From Hydrocarboniclastica marina (GTDB lineage: Bacteria; Pseudomonadota; Gammaproteobacteria; Pseudomonadales; Oleiphilaceae), in contig NZ_CP031093.1 in assembly GCF_004851605.1 (NCBI RefSeq), positions 1,674,001 through 1,738,000 of the forward strand: 64,000 nucleotides of DNA, read 5' to 3'. Below, in pieces: positions 1 to 64,000 of the stretch (the first letter of the stretch is position 1; every line of letters begins with the position of its first letter). The position numbers and the translations under genes were made by a program. The notes below the pieces were generated by a model. It saw only the letters and a program-made list of their open reading frames with translations. It was not told the DNA's origin and did no database searches.

Positions 1-2
1 AC

Positions 3-86
3 GGAATGCCCTACGAGGAGTGGAAAACACGCTATCAGAAGCCGGCAACGAAAGAACAGCAGGCAGCGTTTGAGAAAAAAGCCTAG
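3..86 (+). CDS. DUF1244 family protein, C-terminal fragment
   Basis: The frame is open from the left edge and gives 27 residues ending at a TAG at 84-86. The segment reads GMPYEEWK followed by a Gln/Ala-rich tail (EQQAAFE), which I recognise as the C-terminal end of the small helical DUF1244 family common in proteobacteria. The function of that family is not established. Only the tail is inside the window, so start, length and regulation cannot be judged. The next gene is convergent on the minus strand about 50 bases away. Confidence 0.6.
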   Translation, partial: GMPYEEWKTRYQKPATKEQQAAFEKKA

Positions 87-138
87 CCGTGCATTGTTCC
101 GCGGGCACGGCCCGGCAGTCCAGGCAGCAGGGCTGCGA

Positions 139-570
139 TCAGCGAAGTTGCTCCAGCGCTCGGCGGATACTGGCCGGAACAGGCGTGCTGCTATTATCGC
201 TTCGGCTTACAAAGACATGCACGAACTGGCCATAAGCGGCGGGCTCGTCTTCACCCGCCCTGAAAATGCCCACTCCGTACTGGACTGAACTATTACCTAT
301 ACGGTCTACCTTGATGCCCGCTTCAATAGGCTCCGGAAACGCGATAGGGCGTCGGTAGGTGCAGTTCGAGCTGACCACAAAACCGGCAGCGTCCCCGTTA
401 TGAATATCGAGCCCGCCCTGGCGAATCAGAAACGCGTTAACCGCAGTGTCAAAGTAAGAGTAATAGGTGACGTTATTGACATGGCCATACACGTCGTTGT
501 CCATCCATCGTGTCGAAATGGACTCGAAGGCCTTGAAATCTCTTCTGATGGGGTCTCGTTCGTCGCTCAT
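139..570 (-). CDS. acyl-CoA thioesterase, hotdog (4HBT) family
   Basis: A 143-residue cytosolic protein that probably hydrolyses an acyl-CoA thioester. The N-terminal third carries the YbgC/4HBT-type pattern RWMDNDVYGHVNN then YYSYFDTAVN, with the catalytic Asp (residue about 24-26) and the following helix typical of the fold; length is normal for a single hotdog domain, which would work as a homo-oligomer. It starts 11 bases after the stop of the iron alcohol dehydrogenase upstream (582-1739) on the same strand, so the two form a likely operon in which an alcohol or aldehyde is processed and a CoA ester hydrolysed. Substrate is unknown. It is distinct from the Tol-linked ybgC at 43959. Confidence 0.85.
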   Translation of the reverse strand: MSDERDPIRRDFKAFESISTRWMDNDVYGHVNNVTYYSYFDTAVNAFLIRQGGLDIHNGDAAGFVVSSNCTYRRPIAFPEPIEAGIKVDRIGNSSVQYGVGIFRAGEDEPAAYGQFVHVFVSRSDNSSTPVPASIRRALEQLR

Positions 571-581
571 TTACGCTCCCG

Positions 582-1739
582 TTAAAACGCGGCCTGATAA
601 ATTGCCAGCGCCTCGTCCCGTGACATTTCGCGAGGGTTATTGACCAGCAAACGTTGTTGCAGCATCGCATCATCGGCCAGCTGCGGCAGGACGCTTTCGG
701 GCACGTTGAGTTCCCGCAGGCGTGTTGGCAAGCCTGCGTCAACAATCATGGTTTCAAGGTGATCGATCAACTGGTCGGCGGGCGCGGAGCCCCGTTTTAG
801 CTGCTGACCCATAATAATCTCCGCCAGTTCCCCGTAGTGTTCTGCCGCAACACCCACGTTGAAGCGCAGGACATGGGGCAGGACGAGGGAGTTGCTCAAC
901 CCGTGAGGTATGTGGAAGTGGCCGCCCAAGGGGTAGGCCAGCGCGTGGACCGCCGCAACAGGTGCGTTGGCAAACGCCTGGCCCGCCATCATAGCCCCCA
1001 GCAACATCTGGCCGCGGGCCTCGAGGTTGGTTCCGTCCTTCACCGCCGTCAGTAAGTTGGCTGAGAGACGACGGAGAGCTTCCCGGGCGAAGAAATCCGA
1101 CATCTCGTTTTTACGAATCTTGCTGGTGTAGGCCTCAATCGCGTGCACCATTGCATCGATGCCTGTCGCTGCAGTCACATGAGGCGGAAGTCCCACCGTG
1201 AGCTGCGGGTCGAGCAAGGCAATGTCGGGCAGCAGGCGCTCCGAAACGACGCCGCTTTTGGTCGTTTCGCCAGTCGTTACGATAGCGATGGGGGTGACTT
1301 CGGATCCGGTACCGGCGGTTGTCGGGACCTGGATCAGAGGCAGGCGTCCGCCGCGGGCTTTCTCCACCCCGTAGACGTCTGCAAGGGTCTGAGTAGAGTC
1401 TGGGTGTGCGAGGAGAGCGACAAGCTTGGCTACGTCCATGGAACTGCCGCCGCCGAACCCGATAATCATGTCCGCGCGCTGTGTTCGCGCCACGTCAATT
1501 GCCCGGGTGACGATGTGGTCAGCCGGATCGGCTTCCACGTCCTGAAATACCACTACGGGCAAACGTTCCCGGTCGAAGTCGGCCAGTACGTCATCAAGCA
1601 GGCCCAGTTTCATTATTCCCGGATCGGTAATGATGACGACGGCGCGGGCGTTATTCTCACGGCATACGCGTGCCAGCCTTGCGGCGCTGCCTGCTTCGTA
1701 TATTACGGTTTTTACAGATGAGAAGCTGAAGGGACCCAT
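582..1739 (-). CDS. iron-containing alcohol dehydrogenase (group III)
   Basis: A 385-residue NAD(P)-dependent, metal-dependent alcohol dehydrogenase. The Rossmann-like N-terminal half contains the GGGSSMD dinucleotide motif (residues about 97-103), and the C-terminal half has the family signature around HALAYPLGGHFHIPHG with His ligands for iron. The open frame extends 24 codons upstream, but I choose the ATG at 1739 because GGAG lies about 7 bases before it and the MGPFSF start fits the family. It leads a two-gene unit with the thioesterase at 139-570 and is divergent from the outer-membrane protein at 1997. Likely substrates are medium or branched alcohols; the exact one cannot be told from sequence. 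Confidence 0.9.
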   Translation of the reverse strand: MGPFSFSSVKTVIYEAGSAARLARVCRENNARAVVIITDPGIMKLGLLDDVLADFDRERLPVVVFQDVEADPADHIVTRAIDVARTQRADMIIGFGGGSSMDVAKLVALLAHPDSTQTLADVYGVEKARGGRLPLIQVPTTAGTGSEVTPIAIVTTGETTKSGVVSERLLPDIALLDPQLTVGLPPHVTAATGIDAMVHAIEAYTSKIRKNEMSDFFAREALRRLSANLLTAVKDGTNLEARGQMLLGAMMAGQAFANAPVAAVHALAYPLGGHFHIPHGLSNSLVLPHVLRFNVGVAAEHYGELAEIIMGQQLKRGSAPADQLIDHLETMIVDAGLPTRLRELNVPESVLPQLADDAMLQQRLLVNNPREMSRDEALAIYQAAF

Positions 1740-1909
1740 GTGGTTTCTCCAAACGCCGGGGGTACGGAGGATGATCCTGCCATTGCAGGTCCCCAATGGC
1801 AACGCGTGCAAGCTGCTGCCGGGGTTGAGCTTCGCACCCGGGCCTGAAACTAGCCTTTTACGCCATTATAAACCCTTTATTAACAAAGCATTATTCTGGC
1901 CTTTTAACT

Positions 1910-1938
1910 TTTACTCCCAAGCTGATCCTGCGTACATT
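1910..1938 (+). promoter_or_regulatory. putative sigma70-type promoter of the outer-membrane protein gene
   Basis: TTTACT (1910-1915), a 17-base spacer and TACATT (1933-1938) lie about 60 bases before the ATG at 1997. Both hexamers match consensus at four of six positions. The region is the AT-rich divergent space between two genes, which favours a promoter here, but the match is only fair. Confidence 0.4.
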
Positions 1939-1996
1939 GATTGCGAGGTGCAGGAAAAGAAATCCTGTTTATAAACCGAGTGAGGGAGAGACTCCT

Positions 1997-2509
1997 ATGA
2001 AATTTAAACCTCTTATTGTATCTGCGTGTTTAGTATTCGTGCCGCTTGGTGTAACGGCAGCGCCTTCAACAGGCGACAAGCTGTTTACTTTGGCAGGATC
2101 TGGGTCAAGCGACAAAGATCTCGATAACAATCAGTTCAATGTCAGCTTTGATGTTGGTCAGTACATGACTGATCAGACAGCTGTCGGCATCCGGCAGAGC
2201 GCTGGTGCTGCAGATCTGGGTGACGACTCTTCCTGGACTGGTGCGACCCGCGTATTTGCTGACTATCACTTTGGTCGTGCAGATATGCAGCCTTTCCTCG
2301 GCGCTAATATCGGCGGCATCTACGGCGATGGGGTCGATGAAACCTTCTTTGCAGGTCCCGAATTCGGCCTCAAGTACTACATGAAGCGCGAAACCTATCT
2401 TAGCGTGCAGGCCGAGTACCAGGTTTTCTTCGACAACTCCAATGACGTCGAGAATAACTACGACAACGGCGCATTTGTTTACAGTGCCGGTCTCGGTATT
2501 AATTTCTAG
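1997..2509 (+). CDS. small outer-membrane beta-barrel protein
   Basis: A 170-residue secreted protein. Residues 1-22 form a signal peptide (MKFK, hydrophobic core, cleavage near VTAAP). The rest shows alternating hydrophobic and polar residues with aromatic girdles, a pattern of an eight-strand barrel, and the chain ends in Phe (GLGINF), the usual BAM recognition residue. I choose the ATG at 1997, after GGGAGAG, rather than an upstream in-frame start at 1937 that would precede the signal peptide. It is monocistronic: divergent from the alcohol dehydrogenase and followed by a strong terminator. It resembles OmpW/OprG-like and opacity-type barrels but I cannot assign a family member or a ligand. 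Confidence 0.75.
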   Translation: MKFKPLIVSACLVFVPLGVTAAPSTGDKLFTLAGSGSSDKDLDNNQFNVSFDVGQYMTDQTAVGIRQSAGAADLGDDSSWTGATRVFADYHFGRADMQPFLGANIGGIYGDGVDETFFAGPEFGLKYYMKRETYLSVQAEYQVFFDNSNDVENNYDNGAFVYSAGLGINF

Positions 2510-2572
2510 AACTGGCTCTACCCAATACTCTGCCTTGGCTTTGCAATGTGATGTCCGGGCAGAATATTACTC

Positions 2573-2612
2573 AACCCAGAGTGTCCTTGAGAGGCTCTGG
2601 GTTGTTTTGTTT
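2573..2612 (+). terminator. rho-independent terminator after the barrel protein
   Basis: AACCCAGAG (2573-2581) pairs with CTCTGGGTT (2595-2603), a 9-bp stem with a 13-base loop, followed by GTTTTGTTTT. It lies 64 bases after the stop codon at 2509. Confidence 0.85.
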
Positions 2613-2833
2613 TCGCCCGCTCAACTTCGTCAAATGCCGGCCCGGGCACTAGCAGGAGTGCACGGGCGAGGGTGCGGGCGTCTGGCGGCCTTTGAGACTG
2701 GGGCAATACTATCATTTGCCCAAGCGGTTATAATCGCTTCGAAGCGTCGAGTCAGGCGGCTATGGCTCCCGATCGCCGGTTGAGCGTGCTCTGAACTGTG
2801 CAGAGTGCGGTTCGCTTAAACAGGAACACTACA
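2613..2833. other. non-coding gap between the barrel gene and a membrane protein gene
   Basis: No convincing gene. A TATAAT hexamer at 2729-2734, inside a GC-flanked segment, could be the -10 element for the gene at 2834, but no good -35 sits 16-18 bases upstream. Short frames across the gap are not protein-like. Confidence 0.4.
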
Positions 2834-3475
2834 GTGCTGGATTGGATTAAGAATAACAGCGAGCTTTTAATGGTCGTGGCCAATTTTGGTACGCTACTGA
2901 TTTGGCTCTTCTACGCCCAATTGCTCTTCCTGGGTTACCGGCGAGAACGCAGGCCGCGTATCCTGATCAACAAGGGTGTGGGTGCCGCTGATCTGGACGC
3001 ACCGTGCCTGATCTGCAACATGAGCAAAGAACCTGTATTTGTTCAGTCAATCCTGGTTGAGCTTGCGACAAATGACGGGCGATATCTGACGTCGGCTACC
3101 GACACAGAAGAGGGCGAGCAGGACACCACCAAAACTTCCATCGGGCGGCGCACCCGCCAGGGGCCGCTCGAGAGCGGAGTTTGCCTGGAAGTACCTTCTT
3201 TCCGCATTTTACTTCAGAAAGGTGCTGACGCGGCCGGTGTAGAGCTACAGGATGGGTTGCCGGTCGATCCTGAAGTCAAGCTTGAGAAGCTCACCGTAAC
3301 GGTTGTGGCTATCTACGGTCCGGAAGATGACCCTTTCGGCGCCGAAAGGGTTTTCGGGCTGGATTGCGAAGACAGGCAGCGCGTCCGCCTAAGGCCCGAG
3401 ACGCTGGATACTGAGCGCCTCAACTCCAGATTGGACAAAAGGCGGCTGAAAGATCTGGTCGGCCGCTACAACTGA
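2834..3475 (+). CDS. membrane-anchored protein of unknown function
   Basis: A 213-residue protein I do not recognise. It has one N-terminal transmembrane helix (about residues 9-33, from SELLMVVANFG to LLFLGYR) followed by an RRERRPR positive patch, so the roughly 180-residue C-terminal domain should be cytosolic. That domain is rich in beta-type segments, with two Cys in APCLICNMS near residue 60. I choose the GTG at 2834 because AGGAA lies seven bases upstream; an in-frame ATG at 2798 has no ribosome site. It stands alone, with the small secreted protein at 3565 downstream on the same strand. Confidence 0.6.
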   Translation: MLDWIKNNSELLMVVANFGTLLIWLFYAQLLFLGYRRERRPRILINKGVGAADLDAPCLICNMSKEPVFVQSILVELATNDGRYLTSATDTEEGEQDTTKTSIGRRTRQGPLESGVCLEVPSFRILLQKGADAAGVELQDGLPVDPEVKLEKLTVTVVAIYGPEDDPFGAERVFGLDCEDRQRVRLRPETLDTERLNSRLDKRRLKDLVGRYN

Positions 3476-3564
3476 CCCGAGCGGTAGTGTTCCGGCTTTC
3501 GCGCGATAGCATTCTCGCCACAGGTCAGAAAAGGATTGTACTAGACAGAAAAAGGAGTTTAACC

Positions 3565-3834
3565 ATGGGTAAAATGATACTGGTCTGTTCGGCTGTGGTT
3601 ATGCTGAGCTCCGGCATGATAATGGCCGAGCCTGTACCTCAGCCGGAAAAGCAGTGTTCCGTTCTGATGGCGCAAGTAGAAAACCGCCTGGCAGAGAACC
3701 CCCCGCAGGACCCCGAGTCCGTGGAAACGGCGAAGCAGAAACTGAAGGCCGCCCGGCAGGCTCACGAGGGCGACGACGCCCGTAAGTGCATGAGAAATAT
3801 AAGAGAAGCTTTCAAAGCACTCAACAAGACCTGA
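3565..3834 (+). CDS. small secreted protein of unknown function
   Basis: An 89-residue protein with a clear signal peptide (MGKMILVCSAVVMLSSG, cleavage near MAEP). The mature part is about 68 residues, charged and predicted helical, with two Cys (KQCSVLMAQ and ARKCMRNIR) that could form one disulphide in the periplasm. AGGAG eight bases before the ATG at 3565 fixes the start. It lies 115 bases before pntA on the same strand but is unlikely to be functionally tied to it. No family recognised. Confidence 0.65.
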   Translation: MGKMILVCSAVVMLSSGMIMAEPVPQPEKQCSVLMAQVENRLAENPPQDPESVETAKQKLKAARQAHEGDDARKCMRNIREAFKALNKT

Positions 3835-3949
3835 CGCTACCGACAGCTGACGGGATTGCAAGATGTGGCCCGCTTCGCTAACGTTCAGCGAACGGAAGAG
3901 TGCAGTTAGAGTTAGCCTTCTAAGTATTGATTCACCCGGAGGATGTTGT

Positions 3950-5515
3950 GTGAAGCTTAGTATTCCCAAGGAAAGTCACGACAACGAGTTCCGCGTCGCC
4001 GCAACGCCCGCGTCGGTGCGTAAGCTTACCAAACTGGGCCATAGCGTCTTCGTCCAGAGCGGCGCCGGCGAGGCGGCCAAGTATCCCGACGAAGCCTATA
4101 AAGAAGCCGGCGCGGAAATCATAGCCGACGGCAAAAAGCTCTGGTCTGAGGCTGAGTTTGTCCTCAAAGTCAGAGCGCCCGGCAAAAATGAAACGTTGAG
4201 CGCTGACGAAATAGACCTCCTGCCGGACGGTGCCCATTTGCTGAGTTTCCTCTGGCCGGCCCAGAATCCAGACTTGCTGGATCGTCTGGCGAAAAAGAAT
4301 GTGACTGCATTTGCCATCGACGCTTTGCCACGCATCAGCCGTGCACAGAAGATGGATGCGTTGAGTGCGATGGGCAACATCGCGGGCTACCGCGCGGTCG
4401 TGGAAGCCGCGGGTCACTTCGGCCGGTTCTTCACGGGGCAGGTGACAGCAGCGGGCAAGGTGCCCCCGGCCAAGGTGCTTATCATTGGTGCCGGCGTTGC
4501 TGGGCTTGCCGCAATTGGCGCCGCCCGCGGTATGGGCGCCATCGTTCGGGCGTTTGACACCCGGTTGGAAGTGCGCGAGCAAGTCGAAAGTATGGGCGCT
4601 GAGTTCCTCGAGCTTGAGTTTGAGGAAGATGGCAGCGGCAGCGGGGGCTATGCAAAGCAGATGAGCAAGGAGTTCATCGACGCTGAAATGGCCCTGTTTG
4701 CCGAGCAGGCGAAGGAAGTGGACATCATCATCACTACCGCGCTTATACCCGGCAAACCTGCACCGCGGCTGATCAGTGCGGAAATGGTTCGGAGTATGAA
4801 GCCCGGCAGCGTCGTGGTCGACCTTGCGGCCGAGAAAGGCGGTAACTGCGAACTCAGCGAAGCCGATAAAGTCGTGGTTGCCAATGGTGTCAGCATCATC
4901 GGCTACACCGATCTGCCCAGCCGAATGGCGAGTGTATCCAGCGACCTGTATGCGACCAATCTGTTCCACCTGTTGGCCGAGCTTACGCCGGACAAAGACG
5001 GGGCAGTAAAAATTAAAGAGGATGATGCGGTTATTCGCGGCATTACGGTCACTCGGGGTGGGCAGGTCTCCTGGCCACCGCCCCAGCCCGAACAACCTGC
5101 CAAGCCAGCGGCGCCCGCGCCAAAGCCCAAAACCAGCCAGGCCAGTGCACCTGCCGAAAAAGGGGTTGGCAGTACAGCCTGGAAAGTGATCCTGCTGCTT
5201 GTGACCGTGATGGCTCTCTACGGTGTTGGCGCCTATGCACCGGAAAGCTTTTTGTCGCACTTCACCGTCTTTGTGCTGGCGTGTTTCATTGGGTGGCAAG
5301 TGGTCTGGAACGTGACTGCTTCGCTGCATACTCCCCTGATGAGCGTCACCAACGCAATCAGCGGCATCATCGTGATCGGTGCGATCATGCACCTGTCGCA
5401 AGCTGAGAATGTGGTTATCGGCTTGCTCTCGTTTGTTGCTGTTCTGGTAGCAAGTATCAATATCGGCGGGGGCTTCCGGGTTACCCATCGCATGCTGAAA
5501 ATGTTTCGTAAGTAA
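3950..5515 (+). CDS. pntA: NAD(P) transhydrogenase subunit alpha
   Basis: A 521-residue subunit of the inner-membrane enzyme that couples proton entry to hydride transfer from NADH to NADP+. Residues 1-380 are the NAD(H)-binding domain I, with the Rossmann motif [18 protein letters not shown] near residue 180 and the RQD-loop region following. A Pro/Ala linker (about 390-425) leads to a C-terminal part of domain II with four transmembrane helices. It is the fused E. coli-type alpha chain (510 residues there), not the split PntAA/PntAB form. The GTG at 3950 is chosen: GGAGGA is six bases upstream and KLSIPKE is the family N-terminus. pntB follows after 11 bases. Confidence 0.96.
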
Positions 5516-5526
5516 GGGGCGCGCAA

Positions 5527-6915
5527 ATGTCACAAGGACTGATCAGCGTGGCCTACGTGGTCGCGAGCATTCTGTTTATTCTCAGCCTCGGTGGGCTGAG
5601 CCATCAGGAATCCGCACGCCGCGGTAATATGTACGGCGTTATCGGTATCCTCATTGCGATTGCGGCGACACTCGCCGGGAGTTTTGACGAGGGCTGGGTC
5701 GCTACCGCACTTGCGATTGCTATTGGCGGTGCGGCAGGTATTGTCATTGCGAATAAAGTGGAAATGACTCAGATGCCGCAGCTTGTGGCACTGTTGCACA
5801 GCTTTGTTGGGCTCGCCGCCGTTCTGGTTGGTTTTGCCGGCTATGTTGAACCACTCGTGACAACATCTGGCACAGAGCACACGATCAAGCTTGTCGAGGT
5901 CTTCATTGGTATTTTTGTCGGCGCAGTTACACTGACCGGTTCGCTTGTCGCTTGCGGAAAGCTGGATGGCAGGATCGACAGCAAGGCACTGACCCTGCCG
6001 GGGCGGCATGTGCTCAACCTGATTCTGGTCGGTATCAGCATACTGCTGGGGGCGTGGTTCCTTGGCACTGATAGCATGGCGGTAGGGATACTCTGCCTTG
6101 TCGTCATGACGGCACTGGCAGCGCTGCTGGGTGTGCATCTGATCATGGCCATTGGTGGCGCCGATATGCCAGTCGTCGTATCCATGCTGAACAGCTATTC
6201 AGGTTGGGCAGCGGCCTCAATAGGCTTCATGTTGGGGAACGACCTTCTGATAGTCACGGGCGCCCTTGTCGGCAGCAGCGGGGCTATCCTTAGCTACATC
6301 ATGTGCAAGGCCATGAATCGCTCCTTCGTCAGCGTAATTCTGGGCGGCTTTGGTCAAACGTCCAGTAGCGCCGCGGCAACTGATAGCGATCTCTCGGTCC
6401 AGGAGATCTCGGTGGAAGATCTGTGCGAGGAACTTCGGAGCGCCGATTCCGTCATCATCGCGCCGGGCTACGGCATGGCCGTGGCACAAGCCCAGAATGC
6501 GATCAGCGAGATTACCCAGCGGCTGCGCAAGCAGGGGACAGAAGTGCGCTTTGCGATCCATCCGGTCGCGGGTCGGCTTCCGGGCCATATGAATGTTTTG
6601 CTGGCTGAAGCCCATGTTCCATACGATATCGTGCTGGAAATGGACGAAATCAACGCTGATTTTCCGAAGACTGACGTCGTGCTGGTTATTGGCGCCAATG
6701 ACACGGTAAATCCAAGCGCTGCCGAGGACCCAACCTCGCCGATCGCGGGCATGCCTGTGCTGGAAGTCTGGAATGCAAGGACTGTAGTGGTACTCAAGCG
6801 CGGCATGGCTGCGGGTTATTCCGGCGTCGAGAATCCACTCTTCTTCAAAGAAAACACGCGAATGCTGTTCGGCGACGCAAAAGAAAGTGCGGACCGTATA
6901 CTGAGTGGTCTGTAG
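5527..6915 (+). CDS. pntB: NAD(P) transhydrogenase subunit beta
   Basis: A 462-residue beta subunit, the usual length. Residues 1-265 carry about eight or nine hydrophobic helices of the proton-conducting domain II; a short polar linker follows, and residues about 290-462 are the NADP(H)-binding domain III, with [12 protein letters not shown] and [12 protein letters not shown] as the nucleotide-contacting loops. A ribosome site (AAGGGG) precedes the ATG, and the gene is 11 bases after pntA, so the two are co-transcribed. The complex supplies NADPH for biosynthesis and peroxide defence. No clear terminator directly follows; structured non-coding DNA lies downstream. Confidence 0.97.
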
Positions 6916-6937
6916 CCATAAGGGGTTGAATGTACAC

Positions 6938-6993
6938 GCCTTATCCAACATACAGGTGCTCCGTTCTTCAGTGGATACTCGTGTTGATAAGGC
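6938..6993. repeat. imperfect inverted repeat downstream of pntB
   Basis: The arm at 6938-6950 (GCCTTATCCAACA) is complementary to 6982-6993 (TGTTGATAAGGC) with one bulged base, enclosing 31 bases. It begins 22 bases after the pntB stop. There is no T-run, so it is not a standard terminator; it may fold in the pntAB 3' untranslated region. Confidence 0.4.
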
Positions 6994-7068
6994 TACCGTA
7001 TACAACGCTTTGCGATTCACTGTGGTCGAGGAGAGCCTCACTGCCGGCTGAGGGCAAATAAGGTAACC

Positions 7069-7101
7069 GGGAAGCGATCGCCAATTGGGCGATCGCTTCC
7101 C
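7069..7101. repeat. perfect 14-bp inverted repeat
   Basis: GGGAAGCGATCGCC (7069-7082) and its exact complement (7088-7101) enclose the five bases AATTG. As RNA this is a very stable hairpin. No T-run follows on the plus strand, and only a weak TTATTT follows on the minus strand. It separates the pntB 3' region from the putative small RNA and may act as an insulator, a transcript 3'-end stabiliser or an atypical terminator. Confidence 0.7.
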
Positions 7102-7170
7102 GTCCCAGCGGCTTCAAGCGTTAGATGACTTATACTTAACTCGGTTTTAACCGTTACTGTTGTTATCGTT

Positions 7171-7313
7171 AAAGGGTCAGGGATTGACAGGGAATGGATT
7201 GAATTAGGGAACAATGACCCCAACGGACTGGGGCTGAGCAAGGAAAAGGACTGAAGCTTAGGGAAACTAATTTCGAGGCGGAGCATGCGTTGCAGGCTCC
7301 GCCTTTTTATTTG
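7171..7313 (+). ncRNA. putative CsrA/RsmA-sequestering small RNA (RsmY/RsmZ/CsrB type)
   Basis: Nine GGA triplets occur between 7181 and 7282. Four sit in the loops of consecutive simple hairpins: stem 7176-7179/7185-7188 with loop GGGAT; stem 7198-7201/7212-7215 with GGA in a 10-base loop; stem 7218-7221/7230-7233 with loop AACGGACT; stem 7258-7261/7267-7270 with loop GGAAA. Two more (AAGGAAAAGGA, 7241-7250) are in an unpaired linker. A rho-independent terminator closes the transcript. GGA displayed in hairpin loops is the known binding signature of CsrA/RsmA, and RNAs of this size with repeated GGA are the antagonists controlled by the GacS/GacA (BarA/UvrY) system. TGTTAT at 7161-7166 could be the -10. 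I do not see a clean GacA box upstream. The 5' end is estimated. No credible protein is encoded. Confidence 0.72.
7276..7313 (+). terminator. rho-independent terminator of the putative small RNA
   Basis: AGGCGGAGC (7276-7284) pairs with GCTCCGCCT (7296-7304) around an 11-base loop and is followed by TTTTATTTG. The stem is GC-rich and the T-run immediate. Confidence 0.88.
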
Positions 7314-7478
7314 TCCTTTAGAAAACGTGTAGGCGGTGAAAGCGCCGGTGCTTACCGGTGGGCCTGTCTCTGGGCCGATGCGTCTGTCTCGGGGTGTGAG
7401 TGTCAGCGATTCTGCTTGGGTGCAGGGCTACGCAATCGCATATGCCCGGACTCAGCTGATACGGGCAAAGCGCTGCTG

Positions 7479-8501
7479 TCAGGAAAAGCGGCTCTGTTCG
7501 AGCAGTTGAGCGACCACTTCCAGACCCTCCAGCCCGGCAATATCTGAAGCGAGCAGAGGTAAATGGGTGAGTGGGAGTTGACCCAGGGTGGCATCGATCT
7601 CAGCCAGGTAACGCTTCTCCTGTTGCCTTCGGGCCTGTAGAAAGCTTCCGTCGACTTCAGCGGGAAGCACCCGGTTGACGATCGCCCCGGCTACCGCGAT
7701 GCCGGCTTCGCTTAGCGCCTGTACAGCCCGGGATGTCTCAAGGATAGGAAGGCGCTCCGGGGTGAGGACGAAAAGGAATCCACTCTGACTGGCATCCGCA
7801 AGCATTCGTCTGGCCCTGAGAAAAAGGCGCCGTCTGTGCAGGAGGGACGCGGCGATATCGGCGGTGCGCTTATCTGTGCTGCTGGCTTCCGGTTCGTCTT
7901 TGTCGAGCATCGAGGTCACATCACGGCCGCTGTTCGGCGAAAGGTGCCGAAGCACTTCTCCCAGTTCCCGCGATTTCTGGTTGTGCCGGAGCAAACCGTC
8001 GGTCCAGGCGGCCATAGCTTCAGGAAGACTCAGCAACCTCAGCGTGTGACCAGTCGGAGCGGTATCAAAGATAATCAGGTCGTAGTCCTGATCAGTCTGG
8101 GTAATCAAACGCGAGATGCGTTCCAGCAAAGCAGCCTCCTGGGCACCCGGCGACAGCCGGGAGAGGCGCATCTGGCGTTCCAGTTCGGGCATCATCTGGG
8201 GAGACGCAAAACGCCGCATTTGTGCCATAACCCGTCCTAGATGCGCATCGACCTCTGCATCCGGGTCCAGTTCAATGGCGTCGAGGTCTGGCAATACACG
8301 GCGGGGCTTGTCCGTCAGTTGACGATCAAAGGCATCACCCAGGCTATGAGCCGGGTCAGTTGAGACCACGAGCGTTTTGCGGCCGCCCCGGGCCGCGGTA
8401 ATGCCTAGCGCCGCGGCCACGGTAGTCTTACCCACGCCACCCTTGCCACCGACCCAGAGTAGTCTCAGCTTCAACAGGTCCTGCAGCAGATTCTCAGACA
8501 T
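7479..8501 (-). CDS. ArsA/Get3-family ATPase
   Basis: A 340-residue cytosolic P-loop ATPase. The N-terminus has the deviant Walker A GGKGGVGKTT (about residues 16-25), then the family signatures STDPAHSLGDAFD (about 45-57) and DTAPTGHTLR (about 145-154). It is a single-copy ArsA unit, the size of Get3-like proteins, not the tandem ArsA of arsenite pumps, and no ars genes are near. I start it at the ATG at 8501 (MSENLLQ), eight bases after the small CC-ending gene; in-frame codons further up lie inside that gene. It is third in a cstA operon, so a role in handling a membrane or metal-linked client of that transporter is more likely than arsenic resistance. Confidence 0.88.
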   Translation of the reverse strand: MSENLLQDLLKLRLLWVGGKGGVGKTTVAAALGITAARGGRKTLVVSTDPAHSLGDAFDRQLTDKPRRVLPDLDAIELDPDAEVDAHLGRVMAQMRRFASPQMMPELERQMRLSRLSPGAQEAALLERISRLITQTDQDYDLIIFDTAPTGHTLRLLSLPEAMAAWTDGLLRHNQKSRELGEVLRHLSPNSGRDVTSMLDKDEPEASSTDKRTADIAASLLHRRRLFLRARRMLADASQSGFLFVLTPERLPILETSRAVQALSEAGIAVAGAIVNRVLPAEVDGSFLQARRQQEKRYLAEIDATLGQLPLTHLPLLASDIAGLEGLEVVAQLLEQSRFS

Positions 8502-8509
8502 GACGCCCG

Positions 8510-8800
8510 CTAACAGCAGCGAAACTGGTCGAGCGGTGAACGTTCCATGCCCATCCGCTGGTGCCATTCGTGGAAGCGTTCCAGCATCAGGGGCTGGAGT
8601 TCAAGGGTATAGTAAGCCGCGGGGTTTGGCATGCCGAGCATCTCCGAAAACACCAGCATCATGAAGAGGTCATCCTCGTCGCGACGCGCCCTTGCGATAG
8701 CGCCCCGGTAAGGGGCTGCATAGGCCTCCTCCGCAAAGTAGCGCGCCCGGCGCAACCAGGCACCTAAAGGCCTCAGCGATAGATTCGGACCTGATGTCAT
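8510..8800 (-). CDS. small protein ending in Cys-Cys (cory-CC-star type)
   Basis: A 96-residue soluble protein whose last residues are FRCC followed directly by the stop. The body contains EAYAAPYRG, DEDDLFMMLVFSE, NPAAYYTLEL and FHEWHRRMG-like segments (here FHEWHQRMG), which I recognise from the family named cory-CC-star for its invariant C-terminal Cys pair; function unknown. Its ATG overlaps the cstA stop by four bases (ATGA) and the ArsA-family ATPase begins eight bases later, a tightly coupled trio. The terminal CC could bind a metal or be a site of modification; that is inference. Confidence 0.75.
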   Translation of the reverse strand: MTSGPNLSLRPLGAWLRRARYFAEEAYAAPYRGAIARARRDEDDLFMMLVFSEMLGMPNPAAYYTLELQPLMLERFHEWHQRMGMERSPLDQFRCC

Positions 8801-10485
8801 CGATCTGCCTCATGCGCTCCGCCCGCGATATCCCTGCGGTTGCGGGAAAGGGCTGAAGCTGATTCCAGCGCCACGAACACAGCAGCGACCAGAACCACCA
8901 GGTCCAGCGACAACAGGAACCAGTTCTCCTGAAGGTAAAAAGTGTGCAACTGCGTAAGCAAGGCGAATAAGGTCATTACCAGCAGGAACGCCAGTGGTAA
9001 CAGCGTGTACCATACCGGGCGCCGGTTTCGCACCAGCATCACGGTGATGATCAGTAGGGTCAGACCCGCCAGTAACTGGTTGGTTGTGCCAAAGAGCGGC
9101 CAGATAGCCATGCCGCCCGACCCGGAAGCGCCACCGGCGCCGAAAGCGAGGGCAATGCAGCTGCCTACCGCGAGCAGGGTCGCGGGCAAAGGTTTTTTCA
9201 TCCAGCCAATATCGTAAATATCGCCCCATTCCTGAAAGATGTAACGCTGCAGGCGCAGCCCGGTGTCCATGGTTGTGCCAGCGAAAAGGGCGGCCATTAC
9301 TGTAAGCAGCGTGGCTGCCACTACCGGGTCCAGGCCAATACCACCGGATATGAGATAGGCCCCGCCGTTAACGAAGGCGTTGACCCCGCCGGCGCCAAAT
9401 GCTGTGTAGACCGCTTCCCAGTCAGCAAAAGACGCAAACCCAGCAGTCGCGCAGAGAATCGCTGCGAGCGCCAGGGAGCCTTCTCCAACTGCACCAAAAA
9501 AACCGACGAAGCGAAGGTCTGTCTCGCGGTCAAGTTGCTTGGACGTCGTACCTGATGCGACCAGCCCGTGAAAGCCTGAAATAGCGCCGCAGGCTATTGT
9601 CACGAACAGCAGTGGCAGGAGGGAGGGCGTCCCTGCCGGGAGGTTGCTGTTGATAGCAGGGGCAACTATGGCGGGGTTCGAAATTATGATCGCGCCGTAG
9701 AGGATGATCAGGCCCACGAACAACTGTAGCCCATTAATGTAGTCGCGGGGTTGTAGCAGCATCCAGACTGGAAGCAGGGAGGCAATCGCGGCGTAGCCGA
9801 ACAGTATCAGTATCCAGAGGGCTTTGTTAGACAAGCCCAGGGCAGCCTCGGGTAGCTCAATTGGCACGACCGGCCCGATGCCTATCAGTGCATAAAGCGC
9901 AGCGACGCCCACCACAGACACAATAAGCAGATTCGCTTTACGGCGATAGATCAGCTGGCCGATCACTAGTGCTACCAGTATGGCACCCCAGACCGGGACC
10001 ACAGAACTGGGAAAACTGACCATCAGGTTTGAGATGACTACGGCGAAGACCGCGTTGACCATGAGCAGCACAAGAAAGATGACGATCATGAAAAGCGTGC
10101 GTGCACGCCGGCTGACGACCTCGCCGGTCAGCGCACCGACCGATTTGCCGCGGTTACGTACACTGGCCCAGATTGCGCCGGCATCATGGGTTCCGGCGAA
10201 AAATACTGTGCCTAAAGTGACCCAGAGAAAAGCCGGCAGCCAGCCCCAGATTACGGCGATGGCGGGGCCAACGATGGGCGCCGCGCCGGCGACAGAAGTG
10301 AAATGGTGTCCCCAGAGTACGAACTTGTTGGTGGGCACATAGTCGACGCCGTCTTCCATTGCCCGGGCGGGGGTAACGAAGTCCGGGTCGAGCCGGTAGA
10401 TTTTTTCGGCAATAAACCTGGAGTAGAAGAAATACCCCAGCGCCATCGACCCAAGGCCGGCAAGCAATACGAATATCGCACTCAT
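8797..10485 (-). CDS. cstA: CstA-family transporter (carbon starvation protein)
   Basis: A 562-residue inner-membrane protein with about 15 hydrophobic helices. The N-terminus (YRLDPDFVTPARAMEDGVDYVPTNKFVLWGHHF) and the following GAAPIVGPAIAVIWGW and FAGTHDAGAIW blocks are typical of the CstA/BtsT family, which imports pyruvate and peptides. It is clearly shorter than E. coli CstA (about 700), matching a shorter subgroup often followed by a cory-CC-star and an ArsA-like ATPase as here. CGGAG precedes the ATG. It heads the three-gene minus-strand operon. Regulation is not visible except a hairpin at 10535-10575 upstream. Confidence 0.9.
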   Translation of the reverse strand: MSAIFVLLAGLGSMALGYFFYSRFIAEKIYRLDPDFVTPARAMEDGVDYVPTNKFVLWGHHFTSVAGAAPIVGPAIAVIWGWLPAFLWVTLGTVFFAGTHDAGAIWASVRNRGKSVGALTGEVVSRRARTLFMIVIFLVLLMVNAVFAVVISNLMVSFPSSVVPVWGAILVALVIGQLIYRRKANLLIVSVVGVAALYALIGIGPVVPIELPEAALGLSNKALWILILFGYAAIASLLPVWMLLQPRDYINGLQLFVGLIILYGAIIISNPAIVAPAINSNLPAGTPSLLPLLFVTIACGAISGFHGLVASGTTSKQLDRETDLRFVGFFGAVGEGSLALAAILCATAGFASFADWEAVYTAFGAGGVNAFVNGGAYLISGGIGLDPVVAATLLTVMAALFAGTTMDTGLRLQRYIFQEWGDIYDIGWMKKPLPATLLAVGSCIALAFGAGGASGSGGMAIWPLFGTTNQLLAGLTLLIITVMLVRNRRPVWYTLLPLAFLLVMTLFALLTQLHTFYLQENWFLLSLDLVVLVAAVFVALESASALSRNRRDIAGGAHEADR

Positions 10486-10534
10486 AAGTAGCTCCGGTGT
10501 TTTTTATTGTTACTTCCGGGCTAAAGCATAACCC

Positions 10535-10575
10535 CGTAGGGTCGGCTAGTGCACGTGAGTGCAGCCGGACCTACG
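10535..10575. repeat. inverted repeat between merR-type gene and cstA
   Basis: A 13-base arm at 10535-10547 pairs with 10563-10575 at 11 of 13 positions (outer CGTAGG/CCTACG and inner GGCT/AGCC perfect) around 15 bases. It lies between the 3' end of the regulator gene (10639) and the start of cstA (10485), both on the minus strand, so it may end transcription of the regulator. No T-run is present. Confidence 0.4.
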
Positions 10576-10638
10576 ACTATTGGCGAAGTTGCTGATCACG
10601 CCTTGAAGGCGTTAGGCGGGGCAATGAGCGGAAGAAGA

Positions 10639-11517
10639 CTATTCCTCCGGAGACTCTGTCGCGTTTTTTTGCTCTTGGGCTTCAGGTGGGGAGGCGTTGT
10701 TTGCCTGGGCGGCCTTCCCAAAGACATTGGAAACGCGCTCTATGAGGAACTTGTTGGCCGCATCTTCCATCGCCCTCTGTACCTCGGATTCGACCGCCAC
10801 GAGGGCTATCGGCCGAAGACGCCAGACGAGATGGGCCAGTTTGGGCAAGTCTTCTGTGGGCGGAACCTGCTCGCCGTAGCGGTCGATCAAGCGGGAGGCA
10901 AGCCGGACAAGGTCCTCAGCAACGTGTTGGACGTTTTCACGGAGCGGGCCGAGAACATCGAATAACTGTCCCAAGGGGATGCCCAGCCTGACGAGTTCTG
11001 CGCCTGCATTTAACAGGCGCGGCTGTTTCAGCAGGAAGCCGTCGCGGGTCGATTCGATCAAGCCCAACTGCAACGCCTTGCGCATGTTTTCAGCGCTGAG
11101 GTCGCCGGAAAACATCTCCGCGAGTTCCTGCGCTGAAACATGACTGGGAGTCTCATTGGTCCAGGGACTGCTTATCGCTTGCTCGAGCCCTAGCAACTGA
11201 CTCAGGTCAGCGCCCTGTTCCCAAGCGGAAATCATTTCTTTTATATTGGCCAGCGTATAGCCACGCTGGAGGAGGTTATTGATGAGGCGCATTCGGGAAA
11301 GGTGGAGGTCCGAATAAACGCCGGCCCGTCCTCGACGTTCGGGCGGGGGCAGCAGGCCCCGGTCCTGATAAGCACGAACATTGCGAACAGTGGAGCCTGA
11401 CGCACGCGCGAGCGCATCGACCGTGTATTCAGTAGCAGAGCCCGTCCCGGATTCGGGAGACCCTTCCTGCTGAATCAGAGCGTTGAGCTGCGCGTGGGTG
11501 TCAAAAGGCAAGTTCAT
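10639..11517 (-). CDS. MerR-family transcriptional regulator
   Basis: About 292 residues from the ATG chosen at 11517 (MNLPFDTH). A winged-helix MerR head spans roughly residues 30-100 (YTVDALARASGSTVRNVRAYQDRGLLPPPERRGR, then YSDLHLSRMRLINNLLQRGYTL). A long helical C-terminal part of about 180 residues would be the effector and dimer domain; it has no Cys cluster, so a metal sensor is unlikely. The frame is open to 11628, but a 28-bp near-palindrome at 11534-11561 lies just upstream of 11517, which is easier to explain as an operator than as coding sequence; no strong ribosome site marks either start. It is divergent from the oxidoreductase operon at 11783, its probable target. Confidence 0.8.
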   Translation of the reverse strand: MNLPFDTHAQLNALIQQEGSPESGTGSATEYTVDALARASGSTVRNVRAYQDRGLLPPPERRGRAGVYSDLHLSRMRLINNLLQRGYTLANIKEMISAWEQGADLSQLLGLEQAISSPWTNETPSHVSAQELAEMFSGDLSAENMRKALQLGLIESTRDGFLLKQPRLLNAGAELVRLGIPLGQLFDVLGPLRENVQHVAEDLVRLASRLIDRYGEQVPPTEDLPKLAHLVWRLRPIALVAVESEVQRAMEDAANKFLIERVSNVFGKAAQANNASPPEAQEQKNATESPEE

Positions 11518-11533
11518 GTTGTGAATACTATCA

Positions 11534-11561
11534 GAGACAGTAGATAGCGATCTATTGTCTC
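11534..11561. promoter_or_regulatory. 28-bp imperfect palindrome upstream of the MerR-type gene
   Basis: GAGACA at 11534-11539 and TGTCTC at 11556-11561 flank TAGAT/ATCTA inner arms (11541-11545 and 11550-11554); 12 of 14 half-site positions are symmetric. It sits 17-44 bases upstream of the preferred start of the regulator gene, a good place for an autoregulatory operator. If translation starts at 11628 it would be inside the coding sequence. Confidence 0.45.
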
Positions 11562-11676
11562 CTCTCGGGAACATGAACGCTGCCCGTTTTAGGGGAGCCG
11601 AGCTCGACCGGATATGCTGTTCGCTCATTGATTTTGCCGTCCAATCCGCAATTTCGTTTTCGTCTACGAAATTTTC

Positions 11677-11707
11677 TTGACAAGGTGGGGAACATTCAAA
11701 GTAGTAT
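11677..11707 (+). promoter_or_regulatory. putative MerR-type promoter with 19-base spacer
   Basis: A consensus -35 TTGACA (11677-11682) is followed by 19 bases and TAGTAT (11702-11707), about 75 bases before the ATG at 11783. An overlong 19-base spacer with a perfect -35 is the hallmark of promoters activated by MerR-family proteins, and a MerR-type gene is divergent here. I see no clear dyad inside the spacer itself. Confidence 0.5.
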
Positions 11708-11729
11708 TGTTACATCGTTCAATGTAACA
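11708..11729. promoter_or_regulatory. dyad operator TGTTACAT-N6-ATGTAACA
   Basis: A perfect 8-bp inverted repeat, TGTTACAT (11708-11715) and ATGTAACA (11722-11729), separated by six bases. It starts right after the predicted -10 element and would cover the transcription start of the oxidoreductase operon. Such a placement suggests repression by a dimeric regulator. The cognate protein is unknown; the MerR-type neighbour is the simplest candidate. Confidence 0.6.
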
Positions 11730-11782
11730 GTAAATAGTGACTCAGCTTTAAATGTAATTCGATCCGTCTCTGGAGGCTTGCC

Positions 11783-12637
11783 ATGACCATTCAGGTCAAC
11801 CCCGTCCGTCGCAATCTGAAGTTTTCACTGCCCAAAGACCAGATCACCACCTGGAACAAAGGCCATCTGCACATTTCGCACTTCTTCAACGCGTTGTCCG
11901 TTTTCTTCCCCGTTGGCGAACGGTTCTTTATAAACAGTATCCGTAACTATCGGAATCAGGTAGAAGGCGATCAGCTGAAAGAAGACATTGGTGCCTTTAT
12001 CGCCCAGGAAGCCTTCCACGGCCGTGAGCATGAAGAGTACAACGCGGCCCTGACCAAAGCCGGTATCCCCGCCGACCGGATGGAGCGTCGGGTATACAAC
12101 CTGCTTGAGTTCGTCAAACGCTGGATCCCCAAGTCACTTCAGTTGGGCACGACCGTAGCGCTTGAACACCTGACTGCTGTACTCGGGGACATGTTGCTCC
12201 GTGAGCCAGCGCAGCTTGAAGACGCTGAGCCACATTATGCGGCGCTCTGGCGCTGGCACGCCCTGGAAGAGACCGAGCACAAGGCGGTTGCATTCGATGT
12301 CTTTAGCCAGGTGGTGGGTACGGGCATTAAAGCGTACTTCATTCGCACCAGCGCATTTATTATTGCCAATATTATTTTCTGGACGCTGTTTACGGGTTAC
12401 TACTTCAAAATGGTGAAGGTCAGTGGCGGCGCCCGGGACCTGAAGGGATGGAAGGAAAGTTTCGTGTTTTGGTGGGTCAAGCCAGGTGGACTGCGCAAGG
12501 TTCTACCGGCCTGGTTCGATTTCTTCAGGCCCGGGTTTCACCCATGGATGCATGACAATCGTCACCTGCTCGACCAGATGGATGAGGTGACGGAACAGGT
12601 AGATTACCTCAATGCTCAGTCGGAGAAGGCGGCATGA
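11783..12637 (+). CDS. PF10118-type protein, ferritin-like di-iron motif (annotated elsewhere as metal-dependent hydrolase)
   Basis: A 284-residue protein of the family usually labelled predicted metal-dependent hydrolase. The sequence shows two ExxH motifs, EAFH in IAQEAFHGREHEEY (about residue 76) and ETEH in WHALEETEHKAVAF (about 160), plus an intermediate Glu in ALEHLTAV, the spacing expected for a four-helix di-iron site. One hydrophobic segment near 192-210 (AFIIANIIFWTLFTGYYF) could attach it to the membrane. GGAGG precedes the ATG. It is first in a three-gene operon with a flavin monooxygenase (overlap ATGA) and an SDR, so I infer an oxidative rather than hydrolytic role on a lipophilic substrate. 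Confidence 0.8.
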   Translation: MTIQVNPVRRNLKFSLPKDQITTWNKGHLHISHFFNALSVFFPVGERFFINSIRNYRNQVEGDQLKEDIGAFIAQEAFHGREHEEYNAALTKAGIPADRMERRVYNLLEFVKRWIPKSLQLGTTVALEHLTAVLGDMLLREPAQLEDAEPHYAALWRWHALEETEHKAVAFDVFSQVVGTGIKAYFIRTSAFIIANIIFWTLFTGYYFKMVKVSGGARDLKGWKESFVFWWVKPGGLRKVLPAWFDFFRPGFHPWMHDNRHLLDQMDEVTEQVDYLNAQSEKAA

Positions 12638-14253
12638 ATGCGCCTGCTCATGTTCCGGGTCAGCCCGCCGACGTGGAAATCGCGGTAATCGGTACTGGCT
12701 TCTCGGGCCTGGGCACGGCTATCCGGTTACAGCAAGAGGGTTTCAACGATTTTGTCGTTCTTGAGCGGAACGATAAAGTCGGTGGTACCTGGTACAACAA
12801 TCGATATCCTGGGTGTGCCTGCGACGTGCAGTCCCACCTGTACTCCTTCTCGTTCGAGCCCAACGCCAGTTGGTCCCGCATGTTTGCGACCCAGCCAGAA
12901 ATCCAGGCGTACATGGAAGGCTGCGCAGAGCGGCACAACCTGGCCCGGAAAATCCGTTTCCAGACCTGGGTAACGCAAGCGCGCTGGGATGAAAAGCAGG
13001 GGTTATGGCGTATTCGCACGCATACCGGGGCTCAGGTGGAAGAATTTGCCCGTTCGCGTGGCTGCCACGCCTTTGAGCTGGATTTTGGCGATACCGGTAT
13101 GCCGGCCGGAGAAGAGTTCACAGCGCGTTTCCTGATCTCGGGCATGGGCGGGCTATCCCGGCCGGCTTATCCGAACATACCTGGCCTTCGTGATTTCAAG
13201 GGAGAGATATTTCATTCCGCTGCCTGGAGAGACGACTATAGGCTGGAGAACAAGCGGGTCGCGGTCATAGGCACCGGGGCGTCCGCCATCCAGTTTGTCC
13301 CCCAGATTGCGCCCAAAGTGAAACAGATGCATTTGTTCCAGCGGACAGCCCCCTGGATCATGCCGAAGCCGGACCGCAAAACGTCCAAGTTTGAACGGGG
13401 TCTCTACCGGCTCTTTCCCTGGTTGCAGAGGGCTCAGCGCGCACGCATATACTGCCAGCTGGAGGCGAGGGCGCTTGCCTTTGTCCTGTCCCCGCGTTTG
13501 TTGAAGCTGGCAGAAAAGATGGCGCTGAAGCACCTCAACAAACAGGTCGCCAACGACAGCCTGCGCAAGCAACTCACGCCCGACTACCGTCTGGGCTGCA
13601 AGCGTATCCTGATCTCGAACGATTACTATCCCGCCCTGTGTCGGTCCAATGTGGAACTGGTGACAGACGGAATTGCTGAAGTGAAAGCCAATAGTGTGGT
13701 TGACCGCAAGGGTAATGAGCGCATGGTAGACGCGATCATTCTGGGCACGGGTTTCCAGCCGCAGAACCCTATACCTCGTGGCGCCATATTTGGTCGTGGG
13801 GAGAAAGACCTACACGAGACCTGGGACGGCAAACTGGAGACTTACTTGGGGACTACAGTCCACGGTTACCCCAACATGTTCCTGTTGATGGGGCCGAATA
13901 CCGGTCTGGGACACAGTTCAATGATCTATATGATTGAGTCCCAGATTCGGTATGTACTCGATTGCCTGAAACAGGCGAAAACGCGTAACTTTGCGCACGT
14001 TGAAGTGCGCGAACAGGTTCAGGCGAAGTTCTATGACGGCGTGCAGCGTAAGTCTGATGCCACTATCTGGAACTCCGGCTGTAACAGCTGGTACCTGAAC
14101 GATCAGGGCAAGAACACCGCGCTCTGGCCAGGTTTTACCTGGGAATATCGTCGCCGGACCCGGCAATTCGAAAGTCTGGAATACTACTGCAAGCCCGCCT
14201 CTGCGGTGCAGTTGAGTACCCAGGCTACAGAAACCGTGACACAGCAGGAATAA
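12634..14253 (+). CDS. flavin-containing monooxygenase (Baeyer-Villiger-like, class B)
   Basis: A 539-residue FAD and NADPH-dependent oxygenase. The FAD motif is GTGFSGLGTAIRLQQ (about 18-32), followed by GGTWYNNRYPGCACD, a block typical of Baeyer-Villiger enzymes. The second Rossmann motif for NADPH, IGTGASAIQ, is near residue 212, and just before it FKGEIFHSAAWR matches the fingerprint FxGxxxHxxxW but with Arg in place of the usual Pro or Asp. The ATG overlaps the end of the previous gene by four bases. The set resembles, in composition, the mycobacterial mymA-type monooxygenase-SDR operon, but that is only an analogy. Likely substrates are ketones or long-chain carbonyls. Confidence 0.88.
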   Translation: MNAPAHVPGQPADVEIAVIGTGFSGLGTAIRLQQEGFNDFVVLERNDKVGGTWYNNRYPGCACDVQSHLYSFSFEPNASWSRMFATQPEIQAYMEGCAERHNLARKIRFQTWVTQARWDEKQGLWRIRTHTGAQVEEFARSRGCHAFELDFGDTGMPAGEEFTARFLISGMGGLSRPAYPNIPGLRDFKGEIFHSAAWRDDYRLENKRVAVIGTGASAIQFVPQIAPKVKQMHLFQRTAPWIMPKPDRKTSKFERGLYRLFPWLQRAQRARIYCQLEARALAFVLSPRLLKLAEKMALKHLNKQVANDSLRKQLTPDYRLGCKRILISNDYYPALCRSNVELVTDGIAEVKANSVVDRKGNERMVDAIILGTGFQPQNPIPRGAIFGRGEKDLHETWDGKLETYLGTTVHGYPNMFLLMGPNTGLGHSSMIYMIESQIRYVLDCLKQAKTRNFAHVEVREQVQAKFYDGVQRKSDATIWNSGCNSWYLNDQGKNTALWPGFTWEYRRRTRQFESLEYYCKPASAVQLSTQATETVTQQE

Positions 14254-14257
14254 AGGC

Positions 14258-15154
14258 ATGAGTAAGCATTCAGATTCATCGGTTCCCGGCCGATTTTTCA
14301 GCGGTAAGGTCGCAGCCATCACAGGCGCAGGCTCAGGTATTGGCCGAGCCCTGGCTTTACATCTCGCCCGCGAGAACTGCGATCTGGCGCTATCGGATAT
14401 CAACGCTGCCGGGTTGGAAGAGAGCGCCCGCCTGGCCCGAGACCTCGGCGTCCAGGTGACCACTGCTGTGGTCGATGTTGCCAATCGCGATGCGGTCGAG
14501 GCCTGGGCCGATCAGACGGCAAAAGACCACGGCAAGGTCAATATGATCTTCAATAATGCAGGCGTTGCCCTAGGTAGTTCCGTTGAGGGCACGAGCTACG
14601 AGAACTTCGAGTGGCTCCTGAACATCAACCTTTGGGGCGTCATTTATGGTACCAAAGCGTTTTTGCCTCATCTGAAAAAGTCCGGTGATGGTCACGTGAT
14701 CAACGTGTCCAGCCTGTTCGGTCTTGTCGGGATTCCAGGGCAAAGTGTCTACAATACGGCGAAGTTTGCGGTTCGGGGCTTCACCGAATCCTTGCGCCAA
14801 GAGATGGATATTGAGCGGTGCAACGTTAACGTCCTGTGTGTGCATCCCGGCGGTATAAAGACGAATATCAACGCGTCGGCCCGGATGGATTCGAGCATAA
14901 AGTCGCTGGTGGGCAGTGATTCGGAAGAAACTCGACAGTCTTTCGAGAAGCTGCTCAAGACGACTCCCGATGATGCCGCGGATATCATTCTCAAAGCTGT
15001 TAGGCGGAAGTCACGGAGGGTTCTGGTCGGGTCGGACGCCAAGGCGCTTGATCTTCTGCAGCGTTTTTTCCCGGCGTTTTATCAACGTTTGATTGTTGCT
15101 GTTCTTCGTATGCGTGCGGCCAAGAGCCGCAGGAAAGCATTGGCTAGCAACTGA
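14258..15154 (+). CDS. short-chain dehydrogenase/reductase
   Basis: A 298-residue classical SDR. TGAGSGIGRALA (about residues 21-32) binds the nucleotide, NNAG is at about 105, and the catalytic triad is Ser in NVSSLFG and YxxxK in VYNTAKFA. The C-terminal 60 residues are longer than a minimal SDR and basic, ending near RAAKSRRKALASN, possibly for membrane contact. It begins four bases after the monooxygenase stop and a strong terminator follows, so it closes the operon of 11783-15154. It would interconvert an alcohol and a ketone or aldehyde in the same pathway. Confidence 0.9.
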   Translation: MSKHSDSSVPGRFFSGKVAAITGAGSGIGRALALHLARENCDLALSDINAAGLEESARLARDLGVQVTTAVVDVANRDAVEAWADQTAKDHGKVNMIFNNAGVALGSSVEGTSYENFEWLLNINLWGVIYGTKAFLPHLKKSGDGHVINVSSLFGLVGIPGQSVYNTAKFAVRGFTESLRQEMDIERCNVNVLCVHPGGIKTNINASARMDSSIKSLVGSDSEETRQSFEKLLKTTPDDAADIILKAVRRKSRRVLVGSDAKALDLLQRFFPAFYQRLIVAVLRMRAAKSRRKALASN

Positions 15155-15173
15155 GTTATTTTTGTTTTACTTC

Positions 15174-15206
15174 GCCGGGAGTGGCTTTGCCTCCCGGCAT
15201 TTTTTT
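15174..15206 (+). terminator. rho-independent terminator of the oxidoreductase operon
   Basis: GCCGGGAG (15174-15181) and CTCCCGGC (15191-15198) form an 8-bp stem with a nine-base loop, followed by a run of seven T. It begins 19 bases after the SDR stop. Confidence 0.92.
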
Positions 15207-15358
15207 GCTCGTCGAATCTGCCGAAAATCCGTTCTGCTGACCCCTTCTCTCTGCGCTGACCCGAAAGCTATGACCTGCAGCTGTGTTTCGCTTTCCCGGT
15301 TACTCCCCCGATATTCGCTGTTCAGAGCATCACGAAGCTGCGCCTATCCACCGCTTGC

Positions 15359-16777
15359 TCACTTTGGCAAGGGCAGGGGTATGCTCTCACTTCGGCCATA
15401 TGGCTGATAGCGGAAGAGCCTTGTTCCTAGCAGTATGCTGGCGCTTGCGAGACCGACGGTCAGCCCCACCCAGAACCCTGCAGCGCCGAGTGCCGGAACC
15501 AGCATATCGGTGAAGGTCAGCACGTAGCCGAGCGGTAGGCAAACACCCCAGAACGATAGCAGCATGATATAGAGTGGCACTCGCGTGTCCTTGTAACCCC
15601 TCAGGGCGCCGATGGCGGTCACCTGTATTACGTCTGCGATCTGAAAAATGGCCGCGAACCACAACAGCCGTATCGCAACTGCCTGAACCTGTTGATCCCG
15701 GGTATACAGCGCTGCAACAAGATCCGCGTGTAGAAAGAGTATGGGTGCATAAACCAGGGCTATGCTTGAGGCCAGTAATAGGGAGCTGCGAGCCAGCAGC
15801 CGCGCCGTATCCAGGCTCTCTGCCCCGACCAGAAAGCTGATGCGGAGTGTCAGTGCCATTCCCAGGCTTAACGGCACCATGAAAAGCAGTGAGACGACGT
15901 TCAATACGATCTGGTGGCCCGCTACAACGACGGGTCCCAGTGGCGCCAGAAAAAGAGCAATAACAGAAAACATGCTGACTTCCACGAAGACAGTGAAGCC
16001 GATTGGAGCGCCCAATAGCAGAACGTCGGCTATTTCGCGCAGGCTTGGCGGCACCCAATGACTGATCAAGTGAAAGGGCCTGTAGGTATGGCTGCGATTG
16101 AGGTAGAGCAGGAGGATCACAGCAGCTACCAGATTGGAAATAGCGGTCGCCCAGCCGCACCCAATGCCGCCCATTGCCGGAAGGCCCAGCTTGCCATAGA
16201 TGAATATATAGTTGAGTGGCAGGTTGATGATCGTGCCGAGCAGCGAAAACGCCATGATCACGCGAGTATGCCCCAGTCCATCGGTCAAGCCCCGCAGTGC
16301 CGCCATGAGCAGCATGGCAGGGACGCCCCAAACGAACGCCGTGAGATAGCCAGCCGAAATGTGAGCCGTTTGCGGGTCGAGTTCAAAGAGCGCAAAGACG
16401 GGTTGCACGTTAAGCAGAAGCAGAATCATCAGAACTGATGAACCCGTGGCGATGTAAATGCCTTGCCAGGTCACGGGCATGATCCGTTCTGCTTTGCGCG
16501 CGCCTCGGTGACCTGAAATGATCGGCTGAAGCGCGCTCAGGGTGGCCGCGAAGAACAGAAACACCGGCATCCACAAGCTGCTTCCTATGCCTACCGCGGC
16601 AAGATCTTCAGCGCTGGCATGGCCTGCCATGATCGTGTCGATAACGCCGTTGGCCATTTGGGCCAGTTGTGCGACCAGGATCGGTGCACCTAACTGAGCC
16701 AGTGTTTTCCACTCCGCCAGCGTCCGGGCCAGTAGCCCGGCCCGGGGCTGAGGAACAGGTTGATGCATGTCGTCCAA
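15359..16777 (-). CDS. MATE-family multidrug/sodium antiporter (NorM-like)
   Basis: A 472-residue inner-membrane protein with 12 hydrophobic helices in two related halves. The first helix region (LAQLGAPILVAQLAQMANGVIDTIMAGHAS) and PLNYIFIYG near residue 195 are characteristic of NorM-type MATE exporters, which expel cationic drugs in exchange for sodium or protons. Two starts are possible: a TTG at 16777 with GGAAG six bases upstream, or an ATG three codons later (16768) with weaker spacing. It is convergent with the oxidoreductase operon and separated from ligD by 130 bases on the same strand; no local regulator gene. Confidence 0.92.
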   Translation of the reverse strand: MDDMHQPVPQPRAGLLARTLAEWKTLAQLGAPILVAQLAQMANGVIDTIMAGHASAEDLAAVGIGSSLWMPVFLFFAATLSALQPIISGHRGARKAERIMPVTWQGIYIATGSSVLMILLLLNVQPVFALFELDPQTAHISAGYLTAFVWGVPAMLLMAALRGLTDGLGHTRVIMAFSLLGTIINLPLNYIFIYGKLGLPAMGGIGCGWATAISNLVAAVILLLYLNRSHTYRPFHLISHWVPPSLREIADVLLLGAPIGFTVFVEVSMFSVIALFLAPLGPVVVAGHQIVLNVVSLLFMVPLSLGMALTLRISFLVGAESLDTARLLARSSLLLASSIALVYAPILFLHADLVAALYTRDQQVQAVAIRLLWFAAIFQIADVIQVTAIGALRGYKDTRVPLYIMLLSFWGVCLPLGYVLTFTDMLVPALGAAGFWVGLTVGLASASILLGTRLFRYQPYGRSESIPLPLPK

Positions 16778-16909
16778 AGCTGACTTCCGTTTACAGCACG
16801 CAAGGATTGAAACTCCAGGGTTCGGTAGCGCCCTGGGCCCGGTTGGGGCGTATCCTAAATCAAAACCATGCTGATGGCATGATCTGGCTGACAGCTATTG
16901 GAAAGCGTG

Positions 16910-19519
16910 TCAGTTGAGTCCAAGGCGTGACCGCATCTCATCGGTTATAACCTGCTCAACGGACGCGTAACCCTGCCAGGGGTTCTGCTTGAGGCTGTCC
17001 AGACGTTCGGGCAGATTATGAACAGTCCATGCGTCTGCCCCGGTCAGCTTTTCAAGCTCGTCACGACCTATAGGCACCGATACAGCCATCCCGGGCCTCG
17101 CCCTGGCCGAGTACGCGGCTATGGTTGTGGCACCGTTGGAGTTGCGAAGGTAGTCAATAAATATACGGCCGACTCTGTTTCGTGGCCCCGAGACAGCGGT
17201 AAACCGGTCAGGCAGTAGCTTCGCCATGTGCCTTACGATGGCGCGGCTGAACGTTTTCACGCTGTCCCAACTGTCCTGCAGGGAGAGGGGCACAACGATG
17301 TGGATCCCCTTTCCGCCGCTGGTTTTCAGGAAGGCTGTCAACCCCAGCTCCTCCAGCACGGTCAGGGTCAGTTGGGTTGCCTCTATCATTCTCTGCCAGG
17401 GCAGACTTGGGTCGGGGTCCAGGTCCAGCACAAAGCAGTCCGGGTGCTCCAGGTCATGGCTGGTGGCGTTCCAGGCATGGAATTCAATGGTGTTCATCTG
17501 AACAGCCCCGACCAGTGCCTTGGCGTTATTTACGACCATGGCCGGTTGGCCGCTGAAGTGCTTATCCAGAAACTTCATTGCGGGAATGTTGAGCTTGTCC
17601 CCGTGTTTCTGAAAAAAAAGCTCACCATTAATGCCTTCCGGTGCCCGAACAATTGCGACTGGCCGGTCCTTTAGCACCGACAGAACCCAGGGAGACACTG
17701 TCTCGTAGTAGTCGGCCAGCTGTTGCTTGGTAGTGCCTGAAGCGGGGTCAATAATGCGCTCGGGATGCGATATTTTTACCCCATTGCCATTGGCGTCGGC
17801 CTGGTTCGAGGGGGCGACGTCCTTGGCTTTGCGCGCGCGCGGGGCGGGTGTTGGCTTGGGCTTTTCCCGCACAATATCCCGAACGGTCTTATCTTCGCGT
17901 AAGCCATGAAAGACAGCATGGCGGACGACGCCTTCGCGTGTCATCTGGGCAAAGGCGACTTCCGCCAGCAAAGAGGGCTCCAGCCAGTGTGCGCCGCGGG
18001 CGTCCGCGCCGGTCGGAGGGTCGGCCACGGCCGGTTTGCCGACTTCGAGCGGTTTGATCCGGGCGAATACACTCTTCAGCGTGGTGGCATTGAAACCGGT
18101 GCCCACCTTACCTGCATAACGCAGGTTGCCGCCGGGCTCGTCGTGCAGGCCCAGTAGAAGGGCGCCGAAATGACTGCGACTGTTTTTGGGTTCGGTGTAG
18201 CCGACTACGACGAACTCCTGGCGGTTAGAGCATTTCAACTTGAGCCAGTCCTTGCTTCGCCTTGCGGTGTAGCGGCTGCCGATTCGTTTCGCGATCAGCC
18301 CTTCCATCTGCAGTTCGCAGGCGCTGTTCAACATGGCTTCCCCGGTTTCCTCAAACTCCGCCGAGAACCGCAGTAGGTCAGAGTCGCTTTGATCAATTAT
18401 CTGACCCAGCGCAGACCGGCGCTGTTCGAGGGGAACCTGGCGCAGGTCCATCCCGTTGAGGTATGTAAGGTCAAACAGATAGTAAAGAATGCCGCTACTG
18501 GCGCCGGTGTTGAACGCATTCTGCAGTGCCTGAAAATCAGGCAGACCTTTGTCATCGGGCACCACGATTTCGCCGTCGAGCCACGCCGATTCGAGGGGCA
18601 GGCCGGATAAGGCTTCAGTCTGGCGCGGCATTCGACCGGTCCAGTCGTGCCCGTTGCGGGTGAACAAACGGACCTCGCCCTGATCAATCCGGGTCAGAAT
18701 GCGATAACCGTCGAACTTGATCTCGTACCGCCAGCCGTCCCCACTGGGAACGGAGTCCGCCAGAGTCGCAAGCTGTGGCTTTTGAAGCTCAGGTATTGGT
18801 GCCTCACGCGCGCCGTCAAGCCCCGTCTTTGTGCCTTGCGTTCCGCCACTGCCCCTGCTGACATTACGTGCCCGAGTCGCTGGCTGCTCGTTCGTTTGTC
18901 GGCCTCGCGCCGGTTTTTTTTTGCTGGGAGATTGAGAACCGGAGGGCAGGGGCTGGCCGCTGAGTACGCTGTCCGGCAAAGCCTTGGTAATGTCGTAGTC
19001 GGACTCAGATCGAGCCGCGTCATCCTTCGATTTGATAAGGAACCACTGCTGCTTGCTGCCTGACATCCCGGTGCGGACGAGGTTCCACGAACCCGACAGC
19101 TTGGCGCCCTCGAGCTCGAACTTCAGCTTACCTTTGCGGAACGCGGCCACGGGGTCTTTGTCTGCCGGGATCCAGATTCCCTGGTCCCAGACAATCATGT
19201 CGCCCGCGCCGTACCCCCCTTCAGCAATGTTGCCTTCAAAGAGGCCATACTCTAGCGGGTGGTCTTCGACCTGAACCGCCAATCGCCTGGATTTGGGGTC
19301 CAGACTGGGGCCTTTAGGTACAGCCCAGCTTTTTAGCGTACCTTCCAGCTCCAACCGGAAATCGTAATGCAATCGCCGTGCAGCATGTTTCTGAATAACG
19401 AATTTGAGACCCTGCGCTGGACTGCCTTTACTTTTTTTTTGCCTGACACGGGAGCCAGCCGGTTCGGCGGTCACCGAAAAGTTCCGCTTCCTGCGGTATT
19501 CTTCCAACGCGTCAGACAT
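16910..19519 (-). CDS. ligD: multifunctional ATP-dependent DNA ligase LigD
   Basis: An 869-residue bacterial end-joining protein with three domains. The N-terminal 3'-phosphoesterase covers about residues 30-180 (RRLHYDFRLELEGTLKSWAVPKG). A low-complexity linker follows. The ATP-dependent ligase is about 230-540, with the nucleotidyl Lys in EIKFDGYRI. The C-terminal primase/polymerase is about 580-869, with the metal-binding DLDPDPS. This phosphoesterase-ligase-polymerase order is that of Pseudomonas LigD. The ATG at 19519 follows GGGAGG; the frame upstream is non-homologous. LigD works with Ku in non-homologous end joining; no ku gene is in this window. Confidence 0.94.
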   Translation of the reverse strand: MSDALEEYRRKRNFSVTAEPAGSRVRQKKSKGSPAQGLKFVIQKHAARRLHYDFRLELEGTLKSWAVPKGPSLDPKSRRLAVQVEDHPLEYGLFEGNIAEGGYGAGDMIVWDQGIWIPADKDPVAAFRKGKLKFELEGAKLSGSWNLVRTGMSGSKQQWFLIKSKDDAARSESDYDITKALPDSVLSGQPLPSGSQSPSKKKPARGRQTNEQPATRARNVSRGSGGTQGTKTGLDGAREAPIPELQKPQLATLADSVPSGDGWRYEIKFDGYRILTRIDQGEVRLFTRNGHDWTGRMPRQTEALSGLPLESAWLDGEIVVPDDKGLPDFQALQNAFNTGASSGILYYLFDLTYLNGMDLRQVPLEQRRSALGQIIDQSDSDLLRFSAEFEETGEAMLNSACELQMEGLIAKRIGSRYTARRSKDWLKLKCSNRQEFVVVGYTEPKNSRSHFGALLLGLHDEPGGNLRYAGKVGTGFNATTLKSVFARIKPLEVGKPAVADPPTGADARGAHWLEPSLLAEVAFAQMTREGVVRHAVFHGLREDKTVRDIVREKPKPTPAPRARKAKDVAPSNQADANGNGVKISHPERIIDPASGTTKQQLADYYETVSPWVLSVLKDRPVAIVRAPEGINGELFFQKHGDKLNIPAMKFLDKHFSGQPAMVVNNAKALVGAVQMNTIEFHAWNATSHDLEHPDCFVLDLDPDPSLPWQRMIEATQLTLTVLEELGLTAFLKTSGGKGIHIVVPLSLQDSWDSVKTFSRAIVRHMAKLLPDRFTAVSGPRNRVGRIFIDYLRNSNGATTIAAYSARARPGMAVSVPIGRDELEKLTGADAWTVHNLPERLDSLKQNPWQGYASVEQVITDEMRSRLGLN

Positions 19520-19724
19520 TGTGCCTCCCTGGCGACATTTTGCTCTGGCCGGGGCAGATCGCCCGCCTGAAAAGAACCATAGCAAAACTCGTGACCAGGT
19601 TGCAGTTCTCGCGCAGGCCGTAGCCGTAGTTCTGCCCTGCGCGGCCCGTCTGGTAAAGTGCCTGTCATACATTTCAAACAAGCTGTGGTAATCTGGTCTG
19701 TAAACCTAGTTTGGAGGATGCGTC

Positions 19725-20711
19725 ATCGCTATATCGACTACTGAGCAGGACAGCGCTCGCGCAGCCAAGGCTGAAGCAATTGCTTCGTTGGAGCCGCTCG
19801 CGGAAAAACTGATGGCCCGCCATCTTGAGGAACGCAACCTCTGGTTCCCCAGCGATTTCCTTCCCGTAAGTGAGCAGATGACGGACGAGCAGTTGCGCAA
19901 CATGGCGGAGCTACCCGAAAGGGCCCGCGGTATGCCCGATGCGGTCCGCGTAGCGCTCGCGTTGAACCTCCTCACTGAAGAGGGCCTGCCACACTTCCAT
20001 CGCTTGCTGGCCACCTACCTGGGCAGCAATAACGCCTGGTCCCGCTGGAACTTCATGTGGACGGCGGAGGAAGACCGCCACGGCGCCGTGATGCATAACT
20101 ACGTGCGGGACGCCCGGCTTTTCGACATGCGCGCCTTCGAGGAACTTCAGTATCAGTATCTCGAAGCGGGTTTCGACCCCGAGTGGCATAGCGATCCGTA
20201 TCAGTTGTTGGCCTATACCAGTCTGCAGGAGCGTGCGACCCAGTCGGCCCACGCAAATACAGGGAAGCTCGCGGCCAAATATGATCCCATGATCCAGCGC
20301 ATACTGGGCTATGTGGCGGCGGACGAGTCCCGACATTTCAAGTTCTATCGTGATTCGTTCCGCGGTCTGCTAGAGACTGATTCCACCAATGCCATGCAGT
20401 CTGCACTCAAGGTCATGCCACGCCTGGCCATGCCTGGACACAGTATCACCGGGTATGTGGAAATGGCGGAAGTAGTGCGCCGGGCAGGGATCTACGGACC
20501 GCGCGACTATCGTAAAGTGGTCGCCGAATGCCTGGAAGCATGGGGTATTGCCGAGCTGACGCCAGTGGACGCCGCCGGACGTGAAGCTCAGGACAAAATG
20601 ATGGCGGTGCCGGCGCGTCTGGATAAGTTGGCGGACCTTCTGGAACGGCGGACCAAGAGCAAAGGTTTCTCTTTCGACGTGATCTACAAGCGGGGCTTGG
20701 ACTTCGCCTGA
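19725..20711 (+). CDS. acyl-ACP desaturase, soluble di-iron type, apparent AUC start
   Basis: About 328 residues from the proposed start. The family (FA_desaturase_2) inserts a double bond into acyl-ACP using a di-iron site. The metal motifs EEDRH (in WTAEEDRHGAVM) and DESRH (in VAADESRHFKFY) are present. The only in-frame ATG/GTG/TTG start is a TTG at 19788, which lacks a ribosome site and would cut off an Ala/Glu-rich N-terminal helix. A strong GGAGG (19713-19717) is seven bases before ATC GCT ATA (19725), in frame with a coherent N-terminus. The ATG at 19718 is out of frame and stops after eight codons. I infer an AUC start, or a point change of ATG to ATC. Confidence 0.82.
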   Translation: MAISTTEQDSARAAKAEAIASLEPLAEKLMARHLEERNLWFPSDFLPVSEQMTDEQLRNMAELPERARGMPDAVRVALALNLLTEEGLPHFHRLLATYLGSNNAWSRWNFMWTAEEDRHGAVMHNYVRDARLFDMRAFEELQYQYLEAGFDPEWHSDPYQLLAYTSLQERATQSAHANTGKLAAKYDPMIQRILGYVAADESRHFKFYRDSFRGLLETDSTNAMQSALKVMPRLAMPGHSITGYVEMAEVVRRAGIYGPRDYRKVVAECLEAWGIAELTPVDAAGREAQDKMMAVPARLDKLADLLERRTKSKGFSFDVIYKRGLDFA

Positions 20712-21095
20712 CCGAAACCCGCCAGCGCCGGCACCGGTCGTTGTCTGCGCTGGCTGTGAAGGCGCGGATTGGCTTGTGCGATAGTGACGGCCTGCTGTCG
20801 CTACGGCGCAACCGCAACCGCAACCGCAACCGACAAGCGGAATCAAATTGGTGCCCGACCGATTTGCCCCAGACCGTACCCAAGGCGGTGGCTACCCGCT
20901 GGCCATCGGCCTGTCTCAATCTTCTCCCGCCACGCGGCGTCGCAGGCCATCTCCACTAGTTGGCCGCCGTTACAGCTGAGTCTTCACACCCACGCATGGT
21001 TATTGCTGTACAGAAGAGCATGGCCGCCCATCTTACAACTGTTGCAGGGAATGAAGCTCGCCAAAAGATGCAAACCGGACAGGCTTTCGCTCAGT
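20712..21095. other. gap downstream of the desaturase, no gene seen
   Basis: 384 bases with only short, compositionally odd frames. It holds the GCAACC hexamer array (20808-20831). No clear terminator follows the desaturase stop and no RNA gene was recognised. Confidence 0.4.
20808..20831. repeat. tandem hexanucleotide repeat, GCAACC x4
   Basis: Four perfect head-to-tail copies of GCAACC. It lies 97 bases after the desaturase stop, outside any supported gene. Such a short-period array may vary in copy number between strains by slippage. Confidence 0.85.
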
Positions 21096-21266
21096 TTAAT
21101 GCGAAGCGATTTTCGGAATCTGCAACTGTCCCTTGGCTGGCTGGGACGTCGCGGTGTCCTCGACAGGCAACCGGGCCATCGAAAAAGCAGCGATAAGGAT
21201 CAGAATCATGAAGATCTGGGGCAGGTAATCGCTTACGAAATGCGCGGCATTCTTCAGGGGTGTCAT
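21096..21266 (-). CDS. small single-pass membrane protein (56 residues), unknown
   Basis: Too short for many gene finders. The frame runs ATG at 21264-21266 to TAA at 21096-21098. Residues 1-15 are amphipathic (MTPLKNAAHFVSDYL), residues about 16-31 are strongly hydrophobic (QIFMILILIAAFSMAR), and the remainder is polar and ends IPKIASH. AGGAAG lies just before the start codon. Codon use resembles neighbouring genes, with third positions mostly G or C outside the hydrophobic part. It sits alone in a roughly 970-base gap. No family recognised; a membrane-complex accessory subunit or regulatory small protein is possible. Confidence 0.5.
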   Translation of the reverse strand: MTPLKNAAHFVSDYLPQIFMILILIAAFSMARLPVEDTATSQPAKGQLQIPKIASH

Positions 21267-21490
21267 CTCTTCCTAACTTCTGGTGGGGTGATTAATTGAG
21301 GCGCGACAGTATCATTAAATTGGCGCAAATAAACTAAGTAGAATGCGAATTTTGTGTATTTAGGTAACACAATTGTTGCGCTGTATAACGCGCTTGAATT
21401 CTCTGCTCTCTCTCATCACAAGCTAGTTGCAAATTGGCCTGTCCGCCAGTGCCGGCGCGTCGCTGGCGAAACTATTTTTACGCGGCTGGT

Positions 21491-21536
21491 ACACGGTTTT
21501 TGTAGGCCAAACACACGGCTTTTGTTGGCCAAACAC
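21491..21536. repeat. two tandem copies of a 22-bp repeat
   Basis: The units at 21491-21512 and 21513-21534 both read ACACGG-T(T/C)TTTGT-(A/T)-GGCCAAAC with two or so substitutions; the pattern continues two bases into the next unit. The period of about two helical turns suggests paired protein-binding sites on one DNA face. It lies in the gap between the small membrane protein and the flavoprotein gene. Confidence 0.6.
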
Positions 21537-21662
21537 AAAGTGCCTAGCGCCGTCAGGAACGTGGCTTGCCAGGACGCGGTCGCCGCAACGGCAAAAGCTC
21601 AAAAGCAGTCGTAAACAGGAAGCAGGAAAGACGAACAGCCGGGCCAGAGGAAGCGCATAAAC

Positions 21663-21690
21663 GGGAGGCGTGAATCACGGTTACGCCTCC
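21663..21690 (-). terminator. hairpin at the end of the BaiN/YhiN gene
   Basis: GGAGGCGT and ACGCCTCC (21663-21670 and 21683-21690) form an 8-bp stem that overlaps the stop codon of the minus-strand gene. The minus-strand sequence after it is CCGTTTATG, only a weak T-run, so termination is plausible but not certain. Confidence 0.5.
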
Positions 21691-22874
21691 TGCCCGGCGG
21701 CGACCCCCGAGGCCCAGGCCCACTGAAAGTTGTGGCCTCCGAGCTGGCCGGTCACGTCCACGACCTCGCCAATGAAAAAAAGTCCTGGAATGGATCTGGC
21801 CGCCATCGTGCGGGAGGAAAGTTCCGTGGTATCGACACCGCCCAGAGTGACCTCCGCAGTGCGATAGCCTTCTGTCCCGGCTGGCTTGATCAGCCATTGC
21901 TGAAGCGTACCAGCCACGGTCTCGATGTCTTCATTAGTGTGATCCTGTAGAGGCCGGTCCAAGTCGTGACTGACGGCAAGGGACTGCAAGAACCGTCTGG
22001 GGAGGTGATCTGCGCAATATTGGGCAACGGTCTTTTGCGGGGACGCCCTCCGCAGCCCGTATAGGTCCTCCTGCACGCTCTGTAGGGGCAAGAGGTTGAG
22101 GGAGACGGTCTCACCGGGTTGCCAATAGCTGGAGACCTGTAACATGGCGGGCCCGCTCAGTCCGCGGTGGGTGAAAAGCATGGGCTCAGTGAACGTCGTT
22201 TTCGGCCCCGGAGGCGCAACTCTCGCCTGAACCTCACAGCTGAGTCCTGCCAGCGTCTCGAAACGGGCCTTGTCGTGGGGATGAAGCGTAAAGGGCACCA
22301 GCCCTGGTCGGGTAGGGAGGATGTTGAGGCCAAATTGTCGGGCCAGGTTATAGCCGAAGCCGCTGGCACCCAGGGTGGGTATGGACAGGCCGCCGCTGGC
22401 TATGATCACCGATGCGCATTCATAGATGCCTTCGGACGTTTTCAGACGGAAGCCCTGGTTCAGTGGTTGGACCTCGTCTATTGCTACCTTTAGCCTTATC
22501 TCTGCGCCGGCCCATTCACACTCAGTCATGAGCATGGTGAGGATATCCCGACTCGAACCCTGACAGAACAGCTGGCCGGCCGCCTTTTCTTCATGGGCAA
22601 CGCCATGACGTTCGACCAGTTCCAGGAAGTCCCACGGCGAGTATCGTTTGAGGGCGGAAATGCAGAAAGCCGGATTGTCCGATAGGAAATTGGCGGGCGT
22701 ACTGTTCAGGTTGGTGAAATTGCAGCGACCGCCCCCGGACATCAGTATCTTCTTGCCGGCCTTGTTTGCGTGATCAAGGACGGTAACGCGACGGCCGCGA
22801 TAGCCGGCTGTAAGCGCTGCCATCAGACCCGCTGCGCCTGCGCCTATCACAATTACATCGGTTTTATGGGGCAT
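21681..22874 (-). CDS. FAD-dependent oxidoreductase, HI0933/BaiN (YhiN) family
   Basis: A 397-residue flavoprotein. The N-terminal FAD motif is IGAGAAGLMAALTAG (about residues 9-23), followed by SGGGRCNFTN, diagnostic of the HI0933 family, and the C-terminal FFIGEVVDVTGQLGGHNFQWAWASG block. Length equals E. coli YhiN (400). The ATG at 22874 (MPHKTDV) is chosen because it places the FAD motif at the usual distance; the frame runs on upstream without homology. The physiological substrate of this family in proteobacteria is not settled. It stands alone, divergent from the permease at 23098. Confidence 0.88.
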   Translation of the reverse strand: MPHKTDVIVIGAGAAGLMAALTAGYRGRRVTVLDHANKAGKKILMSGGGRCNFTNLNSTPANFLSDNPAFCISALKRYSPWDFLELVERHGVAHEEKAAGQLFCQGSSRDILTMLMTECEWAGAEIRLKVAIDEVQPLNQGFRLKTSEGIYECASVIIASGGLSIPTLGASGFGYNLARQFGLNILPTRPGLVPFTLHPHDKARFETLAGLSCEVQARVAPPGPKTTFTEPMLFTHRGLSGPAMLQVSSYWQPGETVSLNLLPLQSVQEDLYGLRRASPQKTVAQYCADHLPRRFLQSLAVSHDLDRPLQDHTNEDIETVAGTLQQWLIKPAGTEGYRTAEVTLGGVDTTELSSRTMAARSIPGLFFIGEVVDVTGQLGGHNFQWAWASGVAAGQEA

Positions 22875-23097
22875 GCAGGACCTAGACAGTAATTTTGCGG
22901 ACCAAAGCCCGGCTTGGACAGAAACGGTTGAGACTGCGGCAGGCCACAGTCCGGCGCACAGTGTAGACGGCCACCGCCGGGTTCGCATTTTCCTTTTGTC
23001 ATGTCTCTGTCAGACGCCAGATAGACGGTGAACCCTGAGCGCGAACTCAGGTAAACTGCGGCCGTGGCTTCGCGCCTACAGACTGAAGGAAGAGGTA

Positions 23098-24198
23098 ATG
23101 GCCGAGGTACAGTACTCAGTAGACCCCCCCCAACAAGAGCGCCGACGCAGACGCTCAGCGACGGATCGGCTGGAGACGCCCCTGTATGGGCTTTTTGTGC
23201 TGGGGATTCTCTATACGCTCTATGTGGCGCATGGTGTGATCCTGCCCGTGTTGCTGGCGCTGCTCACCAGCCTGCTAATGGCGCCGGTAGTGAGAGTGCT
23301 CCGGCGACGCCTGCGAATTCCGCCTGCGGTCAGTGCTCTTGTACTTATTGCTGCGTTTCTGGGTGCCCTTGGCGGTCTGACCTGGACAGTGTCCCAGCCC
23401 CTGCTGGAGTGGGCCGGCAAGGCTCCGGAGAGCTTTTCAAAGTTGGCCCTGGGGCAGAGCAGTATCAAGACGACGATTGAACAGGTGACGCGGTCGGCCG
23501 AAGAGGTGGAAGAAACTGTTGATGGCCTGAGCGAAGAGAAGGTCACGACGGTTGTGTTGCAGCAGGATTCGTGGCGGCAGAAATTGTTCGCTAAAGCCCA
23601 GGAGGGCCTGGCCGGGCTGGCGCTGGCTATGGCGCTGAGTTATTTCCTGCTCGTCAATGGCGACCGGCTGATTCAGAACCTGGCGCGGCAGTTGCCCCGG
23701 CATGCGAGGCGACGGGTGCTTCATATGATTCGCGACAGCCAGGAAGAGATCGCCAAATACCTTGGTATTATCAGCCTCAGTAACACGCTGGTCGGCTTGC
23801 TGACAGGGCTTATGACCTGGGCAATAGGGCTGCCATCGCCGGTCGTTTGGGGCGTTGTCGCCGGGCTTACGCGCTTTGTTCCTTATCTGGGCGTCATAAT
23901 CACCATCGCGCTGTTGGCTGTCGTATCTGTCGCCAGCCTGGATGAGATCTGGTTGATGTCCTTGGCGCCCCTCGGCTTTCTGGCTCTTACATCGCTGGTA
24001 GGCTTCTTTCTTGAGCCTTTCATCCATGGCTTCAGGATGTCGATTAATCCCATACTGATTTTTATCTCGATCTTCTTCTGGGGTTGGCTCTGGGGTCCCG
24101 TCGGTGTGCTTCTGGCGGTTCCTCTCATGACAGTGATACAGGTGGTTCTGAAGCAGATTCCGAAGCTGCGGCCTGTCTATAAGGTTATCGCGCGGTAA
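23098..24198 (+). CDS. AI-2E family transporter (PerM-like permease)
   Basis: A 366-residue inner-membrane protein. After a charged N-terminus (QERRRRRSATDR) come two hydrophobic helices, a long cytosolic or periplasmic helical region (about 115-165), and five to six further helices with the family blocks NTLVGLLTGLMTWAIGLPSPVVWGVVAGLTRFVPYLG and PVGVLLAVPLMTVIQVVL. The family exports AI-2 or acts in Na+/H+ antiport; which applies here is unknown. GAGG lies seven bases before the ATG. In Pseudomonas a related permease gene lies between tusA-like and bcp genes; here that position is empty and this copy is elsewhere. Confidence 0.85.
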   Translation: MAEVQYSVDPPQQERRRRRSATDRLETPLYGLFVLGILYTLYVAHGVILPVLLALLTSLLMAPVVRVLRRRLRIPPAVSALVLIAAFLGALGGLTWTVSQPLLEWAGKAPESFSKLALGQSSIKTTIEQVTRSAEEVEETVDGLSEEKVTTVVLQQDSWRQKLFAKAQEGLAGLALAMALSYFLLVNGDRLIQNLARQLPRHARRRVLHMIRDSQEEIAKYLGIISLSNTLVGLLTGLMTWAIGLPSPVVWGVVAGLTRFVPYLGVIITIALLAVVSVASLDEIWLMSLAPLGFLALTSLVGFFLEPFIHGFRMSINPILIFISIFFWGWLWGPVGVLLAVPLMTVIQVVLKQIPKLRPVYKVIAR

Positions 24199-24272
24199 CG
24201 GCCTGAACGCATGAGGTGCCCGGCTCAGCACCGGTCGCCTCATTCTCAAGCTTGGAAAGCCACGGAGATTTT

Positions 24273-24566
24273 ATGGGTGATTCGTTTACACCAGAAGAAC
24301 TGGAGCGCTTCCTGCTCCAACTAAGAGATCAGGACCTGGAAGCGATCGGGCGGCGCCTCGGGCTCGACCTGCACGGGCCGGAATCCAGGACAAAGTTCAG
24401 ACAAGAGCTCAGGCGTGACGTCGCGCTTCAGGCTCGAGCGAAGGCGCTAGCCTTAACGTTGTCGGCCAGCGCGAAATGCTCTTTTTGCGGGAACGACGGC
24501 TCGAAAGTCGTTGAAAGCCCGTCCGGGGCAAGCATCTGCACGCGTTGCCTCGAGAAAATGCGCTAA
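24273..24566 (+). CDS. small protein with a ClpX-type C4 zinc finger
   Basis: A 97-residue protein. Residues 1-60 are helical and charged (FTPEELERFLLQLRDQDLEAIGRRLGLDL). The C-terminal 35 residues read CSFCGNDGSKVVESP, then ICTRCLEKM: two CxxC pairs in the same frame as the N-terminal zinc-binding domain of ClpX (CSFCGK...IC..C). It has no AAA+ module. GGAG lies before the ATG at 24273; the longer frame upstream adds a non-conserved leader. The next gene is rlmJ, 62 bases on. It could mimic the ClpX adaptor-binding domain or simply dimerise through the finger; function unknown. Confidence 0.7.
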   Translation: MGDSFTPEELERFLLQLRDQDLEAIGRRLGLDLHGPESRTKFRQELRRDVALQARAKALALTLSASAKCSFCGNDGSKVVESPSGASICTRCLEKMR

Positions 24567-24628
24567 AGCGCTAACGCCCTCGCACGTTGCTTGCGGGGCC
24601 ATAATTCTGCAACTACTCGAGAATACAT

Positions 24629-25468
24629 ATGCTCAGTTACCGCCACGCTTTTCATGCCGGCAACCCGGCTGACGTCTTGAAGCATGTGGTGGTGGTACGC
24701 TGTCTGGCGTACCTTAACCAGAAGGAGAAGCCCTATCTGGTTGTCGACACTCATGCTGGCGCGGGGCGCTACCGTCTGGACGACGCTTCGGCCCAGAAAA
24801 CCGGCGAGTATCAGCAGGGCATTGCCCGGCTATGGCATCGACAGGACTTGCCAGAGGCGCTTCGCGGCTATGTGCAGTTGGTGAAAGAGATCAACAGCAG
24901 CGATGAGCTGACGCAGTACCCGGGCTCTCCGTGGCTGATTCGCACATTGATCCGCGAACAGGATCGGGCCATTTTTTATGAGCTCCACTCCAAGGACCAT
25001 GCTTTGCTCAAAAGGCACCTTGAGCGCAAGCCGCAGATTATCACGCGCTGTGAAGATGGGTTGACCGGTGTGATCGCTCTTATGCCGCCGAACGAACGCC
25101 GCGGTCTGGTGCTGATGGATCCGTCCTACGAAGTTAAAGAAGACTATCAGCAAGTGGTGAGTGTGCTGGAGAAAGCACACAGGCGGTTTGCCACAGGCAC
25201 TTTTCTGGTGTGGTATCCCGTAGTAGACCGGGAACGTATCAGCGCCATGGAACGAGCGGTCAAGCGCACGGGTATTCGTAATATCAAGCAGTTCGAGTTC
25301 TCGACCTGTCCGGACTTCCCGGGGCGCGGAATGAGCGCGAGCGGTATGTTTGTGGTTAATCCACCATGGACGCTCGAGCAGGAAATGCAGCAGATTTTGC
25401 CGTATCTGGTCGATGTTATGGCACCGGATCAGGGCAGCTTTCGCTATAAAACACTTGTGGCAGAGTAG
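24629..25468 (+). CDS. rlmJ: 23S rRNA (adenine(2030)-N6)-methyltransferase
   Basis: A 279-residue cytosolic SAM-dependent enzyme that methylates A2030 of 23S rRNA. The N-terminus MLSYRHAFHAGNPADVLKH is the family hallmark; VVDTHAGAGRY (about 38-48) binds SAM; the DPSYEVK block at about 167 is the catalytic DPxY motif; and FVVNPPW occurs near the C-terminus. Length matches E. coli RlmJ (280). It is followed by a DUF2784 gene 135 bases away; no operon partner with a related function. Confidence 0.95.
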   Translation: MLSYRHAFHAGNPADVLKHVVVVRCLAYLNQKEKPYLVVDTHAGAGRYRLDDASAQKTGEYQQGIARLWHRQDLPEALRGYVQLVKEINSSDELTQYPGSPWLIRTLIREQDRAIFYELHSKDHALLKRHLERKPQIITRCEDGLTGVIALMPPNERRGLVLMDPSYEVKEDYQQVVSVLEKAHRRFATGTFLVWYPVVDRERISAMERAVKRTGIRNIKQFEFSTCPDFPGRGMSASGMFVVNPPWTLEQEMQQILPYLVDVMAPDQGSFRYKTLVAE

Positions 25469-25603
25469 CATCGCTTGCGTCCAGGGAATTTGGGGTGACA
25501 CGCGTGGCCCCATTCCGGGGCGATCGGGTGCTGCAGCCAGAGGGAGATATTCCCGAGGCCACCGGATGCCACTGATACCGCGAATGTAACAGGGAGGCGC
25601 CCG

Positions 25604-25999
25604 ATGTTAGCGCGCATTGCCGCCGATGGCGTGGTACTGCTCCATCTGTTTTTCATTCTGTTTGTGCTGGCGGGCGGCCTGCTGGCGATACGCTGGCACT
25701 GGATTGTCGCGCTTCACCTGCCTGCAGTCCTGTGGGGGGCTGCAGTTGAATTGATTGGCTGGTCGTGTCCGCTCACTCCGCTCGAGAACAGCCTTCGCGC
25801 GGCCGGCGCGGAAGAGGGCTATAGCAGCGGATTTATCGATCATTACATTGTGCCTCTGATCTACCCTGCGGGGCTCACCCGTGAGATTCAGATAGTGCTT
25901 GGCGGCGTGGTTCTTCTGGTTAACGTGGGTGTGTACGGCTATTTGATCTATCGTAGACGGCGCCCCAAGGCAGCTGTTCACCGACAATCTCGGCAGTGA
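25604..25999 (+). CDS. DUF2784 family membrane protein
   Basis: A 131-residue inner-membrane protein with three hydrophobic segments (about residues 6-30, 36-55 and 95-117). WSCPLTPLEN at about 53-62 is the conserved block of the DUF2784 family, and YPAGLTREIQI leads into the last helix; the C-terminus is basic (YRRRRPKAAVHRQ). A good ribosome site (GGGAGG) precedes the ATG. Function of the family is unknown. It is on its own, between rlmJ and a lipoprotein gene on the same strand. Confidence 0.8.
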   Translation: MLARIAADGVVLLHLFFILFVLAGGLLAIRWHWIVALHLPAVLWGAAVELIGWSCPLTPLENSLRAAGAEEGYSSGFIDHYIVPLIYPAGLTREIQIVLGGVVLLVNVGVYGYLIYRRRRPKAAVHRQSRQ

Positions 26000-26089
26000 C
26001 AGCATCAGAGGTGCAGGGGGCTGGTCAGCGCCGCAGACGCGCCGTATTCTTTGTGTCCAGCAAGCAACCGGAAGAGAGAGGGTAACAAA

Positions 26090-26410
26090 ATGGGTTTAGC
26101 AAAGGGTGTAAGACTGCTCCTGGTCAGCGCAGCGATGGCGATAGCGAGCGGCTGCGCAAACATAGGTAGTGACTTCCCCGACCAGCGCGTGCAGGAACTT
26201 GAGATCGGGGAAACGACTCAGCAGGAAGTCCGCAATACTTTCGGAGAACCCTGGCGCGTGGGTTATGAAGACGGAATGCGCACCTGGACTTACGGGAAGT
26301 ACCGTTACTCCCTGCTAGGGGCATCTTCAACCAAAGATCTTGTTATACGTTTCAATAAGGACAACGTGGTCAAATCATACAGTTTCAATACGACCGACCA
26401 TGCTCAATAA
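26090..26410 (+). CDS. BamE/SmpA-OmlA-like lipoprotein
   Basis: A 106-residue lipoprotein. The signal peptide (GVRLLLVSAAMAIASGC) ends in a lipobox SGC, with Cys about residue 22 as the lipid attachment site. The mature part has the SmpA/OmlA pattern: LEIGETTQQEVRNTFGEPWRVG and then TWTYGKYR. It is not likely to be BamE itself, since the region lacks the usual neighbours; it belongs to the same small fold found in several envelope lipoproteins. The ATG at 26090 follows GAGAGGG. A bidirectional terminator comes directly after the stop. Confidence 0.78.
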   Translation: MGLAKGVRLLLVSAAMAIASGCANIGSDFPDQRVQELEIGETTQQEVRNTFGEPWRVGYEDGMRTWTYGKYRYSLLGASSTKDLVIRFNKDNVVKSYSFNTTDHAQ

Positions 26411-26411
26411 G

Positions 26412-26436
26412 AAAGCCCGGCCTTAGGCCGGGCTTT
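26412..26436. terminator. bidirectional rho-independent terminator
   Basis: AAAGCCCGGCC (26412-26422) and GGCCGGGCTTT (26426-26436) are perfect complements with a three-base loop. Flanking A and T give T-runs on both strands. It separates the lipoprotein gene from the convergent cold-shock gene. Confidence 0.9.
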
Positions 26437-26458
26437 GCTGCAGAAAAAACGTTGCGGT

Positions 26459-26668
26459 CTAGGCGACAGTGACGTTTTCCGCTTGAGGACCCTTGGGGCC
26501 CTGGGTGATGCTGAACTGCACCTTCTGGCCTTCTTGCAGGGTTTTGAACCCGCTGGAGTTAATCGCGCTGTAGTGAACGAAAACGTCGCTGCCGTTTTCC
26601 TGTGCAATAAAACCAAAGCCCTTGGATTCGTTGAACCACTTGACGTGGCCGGTGTAAAGATCTGACAT
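26459..26668 (-). CDS. cold-shock protein (CspA family)
   Basis: A 69-residue single-strand nucleic-acid-binding protein, a five-strand OB fold. RNP1 is KGFGFI (residues about 16-21) and RNP2 is VFVHYSAI (about 29-36). Length and sequence are those of CspA/CapB proteins that melt RNA structure at low temperature. AGGAA lies before the ATG. A consensus promoter at 26817-26844 gives a leader of about 140 bases, as in cspA genes controlled by leader RNA structure. Confidence 0.96.
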
Positions 26669-26816
26669 GCTGGTTTCCTACTGATGTTTGACTCTTCGCG
26701 CCTCCTTGCGGGCGCTGGGTAGTGCTGTAAAACAGGCATGACTTATGAGCACAACGAAAATCCGAGGTCTTCGTAAAACTTTCACATAATCCGTCACTGT
26801 TTTTGACAGCAACTCT

Positions 26817-26844
26817 AGTATAACCCCCAGCAATTGCTCGTCAA
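26817..26844 (-). promoter_or_regulatory. promoter of the cold-shock gene
   Basis: On the minus strand TTGACG (26844-26839), a 16-base spacer and TATACT (26822-26817) match the sigma70 consensus at five of six positions each. Transcription would begin near 26809, leaving a 140-base untranslated leader. Confidence 0.78.
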
Positions 26845-26919
26845 TTCAATTCTGATAGCCCTTCAAGCATATGTTTTAGTTGAGAAAATAGCCTTCTGAA
26901 CGGTTTTGTTATCTGCCTT

Positions 26920-28821
26920 TCAGGCCATTCTTCTGCGACGGAAAGTGCTGAACTGGGAGTGGATTTCGTCGAGGATGGCAGGGTCGTCAATGGTGGACGG
27001 AACCTTGTAATCCATGCCGTCGGCGATATCGCGCAGGACGCGCCTCAAGATCTTGCCGGACCTCGTTTTCGGCAGGCGCTCCACAACCAGCGCATGCTTG
27101 AAAGACGCGACGGCGCCCACCTCATCCCGCACGCGGGTAATAAGGTCTGCCTCCAGTTGAAGCGGATCAACATTGACGCCGTTTTTGAGCAATACCAGGC
27201 CAACCGGAACCTGCCCCTTCAACTCGTCGCTGATGCCGATCACCGCGCACTCAGCGACAGCCGGATGGCGTGCAATCACTTCTTCCATCTCTCCGGTCGA
27301 CAGGCGATGGCCGGCCACATTGATAACATCGTCGGTGCGCCCCATGATAAAGAGGTAGCCGTCCTCATCAAAATAACCACCGTCTCCAGACATGTAATAA
27401 CCGGGAAAACTGTCGAGGTAAGCGCTCTGGAAGCGTTGGGGGTCACCCCATACTGTCGGCAGGCAGCCAGGCGGAAGTGGCAGCTTGATAACAACGCTGC
27501 CTTGTTCCAGGGGCTCACAATTGTTGCCCTGAGAGTCAAGAACGTGCACTGCATAGCCGGGTGCGGGCAGGGTAGCCGAGCCTGGTTTTACCGGGCAGGC
27601 GCCCAGGCCAACGGGGTTGCCCGCTATGGCCCAGGCCGTTTCCGTCTGCCACCAGTGGTCGTAGACCGGTAGCCCGGTTTTCTCCCGAAGCCAGTCGTAG
27701 GTCGGCGGGTCCAGCCGCTCTCCAGCAAGATAGATTCGCTCAAGGCAGCCAAGGTCGTAGCTGGACATCAGTTTCGCTTCTGGGTCCGCCTTTCGCATCG
27801 CCCTGAAAGCTGTTGGCGCTGTAAACAGAACCTTGACCTTGTGTTCGGCACAAACTCGCCAGAAGGCGCCGGCATCGGGCGTATTGACCGGTTTACCCTC
27901 ATAAAGGACGGTAGTGCAGCCGGTAATCAAGGGCGCGTACACAATATAGGAGTGGCCCACCACCCAGCCGACGTCGGAGGCCGCCCAGAATACATCCCCG
28001 GGGCCGACGTCATAAATCAGCTCCATGCTGTAGCGCATGGCGACGGCGTGCCCGCCGTTGTCACGAACTACCCCTTTGGGCTTACCGGTTGTGCCTGAGG
28101 TATACAGGATATAGAGGGGGTCGGTCGCAATCACTGGCACAGGATCGACGGGCTTCGCCTTGGCCATGAGTTCGTTCCAGTCGTGATCCCGTGCCGGCTT
28201 CATCGCGGCCCGCTCCTGCTCACGCTGGAGAATGACACAGTGGTCTGGCTTGTGGCCGGCTGCCTCGACGGCCCGGTCCAGAAGAGGTTTGTAGGCAATG
28301 ACCTTGTCTACCTCAATGCCGCAGGACGCGGACAGGATGACCTTGGGCCGGGCGTCATCGATGCGAACGGCGAGCTCGTTAGCGGCAAAGCCACCGAAAA
28401 CCACAGAGTGGACGGCGCCTATCCGGGCGCAGGCGAGCATAGCGATTACCGCCTCCGGCACCATTGGCATATAAATGATGACCCGATCCCCTTTGCCGAC
28501 ACCGAGTTCGCTCAGTACGCCGGCGAATTGCGCTGTCTGCTGGGTCAGCTCTGCATAGGTATAGGTGCAGCCGGAACCTGTAACGGGGGAGTCGTAAATG
28601 AGCGCAGGCTGGTCGCCCCGGCCATTTTCAACGTGGTAGTCGAGGGCAAGGTAAGCGGTGTTGAGTTCGCCGTCGGCATACCAGCGATAGCAGTTGTGCT
28701 CATCTTTGCTCAGTATGACCTCAGGCCGCTCATACCAGCTGATCAGCGCTGACTTCTCGCGCCAGAAAGCCTCCCGGTGTTTAATGGATCGCTGGTACTC
28801 CTGCTCGTATTGCCTTGCCAT
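26920..28821 (-). CDS. prpE: propionyl-CoA synthetase (acetyl-CoA synthetase-like)
   Basis: A 633-residue acyl-adenylate-forming enzyme that activates propionate with ATP and CoA. The P-loop YTSGTTGKPKG is near residue 237, the WWQTETAW motif near 390, the hinge GRTDDVINVAGHRLSTGEMEE near 495, and the catalytic Lys in KTRSGKILRR near 595. N-terminal length and blocks fit PrpE rather than Acs (about 650). No prpB/C/D genes are nearby, so it is separate from a methylcitrate cluster. It lies downstream of xseA on the same strand with a 154-base gap. Confidence 0.85.
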   Translation of the reverse strand: MARQYEQEYQRSIKHREAFWREKSALISWYERPEVILSKDEHNCYRWYADGELNTAYLALDYHVENGRGDQPALIYDSPVTGSGCTYTYAELTQQTAQFAGVLSELGVGKGDRVIIYMPMVPEAVIAMLACARIGAVHSVVFGGFAANELAVRIDDARPKVILSASCGIEVDKVIAYKPLLDRAVEAAGHKPDHCVILQREQERAAMKPARDHDWNELMAKAKPVDPVPVIATDPLYILYTSGTTGKPKGVVRDNGGHAVAMRYSMELIYDVGPGDVFWAASDVGWVVGHSYIVYAPLITGCTTVLYEGKPVNTPDAGAFWRVCAEHKVKVLFTAPTAFRAMRKADPEAKLMSSYDLGCLERIYLAGERLDPPTYDWLREKTGLPVYDHWWQTETAWAIAGNPVGLGACPVKPGSATLPAPGYAVHVLDSQGNNCEPLEQGSVVIKLPLPPGCLPTVWGDPQRFQSAYLDSFPGYYMSGDGGYFDEDGYLFIMGRTDDVINVAGHRLSTGEMEEVIARHPAVAECAVIGISDELKGQVPVGLVLLKNGVNVDPLQLEADLITRVRDEVGAVASFKHALVVERLPKTRSGKILRRVLRDIADGMDYKVPSTIDDPAILDEIHSQFSTFRRRRMA

Positions 28822-28975
28822 CTGTCCGACCTCTGAATGAATTGACGCGCCCCCTGACGAGAGCCTGTCCTTTCTCCACTCTAGAAGTTAAGGGCCGGAA
28901 GAAAAGTAGACCAAAGGCGTAGGGCGGGCACCGGCGTGCGTGGGTCAGCGAGTTACCCGGACAGGACACTGGCCT

Positions 28976-30370
28976 TCAGGCAGAATCTCTCGGGGTACCG
29001 AAGGCCAGTTCTGGCTGCTCGGCTTCGGTTTTTTCAACGCGGCAATAGAGCCGGCCATTTGCCAGCTGTGCGGTCACCCGGTCGCCGGCCTGAACCTGAT
29101 CGGCCCTGCGAACGATTGTGTCCTTGTCCGAGCCAACGATGGCATATCCCCGGCCGAGCGTAGCGAGGGGGCTGATAAGGTCCAGTGAGCTTGCGGCGTG
29201 TCGCAGGCGCTGCTCCGCCCGCTCCAATCGTTGGGACATGGCCCGCTCGAGTCTGTGAGCGACAGACCGGGCCTTTTCCCGGGCAGGGGCGATACGGCGC
29301 TGAGGAGATTGCGCTATCAGGCGGCCTCGAATTTCACAGAAACGCTGGTCCTTTCGGCGCAACTGCTGGTTCAGCGCAATGGTAAGGCGGCGGTCGAGGT
29401 CGTCCAGGCGCTGGGCGCTGTCTTCCAATTGGCGACGAGGGTCGCGCAGGCGCTGCCTCAATTGGCCGAGGCATTCGCGCAGCCCGGTCAGCCGGCGCCT
29501 CGCGGCCAGTATCAGACGTTCTTCCAGCCTCGTCAGTTGGTCTAGCCAGTCCTGCCGGTTGGGCGAAAGTTTCTCCGCTGCAGCTGACGGTGTCGGTGCA
29601 CGCCAGTCGGCCACAAAGTCCGCTATCGTAAAATCGACCTCATGGCCAACAGCACTCACCGTCGGTATACGGCTGGCAAAAATGGCCCGCGCGACGCGCT
29701 CTTCGTTGAACGGCCAGAGGTCCTCCAGTGAGCCGCCACCGCGGCCGACTATCAACACATCGCAACGCTGATGCCGGTTGGCCAGTTCGATGGCCGCCGC
29801 TATCTCTCCAGCGGCCTGCCTGCCCTGTACAGCGGTTGGGTAGAGCGTCACCGGAATGCCGGGAAAACGCCGTCCGAGCACTGACAGAATGTCGTGTATA
29901 GCCGCTCCGGTAGGCGAAGTGACGACCCCAATGCGGCCAGGCAGGACGGGCAGCGCCTGCTTGTGCTCATCGTTGAAAAGCCCTTCGTCTTTGAGTTTAT
30001 GCTTTAGCGCCTCAATGGCGCGCTGGAGTTCGCCCAGTCCGGCGGGCTCAATAGCTTCAACAATGAGCTGGAAATCGCCCCGCGCTTCATAAAGGCTGAC
30101 CTTGGCGCGCAGCATTACCTGATCGCCATCCTTGGGCTGAATCCTCACCAACTGGCTCCGGGAGCGGAACATGGCGCAGCGGATCTGGGCTTTGGCATCT
30201 TTGATGGAGAAGTACCAATGCCCTGACGACGGCCGGGACAGGCCGGAGATTTCGCCCTCCACGTAAACCTGGAGAAAACTCACTTCCAGAAGGTGACGAA
30301 CCTGGCGGGTCAGTTCGCTGACCGTCAAGGCGTGGCTGCGTGGTACAGGCTCATCCAATGTTAACGCCAT
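28976..30370 (-). CDS. xseA: exodeoxyribonuclease VII large subunit
   Basis: A 464-residue nuclease subunit; with XseB it degrades single-stranded DNA in both directions. The N-terminal OB fold (about 20-115) contains VYVEGEISGLSRPSSGHWYFSIKD. The catalytic core has GVVTSPTGAAIHDI (about 145), DVLIVGRGGGSLEDLWPFNEE (about 200) and SAVGHEVDFTIADFVADWRAPTPSAAAE (about 250). A coiled-coil follows. The ATG at 30370 (MALTLDEP) has GGAG upstream; a longer frame to 30523 is not conserved. xseB is not adjacent. Confidence 0.96.
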   Translation of the reverse strand: MALTLDEPVPRSHALTVSELTRQVRHLLEVSFLQVYVEGEISGLSRPSSGHWYFSIKDAKAQIRCAMFRSRSQLVRIQPKDGDQVMLRAKVSLYEARGDFQLIVEAIEPAGLGELQRAIEALKHKLKDEGLFNDEHKQALPVLPGRIGVVTSPTGAAIHDILSVLGRRFPGIPVTLYPTAVQGRQAAGEIAAAIELANRHQRCDVLIVGRGGGSLEDLWPFNEERVARAIFASRIPTVSAVGHEVDFTIADFVADWRAPTPSAAAEKLSPNRQDWLDQLTRLEERLILAARRRLTGLRECLGQLRQRLRDPRRQLEDSAQRLDDLDRRLTIALNQQLRRKDQRFCEIRGRLIAQSPQRRIAPAREKARSVAHRLERAMSQRLERAEQRLRHAASSLDLISPLATLGRGYAIVGSDKDTIVRRADQVQAGDRVTAQLANGRLYCRVEKTEAEQPELAFGTPRDSA

Positions 30371-30537
30371 GGGGTGCTCCGTTGGGTTTCCGGTGATGCA
30401 TCTTAGCAGACGATATCTGCCGTCCTGAAAGCCCCGGGCGTTCTTTGCAGCCCATGGACGAGCTGTCATTCGGTTTGTGTCTGTGTCTGATATGATCCGG
30501 CCCGGTAGCCCGCCCGACCTCATCCAGGGAATGTGAT

Positions 30538-31437
30538 GTGAGTGATCGTCGACACATGGTCTTTCTACTGGCCCGGACAGGGATCACCCTCGGGCTTATG
30601 CTTGCCACCGTGAACTGGGCCCGCAACAGTGGCTGGGGCGGGCTGACGTTTACCCTTGCGCCGGTGCTGCTGGCCGGCGCGTTGCTGACGGCTATTTTTG
30701 CGGTTATGAAGCCCGCCCAGGGCTTCTGGCGAGCAGGCTTCTGGGGCTATTCGGCGATCTCCGGCGCTCTGGCACTGGTCATTCCCAACTGGCTGGTTTT
30801 TCTGACAATGGCGCAGGATGGCGTCATTACCGCCGCGGTTTTCTATCTGTTGTCGCCCGTGTTCACGCAGGCATTAAGCTGGCTACTGGGGTTGGACAGG
30901 CTCGCGCCTCTGCGGGTAGCCGGTCTGTTGTTGGGGACCGTCGGCGCTCTGACGCTGGTACTGGCCCCGTTACTTGGCGCCAATACGGATGAGGTGGCGG
31001 TACCTTACATCGGCCTGTTCATTCCGCTCTCTCTCGCAATAGGCAATATCTACCGGAAACAGCGTATGCCGACAGAAATGTCGGCCACTGCGCTGGCTGC
31101 CGGTATGCTGCTGGCATCGGGCATGCTCTTCGTGCCACTGCTCGCGGTCGCGCTATGGTCCGGTTGGTCAGGGACAGGGGTTGGCTCAATGCTGCCACTG
31201 GCCCTGCAGGTACTGCTTATGACAGGCGGCTACGTGAGCTACTTCCAGTTTTTGCGTCAGGTTGACCCGGTGTATTTCAGTCAGCTCGGTTATCTGGTCA
31301 CGCTCACGGGCGGCCTGACCGGCGTGTTCCTGTTCGGTGAGGCGCCTGGGTGGCACCACGGCCTGAGTGTCGTGCTAGTGGCTTTTGGGGTCTGGCTGGT
31401 GTCCAAGCAAAGCCGTCCGCAGGTGAGCTCAGGCTAG
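30538..31437 (+). CDS. EamA/DMT-superfamily permease
   Basis: A 299-residue inner-membrane protein with about ten hydrophobic helices in two EamA-like halves, the architecture of drug/metabolite transporters. Substrate cannot be assigned. The GTG at 30538 follows AGGGA and begins SDRRHMVF; an ATG six codons later is possible. It is divergent from xseA, with 167 bases between the two starts, and precedes guaB, which has its own promoter. Confidence 0.8.
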   Translation: MSDRRHMVFLLARTGITLGLMLATVNWARNSGWGGLTFTLAPVLLAGALLTAIFAVMKPAQGFWRAGFWGYSAISGALALVIPNWLVFLTMAQDGVITAAVFYLLSPVFTQALSWLLGLDRLAPLRVAGLLLGTVGALTLVLAPLLGANTDEVAVPYIGLFIPLSLAIGNIYRKQRMPTEMSATALAAGMLLASGMLFVPLLAVALWSGWSGTGVGSMLPLALQVLLMTGGYVSYFQFLRQVDPVYFSQLGYLVTLTGGLTGVFLFGEAPGWHHGLSVVLVAFGVWLVSKQSRPQVSSG

Positions 31438-31510
31438 CGCGGGTCTCCGTTCAGTTATCCGGCACGCGGCAGCACATCCCCGCCAATGGTGCGGTCGCCC
31501 GGATGCTTCC

Positions 31511-31539
31511 TTTACCCCGTCCCGGCGCGGAATTATAAT
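31511..31539 (+). promoter_or_regulatory. guaBA promoter
   Basis: TTTACC (31511-31516), a 17-base spacer and a perfect TATAAT (31534-31539) lie about 40 bases before the guaB ATG. Transcription would start near 31546, leaving a leader of about 33 bases. Confidence 0.7.
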
Positions 31540-31578
31540 AGCGCGCTTATACATCGCTAGTCTTAAAGGCCGCCCTCC

Positions 31579-33042
31579 ATGCTGCGAATCGCCCAAGAAG
31601 CGCTTACCTTCGACGACGTTTTATTGATCCCCGGTTACTCTGAAGTCCTACCCAATGAGGTGCAGCTCAAAACACGTGTCACCCGCGGCATTGAACTCAA
31701 CGTGCCCCTTGTATCGGCAGCCATGGATACGGTGACCGGTGCCGAGTTGGCGATTGCGATGGCCCAGGTTGGCGGGATCGGCATCATCCACAAGAATATG
31801 ACCGTGGAGCAACAGGCCGCGGCTGTGCGTAAAGTGAAGAAGTTTGAAAGTGGCGTCGTCAAGGATCCGATCACCGTTTCGCCTGAAACGACGGTACGAG
31901 AGCTTCTGGACATCACCTTTGCCAACAAGATTTCCGGGCTACCGGTCGTCGACGGTCCCGATCTGGTGGGCATTGTCACCGGCCGCGACATCCGTTTTGA
32001 AGGACGGCTCGACACCAAAGTCGCGGATATCATGACGCCCAAGGACAAACTTGTAACGGTCAAGGAAGGCGCCGACCTGGAAGAAGTCAAAGAGCTGCTG
32101 CACCGCCACCGCATCGAGAAAGTGCTGGTGGTCAATGACAGTTACGAGCTCAAGGGGCTCATAACCGTCAAGGACATCCAGAAGGCCAGCGATTATCCGG
32201 CCGCCTGTAAAGACGCCCAGGGTCACCTGCGCTGCGGTGCGGCAGTAGGTACCGGTGGCGACACTGAAGCGCGTATTGCTGCACTGGTGGATGCTGGGGT
32301 AGACGTCATTGTTATCGACACGGCGCACGGTCATTCCCGCGGCGTGGTCGAGCGCGTCCGCTGGGTCAAGCAGCGCTACCCGGATGTACAGGTGATCGCC
32401 GGCAATATCGCGACAGCAGACGCAGCTCTGGCATTGGCCGAAGCGGGCGCGGATGCAGTCAAGGTTGGTATCGGCCCGGGCTCCATCTGTACCACACGCA
32501 TTGTGGCCGGTATTGGCGTGCCACAAATAACGGCGGTATCCAATGTCGCCGAGGCCCTTCGCAACAGCGACGTCGCGGTGATTGCCGACGGCGGCGTTCG
32601 TTTCTCCGGTGACCTGGCCAAGGCCGTCGCCGCGGGTGCCCATGCTGTAATGGTAGGCAGTCTGCTGGCGGGTACAGACGAGGCACCCGGAGAAGTCGAG
32701 CTTTTCCAGGGGCGCACGTATAAAGCTTACCGGGGTATGGGTTCTCTGGGGGCCATGGGGCAGGGGTCCAGCGACCGCTACTTCCAGGATGCCAGCGAAG
32801 GTACCGAAAAGCTTGTACCCGAGGGCATTGAAGGCCGGGTTGCATGCAAGGGACCCATGAAAGCCATCGTGCATCAGATGATGGGTGGTCTGCGCGCATC
32901 CATGGGCTACACCGGTTGCCGGAATATCGAAGAAATGCGGACAAAACCCCAGTTTACCCGTATCACCAATGCCGGGATGCGTGAGAGTCATGTCCACGAC
33001 GTGACCATCACCAAAGAAGCGCCTAATTACCGTATCGGGTAA
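31579..33042 (+). CDS. guaB: inosine-5'-monophosphate dehydrogenase
   Basis: A 487-residue enzyme that oxidises IMP to XMP with NAD+, the committed step to GMP. The barrel is interrupted by a two-CBS insert (about residues 93-205). The catalytic loop [20 protein letters not shown] places the active Cys near residue 302, and the flap has the RYFQD block near 398. Length equals E. coli GuaB (488). It is first in guaBA, with a consensus promoter upstream, and guaA follows after 104 bases containing a strong hairpin. Confidence 0.98.
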
Positions 33043-33093
33043 CAGTCGAGGCCTTTGCGGCGCTTTGCTCTTACCTTCAGGACGGTTCTCCAG

Positions 33094-33127
33094 CGCAACA
33101 GGGCGGCTCGAATGTCGCCCTGTTGCG
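33094..33127 (+). promoter_or_regulatory. 12-bp stem-loop in the guaB-guaA gap
   Basis: CGCAACAGGGCG (33094-33105) pairs perfectly with 33116-33127 around a ten-base loop. There is no T-run, and the guaA ribosome site (GAGGAA, about 33138) follows 10 bases later. It may stabilise the guaB 3' end or affect guaA translation. Confidence 0.6.
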
Positions 33128-33146
33128 TCTCTGACTCGAGGAATTC

Positions 33147-34724
33147 ATGGCTCAGAATATTCATGACCACCGCTTGCTGATACTGGACTTCGGCTCGCAA
33201 TACACTCAGTTGATCGCCCGGCGTATCCGTGAGATTGGCGTCTACTGTGAAGTTAAGCCTTTCGACATCAGTGTTGAGGAAATCCGCGAGTTCTCCCCCC
33301 GGGGGATAATTCTCGCTGGTGGTCCGGAATCTGTCACCAAGCTAGACTCGCCTCGTGCGCCCGCTGGCGTTTTTGACATGGCGCTGCCGGTTCTGGGTAT
33401 CTGCTACGGCATGCAGACCATGGCCGAAGAGTTGGGTGGTCGGGTAGCGGGTGCCGACAAGCAGGAGTTTGGCTACGCCCAGGTCAAGGTCCGTACCGGT
33501 AGCGATCTGCTTAAAGGCATATCGGATCATGTCACCGATCAGGGCGAGCCTGTGCTGGACGTGTGGATGAGCCACGGCGACCAAGTGGTCAAGCTGCCGC
33601 CTGAATTCGAACTGGTAGCCTCGACCGAAAGTGCCCCGATTTCCGCCATGCAGCATGTCGAGAAGAAGCTTTTTGCCGTGCAGTTTCATCCGGAGGTCAC
33701 ACATACCCTTCAGGGCCAGCGGATACTGGAAAACTTCGTACGCCAGATCTGCGGTTGTGAGACGCTCTGGACCCCGAGCCAGATCGTCGATGATGCGGTC
33801 AGGCAGATTCGCGATCAGGTAGGTACTGACAAGGTGCTCCTGGGGCTGTCTGGAGGCGTTGACTCGTCCGTAACAGCGGCCCTTCTGCATAAGGCCATCG
33901 GCGACCAGCTGACATGCGTCTTTGTGGACAATGGCTTGCTGCGTCTGCACGAAGGCGATCAGGTCATGGATATGTTCGCCAAGAGCATGGGCGTCAAGGT
34001 CATCCGGGCGGACGCCGAGGACCTGTTTCTTGATCGGCTCAAGGGGGTGTCGGACCCGGAGCAGAAGCGTAAGGTCATCGGCAATACCTTCATTGAAGTG
34101 TTCGACGCCGAAGCAACGCGGATCGAGGACGTGAACTGGCTGGCCCAGGGCACCATCTATCCCGATGTTATCGAGTCAGCGGCGGCTAAGACGGGCAAGG
34201 CCCAGGTGATCAAGTCTCACCATAATGTGGGCGGCCTGCCGGAAACCATGCGTATGAAACTGGTGGAGCCGCTGCGAGAGTTGTTCAAGGATGAGGTTCG
34301 AAGAATCGGCCTTGAGCTGGGGCTGCCGTACGACATGGTCTATCGGCATCCGTTTCCCGGTCCCGGGTTGGGCGTACGTATACTTGGCGAAGTCAAAAAA
34401 CCATATGCTGACATTCTGCGTCGGGCCGACGCTATCTTTCTCGAAGAGTTACACCGCGCCGATTGGTACCACAAGACCAGCCAGGCATTTGCGGTTTTCC
34501 TGCCGGTGAAGTCCGTAGGTGTGGTCGGCGATGGTCGCCGCTATGAGTACGTGATCGCTTTGCGAGCAGTTGAAACGATCGACTTTATGACTGCCCGTTG
34601 GGCGCACTTGCCCTATGAGCTGCTGGAAACGGTCTCGAATCGGATTATCAACGAGATCTCTGGTGTCTCCCGGGTAACGTACGACGTCTCCTCCAAGCCG
34701 CCAGCGACCATTGAGTGGGAATGA
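33147..34724 (+). CDS. guaA: GMP synthase (glutamine-hydrolysing)
   Basis: A 525-residue enzyme that aminates XMP to GMP. The N-terminal class I glutaminase (about 1-200) has the nucleophile in GICYGMQTM (Cys near 86) and FHPEVTHT for the His/Glu pair. The ATP-pyrophosphatase has the PP-loop [11 protein letters not shown] near 232, and the C-terminal dimer domain ends PPATIEWE, the family end. Length equals E. coli GuaA. Preceded by GAGGAA; tadA follows ten bases after its stop. Confidence 0.98.
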
Positions 34725-34734
34725 AATTTCAGCA

Positions 34735-35262
34735 ATGACCGTTCCGACGGACGGGGTCGAGCATACGGCTGAGGATCTTCGCTGGATGCAACGAGCGCTT
34801 GAACTGGCAGCTCAAGCTGAAGTCAACGGGGAAGTGCCCGTAGGCGCGGTCGTCGTCGCTGGTGGGGTAGAGCTTGGGACCGGTTACAACGCCCCTATAA
34901 GTAGTTGCGATGGTACCGCCCATGCCGAAATCAGGGCCATCAGGGCCGCGTGCGAACGAGCCGAAAATTACCGTCTCAGTGGAGCTACTCTCTACGTAAC
35001 ACTCGAACCCTGTACTATGTGCGCTGGCGCGCTGGTGCATGCCCGCATATCGCGGCTCGTATTCGGCGCCCGTGAGCCCAAGGCAGGGGCGGTGGTTTCG
35101 CGCAATGCGCTGCTTGAACACGACGCCATGAACTGGCGAGTCAGCGTCATTGAAGGTGTGCTCGCCGAGCCTTGCCAGCGCTTGATCAGCGATTTTTTTG
35201 CTCACCGTCGGGCGCTGCGAAAAGCAGAGCGGCTTGCGGCGAAGCGCGACATTACAGACTGA
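34735..35262 (+). CDS. tadA: tRNA-specific adenosine deaminase
   Basis: A 175-residue zinc enzyme that converts A34 of tRNA-Arg(ACG) to inosine. Zinc ligands and the catalytic Glu are in HAEIRAIRAA (about 63-72) and PCTMCAGAL (about 93-101). The ATG at 34735 is chosen; a TTG eight codons earlier overlaps the guaA end and has no advantage. It begins ten bases after guaA, so is probably read with guaBA. Length fits E. coli TadA (167) with a short extra C-terminus. Confidence 0.93.
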   Translation: MTVPTDGVEHTAEDLRWMQRALELAAQAEVNGEVPVGAVVVAGGVELGTGYNAPISSCDGTAHAEIRAIRAACERAENYRLSGATLYVTLEPCTMCAGALVHARISRLVFGAREPKAGAVVSRNALLEHDAMNWRVSVIEGVLAEPCQRLISDFFAHRRALRKAERLAAKRDITD

Positions 35263-35300
35263 CAGCACGACTGATGCAATTCTCAACAGGGAGATAGTGG

Positions 35301-36281
35301 ATGAAGGTACTGGTCACTGGCGGTGCCGGTTACATTGGCAGCCACGTAGTACGGCAGCTTGGCGAAGCCGGGCATGACATTGTGGTCTACGACAACCTTT
35401 CGACCGGGTATCCCTGGGCTGTAACCTACGGTGAGCTCGTAGTGGGTGACGTCGCCGATGAAGACGCGCTCCATGCTGTCTTCGAGGCCGGTAAATTTGA
35501 TGCTGTGCTGCATTTTGCCGCCAATATTGTTGTACCTGAGTCCGTTGAAAATCCGCTCAAGTACTATGGCAACAACACGCGCAATACCCTTAATCTCCTC
35601 AAGGCAATCGATCGGTTCAAGGTTCCCCGCCTGGTCTTTTCCTCAACCGCTGCTGTGTACGGTATGCCTGATGAGCCCATAATTGACGAGCTGAGCCCGC
35701 TTTTGCCGATCAATCCCTATGGTGCCTCAAAAATGATGAGCGAGCGGATGATTACGGATCTGTCCGCTGCGTCAGGCCTGCAACACGTCATTCTTCGCTA
35801 TTTCAACGTAGCCGGAGCCGACCCGCAGTCGCGTATCGGTCAGGCGACTCCGGAGGCCACCCATCTGATCAAAGTCGCCAGCGAGTGCTCGACCGGCCAG
35901 AGGGACGGTATGCAGATTTTTGGCACCGACTACGGCACCCGCGACGGCACGTGTGTTCGGGATTATATCCATGTTGAGGATCTGGCCAAGGCGCACGTGA
36001 TGGCGCTTGACTACATGGCCGGGGGTGGCGAGTCCCGTATCCTCAACTGTGGCTACGGCCGCGGCTTCACCGTCAGGGAAGTGATAGAGGCGGTGAAGCG
36101 TATTGGGGGGGTGGATTTCCCCGTCAAAGAAACAGAGCGGCGTGCTGGCGATCCGGCGGCGCTGATGGCAGACAACCAGCAGATCCGTGCAACGCTGGGC
36201 TGGAAGCCGGACTACGACGACCTCGACACTATCGTTACCACCGCGCTCGCCTGGGAACGTCTCTGGCTCGAGCGCAAGTAA
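35301..36281 (+). CDS. galE: UDP-glucose 4-epimerase
   Basis: A 326-residue SDR-type enzyme interconverting UDP-glucose and UDP-galactose. TGGAGYIGSH (residues 6-15) binds NAD, STAAVYG near 118 holds the catalytic Ser/Thr, and YGASK near 145 is the YxxxK pair. Blocks GTDYGTRDGTCVRDYIHVEDLA are diagnostic of GalE. GGGAG is upstream of the ATG. It is followed by ugd after 38 bases, a nucleotide-sugar pair feeding exopolysaccharide or lipopolysaccharide. Confidence 0.95.
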   Translation: MKVLVTGGAGYIGSHVVRQLGEAGHDIVVYDNLSTGYPWAVTYGELVVGDVADEDALHAVFEAGKFDAVLHFAANIVVPESVENPLKYYGNNTRNTLNLLKAIDRFKVPRLVFSSTAAVYGMPDEPIIDELSPLLPINPYGASKMMSERMITDLSAASGLQHVILRYFNVAGADPQSRIGQATPEATHLIKVASECSTGQRDGMQIFGTDYGTRDGTCVRDYIHVEDLAKAHVMALDYMAGGGESRILNCGYGRGFTVREVIEAVKRIGGVDFPVKETERRAGDPAALMADNQQIRATLGWKPDYDDLDTIVTTALAWERLWLERK

Positions 36282-36319
36282 GCCTACTTTGACCACAACA
36301 ACTTCAGGGAACTGGAAAC

Positions 36320-37660
36320 ATGCGTATTACGATTTTTGGGACTGGCTATGTGGGTCTTGTATCCGGTGCATGTCTAGCGGACGCCGGCCACCACGTGGTC
36401 TGTGTCGATGTGGATGAGAATAAGGTAGCGCGTCTGCGGGAAGGGCATATCCCCATCTACGAGCCCGGCCTGGAGCCTATCGTTCACCACAACGTTGAGG
36501 CGGGTCGCCTGAGCTTCACTACGGATGCCGACGAAGCCGTAGCCCATGGCGAACTGCAATTCATTGCCGTGGGGACGCCTCCAGACGAAGATGGCTCAGC
36601 CGATCTTCAGTACGTGCTGGCTGTAGCCCGGACCATTGGCTCGCGCATGGAGGACTACCGCGTCATTATCGACAAGTCCACGGTTCCGGTAGGGACTGCT
36701 GACAAAGTTGCTGTCGCTGTTCAGGAAGAGCTCGACAAGCGCGGCAAGAAGCTCGACTTTGATGTGGTGTCCAACCCTGAGTTCCTGAAAGAAGGCGCGG
36801 CTGTTAACGATTTCATGAAGCCCGACCGGATTATTGTCGGGGTAGAGAGCGACCGTGCCAAAGAGTTGCTGCGCGAAGCCTATTATCCCTTCAACCGCAA
36901 TCACGAACGGATGATCTACATGGATGTCCGTTCGGCAGAGCTTACCAAGTACGCTGCAAATGCCATGCTCGCCACCAAAATCAGCTTCATGAACGAGATT
37001 GCTAACCTGGCCGAGCGACTGGGAGCGGATGTCGAGCACATTCGCCGTGGTATCGGCTCCGACCCGCGTATTGGCTACCACTTTATCTATCCCGGTTGTG
37101 GTTATGGCGGCTCGTGCTTTCCAAAGGACGTAAAGGCACTGGCGCGGGCTGCTCGTGCGATTGATTATGAAGCCCGTCTTCTCGACGCGGTCGAGGACGT
37201 CAATGATGCCCAGAAACATGTCCTGTTCGACAAGCTGAATCACCATTTCAAGGGAGACCTGAAAGGCAAGACGATCGCTCTTTGGGGCCTGGCCTTCAAA
37301 CCCAACACTGACGACATGCGCGAGGCGCCCAGCCGGACGGTAATGGAATCGATCTGGAAGGCGGGAGGACAGGTCCAGGCGTTTGACCCGGAAGCGATGG
37401 AAGAAACCCAGCGCATCTACGGAGACCAGGCAGGCCTGCACCTTTGCGGTACAAAAGAGCAGGCACTCAAGAATGCGGACGCGTTGGTGATCTGCACTGA
37501 GTGGAAGGAATTTCGGTCGCCCGATTTCGAGTTGATTGCAAAGAATCTATCGCATCCTGTTGTTTTTGATGGCCGAAACCTTTATGAGCCTGAGATGCTG
37601 ACCCGCCGTGGATTGACTTACTATGCGATTGGGCGCGGTCTGAACCAGTTCCAGAAGTAG
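36320..37660 (+). CDS. ugd: UDP-glucose 6-dehydrogenase
   Basis: A 446-residue enzyme that oxidises UDP-glucose to UDP-glucuronate with two NAD+. The N-terminal Rossmann motif is [19 protein letters not shown] (about 6-24). The catalytic Cys is in [14 protein letters not shown] near residue 265, and [12 protein letters not shown] begins the C-terminal domain. It probably shares a transcript with galE and gives substrate to the UDP-glucuronate epimerase at 58129. A hairpin follows its stop. Confidence 0.96.
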
Positions 37661-37666
37661 CTTCCT

Positions 37667-37700
37667 GCGAGCGGAACTGTTGAGAAACAGTTTCGCTCGC
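37667..37700 (+). terminator. long hairpin after ugd (possible terminator)
   Basis: A 15-bp stem (37667-37681 with 37686-37700, one G-T pair) closed by the tetraloop GAGA, of the stable GNRA type. It begins six bases after the ugd stop. No T-run follows (CCTGTCTCTC), so it may mark a processed 3' end rather than intrinsic termination. Confidence 0.55.
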
Positions 37701-37733
37701 CCTGTCTCTCAATCATCGGGATAACCGCAGCCT

Positions 37734-38147
37734 ATGACTGCTTTCCAGCTCGCTTCCAGGCTAGCCGCCGATACCGAGGTGATTGCGCACTGGCCTCTAA
37801 GCGAAGTTCTGCTGATGAACGACAGGCAGTATCCCTGGCTTATCCTTGTGCCCCGACGCGAGGGCGTATTGGAGCTCTACGAACTGAGCCGGGAGGACCG
37901 GCTCCAGTGGCTGGAGGAGTCCACCCGTCTGGGTCGATGGCTTATGGACGAATTTGGCGGCGACAAGCTTAATATTGCTGCGCTGGGGAATCAGGTCTCC
38001 CAGCTTCACATTCACCACATTGTCCGCTATCGGGACGACCCCGCCTGGCCTGGCCCGGTGTGGGGGAAGCTGCCGGCTGAACCGTACAGCCATTCTCAGT
38101 TGGTGGCAGTTCAGGAAAGACTAAAGCCTCTCAAGAACCTCTTCTAA
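37734..38147 (+). CDS. HIT-family nucleotide hydrolase/transferase-like protein
   Basis: A 137-residue protein of the histidine-triad superfamily. QLHIHHIVRY (about residues 87-96) carries the His cluster used for nucleotide phosphate chemistry, and DDPAWPGPVWG after it is typical of the proteobacterial subgroup. LILVPRREGV near residue 37 forms the first strand pair. Substrate is unknown. It is convergent with the FabR-like gene, with 19 bases between the two stops and no strong terminator. Confidence 0.85.
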   Translation: MTAFQLASRLAADTEVIAHWPLSEVLLMNDRQYPWLILVPRREGVLELYELSREDRLQWLEESTRLGRWLMDEFGGDKLNIAALGNQVSQLHIHHIVRYRDDPAWPGPVWGKLPAEPYSHSQLVAVQERLKPLKNLF

Positions 38148-38166
38148 ATGGCTGATAGTAAATAAT

Positions 38167-38775
38167 TTACTCTGCCAGCGCCTGAGCACCGACCAGTACG
38201 ATCCGCAGTTGCTTGTTCAGCTTCTCTGTCACCTCGGCGCGCGCCTTGGCCGGTGCGTCCAGGGCTTCTGCACCCTGGTTGAATACCAGTGTAACCATTG
38301 CCTCAGCTACCAGATAAGAGTCCGAAAGCGGCTTCTTTCGCTCCTTGCCCAGGCGGTCCAGGTCTTCGCTCAGCTCCGTTACGAAGTGCTTGATCTCGGC
38401 GTGGATCGCTGTCCGGAAAGCTGGCGAAACACCGGAACGCTCCCTCAGAAGCAGCCTGAACAGCGTGGCGTTGGTCGTCAGATACTCCATGAAAGTATCG
38501 ACTGAAGTGGTGATTGTACTGCCGCCCCTGCGGATTCTCTTCCGGGCCTGGCGCATCAGCTGCCTCAGGGCCACGCCTGCTTCATCTACCAAAGCCAGGC
38601 CCAGTTCGTCCAGATCTGTGAAGTGACGGTAAAACGAAGTCGGCGCGACGCCCGCTTCGCGAGCGACCTCTCGGAGGCTCAGGCTGCCGAAACCCCGGTC
38701 GGCGCTGAGTAGCCCCAGGGCCGCATCCATGAGTGCGCGGCGGGTTTTAAGTTTCTGCTCTGTGCGAAGCGACAC
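38167..38775 (-). CDS. fabR: TetR-family repressor, FabR-like
   Basis: A 202-residue DNA-binding protein. The helix-turn-helix is at about residues 30-55 ([27 protein letters not shown]), and the N-terminus ([20 protein letters not shown]) and PTSFYRHF fit FabR, which represses fabA/fabB-type unsaturated fatty-acid genes in response to acyl-CoA/ACP. It starts at a GTG (38775) preceded by GGGGTAG. No fab or des gene is adjacent; the acyl-ACP desaturase at 19725 is a possible but unproven target. Symbol by family resemblance. Confidence 0.75.
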
Positions 38776-39244
38776 TGGCTACCCCAGTTGGATTTTCGGT
38801 AAGTTGTTGAGGCCGCATTGGGCCGAAATGGACGTTGCATTGTATCGTCTGTGAGAGAGGATAGCCCCACTGAAGTGGTTGTCCAGGCTTGATCTGACCA
38901 CGTCGCCGGGTCGCAAACGCTTTCTGATTTTCGTTGCCAATGTGTTTATAATGTTGGCCTTCCAAAAGGACGGCCCGCCGTAGATCCCCCTTGGTGGGTG
39001 AGGGCGCGCGTTCACTTGATAGCAGCCGCTCTCTGCTTGTCTGGAACTCTGTATGGGGCGCCTTAAAGTTGGCGAACTCAACCCGGTGTCAGCGCATGGC
39101 GAATCCCGCGCGCGCCTGAGGTTGAGCCAAAGCTTTGTCCACGAGCTATTTCTCCGGGAGCTGTTGCTCGGCGAACTGTTGGTTTGCGAAATGCGGTATG
39201 GCGCTGACTGTCTAATGGCGTTTGGTTGGTTTAGAGGATTGATC
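38776..39244. other. long gap before the FmdB-like gene
   Basis: About 470 bases with no convincing gene on either strand. A perfect TATAAT at 38947-38952 (plus strand) could start a transcript with a leader of about 285 bases ahead of the FmdB-aspS-ruv genes; the -35 region (near 38924-38930) is poor. The space is the divergent promoter region for fabR and the plus-strand operon. Confidence 0.4.
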
Positions 39245-39535
39245 ATGCCAATTTATGAGTATGTGTGTACGGCCTGTGGCCTTGAAAAAGATTTCATCCA
39301 GCGCATGAGCGCAGACCCGCTGACGGTCTGTCCGGCATGCCAGGGCGAAACCCTGCGGAAAAAGATCTCAGCGGCCGGATTCAGGCTCAAGGGCAGCGGC
39401 TGGTATGAAACTGATTTCAAAACGGGCGGCAAAAAGAATCTGGCTGGCGATTCCACGCCCGCCGCTGCGTCAAACGCCAGTGCCGGCAGCTCAGAAGTCA
39501 CCGCGAGTAAGTCCAAGCCTGCGGAAGCGAGCTAA
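39245..39535 (+). CDS. FmdB-like zinc-ribbon protein
   Basis: A 96-residue small protein. The N-terminus [34 protein letters not shown] contains two CxxC pairs forming a zinc ribbon; a Gly-rich strand ([10 protein letters not shown]) follows, and the C-terminal 35 residues are low-complexity Ala/Ser. This family is often encoded just upstream of aspS in Gammaproteobacteria, as here (71 bases). GAGG precedes the ATG at 39245. Role unproven. Confidence 0.88.
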
Positions 39536-39606
39536 AGATACGGGAAAGCTTAAATCTCCCGAATTTTCGTCATATAAAAGTTAACCCGAAGAGACAGGTA
39601 GGCGGT

Positions 39607-41415
39607 ATGCGGAGTCATTATTGCGGTGCTATCAACGAGTCCCACATTGATCAGGACGTTACCCTTTGCGGCTGGGTGCACCGGCGTCGCGACCACGGTG
39701 GCGTGATCTTTCTTGATCTGCGGGATCGTGATGGTATCGCCCAGGTCGTGTTTGACCCCGATACTGCTGAAAGCTTCGCGCGGGCCGACAAGGTCCGAAG
39801 TGAGTACGTAGTGAAGGTCCGCGGACGTGTCCGCGCGCGCCCGGCTGGTACCGAGAACAGCAATATGGCGACCGGCCAGGTTGAGGTTCTGGGCAAAGAA
39901 CTCGAGTTGCTCAATGCGGCCGCAACGCCGCCCTTTCCGCTCGACGAGTATGTCGACGTGGGCGAAGACGTTCGGCTGCGCTACCGCTTCATGGATCTGC
40001 GTAGGCCCGAGATGCTCAATCGGCTGCGGTTCCGCTCACGGGTAACCACTTATATTCGTAATTTCCTGGATGGGGAAGGGTTTCTCGATATTGAGACGCC
40101 GATTCTCACCCGGGCCACACCGGAAGGCGCTCGCGATTACCTGGTGCCCTCCCGTACCCATGCTGGAAGCTTTTTTGCGTTACCCCAGTCACCTCAGTTG
40201 TTCAAACAGTTGCTGATGGTGTCCGGGATCGACCGTTATTATCAGGTTGCCAAATGCTTCCGCGACGAGGATCTGCGCGCGGATCGTCAGCCTGAGTTTA
40301 CCCAGGTGGATGTGGAGTGCTCGTTTATCGATGAGGTTCAACTGACCGGCATCATGGAGAGGATGGTCCGCCAGATGTTTGCTGAGCTCCTGTCGGTTGA
40401 GCTGCCGGAATTTCCGCGGATAACCTACGCCGAAGCCATGTCGCGCTATGGCAGTGACAAGCCTGATCTGCGCATCCCTCTGGAACTGGTTGACGTGGCT
40501 GACTTGGTTGCAGATGTCGACTTCAAAGTCTTTTCCGGTCCGGCCAAGGATCCGAAAGGTCGGGTGGCAGCGTTGCGAGTGCCCCAGGGTGGTGAACTGT
40601 CGCGCAAGCAGATCGACGACTATACCAAATTCGTCGCGATCTACGGCGCACGCGGCCTGGCCTGGATCAAGGTTAACGAGCTGGCAAAGGGCGCAGAAGG
40701 TCTGCAGTCGCCCATCGTCAAGTTCCTCGGTGAGGAGACCAGCCTGGCTATTATGAAGCGGCTCGGGGCCGCTGATGGCGACATCGTCTTTTTCGGCGCC
40801 GACAAGGTTAATGTCGTCAATGAGGCACTGGGCGCACTGCGCGTCAAGGTTGGTCATGACCTGGGTCGCCTGGAGCGGGAATGGGCGCCGTGCTGGGTTG
40901 TCGACTTCCCCATGTTCGAAGAGCTTCCAGATGGCGGCCTTCATGCGATTCATCATCCGTTCACGGCGCCCTCATGCAGTGCTGAAGAACTCAAGGCGGA
41001 TCCCGCCAATGCCCTTTCCCGTGCTTACGATATGGTGCTCAATGGCACCGAACTGGGCGGCGGGTCCATCCGTATCAGCGACGAGAAAATGCAGGAAACG
41101 GTATTCGGGCTGCTCGGTATCGACCATGAGGCGGCGCGCGCGAAATTCGGCTTCCTTCTGGACGCACTGCGGTTTGGATGCCCGCCCCATGGCGGGCTGG
41201 CTTTCGGGCTTGACCGCCTGATCATGTTGATGACTGGAGCTCAATCCATTCGGGACGTTATTGCCTTCCCGAAAACCCAGAGTGCCACCTGCCTGATGAC
41301 AGAAGCCCCGGGTGAAGTGGACGAGAAGCAGTTGCAGGAACTGCATATCCGTCTCCGCAAGCCTGTGGCTGAGAATAATCAGGCCGGCGTCGATCAGTCC
41401 AATGTTAAAGGCTGA
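39607..41415 (+). CDS. aspS: aspartyl-tRNA synthetase
   Basis: A 602-residue class II synthetase of the bacterial type. The N-terminal anticodon-binding OB fold is about 1-105 ([23 protein letters not shown] is the start region). Motif 2 ([18 protein letters not shown], here [18 protein letters not shown]) is near 215, the GAD insertion domain about 290-420, and motif 3 (GLAFGLDRL) near 530. It is probably a non-discriminating or discriminating form; sequence alone does not decide. It leads into ruvCAB; the yebC gene usual in this interval is missing. Confidence 0.97.
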
Positions 41416-41569
41416 TTCATGACCCGACAGGTCGACTTGCTCAATGTCCTGTCGCCGAGAAGCCGTACGCGGCTACCCGGTCCATTGTGCTGATTGCGGC
41501 TACGCCTGGGTGTGAGCATATGCCACAACGGATGCCGGACTGGGTTGAGCGGGCAATGTGGGCCGCTCC

Positions 41570-42088
41570 ATGACGATCATTCTCGGCGTGGACCCCGGTT
41601 CCCGTATTACCGGTTACGGCGTCATTCGCACCGAAGGGCGCCATATGGAATACCTCGATAGTGGCTGCATTCGCATGGGCGAGAAGCCACTGGCCGAGCG
41701 TCTCCAGATTATTTATGCCGGACTCGCCGAGCTGATCGCGACGTTTCGACCTGAAGAGTTCGCGATTGAGCAGGTGTTTCTGGCCAAAAACGCCGACTCG
41801 GCATTGAAGCTGGGACAAGCCCGAGGCGCGGCAATCGTGTGCGCGGCCAATGCCGGTCTGCCCGTTTTTGAATATTCGGCGCGTCAGGTCAAGCAGGCAG
41901 TGGTAGGGAAGGGGGCTGCTGAGAAATCACAGGTGCAGCATATGGTCCAGGCACTACTGAAACTCTCGCGGAAGCCTCAGGCTGATGCAGCAGACGCCCT
42001 TGCGATTGCGGTCAGCCACTCCAACTTCAGGCAAAGTATGCTGCGATTGAACGTATCCCGGACAGTCCGCCGGGGCCGGGCGTCCTGA
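41570..42088 (+). CDS. ruvC: Holliday junction resolvase RuvC
   Basis: A 172-residue endonuclease that cuts Holliday junctions symmetrically. Acidic catalytic residues are in [14 protein letters not shown] (Asp7), [14 protein letters not shown] (Glu near 66), and [12 protein letters not shown] (Asp pair near 138-141). The ATG at 41570 is chosen over a GTG four codons earlier. ruvA begins 63 bases later. The gap to aspS (41416-41569) has no supported gene. Confidence 0.96.
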
Positions 42089-42151
42089 AGCGACATTCGC
42101 CGTTGCCTTCTCAACCTACCATGTACTGTTCTCTCATAACGGAGGTAGAAA

Positions 42152-42763
42152 GTGATCGGGCGGATCAGAGGCACATTGCTGGAAAAGCGGCCCGGCCTTG
42201 CACTAATTGAATGCGGCGGGGTGGGATACGACATCGAAATCCCATATACGACGTTTTTTCGGTTAGGCGAGGTCGGGGCCGAGGCCGTTTTGCTGACGCA
42301 CTTCGTGGTTCGCGAGGACTTTCAGGCGTTATATGGATTCGCTGAGCGCATGGACCGCGACCTCTTCCGTATGCTGATACGGACCAGCGGTGTAGGCCCG
42401 AAAATGGCGCTGACTATCCTGTCTGGGCTGGAGCCAGAAGCATTTATTGCGGCAGTGGAAACCCACGATGTGGCCCGACTCGTCAAAATCCCGGGTGTAG
42501 GGAAAAAAACAGCCGAACGCCTTGTGATTGAAATGAGCGATCGCATCAAACTCCTCGAGAACAAGCCAGTCATTATCGGCACCGATTCGGGCCCTGCTCG
42601 GGTGCAGGCGCGGCCTGCTACCGCCGTGGAGGAAGCGGAGGAGGCGCTGATCGCCTTGGGTTACAAGCCTCAGGAGGCGAGTAGGGCCGTTGCGCGTATC
42701 GCCGTGGATGGCTTGGACAGCGAAGCGTTGATCAGGCAGGCGCTAAAAGGCATGCTGCGCTGA
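42152..42763 (+). CDS. ruvA: Holliday junction branch migration protein RuvA
   Basis: A 203-residue junction-binding subunit. Domain I is an OB fold (MIGRIRGTLLEKRPGLALIECGGVGYDI), domain II has two helix-hairpin-helix motifs (RTSGVGPKMALTILSG and KIPGVGKKTAERLVIEM), and domain III (EAEEALIALGYKPQEASRAV) contacts RuvB. It starts with GTG at 42152, with GGAGG upstream. Part of ruvCAB. Confidence 0.97.
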   Translation: MIGRIRGTLLEKRPGLALIECGGVGYDIEIPYTTFFRLGEVGAEAVLLTHFVVREDFQALYGFAERMDRDLFRMLIRTSGVGPKMALTILSGLEPEAFIAAVETHDVARLVKIPGVGKKTAERLVIEMSDRIKLLENKPVIIGTDSGPARVQARPATAVEEAEEALIALGYKPQEASRAVARIAVDGLDSEALIRQALKGMLR

Positions 42764-42900
42764 GTCGCCTTCAAATGGCGCTCGCCATTGTAGATGCGTT
42801 GCGATTCTGTCTGACTGTTTGGTAACGCGACGGGCCAGGTGAATCTGTAGAATAAGCGCGGCCTTTCCCCACGGCCCTGGACCGACAACTGGAAGACGCA

Positions 42901-43962
42901 ATGATCGAATCCGACAGGCTTATTGCTCCCCAGGCCGTAGCCAAAGACGAGCATCAGGACCGCGCTATCCGGCCACAGCGTCTGGTCGACTACGTGGGGC
43001 AGCCCGCGGTCCGCGAGCAAATGGATATTTTTGTCAGCGCTGCCCGGGCGAGGGAGGAGGCACTTGACCACGTGCTCATCTTTGGTCCCCCCGGGTTAGG
43101 CAAGACCACGCTGGCCAATATCATCGCCAATGAGATGGGGGTCGCGATCAAAAGCACTTCAGGGCCGGTGCTTGAGAAAGCAGGTGACCTTGCCGCGATT
43201 CTCACCAATCTTGAAGAAGGCGATGTTCTCTTTATCGATGAGATTCATCGGCTTAACGCGGTCGTCGAAGAAATTCTCTATCCGGCCATGGAAGACTATC
43301 AGCTCGATATCATGATCGGCGAAGGACCCGCCGCACGTTCGATCAAGCTTGATCTGCCCGCGTTCACCCTGGTCGGTGCGACCACCCGCGCAGGTCTGCT
43401 GACCTCCCCGTTGCGGGACAGGTTCGGTATCGTGCAGCGTCTGGAGTTCTACAGCGTGGCTGACCTGACCCACATAGTCTCTCGCTCGGCTGCCCTGTTA
43501 GGACTGGAAATAGACACTGCCGGAGCCGGCGAGATCGCCAGGCGTTCCCGTGGGACCCCTCGCATTGCGAATCGGTTGCTGCGAAGGGTCCGTGATTTTG
43601 CTGAGGTTCGTTACGATGGCCGTATCGGTCAGACTGTCGCTGATGAGGCCCTCAACTTACTTAAGGTCGATCAACAGGGATTCGATCACATGGATCGGCG
43701 CCTGCTTCTGGCGCTGGTTGAGAAATTTGACGGTGGCCCGGTCGGAGTTGATAGCCTTGCGGCAGCTATAAGCGAAGAACGCGGCACTATCGAGGATGTA
43801 CTGGAGCCATTTCTCATTCAGCAGGGCTACATGGTAAGGACGTCCCGTGGCCGTATGGCAACAACCCACGCCTATCTCCATTTCGGGTTGCCGGTACCGG
43901 GCACGGCCGCTGCGGGCGGTCAGCAGGACGCTTTCAACCCGTCCCCGGGGGGGCATGAATGA
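42901..43962 (+). CDS. ruvB: Holliday junction helicase RuvB
   Basis: A 353-residue AAA+ motor. [11 protein letters not shown] starts the conserved part; Walker A is [11 protein letters not shown] (about 64-74), Walker B FIDEIHRL (about 113-120); GATTRAGLL is sensor I and [13 protein letters not shown] sensor II; a winged helix ends the protein. The last 25 residues (Gly/Ala-rich) are longer than in E. coli. The stop overlaps the ybgC ATG by four bases. Confidence 0.97.
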
Positions 43963-44378
43963 CAGATCCCGCTCCGCCTTTCACCTGGCCCGTACGGGTC
44001 TATATAGAAGACACTGACGCCGGCGGAATCGTCTTTTATGCCAACTATCTGAAGTTCATGGAAAGGGCGCGCACGGAATGGGCGAGAGCGCGTGGCATAG
44101 CCATGCGGGCGGGACTGGGCGAAAATATCAGTTTTGTCGTTCACGGGCTTGAGATACGGTATCTCCGCCCGGCACGATTGGACGACCAGTTATGGGTATC
44201 GGCAGACGTCACTCGCTTCGGCAAAACCTACATGGATTTTGAGCAGCAGGTTGGCCTGGCCGGGTCTGGCGACGTACTTGTGCAGGCGCGAATCAAGGTT
44301 GCCTGTACAAATCTGCTAACCGGCAGACCACGGGCCATGCCGGAAAGCCTGAGGGCTGCTCTTGAGCGGGCTGGTTGA
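43959..44378 (+). CDS. ybgC: Tol-Pal associated acyl-CoA thioesterase
   Basis: A 139-residue hotdog thioesterase. [30 protein letters not shown] holds the DxDxxG...Y...ER family pattern, with the active Asp near residue 21. In E. coli YbgC acts on short-chain or acyl-ACP substrates and lies at the head of the tol-pal operon, as here. It overlaps ruvB by ATGA, and tolQ begins 147 bases later. Confidence 0.94.
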
Positions 44379-44525
44379 AAGAGCCGCATGACCTTGAAGT
44401 CGGGCAGCTGGCAAGGCTTCAGTCATTGTTTCTAGGGTTTGTTTTTTCTTACGAGCGCAGGCATTGCCCACACACCGGTCGAGTCAAGCGCTCTAAAGAG
44501 TTTCCGTTACTGATAGGAGATCAAT

Positions 44526-45209
44526 GTGGACTCGCAGTTATCAATTTGGCATCTGATCGCCAATGCCAGTTTCCTGGTCCAGATGGTGATGTTGCTGTTG
44601 TTGCTTGCTTCGGTCGTATCGTGGGGCATCATTTTCCAGCGGCTGAAGATTTTCAAGCAGGCGCGTAAGAGTCACGAAACATTCGAAGAGCGCTTCTGGT
44701 CCGGCATGGATCTGGGGCAGCTGTACCGGGAAGTCAATGCCAGTCCGACGCCTTATGGGGGCATGGAGTCAGTCTTCAGAGCTGGCTTCAAGGAATTTTC
44801 CCGACTCCGCCAGCAGAGTGAAGATCGGGATGCCATTCTGGAAGGCACCCAGCGGGCGATGCGCGTCGCACTGTCCCGTGAGGGCGACAAACTGGAAAAT
44901 CACCTCCCGTTTCTTGCAACCGTAGGCTCTACCAGCCCCTATATCGGGCTGTTCGGTACCGTTTGGGGCATCATGAACTCATTTCGTGGTCTCGCTCAGA
45001 TGCAGCAGGCTACGCTTGCCACGGTAGCCCCAGGCATCTCCGAAGCGCTGATAGCCACGGCGATGGGTCTGTTTGCGGCAATCCCGGCGGTGATGGCCTA
45101 TAACCGTTTTGCTGCCCAATCCGATACCCTGTTGCGCAATTACGAGACCTTTGCTGAAGAATTCTCCAGTATTCTCCATCGCCGCGTTCACAGCAGCGAA
45201 CGCGGCTAA
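44526..45209 (+). CDS. tolQ: Tol-Pal system protein TolQ
   Basis: A 227-residue inner-membrane subunit of the proton-driven TolQR motor, paralogous to ExbB/MotA. Three helices: about 13-35 (FLVQMVMLLLLLASVVSWGIIF), 133-155 and 168-190, with GTVWGIM and the conserved Thr/Ala of the ion path. It starts with GTG (44526) preceded by AGGAG; the ATG two bases earlier is out of frame. First of tolQRAB-pal-cpoB. Confidence 0.96.
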   Translation: MDSQLSIWHLIANASFLVQMVMLLLLLASVVSWGIIFQRLKIFKQARKSHETFEERFWSGMDLGQLYREVNASPTPYGGMESVFRAGFKEFSRLRQQSEDRDAILEGTQRAMRVALSREGDKLENHLPFLATVGSTSPYIGLFGTVWGIMNSFRGLAQMQQATLATVAPGISEALIATAMGLFAAIPAVMAYNRFAAQSDTLLRNYETFAEEFSSILHRRVHSSERG

Positions 45210-45236
45210 ACCGGGCCAGGAAGCGAGCACACTCCT

Positions 45237-45674
45237 ATGGCTATGAATCAGGCCCCGCGCCCCCGGCGCAAGTCAATGTCCGACATAAACGTCGTGCCCT
45301 ACATCGACGTCATGCTGGTGTTGCTGGTCATTTTCATGATCACGGCGCCCATGCTGACCCAGGGGGTGAGCGTGGAACTGCCGCAAACCACCTCCGAACC
45401 CATAGATATGGATAAAGATGCGGAACCGGTGATCGTGTCTGTGGATGCGGACGGCGCCTATTATCTTGATGCCGGTGAAGAGCCCGAGCGGGCCCTCTCC
45501 ATCGAACTTGTTCAGGCGCAGGTTGAAAAAATTCTTGCGCAGCGCCCTGATGCGAATGTGCTTGTGCGGGGCGACCACAAAGTGGCGTATGGCACAGTGG
45601 TGAGTCTCATGTCACGGCTGCAACAGGTCGGCGCACAGCGTGTCGGCTTGATAACAGAGGAGCCCCAAGGGTAA
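45237..45674 (+). CDS. tolR: Tol-Pal system protein TolR
   Basis: A 145-residue ExbD-like protein with one helix (about 20-42; VVPYIDVMLVLLVIFMITAPM) containing the conserved protonatable Asp in YIDVMLVLL. The periplasmic part (about 45-145) is the ferredoxin-like domain that contacts peptidoglycan. It forms the motor with TolQ. tolA follows six bases on. Confidence 0.96.
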   Translation: MAMNQAPRPRRKSMSDINVVPYIDVMLVLLVIFMITAPMLTQGVSVELPQTTSEPIDMDKDAEPVIVSVDADGAYYLDAGEEPERALSIELVQAQVEKILAQRPDANVLVRGDHKVAYGTVVSLMSRLQQVGAQRVGLITEEPQG

Positions 45675-45679
45675 CGCCT

Positions 45680-46678
<999 letters not shown>

Positions 46679-46684
46679 GACGCC

Positions 46685-47986
46685 ATGGTAAGCCGTAAAA
46701 CATTGTCTCAGATCTGTTTCGCTCTTCTTTTGCTGGTTGCGATGCCGGTACAGAGTGAGCTGAACATTCGCATCACCGAGGGCGCTGATAGTGCCCTGCC
46801 GATCTCCGTGGTGCCATTCGCCAATCCTGAAAATATGTCTCTGCCCGAGGATGTAGCGGGAGTGGTGCGGGACGACCTCATGATGAGCGGCGATTTCAAG
46901 GCATTGGCGCCGGAGAAAATGCTGAGCTTGCCGTCCCGCGGTGACCAGGTCTACTACCGTGATTGGCGCCTGCTCGACCAGCAGTATCTGGTCGTGGGCG
47001 AACTGACCCCGGCCGCAAACGGACGGGTGCAGTTGCGCTTTGAGCTGCTGGATGTAAACCGTCAGCAGCGCATTCTCGGCCAGCAGTCGACGGTCGACCG
47101 CGACAGTCTGCGTTCTCTGGGTCATTATGTTGCCGACAAAGTCTACGAGGCAGTTACAGGTATCAAAGGCGCCTTCTCAACGAAGCTCGCTTATGTGACC
47201 CAGAATGATTTGCTGGGCAAGCCTGTATACGAATTGCAGACCAGCGACGCTGACGGACGCAATTCTCGAGTTCTACTGAAGAGCTCAGAACCGATACTCT
47301 CCCCCGATTGGTCTCCGGACGGGCAAAAACTTGCTTATGTTTCTTTTGAGGGCGGTCGCCCGGCTATCTACGTCCATGAGCTCACGTCAGGCAAGCGTGA
47401 GAAAGTCGCAAGCTACCGGGGCATGAACTCCGCCCCAAACTGGGCTCCGGATGGGCGTTCTCTCCTGGTTACCCTGTCAAAGGACGGCAGTGCCGATCTG
47501 TATCGGCTGAACCTGGCGACCAAGGAGGTTCAGCGATTGACCGATCATTGGGCTATCGATACGGAGGGCAGCTGGTCGCCCGACGGTAAGCGAATCGCTT
47601 TCACTTCAGACCGGTCTGGTGGTCCCCAGGTTTATCTCATGGACGTCGCTAGCCGCAATGTCAGTCGTGTCACTTTCGAGGGCCGGTACAATGCTAGACC
47701 TCGTTTCTCGCCAGATGGTAAGACGCTGTATTTTATTCACCAGCGCGACGGTAACTTCCACACGGCGAAGTTGAATCTGGAGAGCGAAGAGATGACTATC
47801 CTAACGCGCACAGGGCTGGATGAAAGTCCTGATGTCGCGCCAAACGGGCAAATGTTAATCTATGCCACGGGTCGAGGTGATCAGACCGTTTTAGCTGTGG
47901 TATCAAGTGATGGGCGGTCGCATTACACTCTTCCGGCTAAAGAGGGTAAGGTCAAGGAACCTGCGTGGTCTCCCTTTCTAAACTAG
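46685..47986 (+). CDS. tolB: Tol-Pal system protein TolB
   Basis: A 433-residue periplasmic protein: signal peptide (residues about 1-24, [14 protein letters not shown]), an N-terminal mixed domain (about 25-170), and a six-bladed propeller with recurring SPDG(K/Q) blocks ([39 protein letters not shown]). It binds Pal and the colicin-type partners at the propeller face. The ATG at 46685 follows AGGA of the tolA stop context. pal is 27 bases downstream. Confidence 0.97.
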
Positions 47987-48013
47987 TCAAAACATGGAAT
48001 CAAGGAACGCAAG

Positions 48014-48580
48014 ATGATCAATTACGCCAAGCAAAAAGCAGTTATCCTCGCGCTGTCGATGGCCTTTGTAGCGGGTTGTAGCTCTACAGGGTCGGATCAG
48101 GACTTCGGCATGCCTGGCGATGCGCAGCCCGTGGACCAGGACGGGGGCAGCGAAGTCTATGGCGGCGGCTCGGGCAGCGGTGTTTCTGGCAGTGATCTGG
48201 CGGATGAGCGCGCGGCGGCCGAGCAATCCCGTCAACAGGACATGGCCTTGCGCGACGTCCGTACCATTTACTTTGACTTCGACAGCGCCGAGATCCGGGC
48301 TGAATCACGCGACGTGTTGATGGCTCATGCTCGCTACCTCGCAAATAACAGCTCAACCGATGTTGTGCTGAAAGGCCACACCGACGAACGCGGTACGACC
48401 GAGTACAACCTCGCGCTGGGCGAACGTCGGGCCCAGGCTGTCGAACGCTACCTGGCTGTCAACGGTGTTTCACGGGACCGTATCGAAACCGTCAGCTACG
48501 GTGAGGAGCGCCCTGCCGTGAGTGGCAGCGGAGAAGAAGCTTACGCGAAGAACCGTCGCGTAGAACTTGAGTACGAGTAA
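48014..48580 (+). CDS. pal: peptidoglycan-associated lipoprotein Pal
   Basis: A 188-residue outer-membrane lipoprotein. The lipobox VAGC puts the lipid-bearing Cys at about residue 22. A Gly/Ser-rich linker follows, then an OmpA-type domain (about 75-188): TIYFDFDSAEI, LKGHTDERGTTEYNLALGERRA and KNRRVELEYE bind meso-DAP peptidoglycan. AAGGAA precedes the ATG. It anchors the outer membrane at the division site together with TolB. Confidence 0.97.
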   Translation: MINYAKQKAVILALSMAFVAGCSSTGSDQDFGMPGDAQPVDQDGGSEVYGGGSGSGVSGSDLADERAAAEQSRQQDMALRDVRTIYFDFDSAEIRAESRDVLMAHARYLANNSSTDVVLKGHTDERGTTEYNLALGERRAQAVERYLAVNGVSRDRIETVSYGEERPAVSGSGEEAYAKNRRVELEYE

Positions 48581-48587
48581 CATCGTC

Positions 48588-49349
48588 ATGCGAAATTTGC
48601 TTTTGGCTGGTGTGCTGCTGGCCTTGGGTAGTGCAGTATCAGCCCAATCGGTGCCCGCTTTTCAGTCAGGTAACGACGGTACTCGCAATCAGGCCGCGAG
48701 CGAGTTGTTCTTCATGGTTGAACAATTGCGTGAAGAGGTCAGAACCCTGCGTGGAAAGGTTGAAGAGCAGCAACACCAGATCGAGAAGCTCTCCACCCAG
48801 GGACGGGATCGCTATGTCGACCTGGACGGCCGACTGCTCGAGCTCTCAAAGCGTCTTTCTGCGCTAGAGGACGCGGGCTCAGTGCCGGCTGTTAACCCGT
48901 CGCCCACCGGCGCGGCCGCCACCCAAAGCAAACCCGGAGACACGTCAGCGAAGTCATTCAGGCAGCCGAACGACTTTGAGCAAAAAACATACAACGCGAT
49001 CCAGGAAAAAATTCGGGCCAAACAGTACACGACTGCCATTGATGAGCTGTACGAGTTTATTGCGGCTTATCCCGAAGGCGATCTGACCGTTAACGCCTAT
49101 TATTGGCTGGGCGAGTTGTATCTGGCGGAGTCCGAGCCTGACCAGGCGAGACAGGCCTTCACTATTGTCACGGCCCGGTTCCCTGAACACCGCAAGGCCG
49201 CAGATGCGTTGTACAAGCTAGGTATTGCCCAGCAGAGCCTGAGTCAGAATGCTGAAGCACGTGAAACCATGCGGTCGGTGCAACAGCGCTATCCCGGCAG
49301 TAACGCGGCTGAGCTGGCGAATGAGTTTTTGCGGAAGAACCCGGGCTGA
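48588..49349 (+). CDS. cpoB: Tol-associated periplasmic protein CpoB (YbgF)
   Basis: A 253-residue secreted protein. Signal peptide MRNLLLAGVLLALGSAVSA, then a coiled coil (about 35-90, ELFFMVEQLREEVRTLRGKVEEQQHQIEKL) that trimerises, a Pro/Thr linker, and three TPR repeats (about 130-253). It coordinates Tol with PBP1B in E. coli. The ATG at 48588 sits eight bases after the pal stop; an upstream TTG overlaps pal and would spoil the signal peptide. Last gene of the tol operon. Confidence 0.93.
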   Translation: MRNLLLAGVLLALGSAVSAQSVPAFQSGNDGTRNQAASELFFMVEQLREEVRTLRGKVEEQQHQIEKLSTQGRDRYVDLDGRLLELSKRLSALEDAGSVPAVNPSPTGAAATQSKPGDTSAKSFRQPNDFEQKTYNAIQEKIRAKQYTTAIDELYEFIAAYPEGDLTVNAYYWLGELYLAESEPDQARQAFTIVTARFPEHRKAADALYKLGIAQQSLSQNAEARETMRSVQQRYPGSNAAELANEFLRKNPG

Positions 49350-49416
49350 TCTTCAGTCAGGCTTAAAGGGCAGAGCAGGGCTGTCGTCGGGAGACCCTGA
49401 AAGGGCAATAAAACGC

Positions 49417-49444
49417 TTGCGAAGCTGGCAAAAATCCGTACCAT
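49417..49444 (+). promoter_or_regulatory. putative promoter of the tRNA-Lys pair
   Basis: TTGCGA (49417-49422), a 16-base spacer and TACCAT (49439-49444) lie 13 bases before the first tRNA. Matches are four of six at both boxes. Transcription would begin within a few bases of the tRNA. Confidence 0.5.
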
Positions 49445-49457
49445 ATGCGCCTCGATC

Positions 49458-49533
49458 GGGTCGTTAGCTCAGTTGGTAGAGCAGTTGGCTTTTAACCAAT
49501 TGGTCGCAAGTTCGAATCTTGCACGACCCACCA
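49458..49533 (+). tRNA. tRNA-Lys (TTT), copy 1
   Basis: 76 bases with an encoded CCA. The acceptor GGGTCGT pairs with ACGACCC, the D-arm has AGCTCAGTTGGTAGAGC, the anticodon loop CTTTTAA gives anticodon TTT, and the T-loop is GTTCGAATC. It decodes AAA and AAG lysine codons. Confidence 0.98.
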
Positions 49534-49578
49534 TTTTTGCCATCGGTGTGTTTTCGGCATCGAGGGCTCGCTTCAGGC

Positions 49579-49654
49579 GGGTCGTTAGCTCAGTTGGTAG
49601 AGCAGTTGGCTTTTAACCAATTGGTCGCAAGTTCGAATCTTGCACGACCCACCA
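49579..49654 (+). tRNA. tRNA-Lys (TTT), copy 2
   Basis: Identical in all 76 bases to the copy at 49458-49533, 121 bases downstream, with CCA encoded. The spacer (49534-49578) differs from the flanks of copy 1, so only the tRNA itself is repeated. Both should come from one transcript ended by the terminator at 49663. Confidence 0.98.
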
Positions 49655-49662
49655 TCCTATAG

Positions 49663-49695
49663 AGAGAGCTTGACTGTTCAAGCTCTCTTTTTTTT
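49663..49695 (+). terminator. rho-independent terminator of the tRNA-Lys pair
   Basis: AGAGAGCTTGA (49663-49673) pairs perfectly with 49678-49688 around a four-base loop and is followed by a run of T. It starts nine bases after the second tRNA. Confidence 0.95.
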
Positions 49696-49863
49696 GGCCG
49701 ATTTCCGGCTTTTCTGTTCGGAATGGCGTGTCACTATTTCTCAGAGGCTGCACGGGCAATGGTGTCAGGCTGCACAAATGCCGTGCCCAGGGGTTAGAAT
49801 CGGTTTGCGGAACCCCATATTAAGTTACTGACATGTTGTCGAACCGAGGTTGCGGACGCGATT

Positions 49864-50925
49864 ATGACAGAGAGACAAGACCGAATCCTGGTGCAGGAAT
49901 TTTTCGCCCGCGAACACGAGGCCCGGGCGGTGGGCGGTGCCGACACACAGTTACTCAGGCAGCGGATCAAAGCGTTGCTGAAGGAGCGGGACGCCGCGCT
50001 GGTTGCGCACTACTATACCGACCCTGAGCTGCAGTCGCTGGCTGAAGAAACGGGCGGCTGCGTATCGGATTCGCTGGAAATGGCCCGCTTCGGCAGTTTG
50101 CATGCTGCCTCTACTCTGGTTGTGTGCGGCGTGAAGTTCATGGGTGAAACTGCAAAGATTCTGAACCCAGAAAAGACGGTGCTCATGCCCACTCTGGAGG
50201 CAACCTGTTCTTTGGATATCGGCTGCCCAGACGATGAGTTCACTGCCTTCTGTGATGCCCACCCGGACCGCACGGTGGTCGTTTATGCCAATACCTCAGC
50301 GGCGGTAAAAGCGCGTGCCGACTGGGTGGTAACCTCCAGCTGCGCACAGGAAATCGTCAGCTATCTCGACAGCCGGGGCGAAAAAATCCTTTGGGCTCCC
50401 GATCGCCACCTTGGCCAGTATATCCAGTCCGCAACCGGCGCAGATATGCTTCTTTGGGACGGCAGCTGTATTGTCCATGAAGAGTTCAAGGCCCAGGCGC
50501 TTGATGACCTTAAAGCCCTCTATCCGGACGCGGCGGTGCTGGTACATCCGGAGTCACCCGCGGCGGTTGTTGAGCTGGCGGACGTGGTGGGGTCGACCTC
50601 TCGCCTGATCCAGGCTGCAACCGAACTGCCAAACCAGCGATTCATCGTGGCGACCGATAGCGGTATCTTCTACAAAATGAAGCAGAGTGCGCCCAACAAA
50701 ATTTTTATAGAAGCACCGACCGCAGGTCGCGGCGCTACCTGCAGGAGCTGTGCCCAGTGCCCCTGGATGGGAATGAATGGACTTGAGAATCTTCTTGCTG
50801 TACTGGAGAGAGGGCATCAGGAGATTGAAGTTGATCCCGGGGTCAGAAAAAGGGCGCTGGTGCCACTCGGACGTATGCTGGACTTTACCCGGAATCATCA
50901 AGCCAGAGCGGTCGGTAATGGTTGA
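49864..50925 (+). CDS. nadA: quinolinate synthase
   Basis: A 353-residue [4Fe-4S] enzyme that condenses iminoaspartate and dihydroxyacetone phosphate to quinolinate in NAD synthesis. The three cluster Cys are at VVCGVKF (near 91), SSCAQEI (near 160) and within [10 protein letters not shown] (near 300); [11 protein letters not shown] and [10 protein letters not shown] are family blocks. The tail YTxxLG-like end is absent, length normal. It is monocistronic after the tRNAs; the next gene is convergent, 11 bases away. Confidence 0.96.
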
Positions 50926-50935
50926 AGCGGCGGCT

Positions 50936-52405
50936 TTACCGTTCCCCGGATTGGTCGATGCGCGCTAGCACTTCCTGCAATCGGTTGCGAAGTGCTTCCT
51001 GAACCTGAAGATTGCCCTGGGCTCGATTAATGGCCTCGCGCAGATGCATCTCAGCCCTTTCAGGGTTGCTCATCAAGAGCTCATATTCTGCCCGGGCACG
51101 ATGAACTTCCACGATGTTGCGCGACTCGACCTGAGCGTCTGCTAGGCGTTGCCAGATCTGACTGTTTTGAGGGTCGTTGCGGGTCAGTTTCTCGTAGAGT
51201 CTAGCCGCTGCCTCCGGACGGTTCTGGGCCATGCGAACCTCAGCCAGCTTACTTTGCAGCGGAACATTGCCAGGGCTTCGCCTGAGTGCCTGCTCGAGCC
51301 TGTCCGCGGCCTGTTCGAATTTGTCGAGTGTCAGTTCCGCAGATGCCAGAGTGACTACCAGGGAAATATGGCCAGGATGGTCCTCCAGTAGCCCCTGAAG
51401 AATCCCGATTGCCTCTTCCGCTCTGTTGTCCGCTTGCAATGCTATCGCCAGGCCGTAACGCAGGGCGGCATTTTTTTCCGAGCCGGGTTTCTCTAGCTGT
51501 TCTTCAAAGGTTTTGACGGCATCGCTGGCCGATTGGGCATATTTGACGAGTGCCCGAGCCCTCATAAGATGATACTCGAGTGAGTCGCCGCGACTTCCCT
51601 TGGGGTATTGGGCAGCCCGGTTCTGCGTGTCCGATACACGGGACTCCGTTAGAGGGTGAGTGGAGAGGTACTCCGGCGGACGGTCCCCCTGCAGTCGCGC
51701 CCGACGCAGCATCTGGCCGAACATCCGGGGCATGGCGTCGGGGTCATAACCGGCTTTTGCCATGATCTCCAGGCCGACGCGATCGGCCTCCTGCTCGTTG
51801 AGGCGGCTGTACTGGAGCATGTTCTGGATCGCGAGCGCCTGACTGCCAGCAATCGCGGCCAGGCCGATATCGCTCCGGGTTACCGCCGATAGAATAATGC
51901 CCGCCACCATGCCGGCAAGCGCCATCGGTGCTGCCCGCTCCTGTTGCTCCATGCGCCTGGCGAAGTGGCGTTGACTGAGGTGCGCCAATTCGTGGGCCAT
52001 AACGGACACAAACTGCTGCTCGGTTTCGGCGTGAAGGAAAAGGCCGGCATTGACCCCGATTATTCCGCCCGGAACCGCAAAAGCATTTATCGCGGGATCG
52101 TCCAGGATAACCAGTGTGAGGTCGCGATTGTTAAGCTGTACGTGAGGTACGAGGTTGTAAACTACAGAGCTCAGATAGTCCTCGAGAAGCGGATCCCGAA
52201 GCACAGGCATTGTTTTGCGCAAAGAACGCATGACGTGTTCGGCGATAGCAGCTTCCTGCTGGCTCGACAGGAGTCCGCCTCCGGCGCCTCCGAGGGTAGG
52301 CAACTGCTCAGCCAGGGCTGGCCGCACGCCGCCAATCGCAAGGGTGCCAGCGAGAACCAGAACCATGACATACTGGGTAGAGGATCGTCGTACCAAGGCG
52401 CCCAT
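50936..52405 (-). CDS. M48 metalloprotease with TPR repeats (BepA-like)
   Basis: A 489-residue periplasmic zinc protease and chaperone. Signal peptide about residues 1-32 (YVMVLVLAGTLAIGGVRPALA), zinc motif HELAH (about 138-142; HExxH), the third ligand Glu in NEQEADRVGLEIMAKAGYDP (about 203), and four or more TPR units in the C-terminal 230 residues. E. coli BepA trims misassembled LptD and BAM clients. Convergent with nadA and divergent from tusA-like, as in Pseudomonas. A GGGG ten bases before the ATG is its ribosome site. Confidence 0.9.
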   Translation of the reverse strand: MGALVRRSSTQYVMVLVLAGTLAIGGVRPALAEQLPTLGGAGGGLLSSQQEAAIAEHVMRSLRKTMPVLRDPLLEDYLSSVVYNLVPHVQLNNRDLTLVILDDPAINAFAVPGGIIGVNAGLFLHAETEQQFVSVMAHELAHLSQRHFARRMEQQERAAPMALAGMVAGIILSAVTRSDIGLAAIAGSQALAIQNMLQYSRLNEQEADRVGLEIMAKAGYDPDAMPRMFGQMLRRARLQGDRPPEYLSTHPLTESRVSDTQNRAAQYPKGSRGDSLEYHLMRARALVKYAQSASDAVKTFEEQLEKPGSEKNAALRYGLAIALQADNRAEEAIGILQGLLEDHPGHISLVVTLASAELTLDKFEQAADRLEQALRRSPGNVPLQSKLAEVRMAQNRPEAAARLYEKLTRNDPQNSQIWQRLADAQVESRNIVEVHRARAEYELLMSNPERAEMHLREAINRAQGNLQVQEALRNRLQEVLARIDQSGER

Positions 52406-52725
52406 TGAATTTTTACCCCGTGCTAGAAAATGCGCGTAATGACTGCTTCCGGTTTTGGACCCGGTTTGAGAGTATAGGTTCTTATATCTGGCGTGGAGCT
52501 AGGAAAGTTCGATCCTCTGGCTGCTACCGACGCAAGGTCTCGCTGGTCCTTCGGCTCTCAGAACGTCGGGCAGCTTGATGGTCGACTAATCAAACCGTGG
52601 CGCCTGCGGACGATTGTAGTAGAGCGAAATGTTCACAGGTGGATTGTCCAGCGTGATGAGCCCTGAACAGACCCATACCTGAACAAAAGTCATACTCCGC
52701 AAAGAGCAGCGGCAAGGGAGGCTCA
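52406..52725. other. divergent intergenic region, bepA-like / tusA-like
   Basis: 320 bases with no supported gene. TATACT on the minus strand near 52470-52480 is a possible -10 for the protease gene without a good -35, and CATACT at 52689-52694 a weak -10 for the sulfur-carrier gene. Nothing else stands out. Confidence 0.4.
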
Positions 52726-52986
52726 ATGACTGATAATGAAGTCCAGGCTGCAGCTTCGGCTACGCCAGACCAGGTCCTCGACACGAGCGCGCTCAACTGC
52801 CCGATGCCCTTGCTCAAAACCAAACTCGCCCTGAACAATATGGCAGTCGGCTCAAAGTTGTTGGTAGTTGCCACAGACTCCGGCTCTGCTCGCGACATTC
52901 CTCACTACATTTCCAGAACAGACCACCGGCTGCTGGATCAGGCCGAGTCAGAGGGGCGTTTTCGGTTCCTGATCGAGCGGGGATAA
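52726..52986 (+). CDS. TusA/SirA-type sulfur carrier protein
   Basis: An 86-residue protein of the sulfurtransferase fold. LDTSALNCPMPLLKTKLALNNM contains the CPxP motif (Cys near 26) that carries persulfide sulfur, and VVATDSGSARDIPHY is the second conserved block. The preceding GGGAGG sets the start. In Pseudomonas the equivalent gene (between bepA and bcp) supports molybdenum cofactor and denitrification enzymes; I infer a similar thiol-transfer role. It may not be the tRNA-thiolating TusA itself. Confidence 0.88.
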   Translation: MTDNEVQAAASATPDQVLDTSALNCPMPLLKTKLALNNMAVGSKLLVVATDSGSARDIPHYISRTDHRLLDQAESEGRFRFLIERG

Positions 52987-53071
52987 CTGAACGCCAACCT
53001 TGTGTTTACGATATAGAGATTCAGGGGAGGAGGTGGCGCGACCTTAAATCACGCGCGCTCTACATGCTGTT

Positions 53072-53542
53072 TTAAAGAGACTGGGCGGCCGCCAGAACTT
53101 CCTCAACATGACCTTTGACCTTTACACCGCGCCATTCCCGGGCAAGTCTGCCGTCAGCGTCGATCAGAAAAGTGCTGCGTTCTATCCCCAGGTGTTCCTT
53201 GCCATAGAGTTTCTTGAGCTTGATTACATCAAAAAGCCTGCAAACGGATTCGTCCGGATCGGAAATCAGATCGAACGGGAACGACTGCTTGGCTTTGAAG
53301 TTTTCGTGGCTGCGAAGACTGTCGCGTGAGACTCCGAGGATACGCGTATTGGCTGCTTCAAATGCGCTTATGGCATCGCGAAATTCCTGGCCTTCTGTCG
53401 TACAGCCGGGCGTGCTGTCCTTGGGGTAGAAGTAGATCACGAGGTTCTTTCCGCGCTCTGCGGACAATGTGAAGGTCTGATCGCCGGTTGCGGTCGCAGT
53501 GAAGTCAGGGACAGCCTGTCCCACTGAAAGCTTTGTCGACAT
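53072..53542 (-). CDS. bcp: peroxiredoxin, Bcp/PrxQ family, lacking the i+5 resolving cysteine
   Basis: A 156-residue thiol peroxidase. The peroxidatic Cys47 is in DSTPGCTTE. In E. coli Bcp a resolving Cys follows five residues later; here that position is Gln (TPGCTTEGQEF). Another Cys is at 101 (DESVCRLF), matching E. coli Cys99. It is thus likely a 1-Cys enzyme or uses Cys101. The ATG at 53542 follows AGGAGAG; an upstream in-frame start at 53572 has none. It is 35 bases after the GcvR-like gene on the same strand. Confidence 0.93.
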   Translation of the reverse strand: MSTKLSVGQAVPDFTATATGDQTFTLSAERGKNLVIYFYPKDSTPGCTTEGQEFRDAISAFEAANTRILGVSRDSLRSHENFKAKQSFPFDLISDPDESVCRLFDVIKLKKLYGKEHLGIERSTFLIDADGRLAREWRGVKVKGHVEEVLAAAQSL

Positions 53543-53577
53543 GAATCTCTCCTGAGCAAAAATTTTGACCAATCGAT

Positions 53578-54126
53578 CTAGATGCCGCGCAGAGGCTCTA
53601 TCACGGCATCGAGATTGCGTTCGTCACAGAACAGCATGAACTCTTCCCTCATTGAAGGAAGGTGAGTCGACGGCGGCAGGCGCACGACCAACGTCATCGA
53701 GAAAATTCGCGTGTCGGACTGGTGCGCGTTGTAGGTATTGGACTGGAGATCATCAACAGCGATGTCCCTTGACGAAAAGAAAAGCACTACATCATGAATG
53801 ATGCCGGGCCCGTCGGCGGCCACAACGTTGACAGTGTATGGCATGCCGGGACGATTGGGGCGCCCCGGGGTGCGCTGGATCTGCAGGCTCCAGCCGTGGC
53901 GTTGCCGAAGTCTTTCGAGCGCCTGTTCAAGCTTGGAAACCAGGTCCCAGCTGCCGGTCACAAGCCAGTACGCAGCGGACTCTTCGCCAAGTACCGTCAT
54001 CCGGCACTCCAGTATCGTGCACCGATGACTTGCGACCTCGCGGGAAATGTCCAGGATAGCCAGTTGATGCTCCCGCCCGATAGCCGATATAACAAGGTAG
54101 TTTTCACGTTTGACCGGCTTGTGCAT
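53578..54126 (-). CDS. GcvR-like ACT-domain regulator
   Basis: A 182-residue cytosolic protein with two ACT domains: about 8-85 (YLVISAIGREHQLAILDISREVASHRCTILE) and about 92-180 (YTVNVVAADGPGIIHDVVLFFSSRDIAVDDLQSNTY). This is the layout of GcvR, which senses glycine and checks GcvA. No gcvA is nearby; in Pseudomonas the same gene sits between bcp and dapA as here. It is probably co-transcribed with bcp. The start is at 54126, with GGAGG 13 bases upstream. Confidence 0.88.
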   Translation of the reverse strand: MHKPVKRENYLVISAIGREHQLAILDISREVASHRCTILECRMTVLGEESAAYWLVTGSWDLVSKLEQALERLRQRHGWSLQIQRTPGRPNRPGMPYTVNVVAADGPGIIHDVVLFFSSRDIAVDDLQSNTYNAHQSDTRIFSMTLVVRLPPSTHLPSMREEFMLFCDERNLDAVIEPLRGI

Positions 54127-54431
54127 GGTAAGCGGAATGCCTCCTTCATCACTTACAATCGAGTAAGCTGGCAGCGGGCCGGCAGCTTAGCGGGTGTCAG
54201 CCAGATCGCCGACGAAGGAACCATGGTCGTCAGGCCCCTTGTTCAAGTCAAGCATAAACGGCCCGACAGCGCGCGTCGGATGCCCACTAACGGATCTGAA
54301 CTCGACGGTAATAGTAAAAAAGAGACGTACTGCAAGTTTCGCTAGGTTAAATCATGCCGTCCGGTGCAATAGATCCTTGTGTCGGTGCCTACCCAACATT
54401 ACCATTACCGTTTTCTTCGGACGGAGTGGCT
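54127..54431. other. divergent region gcvR-like / dapA
   Basis: 305 bases containing short in-frame extensions upstream of dapA that are not conserved. A weak palindrome (AAGCTG...CAGCTT, 54167-54190 area) is visible. It should hold the promoters of both genes but I cannot name them with confidence. Confidence 0.35.
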
Positions 54432-55307
54432 ATGATCACCGGGAGCCTTGTCGCCCTAGTAACCCCTATGCATCCAGACGATTCAATCGATTGGGAACGT
54501 CTGGACCGGCTGGTGGATTTTCACCTTGAAAATGGAACCGACGGCATCGTCGCGATGGGCACTACGGGTGAGTCAGCAACCCTGGACCCGCAGGAGCATC
54601 TTGATGTCATCCGCCGCATCGTCCAGCGCGTCGATGGACGAATCAGTGTCCTGGCAGGAACCGGCGGTAATTCTACCCGCGAAGCTGTCGACCTGACCCG
54701 GGAAGCCCATCACATCGGTGCCGACGCTTGCCTTCTCGTGGTTCCGTACTACAACAAACCGACCCAGGAGGGGCTGTACCGCCATTTCCTGAAGGTTGCG
54801 GAAGAGGTCCCGGTAGATCAGATTCTGTATAACGTCCCTGGCAGGACCGCCTGCGATATGCTGAACGAGACTGTAGTCCGGTTGGCCGACGTGCCGAACA
54901 TCATTGGTATAAAGGATGCTACAGGCAATATCAGCCGCGGTGAGGAGCTGATCAAGCTGGTCAAGGGCAGGCTGGCCGTGTACTCAGGAGATGATGCCAC
55001 CGCAATGGAACTGATGCTGCGTGGCGGCAAGGGCAATGTCTCAGTTACGGCCAATGTGGCGCCGGCCGGTATGGCCAAGCTCTGTAAGCTCGCCATAGAA
55101 GGGCAGGAAGCGGAGGCTAAAGCGCTAAACGACAAGCTAATGCCGCTACACCGCAAGCTTTTTCTTGAAGCCAACCCGATCCCCGTCAAATGGGCACTGC
55201 AGCAGATGGGGCTGATCGACTCTGGCATTCGGCTGCCATTGACCCCGCTCAGCGAGGAGTTCCATGGCGATGTCCGGGAAGCACTCGTTTCGGCCGGCGT
55301 ACTCTGA
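54432..55307 (+). CDS. dapA: 4-hydroxy-tetrahydrodipicolinate synthase
   Basis: A 291-residue TIM-barrel aldolase of lysine and DAP synthesis. GTTGESATL (about 43-51) has the Thr of the catalytic triad, YNVPGRT (about 133-139) the Tyr, and the Schiff-base Lys is in GIKDATG (about 161). The ATG at 54432 follows GGAG; the longer frame to 54354 is not family-like. Divergent from the gcvR-like gene. bamC follows 150 bases later, a known partner in the dapA-bamC unit. Confidence 0.97.
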
Positions 55308-55457
55308 TCCCCCTACAGGTCTGCCAGCCTGAGCGGGAGCCGTTGTGACGCCATTTTAGCCGGCGCTTTTCGTTCTGTCGAAAGCGGGACAGAGCGGGCG
55401 CGAGTTTCATCTCGTTCTCAATCGAGTTTTACCTCATTCTCAATAAAGGTTGTCGTC

Positions 55458-56525
55458 ATGCAGGGTTTTCTGACTGCAATAGGGTCAGGTCGCGTGATAG
55501 TCGCTTGCCTGTCGATGGTCGCGGTCCTCAGTGGCTGTGGCGTGATAAAGGACCGTTCGGCCGAATATCAGCAGGAGCGGCTGGCCAGCGACCTGGAGTT
55601 GCCGGAGGGGCTGAGCAGAGAGCGCATTTCGCCGCTCTATCCTGTCCCTGAAGGCGAAGGGCAGGTTCTCGCTGGAGTCGGCGGTAACGAACTTCCCCCG
55701 CCACCGGATCTCACCGACAATATCCTCGATGAAAACTACGTGGTCGAAACGGCCGGGGAAGGTCAGTCCTGGCTGCTCATCAATGAACTCCCCGGGCAGG
55801 TCTGGCCGGCCGTTGCCTCTTTCCTGCTGGAGAGAGGCCTGGAACTTGAGTACGACAACCCCAGAATTGGCCTGATGCAGACGGGTCCCGTCGGGTCCCG
55901 TCTGAAGGCCAGGCAGTGGCTGGGACTGGAGGATAGTGAAGCGGCCTCCGGACCTGTCCTGCAGGCCCGTGTTTCACCCGGCGTGCGGCGAAACACAACC
56001 GAAGTTCAGCTACGGGTACGCGAAGAGGAAGATCATGAGGGTTTCCTTCAGTGGTCGCCGCGGCCTGAAGCGCCGGATCTGGAAAGACGTCTGCTTGAGG
56101 ATATGGCCACAGCACTCAAGGACCAGGAAGACGTCAAGTCATATTCGCGAGCTGCTCTTGATATCGCGGAATCGCCAAGGGTTCGCTTGATAGCGCCGGA
56201 AGAAGGCGAACCACGGATCGTACTCGACCTGGAGTACGAGCGCGCCTGGGCCGAGGTGACCCGGGCGCTGTCTGAGGCGGACGTACCTATTGTCGATATT
56301 AACCGCAGCCAGGGCCTGTGGTTTGTCGACTACCGGAGCCGTGATGATCGAACTTCCGGCTGGCTCTTCTGGAAAGAATTGGATGAGCCGAAGTTCACCT
56401 ATCAAGTTGAGCTGAAGCGGGCCGAAGACGACTCCCTGACAGTGGTGACCCAACCGGCACCAGATCATGAGGAAGGCGACCGATCAGCACGCCTGCTCTC
56501 TGAAATTTTCGAATACCTTTATTAA
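55458..56525 (+). CDS. bamC: outer-membrane assembly lipoprotein BamC
   Basis: A 355-residue lipoprotein of the BAM complex. The signal ends LSGCG, with the lipidated Cys near residue 28. An unstructured segment (about 29-95) that binds BamD in E. coli is followed by two helix-grip domains, about 100-220 (WLLINELPGQVWPAVASFL) and 250-355 (LDLEYERAWAEVTRAL). It lies between dapA and purC, the conserved order. A pair of similar CTC(A/G)TTCTCAAT segments lies just upstream (55411-55445). Confidence 0.9.
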   Translation: MQGFLTAIGSGRVIVACLSMVAVLSGCGVIKDRSAEYQQERLASDLELPEGLSRERISPLYPVPEGEGQVLAGVGGNELPPPPDLTDNILDENYVVETAGEGQSWLLINELPGQVWPAVASFLLERGLELEYDNPRIGLMQTGPVGSRLKARQWLGLEDSEAASGPVLQARVSPGVRRNTTEVQLRVREEEDHEGFLQWSPRPEAPDLERRLLEDMATALKDQEDVKSYSRAALDIAESPRVRLIAPEEGEPRIVLDLEYERAWAEVTRALSEADVPIVDINRSQGLWFVDYRSRDDRTSGWLFWKELDEPKFTYQVELKRAEDDSLTVVTQPAPDHEEGDRSARLLSEIFEYLY

Positions 56526-56598
56526 GTGACAGCGGGCCTATCCTGGAGACTCAGGCTTTGGCTTGGCATCGCAACGAGCACGGGGTGGGGAGAATAGG

Positions 56599-57312
56599 AT
56601 GGAAAAGCGCGATGTGTTGTACTCAGGAAAAGCCAAGTCGGTTTTCCTGACAGACGATCCCGACTTGTACGTTTTGCAGTTCAGGGACGATACGTCAGCG
56701 TTTGATGGCGAAAAGAAGCAGCAACTGGCCCGCAAGGGCATGGTGAACAATCGGTTCAATGCTTTTGTAATGGGCAAGCTGGCCGACGCAGGTGTTCCCA
56801 CTCACTTTGAGCGTCTGCTGTCGCCTTCAGAGTCGCTTGTGCGCAGGCTCGAAATGATACCGGTGGAATGCGTCGTTCGTAATGTGGCCGCCGGGAGCCT
56901 ATGTCGGCGCCTGGGCATCGAGGAAGGCCGCGAGCTGAACCCCTCCACTTACGAGCTGTTTCTCAAGAATGATGCGCTACACGACCCCATGATTAACGAA
57001 TCCCATGCCGAAACGTTCGGCTGGGCAGCGCCGCATGAGTTGGCTGAAATGAAGAGGCTGACCCATCAGGTGAATGATGTTTTGCAGCGCCTCTTCCTTG
57101 CCGGCGACATGATACTGGTAGACTACAAACTTGAGTTCGGCCGCTACAACGGTCGTGTCGTGTTGGGCGATGAGTTCAGCCCGGACGGCTGCAGAATATG
57201 GGATCGCAAAACACGTAAGAAAATGGACAAGGATCGGTTCCGGCAGGACTTGGGCGACGTCATTGAAACCTATGAAGAGGTCGGGCGGCGTCTCGGCATG
57301 TCTTTCGACTGA
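56599..57312 (+). CDS. purC: phosphoribosylaminoimidazole-succinocarboxamide synthase
   Basis: A 237-residue SAICAR synthetase, purine pathway. [22 protein letters not shown] and DDTSAFDG bind nucleotide, [16 protein letters not shown] and DYKLEFGR are the family motifs, and [12 protein letters not shown] is near the end. Length equals E. coli PurC (237). The ATG at 56599 follows GGGGAGAATA; a longer in-frame extension to 56563 is not conserved. Downstream of bamC. Confidence 0.97.
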
Positions 57313-57339
57313 ACACCCTATCTGAATAGAGGATCTACC

Positions 57340-58077
57340 ATGGTAAAGCAACTGGCGACCACCTTCCTCGGCCTCGGCTTGATAGTGAGCCCGCTTGCGA
57401 CGGCAGACATACTCGGCGCGGGCGCCTCAGTGGGCTACTGGTACCCCGGAGTCAGCGGCTACGCCGCGCTCGGCGATGACCGGGTCGACGTTGAGGACGA
57501 TCTCGACCTGGAAAGCGATGGGAGTGTGAATCTTACTGCCGCTCTGGAGCATCCGCTGCCTCTAATCCCCAATGTCCGGCTCGGGTTCTCGCGGCTCGAA
57601 CACACGGGTACCGGTGACACGGTCCAGTCATACGGCGACCTCATCGCAACTGGCTCAGTTCGCTCAGATCTTGAAGTAGACCAGTTCGACGTGACGCTCT
57701 ACTACGAGCTGCTCGATAACTGGGTTAATCTCGATGCTGGGTTGACGGCGCGCATGCTCGACGCCTCACTCACTCTAGAAGATCGGAAGACACCGCAGAA
57801 TGTTGAGCGCACAGAAGTAGACGTGATCTTGCCGATGCTTTACGCAGCAGCACGTTTCGATGTCCCCGTCACTGATGTTTCAGTAGGCCTGGAAGGACAT
57901 GGTATCGCCTTTGATGGCGACTCCCTGATGGATATTACTGCCTACGGGCAGTATGACCTGGCTGTCTTGCGTCTGCGGGCGGGTTACCGCCAGCTGAGCC
58001 TTGACGTGAACGAAGGCAACGATACGCTCGACATCAGTATCGGTGGGCCCTTCTTGAGCGCCGGGCTCGATTTTTAG
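57340..58077 (+). CDS. TIGR04219-type outer-membrane beta-barrel protein
   Basis: A 245-residue secreted barrel. The signal peptide is residues 1-22 (TTFLGLGLIVSPLATA), the mature N-terminus DILGAGASVGYWYPGVSGY is diagnostic of the TIGR04219 family, and alternating strands continue to a C-terminal Phe (SAGLDF). Asp-rich loops (DDRVDVEDDLDLESDG) could bind calcium. Role unknown. It follows purC after 27 bases, probably by chance of position. Confidence 0.85.
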   Translation: MVKQLATTFLGLGLIVSPLATADILGAGASVGYWYPGVSGYAALGDDRVDVEDDLDLESDGSVNLTAALEHPLPLIPNVRLGFSRLEHTGTGDTVQSYGDLIATGSVRSDLEVDQFDVTLYYELLDNWVNLDAGLTARMLDASLTLEDRKTPQNVERTEVDVILPMLYAAARFDVPVTDVSVGLEGHGIAFDGDSLMDITAYGQYDLAVLRLRAGYRQLSLDVNEGNDTLDISIGGPFLSAGLDF

Positions 58078-58128
58078 GTACACCGGGGCGCCAATTGGCG
58101 AACTCCTGACAGCTAAGGAAGTAGAACT

Positions 58129-59139
58129 GTGCGAATACTGGTTACTGGAACTGCCGGCTTTATCGGCTCTCATGTAGCGCTTCGGCTACTGGAGCGTGGC
58201 GATGACGTTATCGGCGTCGATAACGTCAACGACTACTACGACGTTAACCTCAAAGAAGCCAGACTGGCACGGATCAAGGAGCGCTATCCCCAGTTTGTTG
58301 AGAAGCGGGTCGACGTTTCAGACCGTGATGCTATGGCCCGGCTTTTCTCCGAGTACCAGCCGGAGCGCGTCGTTCATCTCGCCGCACAGGCCGGGGTACG
58401 GTACTCCATTGAAAACCCCAATGCCTACGTAGATGCCAATCTCGTTGGCTTTATGAACATTCTCGAAGGTTGTCGCCACAACAACGTCAAGCATCTGGTT
58501 TATGCATCCAGTAGCTCGGTATACGGTGCAAATGAGTCAATGCCTTTTTCAGTGCATGACAACGTTGACCACCCTTTGAGCCTTTACGCGGCCTCGAAGA
58601 AAGCCAACGAGCTGATGGCGCACACCTACAGCAATCTCTATAACTTACCGACCACTGGGCTTCGCTTTTTCACCGTTTACGGGCCCTGGGGTCGGCCTGA
58701 TATGGCGCTCTTCATTTTTACCCGCAAAATTCTGGCTGGCGAACCGATTGATGTGTTCAATCACGGAAACCACAGACGGGACTTCACCTATATCGACGAC
58801 ATTGTCGAAGGTGTGTTGAGAACGCTTGACAGCGTAGCTACGCCCAATCCCGAATGGTCCGGCGCGCAGCCCGACCCCGGTACCAGTGCGTCGCCTTATC
58901 GCATCTACAACATTGGCAGCAATAACCCTGTTGAACTGTCGCGTTTCATCGAAGTACTTGAGGATCGCCTGGGTAAAAAGGCCGAGCGTAATCTTCTGCC
59001 CCTGCAACCCGGCGACGTACCTGCAACCTACGCTGATGTGCAAGCGCTTATCGATGACGTTGGGTACCAGCCGAATACGCCGGTGGAGGAGGGGATCGGT
59101 CGTTTCGTGGAGTGGTATCGCGACTATCATAAGGTTTAA
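58129..59139 (+). CDS. UDP-glucuronate 4-epimerase-like SDR
   Basis: A 336-residue extended [24 protein letters not shown] (about 7-27) binds [11 protein letters not shown] (about 124) and YAASKKAN (about 151) hold Ser and the YxxxK pair, and [17 protein letters not shown] is typical of UDP-glucuronate 4-epimerases (GlcAE/CapI) rather than GalE. It would make UDP-galacturonate from the UDP-glucuronate of ugd. It starts with GTG (58129) after AAGGAAG. A hairpin follows. Confidence 0.88.
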
Positions 59140-59182
59140 TTGCTCGACCACATACTGCTGAAATGATCCTGGGATCGCTAAA

Positions 59183-59206
59183 CCAGGGCTTCTGTTGAAG
59201 CCCTGG
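59183..59206 (+). terminator. hairpin after the UDP-glucuronate epimerase gene
   Basis: CCAGGGCTTC (59183-59192) pairs perfectly with 59197-59206 around TGTT, 43 bases after the stop. The following bases (TGGTCAGTT) are only mildly T-rich, so termination is likely but not proven. Confidence 0.6.
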
Positions 59207-59257
59207 TGGTCAGTTGCAGCGAATGGGAATGAACGAGAAGATATTTGCAGTAACCGG

Positions 59258-59286
59258 TTGACCGCCTGCAGCTCTGCCGTTATAGT
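59258..59286 (+). promoter_or_regulatory. promoter of tRNA-Val
   Basis: TTGACC (59258-59263), a 17-base spacer and TATAGT (59281-59286), each five of six to consensus. A GC-rich stretch (CGCCCGC) after the -10 resembles a stringent discriminator. The tRNA begins 35 bases later. Confidence 0.82.
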
Positions 59287-59321
59287 ATCGCCCGCAATGA
59301 CGTACCGCTTCAAATCGAAAT

Positions 59322-59398
59322 ACACCCGTAGCTCAGTTGGTTAGAGCGCCGCCTTGACATGGCGGAGGTCGGTAGTTCAAATCTACTCGGGTGTACCA
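59322..59398 (+). tRNA. tRNA-Val (GAC)
   Basis: 77 bases with an encoded CCA. The acceptor ACACCCG pairs with CGGGTGT, the anticodon stem CCGCC/GGCGG encloses TTGACAT with anticodon GAC, and the T-arm is GTAGTTCAAATCTAC. It decodes GUC and GUU valine codons. No clear terminator follows. Confidence 0.97.
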
Positions 59399-59619
59399 AC
59401 TCTCCTTATGTTTTCCGTTCCTTGACTCGACGCAGTTGCAGCCTCGTACTCCCGAGATAGCCACGCACAGACGCGCTCGCCTCAAATACATTGACTATGA
59501 CCTTGGCCTGCGAGCGGAGTGGGCGCTCTTTGCGGCTGCTCAGTTATATGTCGCATAATGGGTTGATCGACTCCAGATTCAGGCCGCTGGCCTCACAGCC
59601 CTAGTATGGACATCCCCAA

Positions 59620-60030
59620 ATGCGCTACCTGTCCTCTTTCAACCGTCGCCTTCGCCACCTCAGAGACGTTCAAAGCCTCAGCGAGAATGACGTTGCGCAT
59701 ATGTGCCAGGTTGACGAAAACCTGATTCGCTGCTGGGAGACGACCGATGCGGCCCAGCGCTGCTACCCGACTATTGACCAGTTGCTGACGCTCTGTTTTC
59801 GAACTCGAACACCACTTGAGCGATTGCTCGACGGCGACGCGCTGGCGGCGGAAGGACAGCTGGAGCTGCCGGGGCTTTGCGAGGATACAGGAGATCTAAC
59901 GTCCAGTGTTGATGAGCTACAGCGGGAAGTGACCGCGCGGATGCCCTCCAGCGAAGAGATGCTTTTGCTCAAGCGATTCCGCGCGACTGATCCTGAGAAC
60001 CGTCGCTTGATCATTGAGCTTTTGGCCTGA
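59620..60030 (+). CDS. small helix-turn-helix protein
   Basis: A 136-residue protein. Residues about 5-65 resemble an XRE-type helix-turn-helix (LRHLRDVQSLSENDVAHMCQVDENLIRCWETTDAAQRCYPTIDQLLTLC). The second half is acidic and then helical (DELQREVTARMPSSEEMLLLKRFRATDPENRRLIIELLA), a region resembling the C-terminal tail of some phage-repressor-like regulators. The ribosome site is weak. It is convergent with the kinase gene, 14 bases apart. Target unknown. Confidence 0.7.
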   Translation: MRYLSSFNRRLRHLRDVQSLSENDVAHMCQVDENLIRCWETTDAAQRCYPTIDQLLTLCFRTRTPLERLLDGDALAAEGQLELPGLCEDTGDLTSSVDELQREVTARMPSSEEMLLLKRFRATDPENRRLIIELLA

Positions 60031-60043
60031 AACTGAGCATCCG

Positions 60044-61066
60044 CTAGGCCGTGTTGGCGGGAGAAGGCATATTCAGGCCGGCAAACTGATGGTTCTGATT
60101 CAACGCCAGCGTGACATCCGCTTTCTGGGGAATCTGCTCAAGCATAACTTCAGTGATTCGCTGATAGTGACTTATGAACCGCTCTAGCTTGTCGGGACTG
60201 TCGAGCCCGCCGGCATAGGCGGCGCCCTGCTTTGAGATGAGCTTATGTTCCTGCCGGGAGCGCCAGTCATAGACAGCGCGCCAGCCCGGAGGCTGCAGGT
60301 AAATCAACGGCGAAAGCTTGGCGAACAGCGGCTCATACACCTGACCAAGTTGATCGTTGACGTAGTTGCGCCAGCGCATGTCCGGGTCTTCTTTCTGCTC
60401 AAGGTCATTAACCGGCGGAGCCAGCGAGGACGCGGGTTGTGCTGGTGCACCGAGGCACCAGCCCTCCAGAATGATAATATCGGGCTCTGATTCGACCGTT
60501 GGCCATTCAGCAGTTGGTAGAGGATTGTCGCGGCCTTTGTCGAAGAGGGGTATCGCAACAGGCTTCCTGCCGGGCCTCGCCAGTGCATCCAGCGTTCGCT
60601 CCAGTAAGCCGATATCGTGGGTTCCTGGCACGCCGCGGGTTGCGAGAAGAGGGTGCACACGGGCTGCAAGCTTTTTGCGGTCTTCCTGGCTCAGGTAGAA
60701 GTCGTCGAGGGACAGTACGCACGAGCGTGATGCGAAGCTATTGCCGAGAATAAGCTGGAGAGCGAGGGCAAGCGTGCTCTTACCAGATCCCTGACAACCG
60801 CTCAGGCCGACCAGCAAAGGTCTTCCACAGCGCCGCTGGGCCTGAAGCAGCCACGCAGCCAGCGGAATGATAAGACCCGGGAAAAGGGGTCGATAGGCTT
60901 GGGGGAGACCCTGCTGAGCTATAAACCGGCCAATGCCGAGCACCGCATGTTGCTGGGCCACCTTGATCTCTGTTGATGAGAGCGGCGAATTATCCGGCCA
61001 TCGCGCCGGGTCCAGCAACAGTGACTGTGTTGCGGGCCTGCCAGGCAGATTGTTATCAATGTTCAT
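60044..61066 (-). CDS. GLYK/Tda10-type P-loop kinase (possible D-glycerate 3-kinase)
   Basis: A 340-residue kinase related to plant glycerate kinase. Walker A is GLSGCQGSGKSTLALAL (about residues 87-103), Walker B-like LSLDDFYLSQEDRKKLA (about 120-136) follows, and LEGWCLG (about 200) and WRSRQEHKLI (about 268) are family blocks. The ATP site is clear; the acceptor could be D-glycerate as in GLYK, but some bacterial members act on other small molecules. Downstream on the minus strand of galU, with 90 bases between. Confidence 0.78.
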   Translation of the reverse strand: MNIDNNLPGRPATQSLLLDPARWPDNSPLSSTEIKVAQQHAVLGIGRFIAQQGLPQAYRPLFPGLIIPLAAWLLQAQRRCGRPLLVGLSGCQGSGKSTLALALQLILGNSFASRSCVLSLDDFYLSQEDRKKLAARVHPLLATRGVPGTHDIGLLERTLDALARPGRKPVAIPLFDKGRDNPLPTAEWPTVESEPDIIILEGWCLGAPAQPASSLAPPVNDLEQKEDPDMRWRNYVNDQLGQVYEPLFAKLSPLIYLQPPGWRAVYDWRSRQEHKLISKQGAAYAGGLDSPDKLERFISHYQRITEVMLEQIPQKADVTLALNQNHQFAGLNMPSPANTA

Positions 61067-61156
61067 TTCGGACTGCCTTGGGGTTCGGTAGGTCCGGCAG
61101 CGGCAACGCTACCGGAGGCACGCGCCCGGCCCGGTTATGACCTGAGTGTCTCGAGC

Positions 61157-61990
61157 CTAATCCGCTTTATAGATGTTCTCGTAGACGTAGTTGGTCGCTT
61201 CCACGAAGCCGTCGATACTGCCGCAATCGAACCGGCGTCCCTTGAATTGGTAAGCCAGGACACAACCGTTCTTTGCCTGTTCGAGCAATGCGTCGGTGAT
61301 CTGAACCTCGCCGTTTTTGCCAGGTTCGGTCCGTGCCAGAATATCGAATATATCAGGTGTGAGCAGATAGCGGCCAATAATAGCCAGATTACTGGGCGCA
61401 TCTTCGGGAGCGGGCTTCTCGACCATATCAGTGATCCGGTAGAGGCCGTCTTTCATGGTTTCGCCGGCTATGACCCCGTATTTATGGGTTTCGTCAGCGG
61501 GCACTTCTTCGATCGCAACAATGCTGCAACGGAACTGCTTGTAGAGCGCTACCATCTGTGCCAAAACGCCGGGCTCGCCGGGCTCGGGAAGACACAGGTC
61601 GTCGGCCAGGATAACCGCGAAGGCACTATCGCCGACCAGGTTGCGACCGGTAAGTATCGCATGGCCCAGCCCTTTCATCTGATTCTGACGGGTGAAGGCG
61701 AATGTATTGTTATTGATGAGGTCGCTGATGCTGGCGAGCCGATCTTCCTTACCGGTTCCCTGAATCTGGTGTTCCAGCTCATAACTGATGTCGAAGTGAT
61801 CCTCAATCGCGCGCTTGCCGCGACCGGTGACAAAGCCGAACTGGTGAATACCAGCCTCGACAGCTTCTTCAACGCCGTATTGGACAAGTGGCTTGTTTAC
61901 CACCGGCAGAATCTCTTTCGGCATGGCCTTGGTTGCGGGAAGAAAGCGCGTGCCATAGCCGGCGACGGGAAACAAACACTTCGTAATCAT
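61157..61990 (-). CDS. galU: UTP-glucose-1-phosphate uridylyltransferase
   Basis: A 277-residue enzyme making UDP-glucose. The N-terminal nucleotide motif is FPVAGYGTRFLPATKAMPKE (about 8-27), then KPLVQYGVEEA, and FAVILADDLCL near 127 holds the metal-binding Asp. Length matches Pseudomonas GalU (279). The ATG at 61990 (MITKCLFP) is the family start; the frame runs on to 62050 without homology. UDP-glucose from it feeds galE and ugd. Confidence 0.95.
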   Translation of the reverse strand: MITKCLFPVAGYGTRFLPATKAMPKEILPVVNKPLVQYGVEEAVEAGIHQFGFVTGRGKRAIEDHFDISYELEHQIQGTGKEDRLASISDLINNNTFAFTRQNQMKGLGHAILTGRNLVGDSAFAVILADDLCLPEPGEPGVLAQMVALYKQFRCSIVAIEEVPADETHKYGVIAGETMKDGLYRITDMVEKPAPEDAPSNLAIIGRYLLTPDIFDILARTEPGKNGEVQITDALLEQAKNGCVLAYQFKGRRFDCGSIDGFVEATNYVYENIYKAD

Positions 61991-62126
61991 CCTTTGGTCC
62001 CTTTGATCCGTGGTTAGACTTGAGCTGAGGTTGGGGAACAGTCTAAACAAGTTACAGGTAAAAATGGATACCTGTCGGGAACGATGACGGAATTGTATAG
62101 CCGGAGAGGAGGGATAGCGTGTTCGT

Positions 62127-62187
62127 GCCCCACGATGGGGCGATTAGCCTACCGAATTTGACCGCCCCACGCAGTGCCTGGGGCGGT
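62127..62187. repeat. two adjacent stem-loops between galU and nrdJb
   Basis: GCCCCA/TGGGGC (62127-62132 and 62136-62141) and ACCGCCCCA/TGGGGCGGT (62161-62169 and 62179-62187) are perfect stems sharing a CCCCA core. They lie 36-96 bases downstream of the nrdJb stop on the minus strand and may end that transcript, although no T-run follows. Confidence 0.55.
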
Positions 62188-62222
62188 AATTCCGGGTCGC
62201 AGCCCTTAAATGATTGTGACGA

Positions 62223-62909
62223 TCAGCCGCACTTACTGTCGCCACAGCAAAGGCATGTATTGCAGCCGTCCATCACAATCACGGCTTTCGTGTGGCATTT
62301 CCCGCAGAGCGTGGCATTGGCCGGATAATCGCTGACCTCGGCCTGGGCGTTCTTGGTCTCGGCCCGGGCTTCAAAATCGGCTCGCTTCTCCGCCAGAATC
62401 CGGCGAGTCATCTCGCTCATCTCGTCGGATTCGATGAGGCCGATTGCTTTAAGGTGCTTCTCGATAACTGCACCGATCTCGGCCACCAACGAGGGCATAA
62501 ACACGCCGCCCTTTTTGAAGTAACCGCCATTCGGATCGTAAACCGAGCGAAGCTCTTCCACCAGAAAGGTGACATCACCGCCTTTGCGGAACACTGCTGA
62601 GATGACCCGTGTTAGCGCGATAACCCACTGGAAGTGCTCCATGGACTTGGAATTGATGAACACCTCATAGGGCTGCCGGCTCTCGTGATCGGTGTCTTCG
62701 TTGAGCAGGATGTCGTTGATCGTGATGTACATCGCGTGCTCCGCCACCGGCGGCTTTATCTTGTAGGTGGTACCCAGCAAGAAGTCCGGCCGTTCGATGT
62801 TCTCGTTCATCTTCACCGGCAGCGGTGCGATATTCTCGGGTTTTACCTCATTCGCCGCGTCGCGAACGACCCGATAGCCAATGATCTTCTTGTCGATTTT
62901 GACTGCCAT
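62223..62909 (-). CDS. nrdJb: class II ribonucleotide reductase, C-terminal subunit
   Basis: About 228 residues. In Pseudomonas the adenosylcobalamin reductase is split into NrdJa and NrdJb; this chain matches the NrdJb piece, with the TSCPD-type domain (ALTRVISAVFRKGGDVTFLVEELRSVYDPNGGYFKKGG) and a Cys-rich end (CGKCHTKAVIVMDGCNTCLCCGDSKCG) whose Cys pairs should carry electrons to the active site. The ATG at 62909 has AGGAC at correct spacing; an ATG two codons earlier (62915) is equally in frame. It follows nrdJa by 50 bases. Confidence 0.9.
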   Translation of the reverse strand: MAVKIDKKIIGYRVVRDAANEVKPENIAPLPVKMNENIERPDFLLGTTYKIKPPVAEHAMYITINDILLNEDTDHESRQPYEVFINSKSMEHFQWVIALTRVISAVFRKGGDVTFLVEELRSVYDPNGGYFKKGGVFMPSLVAEIGAVIEKHLKAIGLIESDEMSEMTRRILAEKRADFEARAETKNAQAEVSDYPANATLCGKCHTKAVIVMDGCNTCLCCGDSKCG

Positions 62910-62964
62910 TGTCATGTCCTATATGTCTCTTCGCCACGCCGGCCGGGTGCCCGGCCAGACAGGA

Positions 62965-64000
62965 TCAATATTTTCCGTACGTGCCTTCTTTGAGCGCGTC
63001 GAACAGGTTGGCGGCATTGTGCATCTCGCCATCGTATTCTACCTGTTCGTTCCCCTTGAGCGTGACTGTCGAACCATCGTCCAGCGTGAACTCATACTGG
63101 GTACTTTCGAGGTCTTTCTCTTTGACCAGCACACCCTGGAACGCCTCGGGGTTAAAGCGGAACGTGGTACACCCCTTCAGCCCTTTTTCGTACGCATACA
63201 TGTAGATGTCTTTGAAATCCGCAAACGGGAAGTCAGTCGGGACATTGGCCGTCTTGGAAATTGACGAATCCACCCATTTTTGCGCTGCTGCCTGGATCTC
63301 CACGTGCTGGTGCGGAGACACATCATCCGCAGTCGTGAAGTAGGGAGGCAGCTGCTCTTCGGGATCCTCGGAGAATGGCAGCGCACGGGCATTGATCAGG
63401 TGGCGGTAGGCCAGCAGTTCGAAAGAGAACACGTCGACTTTCTCTTTGGTCTTGCGGCCTTCCCGGATGACGTTACGCGCATAGTGATGGGAGAAGCTCG
63501 GCTCAATGCCGTTACTGGCATTGTTCGCCAAGGATAGCGAAATAGTACCAGTAGGGGCTATAGAGGTGTGGTGGGTAAAGCGTGAGCCCTTTTCGGTCAG
63601 TTTAACGATCAGCTCGGGTTCCACCTCGGCAATACGCTGCATATAGCGGCTGTAGCGCGCATGCAGCACCTTGCCTTTGACCTTGTCGCCCGCCTTGTAA
63701 CCATCAGTGCGCATTTCCGGGCGATGAGCCAGCATGGCCTCAGTCACTTCAAACTCGTCATCCATGATCGGCGCTGGTCCTTTTTCTTCAGCCAGTGCCA
63801 GGCCCTGGCGCCAACCTTCCACAGCCATCTCGCGGACAACTTCTTCAGTAAACACCACCGATTCGGACGAGCCGTACGGCATACGCAGCATCGCCAGCGT
63901 CGAGCCCAGGCCCAAAATGCCCATGCCATGACGGCGCTTGTGGGTGATCTCGTGTTGCTGCTGCTTGAGCGGCAGCCCGTTGATCTCTACAACGTTGTCC
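62965..64000 (-). CDS. nrdJa: class II ribonucleotide reductase, large subunit, 5'-truncated by the window
   Basis: The last 345 or so residues of NrdJa, which reduces ribonucleotides to deoxyribonucleotides with adenosylcobalamin, so works with or without oxygen. Visible blocks are NGLPLKQQQHEITHKRRHGMGILGLGS near the edge, SIAPTGTISLSLANNASNGIEPSF, and KGCTTFRFNPEAF near the C-terminus, followed by a short tail ending GTYGKY. The active-site Cys of the N-terminal part is outside the window. The gene ends 50 bases before nrdJb. Reading frame is open at 64000. Confidence 0.93.
   Translation of the reverse strand, partial: DNVVEINGLPLKQQQHEITHKRRHGMGILGLGSTLAMLRMPYGSSESVVFTEEVVREMAVEGWRQGLALAEEKGPAPIMDDEFEVTEAMLAHRPEMRTDGYKAGDKVKGKVLHARYSRYMQRIAEVEPELIVKLTEKGSRFTHHTSIAPTGTISLSLANNASNGIEPSFSHHYARNVIREGRKTKEKVDVFSFELLAYRHLINARALPFSEDPEEQLPPYFTTADDVSPHQHVEIQAAAQKWVDSSISKTANVPTDFPFADFKDIYMYAYEKGLKGCTTFRFNPEAFQGVLVKEKDLESTQYEFTLDDGSTVTLKGNEQVEYDGEMHNAANLFDALKEGTYGKY

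Follow-up and report, generated by a model that had tools for sequence, protein, structure and literature searches.

Csr RNAs are a well-known kind of molecule and, in many gammaproteobacteria, help to set the growth-mode switch. CsrB and CsrC of Escherichia coli (Rfam RF00018 and RF00084) titrate CsrA through repeated GGA motifs, and RsmZ/PrrB of Pseudomonas (RF00166) combines ANGGA hairpins with a terminator. According to one report, the sites for GacA lie at -75 for rsmY and at -196 for rsmZ, and sponge RNAs that are not activated by Gac include RsmW of Pseudomonas aeruginosa (a 120-base form with 7 GGA motifs, suggested to originate from a 3' UTR) and CsrC of Yersinia pseudotuberculosis (PMC4950607). 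Single marine genomes can contain several CsrA sponges whose repeats are A(N)GGA or GGA, namely Aln1a-c of Alteromonas, which lie together in one 404-base region, and Pf1-3 of Pseudoalteromonas (PMC5864184 and PMC11882849, respectively). In the open-licence literature, titles and abstracts among the matches listed held no description of Marinobacter Csr RNAs, and no work joining the Oceanospirillales with covariance models was found.

The window analysed here is the whole stretch of 64,000 bases from Hydrocarboniclastica marina, and positions refer to it unless a locus is named. Bases 7174-7313 very probably encode an sRNA of the CsrB/RsmZ type which titrates CsrA, a shortened and dispersed duplicate of a family RNA (class B, below); the duplicate probably answers to another signal. 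The motif cluster, the family-model match, the covariation, the missing GacA box and the genes for CsrA and Gac-type partners were all computed. The predicted RNA is like RsmZ/PrrB in its ANGGA hairpins and terminator but has neither an RF00166 match nor a box; repeated GGA and predicted CsrA titration are shared with CsrB/CsrC, whose models are far longer (356 and 255 positions), and RF00018 gave no match over the H. marina genome at E 0.01. Compared by description, the RNA is akin to RsmW, from which it differs in the 3' UTR origin suggested for the latter, and to Aln1a-c and Pf1-3, which belong to other lineages and, in the case of Aln1a-c, are not dispersed. New are a model of the family, a distant box at fixed spacing and the two boxless duplicates. 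The features of the locus are as follows (MFE, present in the minimum free energy fold; R2 and A5, the family model and alignment described below).

Ending at 6915, plus strand: pntB, left neighbour of the GGA element.
7130-7141, plus strand: TTATACTTAACT, common to the region upstream of a second extra copy (L251); a candidate site for a regulator, or a candidate -10 of the stationary-phase type.
7164-7169, plus strand: putative weak -10-like TATCGT, at the same position as TATAGT or similar in relatives (compared by eye).
7174-7313, plus strand: predicted CsrA/RsmA-titrating small RNA of about 135-140 nt, its start placed by alignment to relatives (R2 match at 7174-7266, 8 ANGGA, fold z -2.8).
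7176-7188, plus strand: helix 1, GUCA/UGAC, its loop holding a GGA motif (MFE; helix 1 of the family alignments).
7179-7264, plus strand: eight ANGGA motifs, starting at 7179, 7189, 7194, 7206, 7223, 7240, 7246 and 7260.
7218-7233, plus strand: helix 2, CCCCA/UGGGG, a GGA motif in its loop ACGGAC (MFE; covarying in relatives).
7234-7261, plus strand: helix 3, CUGAGC/GCUUAG, enclosing AAGGA and AAGGA (MFE; equals the AAGC/GCUU helix of relatives).
7260-7264, plus strand: AGGGA 3' of helix 3, near-invariant in relatives (alignment A5).
7275-7308, plus strand: rho-independent terminator, 10-pair stem running into TTTTT (MFE, letters checked).
7479-8567, minus strand: ArsA-type ATPase gene, right neighbour of the GGA element.
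8513-8800, minus strand: small gene flanked by cstA and the ArsA-type gene, giving no match to Pfam at E 1e-5.

Analysis confirmed the GGA cluster and showed it to be specific. All nine GGA triplets reported in the first-pass annotation are present in 7161-7313 (starts at 7181, 7191, 7196, 7208, 7225, 7242, 7248, 7262 and 7280); the first eight have the ANGGA form and the ninth lies inside the terminator stem. In 7161-7274 the count of GGA alone was not in excess (8, against a mean of 6.3 in dinucleotide shuffles, 1000 of 5000 of which reached 8), whereas the 8 ANGGA motifs compared with a mean of 2.0 and were reached by 0 of 5000 shuffles; the signal is therefore the ANGGA form. When the best 110-base stretch of the intergenic region (6916-7478) was taken, the largest count among 5000 shuffles was 6. 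The best ANGGA cluster was 4 in the rest of the 64 kb window (both strands), and a 400 kb sample of this chromosome likewise gave no more than 4 per 110 bases.

The MFE fold of 7174-7313 was equalled by 2 of 200 shuffles. Three GGA-bearing elements appear in it, but not the fourth of the four GGA-loop hairpins that had been proposed, and the two GGA triplets earlier assigned to an open linker are present but fall in the large loop of 7234-7261. The proposed terminator was borne out, with 7275-7284 paired to 7296-7305 and the 3' side entering TTTTT at 7304-7308; a simple terminator scan (loops of 3-8) did not list it and listed one terminator on the opposite strand. Two long-range helices were added by the fold (7201-7207 with 7267-7273, and 7192-7198 with 7306-7312, the latter using the T tract); these are absent from the family structure and backed by no model used here. 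A sigma-70 scan gave no promoter at the RNA.

A search of the window with all families of Rfam 15, at gathering and permissive thresholds, gave no relevant match, so that the earlier suggestion of recovering the RNA with models such as RsmY, RsmZ and CsrB was not realised; over the H. marina genome the RsmY, CsrB and PrrB_RsmZ models gave nothing above the curated threshold, and nine class A or class B loci (defined below) matched no relevant family. Among relatives, one weak CsrC match was obtained, in genome G035. Weak RF00195/RF00166 matches contained a GGA cluster by eye at L084, L126, L127, L128, L131 and L090; those at L087, L089, L091, L130 and L132 (the last in the H. marina genome) contained none and were rejected. 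Comparison of the window DNA with 58 genomes, among them no other of its own genus, gave two short matches besides itself. The first (L002) looks protein-coding by eye and was discarded, and the second (L003) led to tandem GGA RNAs in G035, which lie exactly 1000 bases apart (L258, minus strand, 6852-6928 and 5852-5928). A core-pattern search matched 79 of 163 family genomes, but the 29 loci returned besides that of the window held no more than 5 ANGGA per 110 bases, and the pattern was rejected.

Relatives were reached by way of the GacA-type box (pattern TGTRAG-N6-CTYACA), which had seven sites in the H. marina genome, one of them followed by a GGA RNA (L137, termed class A). This RNA occupies about 1316-1518 of its locus on the minus strand (G000:C1, about 2528573-2528775), with the box TGTAAGAGATATCGCACA; its terminator loop bears AGGGA, and a nearby ORF (L137 1779-2381) is presumably a REP-associated transposase. 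The L137 DNA matched 22 of 163 family genomes, including its own, and the loci included both class A RNAs and RNAs of another type, termed class B. Model R1 was built from four class B sequences of g12, the largest genus of the family, which is taken to be Marinobacter; it matched 141 of 163 family genomes and, in H. marina, the loci L250 and L251, with the window not found at E values up to 1. Because R1 missed the window, a broader model (R2) was built from alignment A4, consisting of 14 class B sequences found with R1, 12 of them from outside g12 (one being L250), with three helices written by hand and the window, L251 and G035 left out. A4 replaced an alignment (A3) in which part of helix 2 had been misplaced between g12 and the others.

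R2 found 7174-7266 with 41.9 bits (E 5.2e-8, filters off), the runner-up of 20 matches in the window scoring 10.5 bits, and by this significant match the predicted RNA is assigned to class B. Over 31 sources R2 also found L251 (50.4 bits), L179, L197 and the two tandem RNAs of G035 (28.4 and 22.4 bits). On the RF00166 member L126 it gave just 13.6 bits (E 0.13), and common descent with RsmZ is not established. Pairing holds in 95.9% of the cells of A4, with changes on both sides in 6 pairs and 13 cells; the pairing percentage, pairs, cells and covariation score were each reached by 0 of 500 shuffles, while the further pair types were unexceptional (90 of 500). Sliding the partners lowered pairing to 31-53%, with at most 4 pairs and 6 cells. 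Helix 3 hardly varies, and so the covariation speaks above all for helix 2, in which 5 of 7 pairs have changes on both sides with the window excluded. Alignment A5, which was fitted to R2 with the window included and as a fitted alignment leans towards its structure, gave the same picture, the window RNA sharing at most 66% identity with any other row. These comparisons support the view that the predicted RNA matches a family RNA whose GGA-loop hairpin covaries.

R2 matched 150 of 163 family genomes (133 of the 142 good ones), with a single copy in 145, two in G146 and G151, three in G112 and H. marina and four in G006. The 13 genomes with no match at E 0.001 belong to g12 (six), g3 (two) and g4 (its five, including G035, whose tandem RNAs gave just the lower scores above). 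No plasmid match was found. In G006, four class B modules follow one another in tandem within fewer than 500 bases (L263 1737-2209), and very long runs of ANGGA hairpins were noted by eye in GGA RNAs of three family loci (L178, L189 and L196). All 30 class B loci compared in g12 had a vanZ-like gene upstream, and 29 of them had a methyltransferase gene downstream; at 10 loci of other genera the figures were 7 and 8. The three places in H. marina, identified from separate R2 runs, are L250, L251 and the window. L250 lies at the standard vanZ-like/methyltransferase locus, and neither gene was found near the window RNA (5001-9500) or L251. The genome holds the standard class B copy, the class A RNA with its own box, and two extra copies, with the window RNA probably a shortened, dispersed duplicate of an RNA kept once in most family genomes and L251 a second duplicate.

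Upstream control was then compared across the class. In g12 the GacA-type box ended 166-168 bases before the model start at 30 of 30 loci (29 distinct in sequence), and at 14 of 14 further loci, including L250, it lay 159-189 bases before the start, with no more than 2 mismatches in every case. The two RNAs of G035 have it 101 bases before the model start (1 and 2 mismatches), and in L137 it stands 58 bases before the first ANGGA, with 1 mismatch. Class B shares a distant site with rsmZ (about 167 bases, against -196), and the near and far boxes of L137 and class B are similar to the rsmY/rsmZ pair described in PMC4950607. Such a box is usual for this type of sRNA, though not universal. Within 300 bases upstream of the window RNA the best match had 4 mismatches, as good as in 86 of 100 shuffles, and upstream of L251 it also had 4 (80 of 100).

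The first-pass annotation had itself remarked on the lack of a clean GacA box, and in this it was correct; it nevertheless proposed a Gac-controlled antagonist. That the RNA titrates CsrA under GacA by way of a diverged or distant box is unlikely. The boxes of the related RNAs would favour it, as would the partners present in the genome: a UvrY/GacA orthologue (58% identical to E. coli UvrY) adjoining a uvrC-like gene, and a BarA/GacS-type kinase of 997 residues with sCache, HisKA, HATPase, receiver and Hpt domains, encoded among pdxJ-, cysM- and RlmD-like genes (neighbours named by eye). Against this stand the two boxless copies and the box of 44 of 44 other class B loci (extra copies and G035 excluded), which in g12 keeps its fixed distance, and Gac control of the window RNA is not supported by these comparisons.

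Since the window RNA and L251 are both boxless and have TTATACTTAACT in common, they probably respond to another signal. The alignment score of the two stretches around TTATACTTAACT, which were spotted by eye and tested afterwards, was reached by 3 of 2000 shuffled pairs, and no third copy of the 12-mer occurs in the roughly 512 kb of the genome searched. The element presumably resembles a sigma-S -10; its distance upstream of the RNA, however, is 54 bases greater in L251 than in the window, so that a regulator site is as likely. A difference of 54 bases is close to five helical turns, as would be expected if one activator acts at two positions. Tentatively, GacA may have been replaced in both copies by another regulator or sigma factor reading TTATACTTAACT, a rewiring that would feed a second signal into the same CsrA pool.

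The predicted RNA starts 258 bases 3' of pntB on the same strand, and it could be asked whether it is a processed 3' UTR of pntAB with CsrA sites, like RsmW behind PA4570 of P. aeruginosa, for which such an origin is suggested (PMC4950607). This is quite improbable here: an inverted repeat (7068-7102) whose 15 pairs are all perfect, with a loop of 5 bases and without a run of T, lies between and may be the 3' end of pntB or a roadblock, and the -10-like site and shared upstream element suggest an independent promoter. Nor did R2 find a relative behind pntB at the loci of seven relatives (five named Marinobacter, one Porticoccus MAG and one Cellvibrionales MAG); conservation of the GGA loops across this gap in Marinobacter, proposed earlier as a check, was not seen at the five loci. 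Judged by PntB, the closest named relatives are Marinobacter (82% identity to Marinobacter sp. HL-58). R2 likewise gave no match at six loci of ArsA-like relatives, and synteny behind pntB or beside ArsA-like genes revealed no counterpart RNA. The placement by pntB and cstA, described earlier as new, was indeed found nowhere else in the relatives tested, but across these seven and six loci it carries no conserved meaning.

A decayed, silent duplicate (an RNA pseudogene) is similarly improbable. The window RNA is shorter than the class B relatives read, has lost the box and has the second lowest R2 score of 33, yet all eight ANGGA motifs, the three helices and the terminator have been kept. A chance purine-rich stretch, which the unremarkable count of GGA alone might suggest, is hardly conceivable with an ANGGA count and a family-model match so far above chance.

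A CsrA-titrating sRNA at 7174-7313 is well supported by computation, and the titration of CsrA first proposed for the element is supported by the ANGGA cluster, the family-RNA match, the terminator and the one CsrA gene of the genome, a homologue on which that reading depended. We infer that the RNA is transcribed, binds CsrA and is under alternative control. It would be made from its own promoter and end near 7308-7313, its paired ANGGA motifs, in hairpin loops and a short linker, would bind several CsrA dimers, and the titration would free CsrA-repressed mRNAs. With R2 and the fixed box distance, Csr RNAs can be directly found and tested in this family, which is taken to include Marinobacter, and the two boxless extra copies provide a natural experiment on the way in which the signal controlling a sponge RNA changes.

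Two further observations concern CsrA and the genes around the element. Near csrA of H. marina there is a tandem repeat of about 183 bases (L092 1-550), with ORFs at 6, 189 and 372, of which the first two are identical. The minus strand carries the 3' neighbours of the predicted RNA, which are, in order, the ArsA-type ATPase gene, the small gene and cstA; 5' of the cstA start lies ACACCGGAGC (10491-10500, minus strand), in which a GGA overlaps the likely ribosome site, an arrangement that we take to be that of CsrA targets.
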